Assembly: GCA_017519685.1 (NCBI GenBank)
Contig: JAFWRV010000317.1
Location: forward strand, 1-12,923
Source of the DNA: Clostridia bacterium
GTDB taxonomy: Bacteria > Bacillota > Clostridia > Oscillospirales > Acutalibacteraceae
DNA: 12,923 nucleotides
Reading direction: 5' to 3'
This document shows, piece by piece, positions 1 through 12,923 of this stretch (positions within the stretch are counted from its first letter, which is position 1; each line of letters begins with the position of its first letter). The notes under the pieces are model-generated. The model saw only the letters and a list, made by a program, of their open reading frames with translations. It had not been told where the DNA came from and searched no databases. Both the position numbers and the translations under genes were made by a program.

Positions 1-725
1 GGCGCCCTTCGGGCAGAATTTAGATAACTTCTGCCCATACTGTCAACATAGCCGCGCAGAATGGCGTGCGAATACGGATTGCCCTGACTCTTGACTTCCC
101 AGCCTCTGTAAATGAAAGTGTGAGAAGATCTGCTCGCGATTATCGCGTTCATCATAACCGAAATGTCGCCGCCTGTCGGATTTTTCATACCGACGGGCGC
201 GTCGATTCCGCTTGCGATAAGACGGTGCTCCTGGTTTTCAACCGACCTTGCGCCGACCGCGACATAGGAAAGAAGGTCGCTGAGATAACGGTAGTTCGCG
301 GGGTAGAGCATTTCGTCCGCGCTCGACATACCGTAATCCGCCAGAGATTTCATATGCAGTTTCCTGATAGCGATTACGCCCTTGATAAGGTCGGGCCTTT
401 CGCTCGGGTCGGGATAGTGAAGCATTCCCTTATAGCCGCCTCCGGTGGTACGGGGTTTGTTTGTGTAAATTCTCGGAACAATCAGGATTTTGTCTCTGAC
501 TTTTTCCTGAACTTTGACGAGCCTTGAAATATAATCGAGAACGGGCTCCTCGCTGTCCGCAGAGCAGGGGCCGATAACGAGCAGAAGACGGCTGTCCTCA
601 CCCGTGAAAATTTTACGTATTTCCTCATCTCTCCGCTCTTTGATTTCAAGCGCCTCGGCAGGCACGGGATATTGTTCCTTAATCAGTTTAGGTATAGGAA
701 GTTTTCCTATGAAATCCATACCCAT
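1..725 (-). CDS. aroF: 3-deoxy-7-phosphoheptulonate (DAHP) synthase, class I, 3' end missing
   Basis: This enzyme condenses phosphoenolpyruvate and erythrose 4-phosphate, the first step of the shikimate pathway. About 241 residues are visible of a family length near 340, and the C-terminal part lies beyond the window. Recognisable landmarks are GPCS at 52-55 with the metal-binding Cys54, RIY at 85-87, KPRTT at 90-94, Lys99 in the YKG motif, SVENQEHR at 161-168 and GMKNPTGGD at 179-187. It is the last visible gene of the aro operon. The start at 725 is fixed by AGGAGGG (738-732), which overlaps the tyrA stop codon and sits 6 nt from the ATG; a second Met two codons later is possible. The last visible residues (about 232-241) do not follow the motif I expect after the HAILRG segment; see findings. 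The aroF versus aroG name is arbitrary, and I cannot tell which amino acid inhibits it. Confidence 0.93.
   Translation of the reverse strand, partial: MGMDFIGKLPIPKLIKEQYPVPAEALEIKERRDEEIRKIFTGEDSRLLLVIGPCSADSEEPVLDYISRLVKVQEKVRDKILIVPRIYTNKPRTTGGGYKGMLHYPDPSERPDLIKGVIAIRKLHMKSLADYGMSSADEMLYPANYRYLSDLLSYVAVGARSVENQEHRLIASGIDAPVGMKNPTGGDISVMMNAIIASRSSHTFIYRGWEVKSQGNPYSHAILRGYVDSMGRSYLNSARRA
11..36. repeat. 8-bp perfect inverted repeat inside the DAHP synthase reading frame
   Basis: GGGCAGAA (11-18) and TTCTGCCC (29-36) are perfect complements around a 10-nt AT-rich spacer. The flanking GCCCTTCGGGC (4-14) is a second small hairpin. Together they occupy the very edge of the window, exactly where the DAHP synthase translation departs from the family. 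It may be a coincidence within coding sequence, a repeat copy, or a contig-end artefact. Confidence 0.35.
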
Positions 726-736
726 TTTATTCCCTC

Positions 737-1597
737 CTATTTCTTTTTATCAAATAAAATCCGTCTTTCGGATGAACGGCGCATCATCGCCCTCATCGTT
801 TCAACGTCATCGTTTTCAATTGCGGTCTGAAGTTTGTTGAATTCATTCGCGAAAGTTTTCATGCTTTCAAGCAGCTTTTCTTTGTTGAGCAGAAACAGCT
901 CGCTCCACATGACATCGTTGATTCTCGCGATTCTCGTTAAATCGCGGAATGAGTCGCCTGTGTATTTCTGGAGATTCGGCTTGTCGTTGCAGGTCATAAG
1001 CGTGACCGCGATGCAGTGGGCAAGCTGAGAAAGAAAGCCGATCATATCGTCGTGCTCTTCGGGAGAAAGGCACGATACTCTTGAGAAGCCGTGCATCCAG
1101 CCGAGCATCTTGCAGGTTTCGATTGCTTCCTCGGTGTTTTTATCTGTCGGCGTGACAACGAAGTTTGCGCCTGCGAATATTTCGCTTGAAGCGTTTTCAA
1201 CTCCTCCGACTTCACGGCCCGCCATCGGGTGCGAGGCGATGAATTCAACTCCCTCGGGGAGCATATCCGATATCTTATATACTATGCCGGATTTGACACC
1301 GGTTACATCGGTAATCAGTGTGCCCGGTTTTATAAGATTGCCGTATTTTTCAATCCATTCGACAAAAATATGAGGATAGAGAGCGAAAATGATTATATCC
1401 GCCTCAGCTATCAGACGCTCATCGGGATTTGCGGCTCCCTCGGAAATTATGCCCTTATTGAGCGCATAGTCAATTGTTTCGGGGCGTCTTGCGATGGCGC
1501 TGACATAAAAATCTTTTTTTGAAAGCGCCTCGGCGTAACTGCCGCCGATTAGTCCGAGACCGACTATCAGAAATTTTGTATCTTCGTTAATCTTCAT
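737..1597 (-). CDS. tyrA: Prephenate dehydrogenase
   Basis: This protein oxidatively decarboxylates prephenate to 4-hydroxyphenylpyruvate with NAD(P), committing the pathway to tyrosine. The 286-residue protein opens with a Rossmann dinucleotide-binding motif GLGLIGGS (13-20). The family signature SHPMAG follows at 122-127, continuing into a GxE-type region typical of prephenate dehydrogenases, and the all-helical C-terminal dimerisation domain fills the rest. There is no C-terminal ACT domain, so no built-in tyrosine-binding module is visible. The start overlaps the end of aroA by 11 nt, with AAGGTGG located 6 nt upstream inside aroA. Its neighbours supply prephenate through chorismate and chorismate mutase. 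An arogenate dehydrogenase activity cannot be excluded from sequence. Confidence 0.95.
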   Translation of the reverse strand: MKINEDTKFLIVGLGLIGGSYAEALSKKDFYVSAIARRPETIDYALNKGIISEGAANPDERLIAEADIIIFALYPHIFVEWIEKYGNLIKPGTLITDVTGVKSGIVYKISDMLPEGVEFIASHPMAGREVGGVENASSEIFAGANFVVTPTDKNTEEAIETCKMLGWMHGFSRVSCLSPEEHDDMIGFLSQLAHCIAVTLMTCNDKPNLQKYTGDSFRDLTRIARINDVMWSELFLLNKEKLLESMKTFANEFNKLQTAIENDDVETMRAMMRRSSERRILFDKKK

Positions 1598-2801
1598 GAT
1601 AAACCACCTTTATTCCGGCATCCGATATTCTTTCAAAAAAATCCGGATAGCTTTTCCTTACGGCTTCCGCTCCCGCGATTTTTCCCCCTGTGATGCTGCA
1701 AAGCACAGCCAGGGCCATAACGATACGGTGATCGTTATGCGAATTAAGAACTTCATCGGGCGCGTGAAACTCTTTAGGATATATTACGACCGAGTCGTCT
1801 CCGACCGTGACGGACACTCCGAATTTGCGGAGCTCCTCAGCCATTGCTTCGGCGCGGTCGCTTTCTTTAATGCGCAGTCTTCTGGTTCCCGTATATACTC
1901 CGCCGTATTTCGAGGCGGAGAGGGCGAACATAACGGGTCCGAGGTCAGGGCAGTCGCCGATGTGAATGGACGGAGTGCCTCTTGATATGCTTTCAAAATA
2001 CTTTGAGTAAATTTTATCTCCCTGAAGACTGTCGGGGTCAAGACCGTCTATTATTACATTTCCGCCCGTGTAGTTGAAAGCGGAGAGAAACGCCGCGTTT
2101 GAATAGTCGCCCTCAACCGTGACATCGATGGGGCGGTATCGGCTGTTACCCTTTATTTTCAGGATATTCAGCGACGGCCTTTCGATTGTGACTCCCGCTA
2201 TTTCAAGCGCCCTTACGGTAAGGTCAATATATGAGCCGCTTTCAACGGGCGGCAGAACTGTTACCGTGCTGTCTTCATTCAGAAGGGGCAGCGCGAAAAG
2301 AAGTCCGCTGATAAACTGGCTGCTTATATTTCCGGGGACACGGTATTCTCCCGCCTTGAGAGGTCCTTTTACCACAACGGAGCCGGCGTCCTGCGAAAAA
2401 AGCATTCCTTTTTCCGAACACATTTCCTCATAAACATTGAGAGGACGCGAGAGCAGGTGGCTGCTACCGTCAAAGACCGTGTTTCTGCCGCAGGCGAGAG
2501 CGATGGGAATCAGAAATCTCAGCGTGCTTCCGCTTTCACGGCAGTGAAGGGTGCCGGAAGGCATTGCCGTGAGCATATCTTTTCCCGTAACGGTCACGGT
2601 GTCGCCGTTTATTTCGCAGACGGCTCCGAGCGACCGCAGGCAGTCAATCGTCGCGAGGATATCCTCGCTCTCGCTTATCCCTCTTATGGTGCTTGTGCCG
2701 TCACAGAGCGCGGCGCAGATAAGAAGGCGGTGCGCCATGCTTTTTGACGCCGGCGCCTTTATTCTGCCGCTTGCTTTTGAGGGGAATATTTCAACCGTCA
2801 T
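1587..2801 (-). CDS. aroA: 3-phosphoshikimate 1-carboxyvinyltransferase (EPSP synthase)
   Basis: EPSP synthase transfers the enolpyruvyl group of PEP to shikimate 3-phosphate, the sixth shikimate step. The protein is 404 residues, slightly short for the family but complete. Visible substrate-binding motifs are ASKSMAHR (18-25, Lys20/Ser21/Arg25), ESGSTLR (89-95), SSQF (160-163, Gln162), DCPDLGP (283-289, the presumed catalytic Asp286), KESDR (312-316, Glu313 and Arg316), HNDHR (355-359) and RKS (382-384, Lys383). Residue 96, which follows the ESGSTLR loop, is Phe where E. coli AroA has Pro101. The gene overlaps aroQ upstream and tyrA downstream by 11 nt each. An AAGGGG-type ribosome site lies about 8 nt before the ATG. 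Confidence 0.96.
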   Translation of the reverse strand: MTVEIFPSKASGRIKAPASKSMAHRLLICAALCDGTSTIRGISESEDILATIDCLRSLGAVCEINGDTVTVTGKDMLTAMPSGTLHCRESGSTLRFLIPIALACGRNTVFDGSSHLLSRPLNVYEEMCSEKGMLFSQDAGSVVVKGPLKAGEYRVPGNISSQFISGLLFALPLLNEDSTVTVLPPVESGSYIDLTVRALEIAGVTIERPSLNILKIKGNSRYRPIDVTVEGDYSNAAFLSAFNYTGGNVIIDGLDPDSLQGDKIYSKYFESISRGTPSIHIGDCPDLGPVMFALSASKYGGVYTGTRRLRIKESDRAEAMAEELRKFGVSVTVGDDSVVIYPKEFHAPDEVLNSHNDHRIVMALAVLCSITGGKIAGAEAVRKSYPDFFERISDAGIKVVYHED

Positions 2802-3243
2802 TTTTCTTCCCCTTTACATATTCAATCAGCATATCCGCCGCCTTGCAGTAGCCGGGGAATCCCTCTCCGGAAACCGTGAAAAGACAGGCGGAGCGTATGT
2901 AACTGATTTTGCGGAATTCCTCTCTTGAGTCAACATCGCTGATGTGAACTTCCGCGGCGGGCAGGGCAACGGCTTTGAGAGCGTCAAGCAGGGCGATGCT
3001 CGTGTGAGTATAGGCGCCCGGATTTATGACAATAGCGTCCGTGCCGTCGGAATACGCCTGCTGAATTCTGTCAACAAGGTCACCCTCGTGGTTGCTCTGA
3101 TAAAAATCACATTCAACTCCCGCGTTATTACAGTGGCCGCGTATTATACCGAGAAGGTCTTCATAGGTGCTGTTTCCGTATATTCCCGGTTCTCTTATGC
3201 CGAGCATATTGAGATTCGGTCCGTTAATAAAAAGGATTTTCAT
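2791..3243 (-). CDS. aroQ: 3-dehydroquinate dehydratase, type II
   Basis: This enzyme dehydrates 3-dehydroquinate to 3-dehydroshikimate, the third shikimate step. At 150 residues it has the normal size of the type II (dodecameric, trans-elimination) family, which is unrelated to type I AroD. The N-terminal motif GPNLNMLG (8-15) and the catalytic Tyr22 in GIYG are present. NPGAYTHTS (74-82) and the catalytic His100 in EVHISD, with Arg111 nearby, complete the active site. The gene begins 1 nt after the stop of the aroE-aroK fusion, with GGAGGA placed inside that gene. Its last 11 nt overlap aroA, so translation of the three is probably coupled. Confidence 0.96.
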   Translation of the reverse strand: MKILFINGPNLNMLGIREPGIYGNSTYEDLLGIIRGHCNNAGVECDFYQSNHEGDLVDRIQQAYSDGTDAIVINPGAYTHTSIALLDALKAVALPAAEVHISDVDSREEFRKISYIRSACLFTVSGEGFPGYCKAADMLIEYVKGKKNDG

Positions 3244-3244
3244 T

Positions 3245-4495
3245 TCAGCTGTCCTCCGTTATTTTTCTTACGGTTTCCTCCGCAATGTCACCTGTTTTCA
3301 GATGAACATCGGCAACCGATGTATAAACGGGATATCTTTCCCTGTATTTTCTTTCCATTGATTCCCTGTCGGACGAAAGGGGCCTTGACTGTGTCGGGAC
3401 AAGGGACTCGAGAGGCCTGTCAAGAAAATACAGTCTGCCGTTTGCTTTCAGGGCGTCAACATTTTCCCGCCTTAAAACACTGCCGCCGCCTGTCGCGATT
3501 ACGGCGCCGGTTTTGTTTATCAGACTTTTTATGATTTCGGTTTCTTTGTTTCTGAAATACTCCTCGCCTTCGCGAGCGAATATCTCGCTGATTTTTCTTC
3601 CTTCGGACTGCTCAATCAGGTCATCTGTATCAATGAACTCCCTGCCTGTTTTTTGCGCAAGAAGTTTTCCGACTGTTGTTTTTCCGCAGGCGGGCATACC
3701 GATTAAAACGGTATTCTGCTTTGAGAGAAGAACATTGTGATACGCTCTTTCACAGTCTTGCAGCGGGATATCCTCTCCGGTAAAATGTCTGACCGCTTCA
3801 ACCGCCTGCATAACCAGCATATAAAGTCCGCCGGAAGCTTTGATTCCTTTCGCCTGCGCTTTGAGAACAAGCGCGGAGCGCAGCGGATTGTAAACCGCGT
3901 CAATCACGCCTTCGAGATTTTCAAACCGGTCAATATCGAGCGGAGTCTGCCCGATTAAATCGGGAAACATTCCGAGGGGAGTGCAGTTGATGATAACCTG
4001 AGCGTCCGCGTGCTCGCTCAGCGCCTCATCATAAGTCAGCGCGCCGTCGGTTCCGTTTCTTCCGACACGGTAAAACTCCCGCGCGCAGAGCAGCGAAACG
4101 GCTTTAACGGCGGTGCGTGAGGTGCCTCCCGTGCCCGTAATCAGAACTTTTTTACCCGCAACTTCAACGCCCGTTTTTCTTATCAGAGCGGTCAGACCGT
4201 AAATATCGGTATTGTAGCCGTAAAGCTTTCCGCCGCGGTTGACCACGGTGTTGACGGCGCCGATATCCTCCGCCACGGGGTCAATATAATCAAGGTAAGG
4301 CATAACGTCTCTTTTATACGGAATTGTGACATTGATGCCGTTCCAGTTTTTCTCCCTCATAAAGCCGTCAAGCTCTCCTGGCTCGAGGGGTATCAGTTTA
4401 TAATCATAACCGGCAAGCTCGGCGTGAACAGCCACAGAATAACTGTGAGTCAGTTTTCTGCCGATACAGCCGTATAACAGTTTATCCATACTCAA
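3245..4495 (-). CDS. aroE/aroK: Bifunctional shikimate dehydrogenase / shikimate kinase fusion
   Basis: One uninterrupted 416-residue frame carries two consecutive enzymes. Residues 1 to about 255 are shikimate dehydrogenase: the KLTHSYS substrate loop (14-20), NVTIPYK with catalytic Lys61 (55-61), GAVNT (79-83), NTD with Asp97 (95-97), a TGTGGTSR nucleotide loop (120-127), NCTPLGM (170-176) and GGLYMLVMQ (222-230). Residues about 261-416 are shikimate kinase: the P-loop GMPACGKTT (266-274), DTDD (289-292), FRNKE (314-318), TGGG (335-338) and the lid arginine in RPL (371-373). Both active sites look intact. The product of the first half, shikimate, is the substrate of the second. The ATG overlaps the aroC stop in an ATGA arrangement. 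Separate aroE and aroK genes are the usual state. Confidence 0.95.
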   Translation of the reverse strand: MSMDKLLYGCIGRKLTHSYSVAVHAELAGYDYKLIPLEPGELDGFMREKNWNGINVTIPYKRDVMPYLDYIDPVAEDIGAVNTVVNRGGKLYGYNTDIYGLTALIRKTGVEVAGKKVLITGTGGTSRTAVKAVSLLCAREFYRVGRNGTDGALTYDEALSEHADAQVIINCTPLGMFPDLIGQTPLDIDRFENLEGVIDAVYNPLRSALVLKAQAKGIKASGGLYMLVMQAVEAVRHFTGEDIPLQDCERAYHNVLLSKQNTVLIGMPACGKTTVGKLLAQKTGREFIDTDDLIEQSEGRKISEIFAREGEEYFRNKETEIIKSLINKTGAVIATGGGSVLRRENVDALKANGRLYFLDRPLESLVPTQSRPLSSDRESMERKYRERYPVYTSVADVHLKTGDIAEETVRKITEDS

Positions 4496-5592
4496 TCCTT
4501 ATTTCCCGACAGATAATCGGTTCCGTATCTTCTTGCAAGCATATCGCATAAAACGATTGCGGCTGCCGCACTGACAGCGGCGGCGGCTCTGTGAACAATC
4601 GCGGGATCGTGTCTGCCTTTTATTTCGATTTCCGTGTTTTCGCCTGTCCTGAGATTTACGGTATTCTGCTTTTTCGCGATTGACGGAGTCGGCTTGACTG
4701 CACAGGAAAACAGCAAAGGCATTCCGTTTGAGATACCGCCGACAATGCCGCCGTTATTATTTGACCTGTGTGTGATTTCACCGTTTACCGAAACGGGCTC
4801 GTCATTCGCGGCGGAGCCGGTCATATCGGCAAGCTCAAATCCCTTTCCGAATTCGACGCCTTTGACGGCGGGAACGGAGAAAAGCATGTGCGACAGTTCG
4901 CCTTCAAGGGTATCAAACCACGGCTCTCCCGCTCCGCGGGGAAAGCCCGTAACCGCTGTTGTGAGAATTCCGCCGACTGAGTCCAGAGAGTTTTTCGCGG
5001 CGTTTATTTCTTCTTTCATTCTTTCGCCTGCCGCGGCATCGAGAACGGGAAAATCCGCGTTGCCGAGAATTTCAAAATCTGCGGTCAGATCGTCAAACTC
5101 CCTGTCACACACTCCGGCGCACCGGGAAATGTGGGTCGCGATTTTTATTTCTCTGTCCTCGAGGGCGCTCATGCATATCGCGCCCGCCGCGGTCAGCGCG
5201 GCGGTAATTCTGCCCGAAAAATGTCCGCCGCCGTTTTTATCCTGAAAGCCGTGATATTTGCATTCGGCGGTGTAGTCCGCGTGGCCGGGTCTCGCGAGAT
5301 ACTGCGTTTCGCCGTAGTCACCGCTTCTGGTGTCGCTGTTTGGTATCAGAATACACAGAGGAGTCCCTGTTGTGAAACCGTCTTTGACACCGCTGACGAT
5401 ACTGTATTCATCCGCTTCGCGGCGGGCGGTTGATATTGATGATTTTGCCGCCCTCGCGCTGAGCATTTTTCTTATATAATCATCTTTTATTTTTATTCCG
5501 GGAGCGAGACCGTCAAGCACCGCTCCGATATACGGCCCGTGGCTCTCGCCGAAAAGTGTCACGCTTACGCTGACACCGTAAGTGTTTTTCAT
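4492..5592 (-). CDS. aroC: Chorismate synthase
   Basis: Chorismate synthase uses reduced FMN to remove phosphate from EPSP, giving chorismate. The 366-residue protein shows the N-terminal GESHG motif (15-19, catalytic His18), RPGHADYT (101-108, catalytic His104), the FMN-binding NNNGGIVGG (278-286), KPTPSI (300-305) and the C-terminal RHDP (327-330) with the presumed catalytic Asp329. Length and motif order are those of a complete enzyme. No flavin reductase domain is fused, so it is expected to need externally reduced flavin. The ATG lies 11 nt after the aroB stop, preceded by an AGAGGTG ribosome site. Its stop overlaps the start of the aroE-aroK fusion by 4 nt. Confidence 0.97.
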   Translation of the reverse strand: MKNTYGVSVSVTLFGESHGPYIGAVLDGLAPGIKIKDDYIRKMLSARAAKSSISTARREADEYSIVSGVKDGFTTGTPLCILIPNSDTRSGDYGETQYLARPGHADYTAECKYHGFQDKNGGGHFSGRITAALTAAGAICMSALEDREIKIATHISRCAGVCDREFDDLTADFEILGNADFPVLDAAAGERMKEEINAAKNSLDSVGGILTTAVTGFPRGAGEPWFDTLEGELSHMLFSVPAVKGVEFGKGFELADMTGSAANDEPVSVNGEITHRSNNNGGIVGGISNGMPLLFSCAVKPTPSIAKKQNTVNLRTGENTEIEIKGRHDPAIVHRAAAAVSAAAAIVLCDMLARRYGTDYLSGNKD

Positions 5593-5603
5593 GGTTTCAC
5601 CTC

Positions 5604-6596
5604 TTACGCGCCGAGTGATTTTATGAATTCATCCTTCGGCATTTTCCTGATTTCGCAGGTTCCGATACTTTCCACGCGGATAACGTTTATTGTGTCTCCG
5701 CTCATTTTTTTATCGTGAATAAGCACCTTGCAGAGCTCATCCGCCGGAATGTCTGTTGAAACGGGAAGGTCAAATTTATTCAGCAGGGGAACAAGTCTCT
5801 CCCTGACTTTGTCTGAGCACATGAAGCACATTCCGACTGCGACGCTTTCGCCGTGAAGAAGACCGCTGAGCGTTTCAACGGCGTGACCTACCGTGTGGCC
5901 GAAATTAAGGGTGCGGCGCAGTCCGTTTTCCCTTTCGTCCTTCATGACGATGCTTGCCTTAAGGGCAACGCTTCTTGAAATAACGCTGTCGAGTATCAGC
6001 GAAATATCATTGTTTTCCATCAGCTCAAAAAGGTCGGAGTCAAACGATACCGCCATTTTTATTGCTTCCGCCATACCGCTTGAAAACTGTCTTTTGTCAA
6101 GGGTGGAAAGAGTGTCGGGGTCGATAATGACTTTTTCCGGCTGATGAAAAGCGCCGACAATATTTTTCACTCCGCAGAGATCGACGGCTGTTTTTCCTCC
6201 CACCGAGGCGTCAACCTGGGAGAGCAGGGTGGTCGGAATATTATAAAAAGTAATTCCTCTCATATAACAGGCGGCGGCAAATCCGGTGATATCCGTTACC
6301 ACTCCTCCGCCGACCGCGACACAGCAATCGCTTCTTGTGAAATCGTTTTCAAGCATTGTTTTGCAGAGAAGCTCAAAATTCGCGAGGGTTTTGCTCTTTT
6401 CACCCTGCTCGATTGTAACCGTGACCGGCTGTTTGCAGAATGAGGCAACCTTCGCGGAGTATTCGGACGGAACACCCGAGTCGGTCACAATCAGCACCTT
6501 GCGGTTGAGGTCAAGCAGCCTGCCCGCTTCGGAGAGCGCGCCTCTTTCGATTGTGATTTCACTTTTTCCGCCGGGAACATTGATGTTAAGCGTCAT
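5604..6596 (-). CDS. aroB: 3-dehydroquinate synthase
   Basis: This enzyme cyclises DAHP to 3-dehydroquinate using NAD and a divalent metal, the second shikimate step. The 330-residue product is slightly shorter than the common 340-360 but contains every core motif. These are EQGEKSK (63-69), GGGVVTD (96-102), PTTLLSQVDASVGGKT (121-136) and NFGHTVGH (231-238). By alignment to the E. coli enzyme, the metal ligands are Glu177 (in GMAEAIK), His234 and His248 (in LLHGES). The start overlaps the end of the chorismate mutase gene by 11 nt, and GGAGAGGA inside that gene is the ribosome site. Confidence 0.97.
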   Translation of the reverse strand: MTLNINVPGGKSEITIERGALSEAGRLLDLNRKVLIVTDSGVPSEYSAKVASFCKQPVTVTIEQGEKSKTLANFELLCKTMLENDFTRSDCCVAVGGGVVTDITGFAAACYMRGITFYNIPTTLLSQVDASVGGKTAVDLCGVKNIVGAFHQPEKVIIDPDTLSTLDKRQFSSGMAEAIKMAVSFDSDLFELMENNDISLILDSVISRSVALKASIVMKDERENGLRRTLNFGHTVGHAVETLSGLLHGESVAVGMCFMCSDKVRERLVPLLNKFDLPVSTDIPADELCKVLIHDKKMSGDTINVIRVESIGTCEIRKMPKDEFIKSLGA

Positions 6597-6876
6597 TGTT
6601 ATCCTCTCCGTTAAGTTTTTTCTGATAGCTGCGGGATAAAGCCATTGTGTTTTTAAGAAAATCTATATAATATTCTTTTAAGTTTTCATTATCTATATAT
6701 GCCAGATTTCTGCTGATGTTTTCGCTTTCCCTCGCGGGATCGGAAACGGGAATGCCGTTTTCCCTTTTATAAGCGGCGATTTTATCCGCTGTTTCCATGC
6801 GGCGGACAAACAGCTCCGCCATAAGTCTGTCTGTTTCCTCTATTTCTTTTCTCAATGCTGTGAGTCTGTCATCCAT
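6586..6876 (-). CDS. Chorismate mutase, AroQ-fold (monofunctional)
   Basis: This small all-helical enzyme rearranges chorismate to prephenate, the branch toward tyrosine and phenylalanine. The 96-residue protein matches the AroQ class. By alignment to the E. coli mutase domain, the active-site set is Arg9, Arg26, Lys37, Asp46, Arg49/Glu50, Ser81 and Gln85, all present. There is no attached dehydratase, dehydrogenase or ACT domain. It is the first gene of the aro operon. Its ATG lies about 40 nt downstream of the predicted transcription start, with GGAGGA (6887-6882) 5 nt upstream. Placing the branch-point enzyme first and the pathway entry enzyme last reverses the biochemical order. The symbol is left blank because aroQ is already used here for the dehydroquinase. 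Confidence 0.94.
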   Translation of the reverse strand: MDDRLTALRKEIEETDRLMAELFVRRMETADKIAAYKRENGIPVSDPARESENISRNLAYIDNENLKEYYIDFLKNTMALSRSYQKKLNGEDNNDA

Positions 6877-6894
6877 AAACTATCCTCCGAAATG

Positions 6895-6913
6895 ATGTTA
6901 ACAGTGTTAACAT
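6895..6913. promoter_or_regulatory. Operator 1: perfect 19-bp palindrome at the aro promoter
   Basis: ATGTTAACAGTGTTAACAT is a perfect inverted repeat: 9-nt arms around a central G at 6904. It lies between the predicted aro transcription start (about 6916) and the chorismate mutase start codon, just upstream of the ribosome site. A bound dimeric repressor here would block the start of transcription. Size and symmetry fit a TetR-family site, and 17 of 19 bases recur in operator 2. That the neighbouring TetR protein binds it is inference. Confidence 0.8.
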
Positions 6914-6922
6914 ATTGATGAT

Positions 6923-6950
6923 ATTATACACGACTTTCAGAAAATTTCAA
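6923..6950 (-). promoter_or_regulatory. Predicted promoter of the aro operon
   Basis: Read on the minus strand, TTGAAA (6950-6945) and a perfect TATAAT (6928-6923) are separated by 16 nt. The expected start near 6916 falls at the edge of operator 1. The leader of about 40 nt is too short for a T-box, tryptophan-type attenuator or riboswitch, so control is expected at initiation. Confidence 0.75.
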
Positions 6951-6971
6951 GGGGTAAATGCAAGTTTTTTA

Positions 6972-7000
6972 TTGATTTTACGAATTTTTTATGATATGAT
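6972..7000 (+). promoter_or_regulatory. Predicted promoter of the tetR-exporter operon
   Basis: TTGATT (6972-6977) and TATGAT (6995-7000) are spaced by 17 nt. The -10 hexamer overlaps the left arm of operator 2, so a bound repressor would exclude RNA polymerase. The expected start near 7007 lies downstream of the in-frame ATG at 6996, which argues against that codon and for the ATG at 7035. Confidence 0.65.
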
Positions 7001-7014
7001 AACAGCGTTAACAT
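6996..7014. promoter_or_regulatory. Operator 2: 19-bp near-palindrome at the tetR promoter
   Basis: ATGATAACAGCGTTAACAT differs from operator 1 at only two of 19 positions (4 and 11), in the same orientation. Its arms pair at 7 of 9 positions. It covers the tetR -10 and predicted start site, the classic position for autorepression. The two operator centres are 101 bp apart (6904 and 7005). Confidence 0.75.
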
Positions 7015-7034
7015 ATACAGAAGCGGTGACATTG

Positions 7035-7592
7035 ATGGATGAAAACTATGAAAATCCCGACCTCAGGACAAAACTGATTATAGCGGGGCTCGATGAGCTT
7101 GACACTCACGGAGTAACCGATTTTTCATTAAGACGCGTGGCATCGAAATGCGGAGTTTCCTGCGCCGCGCCGTACCGTCATTTCAAAAACAAGGATGAAC
7201 TGATTCTCGAAATAATCGGATATATCGTAAGCCGCTGGCAGCTGCTTGAAAAGCAGATTGAGGAGGTCTGCTCTGATTCTCTGCCGGAGCTGATTACCGA
7301 GCTTTCACTCGCGCTGATAAGATTCCGCGCGGCGAATCCCGAATTCCGCGCCGTGCTCCGTATGGACACGCGCGCGTTTGACGAAAAGCAGAGGACGGAC
7401 CTTTCGAAATTTACGGAACGGATACTTTATTACGCCGATAAATATTTTTCTCCTTACGGTGAAAAGACACTTGCCGGAAAAAAATTCATGCTGATTTCAA
7501 TGATATACGGAGCTGGCGAAATCAGCGACAGTTATGACGGCGAGTTTCCGCTTGAAACAGTACGCGCCTGTCTGGAGGAGCTTTTCGGATGA
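7035..7592 (+). CDS. TetR/AcrR-family transcriptional regulator
   Basis: This 185-residue protein has the TetR layout: an N-terminal helix-turn-helix (about residues 11-57) with a typical recognition segment SLRRVASKCGVSCAAPYRHF (31-50), followed by a variable helical ligand-binding domain of ordinary size. The family acts as dimeric repressors released by a small ligand. The ATG at 7035 is chosen because of its GGTGA ribosome site and its place about 28 nt after the predicted promoter; upstream in-frame codons lie in or before the promoter. The stop overlaps the exporter start (ATGA), so the two are co-translated. Twin palindromes at this promoter and at the aro promoter suggest it represses both. 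The ligand is unknown; an aromatic amino acid, chorismate-derived compound or exporter substrate are the obvious candidates. Confidence 0.9.
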   Translation: MDENYENPDLRTKLIIAGLDELDTHGVTDFSLRRVASKCGVSCAAPYRHFKNKDELILEIIGYIVSRWQLLEKQIEEVCSDSLPELITELSLALIRFRAANPEFRAVLRMDTRAFDEKQRTDLSKFTERILYYADKYFSPYGEKTLAGKKFMLISMIYGAGEISDSYDGEFPLETVRACLEELFG

Positions 7593-8494
7593 ACGGGACA
7601 AACAAAAAATCGGTTTTCTGTGTTCTGCTTTCGGGAATATTATGGGGACTGATTACGATTTTTATAAAACGCCTTTCAAAAGGCGGACTCGACGCGATGA
7701 ATATTTCGTTTATCCGTATGATTGTTTCCGCCCCTTTGTTTACGGCGTTTCTGCTGATAAAGGACCGCGAAAAAATGAAAATCAATCCTAAGGATATTCC
7801 TCTTTTTATCGGCACGGGAATAATCAGCGTCGTGCTTTTCAACTCCGCGTATTTTTACACAATGATTCATTCGCAGGCGTCAATAGCCGTTGTGCTGCTT
7901 TACACTTCGCCTGTTTTCATTATGATACTATCGGCAATTATATTCAGGGAAAAGATAACCCTGCGGAAAACCGCTGCTCTTATCCTGACTCTCTGCGGCT
8001 GCGTTTTTGTCGCCGGATTTATCGGGAACGGATATAAAATCACGCCACTGATTTTGCTGACGGGTCTCGGCTCGGGACTGTTTTACGGGCTTTATACGAT
8101 ATTCGGCAGGTTTGCGCTCAAAAAGTATGATACGCTGACCGTCAACGCCTATACTTTTATTTTCGGATTGATAGGGTCCGCCGCTGTGGGAAAACCTGTT
8201 CAGACCGTACGCGTTATCTCCGCCGAGCCGGAGCTGCTTTTATGGTGCGCCGGAATAGGAATATTCTGCACGATTCTTCCTTATTTCTTTTATACCAAAG
8301 GTCTTGAGGGACTTGACTCCGGCAAAGCGGCAATCATTGTCGCAGTTGAGCCGCTGGTCGGCTCCATGCTCGGGATGGCTGTTTATCACGAACCTCATAC
8401 TCCTCTGAAAATCGCGGGAATCGCGCTTATTCTCACGGCGATAGTTCTTCTTAATCTGCCCGGGAAAAAGCGGGAAACGGAGAATAAAATATAA
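7589..8494 (+). CDS. DMT-superfamily (EamA) transporter, probable exporter
   Basis: The 301-residue, strongly hydrophobic protein has about ten membrane segments arranged as two repeated EamA halves (roughly residues 9-139 and 152-292). The family-typical stretch SQASIAVVLLYTSPVF ends the first half, and LDSGKAAIIVAVEPLVGSMLG marks the equivalent place in the second. The C-terminus is short and basic. EamA proteins mostly export amino acids or other metabolites, and the aromatic amino acid exporter YddG belongs to the same superfamily. It is translationally coupled to the TetR gene and followed by a terminator, so tetR and the exporter form a two-gene operon. Export of an aromatic metabolite is inferred from the shared operators, not from the protein sequence. 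Confidence 0.92.
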   Translation: MNGTNKKSVFCVLLSGILWGLITIFIKRLSKGGLDAMNISFIRMIVSAPLFTAFLLIKDREKMKINPKDIPLFIGTGIISVVLFNSAYFYTMIHSQASIAVVLLYTSPVFIMILSAIIFREKITLRKTAALILTLCGCVFVAGFIGNGYKITPLILLTGLGSGLFYGLYTIFGRFALKKYDTLTVNAYTFIFGLIGSAAVGKPVQTVRVISAEPELLLWCAGIGIFCTILPYFFYTKGLEGLDSGKAAIIVAVEPLVGSMLGMAVYHEPHTPLKIAGIALILTAIVLLNLPGKKRETENKI

Positions 8495-8499
8495 TTACT

Positions 8500-8559
8500 G
8501 CCCGGAGGCGAACAGCATCTTTTCGTTGCTGTCTGCCGCCGGGCGGATTTTTGTTTTTT
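8500..8559 (+). terminator. Rho-independent terminator after the exporter gene
   Basis: Left arm 8500-8517 and right arm 8527-8544 pair at 15 of 18 positions, with GCCCGG/CCGGGC at the base, closing a 9-nt loop. They are followed by a T-rich tract (8548-8559). It starts 6 nt past the exporter stop codon and closes the tetR-exporter operon. Confidence 0.85.
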
Positions 8560-8819
8560 GCCGCATAATCATTACTCTAATCAGTTGAAAATGAATCGTT
8601 ATCGCGACTTATGACGTTTTCACGTTTGCTTGTCGGAAAAGGTCGCCAAATCTCATCGATACTGATTTCATTTTCAGTGCCTTGCAGTTTTCTTCAGGCA
8701 GATTTGGGCTCAGATGAGGCAAAAAGCGCAGGAATACTTTGTGTATTCCGAGCATTTTTAACAATATATGAGTTCAAATATGCCGAAGAAAACCTTGTTT
8801 CGAGTGATGATTACGCGGC
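8560..8819. repeat. ~260-bp element with terminal inverted repeats and nested palindromes (MITE-like or structured RNA)
   Basis: Terminal repeats 8560-8577 (GCCGCATAATCATTACTC) and 8802-8819 are inverted copies with 16 of 18 matches. Inside are two more inverted repeats. Arm A joins 8582-8604 to 8657-8680, including a perfect 10-bp block (8586-8595 with 8667-8676), continued by GCGAC/GTCGC (8604-8608 with 8642-8646). Arm B is a long hairpin joining 8687-8737 to 8743-8793, with GTTTTCTTC/GAAGAAAAC at its base and GGAATAC/GTATTCC at its tip. The sequence therefore folds into a three-way junction with almost no unpaired stretches. In arm B several mismatches are G-T (8707, 8708, 8716), which would be G-U pairs in a plus-strand RNA. 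I see no clear target-site duplication and no transposase. The 89-codon frame at 8611-8880 across it is not a credible gene. Confidence 0.75.
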
Positions 8820-8820
8820 T

Positions 8821-8862
8821 TATAATAAAACAGAACATGCCGTACAGATGTACGGCATGTTC
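8821..8862 (-). terminator. Terminator of the minus-strand xre gene
   Basis: A perfect 13-bp inverted repeat (8833-8845 with 8850-8862, loop AGAT) is followed on the minus strand by TGTTTTATTATA. It lies about 40 nt past the xre stop codon. On the plus strand there is no T-tract after the hairpin, so it acts for the minus strand. Confidence 0.8.
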
Positions 8863-8902
8863 CTGAGGAGTTATATATAGAGGGGGTAAGGAGATGTCTT
8901 AG

Positions 8903-9148
8903 TTATTTGATACCCAGAAGTTCGTTAACGCTGATGTCGAGAACTTCGGAAAGCGCTTTGAGTTCAAAATCGCTGACGCCTCTGATCTGACCTTCTATTT
9001 TTGAAAGGCCCGAAGCATTTATCTCGATTCCTTTAATCTGGAGTTTGGTAAGGAGATCGCATTGTTTCATATTGAGTTGCTTGCGTCTGGCTTCAATCTT
9101 TGCGCCGACGATGTTCATATCGCCGAGCTGCTGTTTTCTGATACGCAT
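8903..9148 (-). CDS. Small XRE/Cro-type helix-turn-helix regulator
   Basis: The 81-residue protein is essentially one Cro/C1-type DNA-binding domain. Helix 1 starts around NIVGAKIEARRKQLNM (12-27), the helix-turn-helix spans about 28-52 with SGLSKIEGQ (46-54), and the usual closing pattern LSEVLDISVNELLG (66-79) follows. There is no ligand-binding or peptidase domain. A longer frame begins at 9166, but GGGAGAGGT (9160-9152) sits immediately before the ATG at 9148 and would be inside the longer version, so 9148 is preferred. It is divergent from pncB and has its own promoter and terminator. Its target is unknown; autoregulation or control of pncB are possible from position only. Confidence 0.85.
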   Translation of the reverse strand: MRIRKQQLGDMNIVGAKIEARRKQLNMKQCDLLTKLQIKGIEINASGLSKIEGQIRGVSDFELKALSEVLDISVNELLGIK

Positions 9149-9190
9149 AATACCTCTCCCAATCATTAACTAGTTATTAAAATTTAGAAA

Positions 9191-9219
9191 ATAATAGCAT
9201 ACTATTCGGTTAAATGCAA
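9191..9219 (-). promoter_or_regulatory. Predicted promoter of the xre gene
   Basis: On the minus strand TTGCAT (9219-9214) and TATTAT (9196-9191) are spaced by 17 nt, with a TGC extension just before the -10. The start would fall near 9184, giving a leader of about 35 nt to the ATG at 9148. Confidence 0.65.
9193..9206. promoter_or_regulatory. Short palindrome overlapping the xre -10, possible operator
   Basis: AATAGCATACTATT has 5-bp arms around CATA and overlaps the -10 and spacer of the xre promoter. A second, perfect 10-bp palindrome, TAACTAGTTA, lies at 9167-9176 in the leader. Either could be an autoregulatory site for the XRE protein, but both are short and AT-rich, so chance is a real alternative. 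Confidence 0.3.
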
Positions 9220-9260
9220 GCATTTTTTGATTTTTAGCGTAAAAAAAATATTTTATTAAC

Positions 9261-9279
9261 ATTTCGGCAACTATTTCGG
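9261..9279 (+). repeat. Direct repeat ATTTCGG upstream of the pncB promoter
   Basis: ATTTCGG occurs at 9261-9267 and 9273-9279, 12 bp apart start to start and 29-47 bp upstream of the pncB -35. A third copy (9351-9357) merges with the ribosome site. Possibly an activator or repressor site; evidence is weak. Confidence 0.25.
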
Positions 9280-9307
9280 ATTGTTTACAAAAAATACCTT
9301 TTTATTA

Positions 9308-9336
9308 TTGAAAATAATGATATTATATTATAGAAT
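9308..9336 (+). promoter_or_regulatory. Predicted promoter of pncB
   Basis: TTGAAA (9308-9313) and TAGAAT (9331-9336) are separated by 17 nt in a very AT-rich stretch. The start would be near 9343, and CGGAGG (9355-9360) precedes the ATG at 9366 by 5 nt. The leader of about 23 nt leaves no room for a riboswitch. Confidence 0.55.
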
Positions 9337-9365
9337 GTTTAAGAATACTTATTTCGGAGGTTTCT

Positions 9366-10814
9366 ATGAGCAGGTTTGATGTTAAACGCAATTTGACAAT
9401 GCTGACGGACTTTTACGAGATTACAATGGCAAACGGTTATTTCAGAAGCGGATACCGTGAAACGATTGCCTATTTTGATATGTTTTTCAGAACGATTCCC
9501 GACAAGGGCGGCTTCGCCATTATGGCGGGAGTTGAGCAGCTTGTGGAATATCTGAAAAATCTGAAGTTCACAAAGGAAGACACGGATTATCTCAGAGGCA
9601 GGGGATTCGGAGAGGAATTTCTTTCCTATCTTGAGAATTTTCAATTCTGCTGCGATGTCTGGGCAATTCCCGAGGGAACTCCCATTTTCCCGGGAGAGCC
9701 GATTGTCAAAGTCCGCGGACCTGTTATCCAGGCGCAGTTCATAGAAACCATGATACTTCTCACGATTAACCATCAGAGTCTGATTGCCACAAAGGCAAAC
9801 CGTATAGTCAGAGCGGCTGACGGCAGAGCGGTAATGGAATTCGGCTCACGCCGCGCTCAGGGCTGGGACGGCGCGATTTACGGAGCCCGCGCCGCTTACA
9901 TCGGCGGCTGTATCGGAACGGCGTGCACAATCAGCGACGAGGCGTTCGGAACTCCGGCTCTCGGAACGATGGCTCATTCCTGGGTACAGCTTTTTGATAC
10001 CGAGCTCGACGCGTTCAAAGCGTACGCGAAAGAATATCCCGACGCGTGCACGCTGCTTGTTGACACCTATAATGTTCTTAAAAGCGGTATTCCCAATGCC
10101 ATAAAGACATTTGACGAAGTCCTGAAGCCTATGGGCAAGCGTCCCAAGGGAATAAGAATAGACAGCGGCGATATCACCTATCTTTCGAGAAAAGCAAGGA
10201 AGATGCTCGACGAGGCGGGATATCCCGACTGCACAATCTGCGCTTCAAACTCGCTTGATGAAATAATCATACGCGATATGCTGCTCCAGGGAGCGAAGAT
10301 AGATTCCTTCGGAGTCGGCGAACGTCTTATAACCTCATCCTCAAGCCCCGTTCTCGGCGGCGTTTACAAGCTTGTTGCCGTTGAAAAAGACGGAGAGGTA
10401 ATCCCCAAGATAAAGATAAGCGAAAATGTAACAAAGATAACGACACCCGGAAGCAAAAAGCTTTACCGCTTTTATGATAAATCCACAAACAAGGCGATAG
10501 CGGATCTTATCGCGTTTGCCGATGAGGTGATTGACGCGGGCAAGCCGTACACGCTGTTTGACCCGGTTTACACCTGGAAAAAGAAGACGGTCACCGATTT
10601 TGAGGTGAAGGAACTGCTGGAGCCGATTTTCGTCGCAGGAAAATGTGTCTATAAAGACAGGGATATAGAAGAAATCAAAAAATTCTGCGCAGATCAGGTC
10701 GAAACAATGTGGGACGAAGTTCTCAGATTTGAAAATCCCCACAATTATTATGTTGACCTGTCGCAGAAACTCTGGGATAAGAAAACACAGCTTATTGAAG
10801 AAAACAGGGGTTAA
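9366..10814 (+). CDS. pncB: Nicotinate phosphoribosyltransferase
   Basis: This enzyme joins nicotinate to PRPP to give nicotinate mononucleotide, with ATP use, in the NAD salvage (Preiss-Handler) pathway. The 482-residue protein matches the Firmicute-type family throughout. It starts with the conserved MLTDFYEITMANGY (12-25), then EFGSRRAQG (158-166) and GTMAHSWVQ (200-208) with the phospho-accepting His204, then LVDTYNVLKSG (231-241) and the PRPP/phosphate region IRIDSGD (263-269). GVGERLITS lies near 317-325. Length is normal and no frame damage is seen. The start is fixed by CGGAGG 5 nt upstream. The next gene begins 4 nt after its stop, so the two may be cotranscribed without an obvious functional link. 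Confidence 0.96.
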   Translation: MSRFDVKRNLTMLTDFYEITMANGYFRSGYRETIAYFDMFFRTIPDKGGFAIMAGVEQLVEYLKNLKFTKEDTDYLRGRGFGEEFLSYLENFQFCCDVWAIPEGTPIFPGEPIVKVRGPVIQAQFIETMILLTINHQSLIATKANRIVRAADGRAVMEFGSRRAQGWDGAIYGARAAYIGGCIGTACTISDEAFGTPALGTMAHSWVQLFDTELDAFKAYAKEYPDACTLLVDTYNVLKSGIPNAIKTFDEVLKPMGKRPKGIRIDSGDITYLSRKARKMLDEAGYPDCTICASNSLDEIIIRDMLLQGAKIDSFGVGERLITSSSSPVLGGVYKLVAVEKDGEVIPKIKISENVTKITTPGSKKLYRFYDKSTNKAIADLIAFADEVIDAGKPYTLFDPVYTWKKKTVTDFEVKELLEPIFVAGKCVYKDRDIEEIKKFCADQVETMWDEVLRFENPHNYYVDLSQKLWDKKTQLIEENRG

Positions 10815-10818
10815 TTAA

Positions 10819-12923
10819 ATGGAAAACAACAGTTTACAAAAGAAATCCGCGCTGAACAGATTTTTCGCCGGTAATTCATACTGCTGGCTTTCTGTTCTCT
10901 GCACCGCGGGACTGATGATGCTTGTTTACTACTGCTACAATCTTTTCCCGTTCGGAGAAACAACAATTCTCCGTATGGACCTCTACCATCAGTACGGTCC
11001 TCTGTTCGCTGAATTCTATGACAGAGTGACTCATCTCAAGAGCTTCATCTACTCATGGAACACCGGCCTCGGCTCCCCCTGGCTCGGCAATTATTTCAAC
11101 TATCTTTCAAGCCCCTCGTCGATAATTATGCTTATCCTCGGCCATTCAAATATGCCCGAGGCGATTGCGGGAATGATTCTCACCAAGGCGGCTCTTGCGG
11201 CGGGTTCATTTACCTACTATCTCAAAAAGTCGCAGGACAGGCACGATTTCTCAACAGCCGCTTTCGGTATTCTCTACGCGATGAGCGGATATTTCGTCGC
11301 TTATTACTGGAATGTAATGTGGATAGACGCGATGGTCTATTTCCCGCTTGTCATGTTCGGAATAGAGAGAATAATCAACCGCAGAAAGCCGTCTGTCTAT
11401 ATCGTTTTTCTTGCGCTTACTTTGCTCTCAAACTATTATATGGGATATATGACCTGCATTTTCTCCGTCATCTATTTCATAGTTTATTTCTTCTCAAACT
11501 ACGATTTCGGCTCAATGTCGGCGGACGCGGTTTACTATATTGACCACGACGGAAACAGAAAATTTGAGAGAAAAGAAAAAATCAAGGCAAACATCTTCCT
11601 GCGTTCCGGCTTCACTTTTGCTTTTTCGTCGGTCGCGGCTGCCTGCCTTGTCGCGTTTTCACTGATACCCACATTTATTATCCTGCGTTCCTGCTCGGCA
11701 ACATCCGGCTCAATGCCCCAGGAAATGAGAACCTATTTCACTATATTTGATTTCCTCGCGAATCATCTTGCCTCCCTTGAGCCGACAATCCGCAGCAGCG
11801 GCGAGGATGTGCTTCCGAATGTTTATTGCGGCATCGGCACGCTGATACTTGTTCCGCTTTATATTTTTTCAAAGAGAATCACGCTCAAGGAAAAAATCGC
11901 CGGAGTCTTCACTCTCGGTCTGCTTTTCTTCAGCTTCAATGTAAACTATCTCAATTTCATCTGGCACGGCTTTCATTTCCCGAATGACCTGCCTTACAGA
12001 TTCTCGTTTATGTATTGCTTCCTGCTGCTTGTCATGGCGTATAAAGCATACAGGAATCTTAACGAATACACCGGAAAACAGCTTCTCGGAGTCGGCGTTG
12101 CCGTTGTGATGGCAGTCGTTATCATCCAGAAGACGGGCTCAAAGAATGTCAGCGATACCACGGTGCTTCTCAGCGTTATCTTCGCGGTGACATACTGTCT
12201 GATATTCTATCTCCTCAAGGACATCAGAAAGCAGAAATCCGCGGTGTCGGTCATCCTTCTCTGCTGTGTCATAGCGGAGATTGCATGCGCCAATACCGAT
12301 AACTATTCGATGACACAGATCAAGAGCACATTCACATCGGATTACGGCACATTCAGGACAATCAAGGACCGTCTTGACGAAAAGGAAAAAGGCGACACGA
12401 GCTACCGTATGGAGCTGACCTACAACCGCGCGAGAATGGATCCCGCCTGGTTCGGTTATAACGGTGTTTCAACCTTCTCCTCGATGGCATACGAAAAAAT
12501 GAGCAACATGCAGAGCAACCTCGGCATGTATTCAAACTATATAAACAGCTATACCTATTATGTCCAGACTCCCGTTTACAATATGATGAACTCCATCAAA
12601 TATATTGTGGACAACGATCCTCAGGTTACGGTTGACGACGATTTCTTCACCGAAGTCACATCCGAGGATAATTTCACCGCTTATAAGAGCGATTACTGGC
12701 TCCCGATAGCGTTCAATGTTGACAGCGCAATGAAGGACTGGTATTCCGGATATACTAATCCGTTCTCCGTTCAGGGCGACTGGTTTGAGCTTGCGACGGG
12801 TGTCGGCGGCGTCTTTGAAAAGATGGATATAGCGGATATTTCCTATTTCAATATCGCTGAGATAGACACCGGATTTGATACCGGCGATATTTACTTCAGC
12901 AAGATCGGCGCGGGAACGGCTGA
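10819..12923 (+). CDS. YfhO-family multi-spanning membrane protein, 3' end missing
   Basis: The frame is open from the ATG at 10819 to the window edge (701 codons visible), so it is truncated by the window, not by a stop. A short basic N-terminus leads into the first membrane helix (about residues 22-42). The loop MDLYHQYGPLFAEFYD (53-68) and SWNTGLGSPWLGNYFNYLSSP (about 80-100) follow; these are typical of the YfhO family. Roughly a dozen hydrophobic segments run to about residue 490. The rest is a large soluble, probably extracellular, domain rich in Tyr, Asn and Asp. YfhO proteins resemble GT-C-type glycosyltransferases, and B. subtilis YfhO has been linked to glycosylation of lipoteichoic acid, so a role in cell-envelope sugar decoration is likely but the substrate is unknown. 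A modest AGGGG ribosome site lies 8 nt upstream. Confidence 0.9.
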   Translation, partial: MENNSLQKKSALNRFFAGNSYCWLSVLCTAGLMMLVYYCYNLFPFGETTILRMDLYHQYGPLFAEFYDRVTHLKSFIYSWNTGLGSPWLGNYFNYLSSPSSIIMLILGHSNMPEAIAGMILTKAALAAGSFTYYLKKSQDRHDFSTAAFGILYAMSGYFVAYYWNVMWIDAMVYFPLVMFGIERIINRRKPSVYIVFLALTLLSNYYMGYMTCIFSVIYFIVYFFSNYDFGSMSADAVYYIDHDGNRKFERKEKIKANIFLRSGFTFAFSSVAAACLVAFSLIPTFIILRSCSATSGSMPQEMRTYFTIFDFLANHLASLEPTIRSSGEDVLPNVYCGIGTLILVPLYIFSKRITLKEKIAGVFTLGLLFFSFNVNYLNFIWHGFHFPNDLPYRFSFMYCFLLLVMAYKAYRNLNEYTGKQLLGVGVAVVMAVVIIQKTGSKNVSDTTVLLSVIFAVTYCLIFYLLKDIRKQKSAVSVILLCCVIAEIACANTDNYSMTQIKSTFTSDYGTFRTIKDRLDEKEKGDTSYRMELTYNRARMDPAWFGYNGVSTFSSMAYEKMSNMQSNLGMYSNYINSYTYYVQTPVYNMMNSIKYIVDNDPQVTVDDDFFTEVTSEDNFTAYKSDYWLPIAFNVDSAMKDWYSGYTNPFSVQGDWFELATGVGGVFEKMDIADISYFNIAEIDTGFDTGDIYFSKIGAGTA

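Follow-up and report, generated by a model that had tools for sequence, protein, structure and literature searches.

A TetR-family regulator and its probable palindromic operator linked to the aromatic biosynthesis operon in several clostridial families

The promoter of the aromatic amino acid biosynthesis (aro) operon in the window, which is the whole 12,923-nucleotide stretch of clostridial DNA analysed here (G000:C339), is very probably the target of a TetR-family repressor acting through a palindromic operator. The aro operon lies on the minus strand and the tetR-eamA pair on the plus strand, with the operators between them (Table 1). Comparison of sequences among relatives showed that this branch of TetR proteins goes with the operator and that the operator goes with the aro promoter, while physical binding, the sign of control (repression versus activation) and the ligand are what we infer from that association. 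Taken as a whole, our proposal, which we hold with slightly less than even confidence, is that an undescribed orthologous group of TetR proteins serves as a tyrosine-responsive repressor of the shikimate-tyrosine genes in several clostridial families, with a specificity switch of helix and operator and, in one genus, an arrangement in series with a tyrosine T-box.

Table 1. Features of the window
Feature	Position	Strand	Remarks
Operator 1	6895..6913	.	perfect 19-nt palindrome at aro promoter, directly downstream of -10 box
Operator 2	6996..7014	.	17/19 copy of operator 1, overlaps tetR-eamA -10 box
aro promoter TTGAAA-16-TATAAT	6923..6950	-	TTGAAA 6950-6945, 16 nt, TATAAT 6928-6923; 11/12 consensus letters
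tetR-eamA promoter TTGATT-17-TATGAT	6972..7000	+	weak, 9/12; TTGATT 6972-6977, 17 nt, TATGAT 6995-7000; TG precedes second hexamer
TetR-family regulator, 185 aa, proposed aromatic repressor	7035..7592	+	PF00440 E 7e-9
EamA/DMT transporter	7589..8494	+	PF00892 E 2e-49; 4-nt overlap with tetR stop
Chorismate mutase type II, aro operon gene 1	6586..6876	-	PF01817
aroB, 3-dehydroquinate synthase	5604..6596	-	
aroC, chorismate synthase	4492..5592	-	
aroE-aroK fusion, shikimate dehydrogenase + shikimate kinase	3245..4495	-	
aroQ, type II dehydroquinase	2791..3243	-	
aroA, EPSP synthase	1587..2801	-	
tyrA, prephenate dehydrogenase	737..1597	-	
aroF-type DAHP synthase, cut by window end	3..725	-	PF00793

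Background

In gammaproteobacteria, the transcription factors TyrR and TrpR set the aromatic biosynthesis genes according to the amino-acid supply, and the control of aromatic biosynthesis in clostridia has been described mainly through T-boxes. TyrR and TrpR belong to protein families unrelated to the regulator considered here, a TetR protein whose regulon is mostly local. Among TetR proteins of amino-acid metabolism, McbR is reportedly released from DNA by S-adenosylhomocysteine.

HisR (PMC9413887), a TrpR-family protein of Firmicutes, was found by comparative genomics in clostridia as an amino-acid repressor with a regulon of an operon and a transporter; it works alongside T-boxes in some lineages, needs histidine for DNA binding and has the motif cacTTTAnnnnnnTAAAgtg. 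HisR is the nearest precedent in kind, although its family, its amino acid and its motif all differ from those of the TetR case. McbR of Corynebacterium glutamicum (PMC1266029), a TetR-family protein, represses amino-acid biosynthesis from sites that overlap promoters; it differs in acting on sulphur amino acids, in its wide regulon and in its use of S-adenosylhomocysteine, and it is likened here by description, not by orthology. The tyrosine T-box, which controls a tyrosine biosynthesis operon in the B. cereus group and also Tyr transporters (PMC2494555), does the same job by an RNA mechanism, whereas the window contained neither a T-box nor any other Rfam element at the gathering threshold.

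No description of TetR control of an aro operon was found in the literature searched, outside which most subscription papers lie, and no paper was found that prints the operator string; TetR proteins do not seem to have been reported before as switches for aromatic amino acids. If a repressor of this family is dedicated to aro, with an operator both short and exact, many uncultured genera would gain a named regulator and regulon, a ready-made aromatic-sensing part would be at hand, and the natural covariation of operator and recognition helix is material for testing specificity rules.

Genomes and loci

TetR homologues were sought in 300 genomes of the family (17 with a match, the window's own genome included), 394 of the order (23), 196 of family f21 (29) and 291 of the class (13). 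From GTDB contigs, 80 of 98 TetR loci were taken. The draws overlap with one another. A tblastn search over the 80 contig loci found aro genes adjoining TetR in L021 alone. Of the 82 TetR loci compared in all, 62 came from the other draws and 20 from three sources: the window, the family draw, and the GTDB contigs, of which the best three were used. The 82 include duplicates, namely L187 (the genome of L021) and the pairs L016/L181 and L017/L180, which are identical places found twice. L187 was removed from the counts, its aspB and pheA being 100% identical to those of L021, its promoter identical and both contigs 34,109 bases long. G401 was added to the aro-linked set, and the TetR tree excludes L187, L180 and L181.

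Results

Both 9-nt arms of operator 1 (ATGTTAACA-G-TGTTAACAT) are perfect, and operator 2 (ATGATAACA-G-CGTTAACAT) is identical to it at 17 of 19 positions and spaced 101 nt from it. The first-pass annotation had reported this perfect palindrome and its copy on two back-to-back promoters, and recomputation confirmed the coordinates, the identity and both promoters. Two sites of the form GTTAACNNNGTTAAC (at most one mismatch) within 6877-7034 appeared in none of 20,000 dinucleotide shuffles, at least one site appeared in 22 of them, and the single perfect 19-nt palindrome of the window compares with 0.065 expected. The core GTTAACANTGTTAAC with up to three mismatches was found within the window only at operators 1 and 2, and at least two such weak matches also arose in 11 of 200 whole-window shuffles. 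In the window's own genome (2.34 Mb, 84.8% complete), the 19-mer with up to three mismatches occurred at both operators and at one more place (three mismatches), and a backward control pattern gave one match. The 15-nt core of operator 1 lies 11 nt downstream of the aro -10 box.

The regulator contained a TetR_N helix-turn-helix domain (PF00440, 35.7 bits against a cut-off of 24), which was its sole domain at E 0.001, with no AAA/ACT domain of TyrR and no TrpR domain. The AlphaFold model predicted an all-helical protein of nine helices (mean pLDDT 91), the C-terminal domain included, and a palindromic operator adjoins the protein's own gene, as in the TetR family. Against the characterised subfamilies AcrR, MtrR, BetI, SlmA, FabR and TetR, the NCBIfam equivalog cut-offs were missed, the best score being 34.3 bits against 280. 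The best sequence matches from NCBIfam or from solved structures included AcrR, MtrR, SlmA and NalD proteins, but they act on other targets and the NCBIfam scores here fall far below the curated cut-offs. An alternative in-frame ATG of tetR at 6996 would give 198 aa and would put operator 2 within the gene; most close relatives begin near the position matching 7035.

Conservation of the operator at the aro promoter

This TetR was linked to an aro operon at 35 distinct loci, which represent 35 genomes, 18 genera and 6 families. The two faced each other across the intergenic region at 34 of the 35, with one unrelated gene between them at L109, and the operon opened with an aminotransferase, a chorismate mutase-prephenate dehydratase or a short chorismate mutase, the last being the case in the window. 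At all 35 loci the interval from the aro -10 box to the first aro gene contained a palindrome, perfect or nearly so, whose core begins 8-21 nt after the -10 box; the promoters are mostly near-consensus. GTTAACNNNGTTAAC with at most one mismatch was present at 31 of them, against 0.06 expected from shuffles of the same regions, and both GTTAAC arms were exact at 28. The test set beforehand was whether relatives with the same gene pair keep the palindrome, and it came out with the same operator at 31 of 35 loci and a covarying form at the other four. The two palindromes had also been presented as a pair; the aro site was kept throughout (35/35), whereas the tetR-side site (at most two mismatches) was found at 11 of 35 loci, the window included, and in several of these its spacing from the aro site was about 100 nt, like that of the window.

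The remaining four loci (L166, L199, L200 and L201), all of genus g223, carried GTTATCATTGATAA(C/T) at the corresponding place, a change from GTTAAC to GTTATC. The recognition region of the g223 protein reads SCATPYNYF versus SCAAPY(R/K)H(F/Y), and among the listed proteins it was changed in g223 only. Compared with the 35 aro-type proteins, across which A45 and H49 are invariant and position 34 is R in 83%, the g223 helix-turn-helix carries R34Q, A45T and H49Y; the protein also differs outside this motif at the conserved positions 93, 100, 158 and 159. Since the recognition helix and the operator change together in g223, whose four species in one genus amount to one evolutionary event, the TetR protein is tied to the DNA site.

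Proposed mechanism and signal

In the mechanism that we propose, TetR would be a local repressor of the aro operon, its dimer sitting on GTTAACANTGTTAAC directly downstream of the aro -10 box and hindering initiation or early elongation. In the window genome, TetR would also occupy the second copy at its own promoter and limit both itself and the co-transcribed EamA transporter. The most likely signal would be an aromatic end product, tyrosine first, which would make a feedback switch doing the job of TyrR or of the tyrosine T-box.

Of the 7 genomes of genus g73, five had the core (one mismatch or none) at the aro promoter and five had it before an SSF symporter gene. Four of the five symporter sites (L265:1272-1515, L267:1273-1515, L274 and L275) were directly followed by an Rfam T-box (100.5-108.6 bits, cut-off 93) ahead of the SSF sodium symporter gene, two control layers on one transcript; the operator at the symporter of G401 was exact, with no T-box match. 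Ahead of the closing stem, the specifier loop has the sequence GUGAAUAC(C/A), and we take the specifier to be UAC (tyrosine), in the register of well-studied T-boxes. This reading is register-dependent, as a shift of one base gives ACC/ACA (Thr); the predicted fold of L274 agreed with the register and the other three folds were uninformative. Aromatic biosynthesis and symporter uptake under one repressor fit end-product feedback, and the operator at a symporter whose T-box is read as UAC points to tyrosine as the signal. In g73, the symporter transcript would be subject first to repression by TetR at its promoter and then to termination that senses tRNA. We put the chances that the signal is tyrosine or another aromatic end product at about even. 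TetR proteins are usually released from DNA by their ligand, so that end-product repression needs the opposite sign, and it is odd logic for one repressor to govern both an exporter and a biosynthetic operon; both points count against the proposal.

The same repressor could instead be released by an inducer, either a pathway intermediate or a foreign aromatic, and we consider this a real though less probable course. Release by an inducer is the usual chemistry of TetR proteins, and in the window the co-control of EamA would suit relief when some compound accumulates. McbR offers an example of a TetR repressor that acts on amino-acid genes and is modulated by S-adenosylhomocysteine (PMC1266029). 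The co-control of aro and the T-box(UAC) symporter in g73 is better explained by end-product feedback.

Separation of tetR from aro and the EamA transporter

The operator remains at aro where tetR has moved away. In G062 (L109), tetR lay 1.2 kb from the operator at aro, and the gene between them was unrelated; in G1136 (L268), the operator was at aro with three genes between aro and tetR; in G073 and G184, tetR and aro were on different contigs and the operator was still at the aro promoter. These trans cases contradict the idea that TetR is an ordinary regulator of its own gene and the exporter, affecting aro through overlapping divergent promoters. Such a regulator would explain the tetR-side second site in the window and at 10 other loci, but it is very improbable, for the aro site is the better and conserved one, it is kept with tetR on another contig or 1.2-3 kb away, and eamA was seen in the window only.

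In the fetched stretches of the compared loci, tblastn found eamA adjoining tetR in the window alone. The genes downstream of tetR varied among the loci inspected, including a P-type ATPase, an acyltransferase and a glyoxalase, and no conserved exporter was found there. The EamA protein scored below the NCBIfam cut-offs, among them that for the YddG aromatic amino acid exporter (NF050091; 24.4 bits against 300), and had no PDB relative at E 0.01. Since the aro site was present at 35 of 35 loci and eamA in the window only, aro control is the shared function and the exporter is probably a local add-on, as far as gene order and sequence can tell. Of the initial suggestion that TetR governs both its exporter and the aro genes, the aro part was supported at all 35 loci, whereas the exporter part lost ground, with eamA confined to the window and the second site to 11 of 35 loci.

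Distribution of the operator and of TetR

Our results also bear on whether some other DNA-binding protein owns the palindrome, with TetR as a bystander. In family f21, the exact core GTTAACANTGTTAAC occurred in 16 of 196 genomes and the backward control pattern in one of 196. Among the TetR-positive genomes it was present in 13 of 29, always at aro-tetR, and among the TetR-negative genomes in 3 of 167, two inside open reading frames, one beside a gene end and none at aro (Fisher P 4e-10). The 16 TetR-positive genomes of f21 that lack the exact core comprise 11 whose TetR falls outside the aro clade, four of the variant genus, and G864, which has a one-mismatch core. When one mismatch was allowed, 32 of the 33 TetR-positive genomes searched had a site at the TetR-adjoining aro or degV locus, the exception being G592 of the variant genus g223; of the 32, 24 had no other site, G878 had two at the same locus and seven had a further site elsewhere. 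That the exact core stands at aro only in TetR-positive genomes of f21, that no site precedes aro in 20 TetR-less genomes of the window's genus (below), and that operator and recognition helix change together make a bystander TetR highly unlikely. TetR as an activator of aro is also highly unlikely, since the operator core lies 8-21 nt past the -10 box, over the transcription start, at 35 loci with mostly near-consensus promoters.

In the tree of TetR proteins, one clade (support 0.987) contained all TetRs divergently linked to aro, together with those of G062, G1136, G073 and G184, and 38 of its 42 tips came from genomes with the operator at aro. Three tips were not placed at aro, namely L106 (the deepest branch), L212 and L022, whose contig starts inside tetR; in G258, also of the aro clade, sites were found at an SSF gene and a MarR gene and none at aro. 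The sister clade was linked to degV and other genes, and its TetRs had the same GTTAAC palindrome before degV (FakB-like) genes (L107 9464-9478; L155 and L171 2198-2212; L260; L261). At degV-type loci, tetR was adjacent in G055 and G641 and elsewhere in the genome in G489 and G504. The operator alone therefore does not imply aro control. The DegV/FakB link of the sister clade suggested a role connected with fatty acids, which was considered and not adopted. At L204, a TetR outside the aro clade was followed in the same orientation, about 1 kb further on, by a pheA-like gene, and the operator was absent.

The window's own genus

No match to this TetR at E 1e-8 was found in the 44 other genomes of the window's genus (of the 45 with its own, 15 are at least 90% complete and 40 have an aroB match), so that its presence in the window is exceptional, the window's metagenome-assembled genome itself being only 85% complete. 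TetR in the window, yet in 0/44 other genomes of the genus, makes a clear case of core-pathway rewiring. At 29 same-genus aro loci, taken with about 1.5 kb on either side, the stretch before the first recognised aro gene lacked any site within one mismatch except at L132, where the match lies 388 nt before aroB and the operon start is unrecognised; the stretch of L129 has no upstream DNA. In longer stretches round aro from 20 TetR-less genomes of the genus, neither a site with at most one mismatch nor the GTTATC form was found (0/20). These comprise 18 of the chorismate mutase/pheA-first kind and two of the tyrA-aroB kind; in L289 and L294 the stretch reaches less than 0.5 kb upstream of the operon. 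The nearest relative is G331, with an AroB 62% identical, and there chorismate mutase is preceded by a gene of the same orientation. T-box or other RNA control was considered for the TetR-less aro operons of the genus and set aside, as 20 of the 29 loci gave no Rfam match.

Further operator-like sites

Two genomes of genus g255, both of which also carry the core at aro, had a site between a response regulator gene and ychF (exact in G736, L244:1501-1515; one mismatch in G741, L241:1501-1515), and from these sites the regulon may be wider in that genus. No link to aromatics was seen, and the site was not accepted as a member of an aromatic regulon. In G570:C2:18386, G591:C2:10378 and G533:C9:115797, a second TetR paralogue (L183-L185), which adjoins AMP-binding and BioY genes, had a GTAAACANTGTTAAC site about 1.75 kb upstream; the site is perhaps the promoter of this gene set. 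Further sites were also found in G107 C20, G849 C54 and G591 C25.

With the degenerate centre GTTAACRSYGTTAAC, 17 of 398 family genomes gave a match. Six matches stood at promoters, near aro (G000, G062 and G107), degV (G055), a symporter (G401) and degV/another TetR (G045). The matches of the other 11 genomes were coding-like or promoterless by eye, and the centre ANT was therefore used afterwards.

Minor observations

In two genomes of g73, operator-like sites preceded genes of the MarR family (with one mismatch in G258, and with one mismatch to a looser pattern in G357; L254:1501-1515 and L264:1501-1515). At L014, L016, L017 and L216-L221, the genes of more distant TetR relatives were preceded by GTTTACANNGTCAAC-like sites, one or two each. 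In G045, which also carries a deep-branching member of the aro clade, GTTAACGCCGTTAAC was flanked by a degV-like gene and by a TetR gene whose product has a TetR_C_8 domain (L154:1501-1515). A Gut-1 RNA (RF01706) was found directly downstream of tetR at L190:2123-2203.

Within the window, the aroE-aroK fusion is one 416-aa protein, and several relatives likewise have both domains in one reading frame. By eye, a GC-rich hairpin with a T-run was seen 3' of eamA (8499-8547), and a small gene at 8903-9166, without an NCBIfam match, reads like an Xre-type HTH protein.
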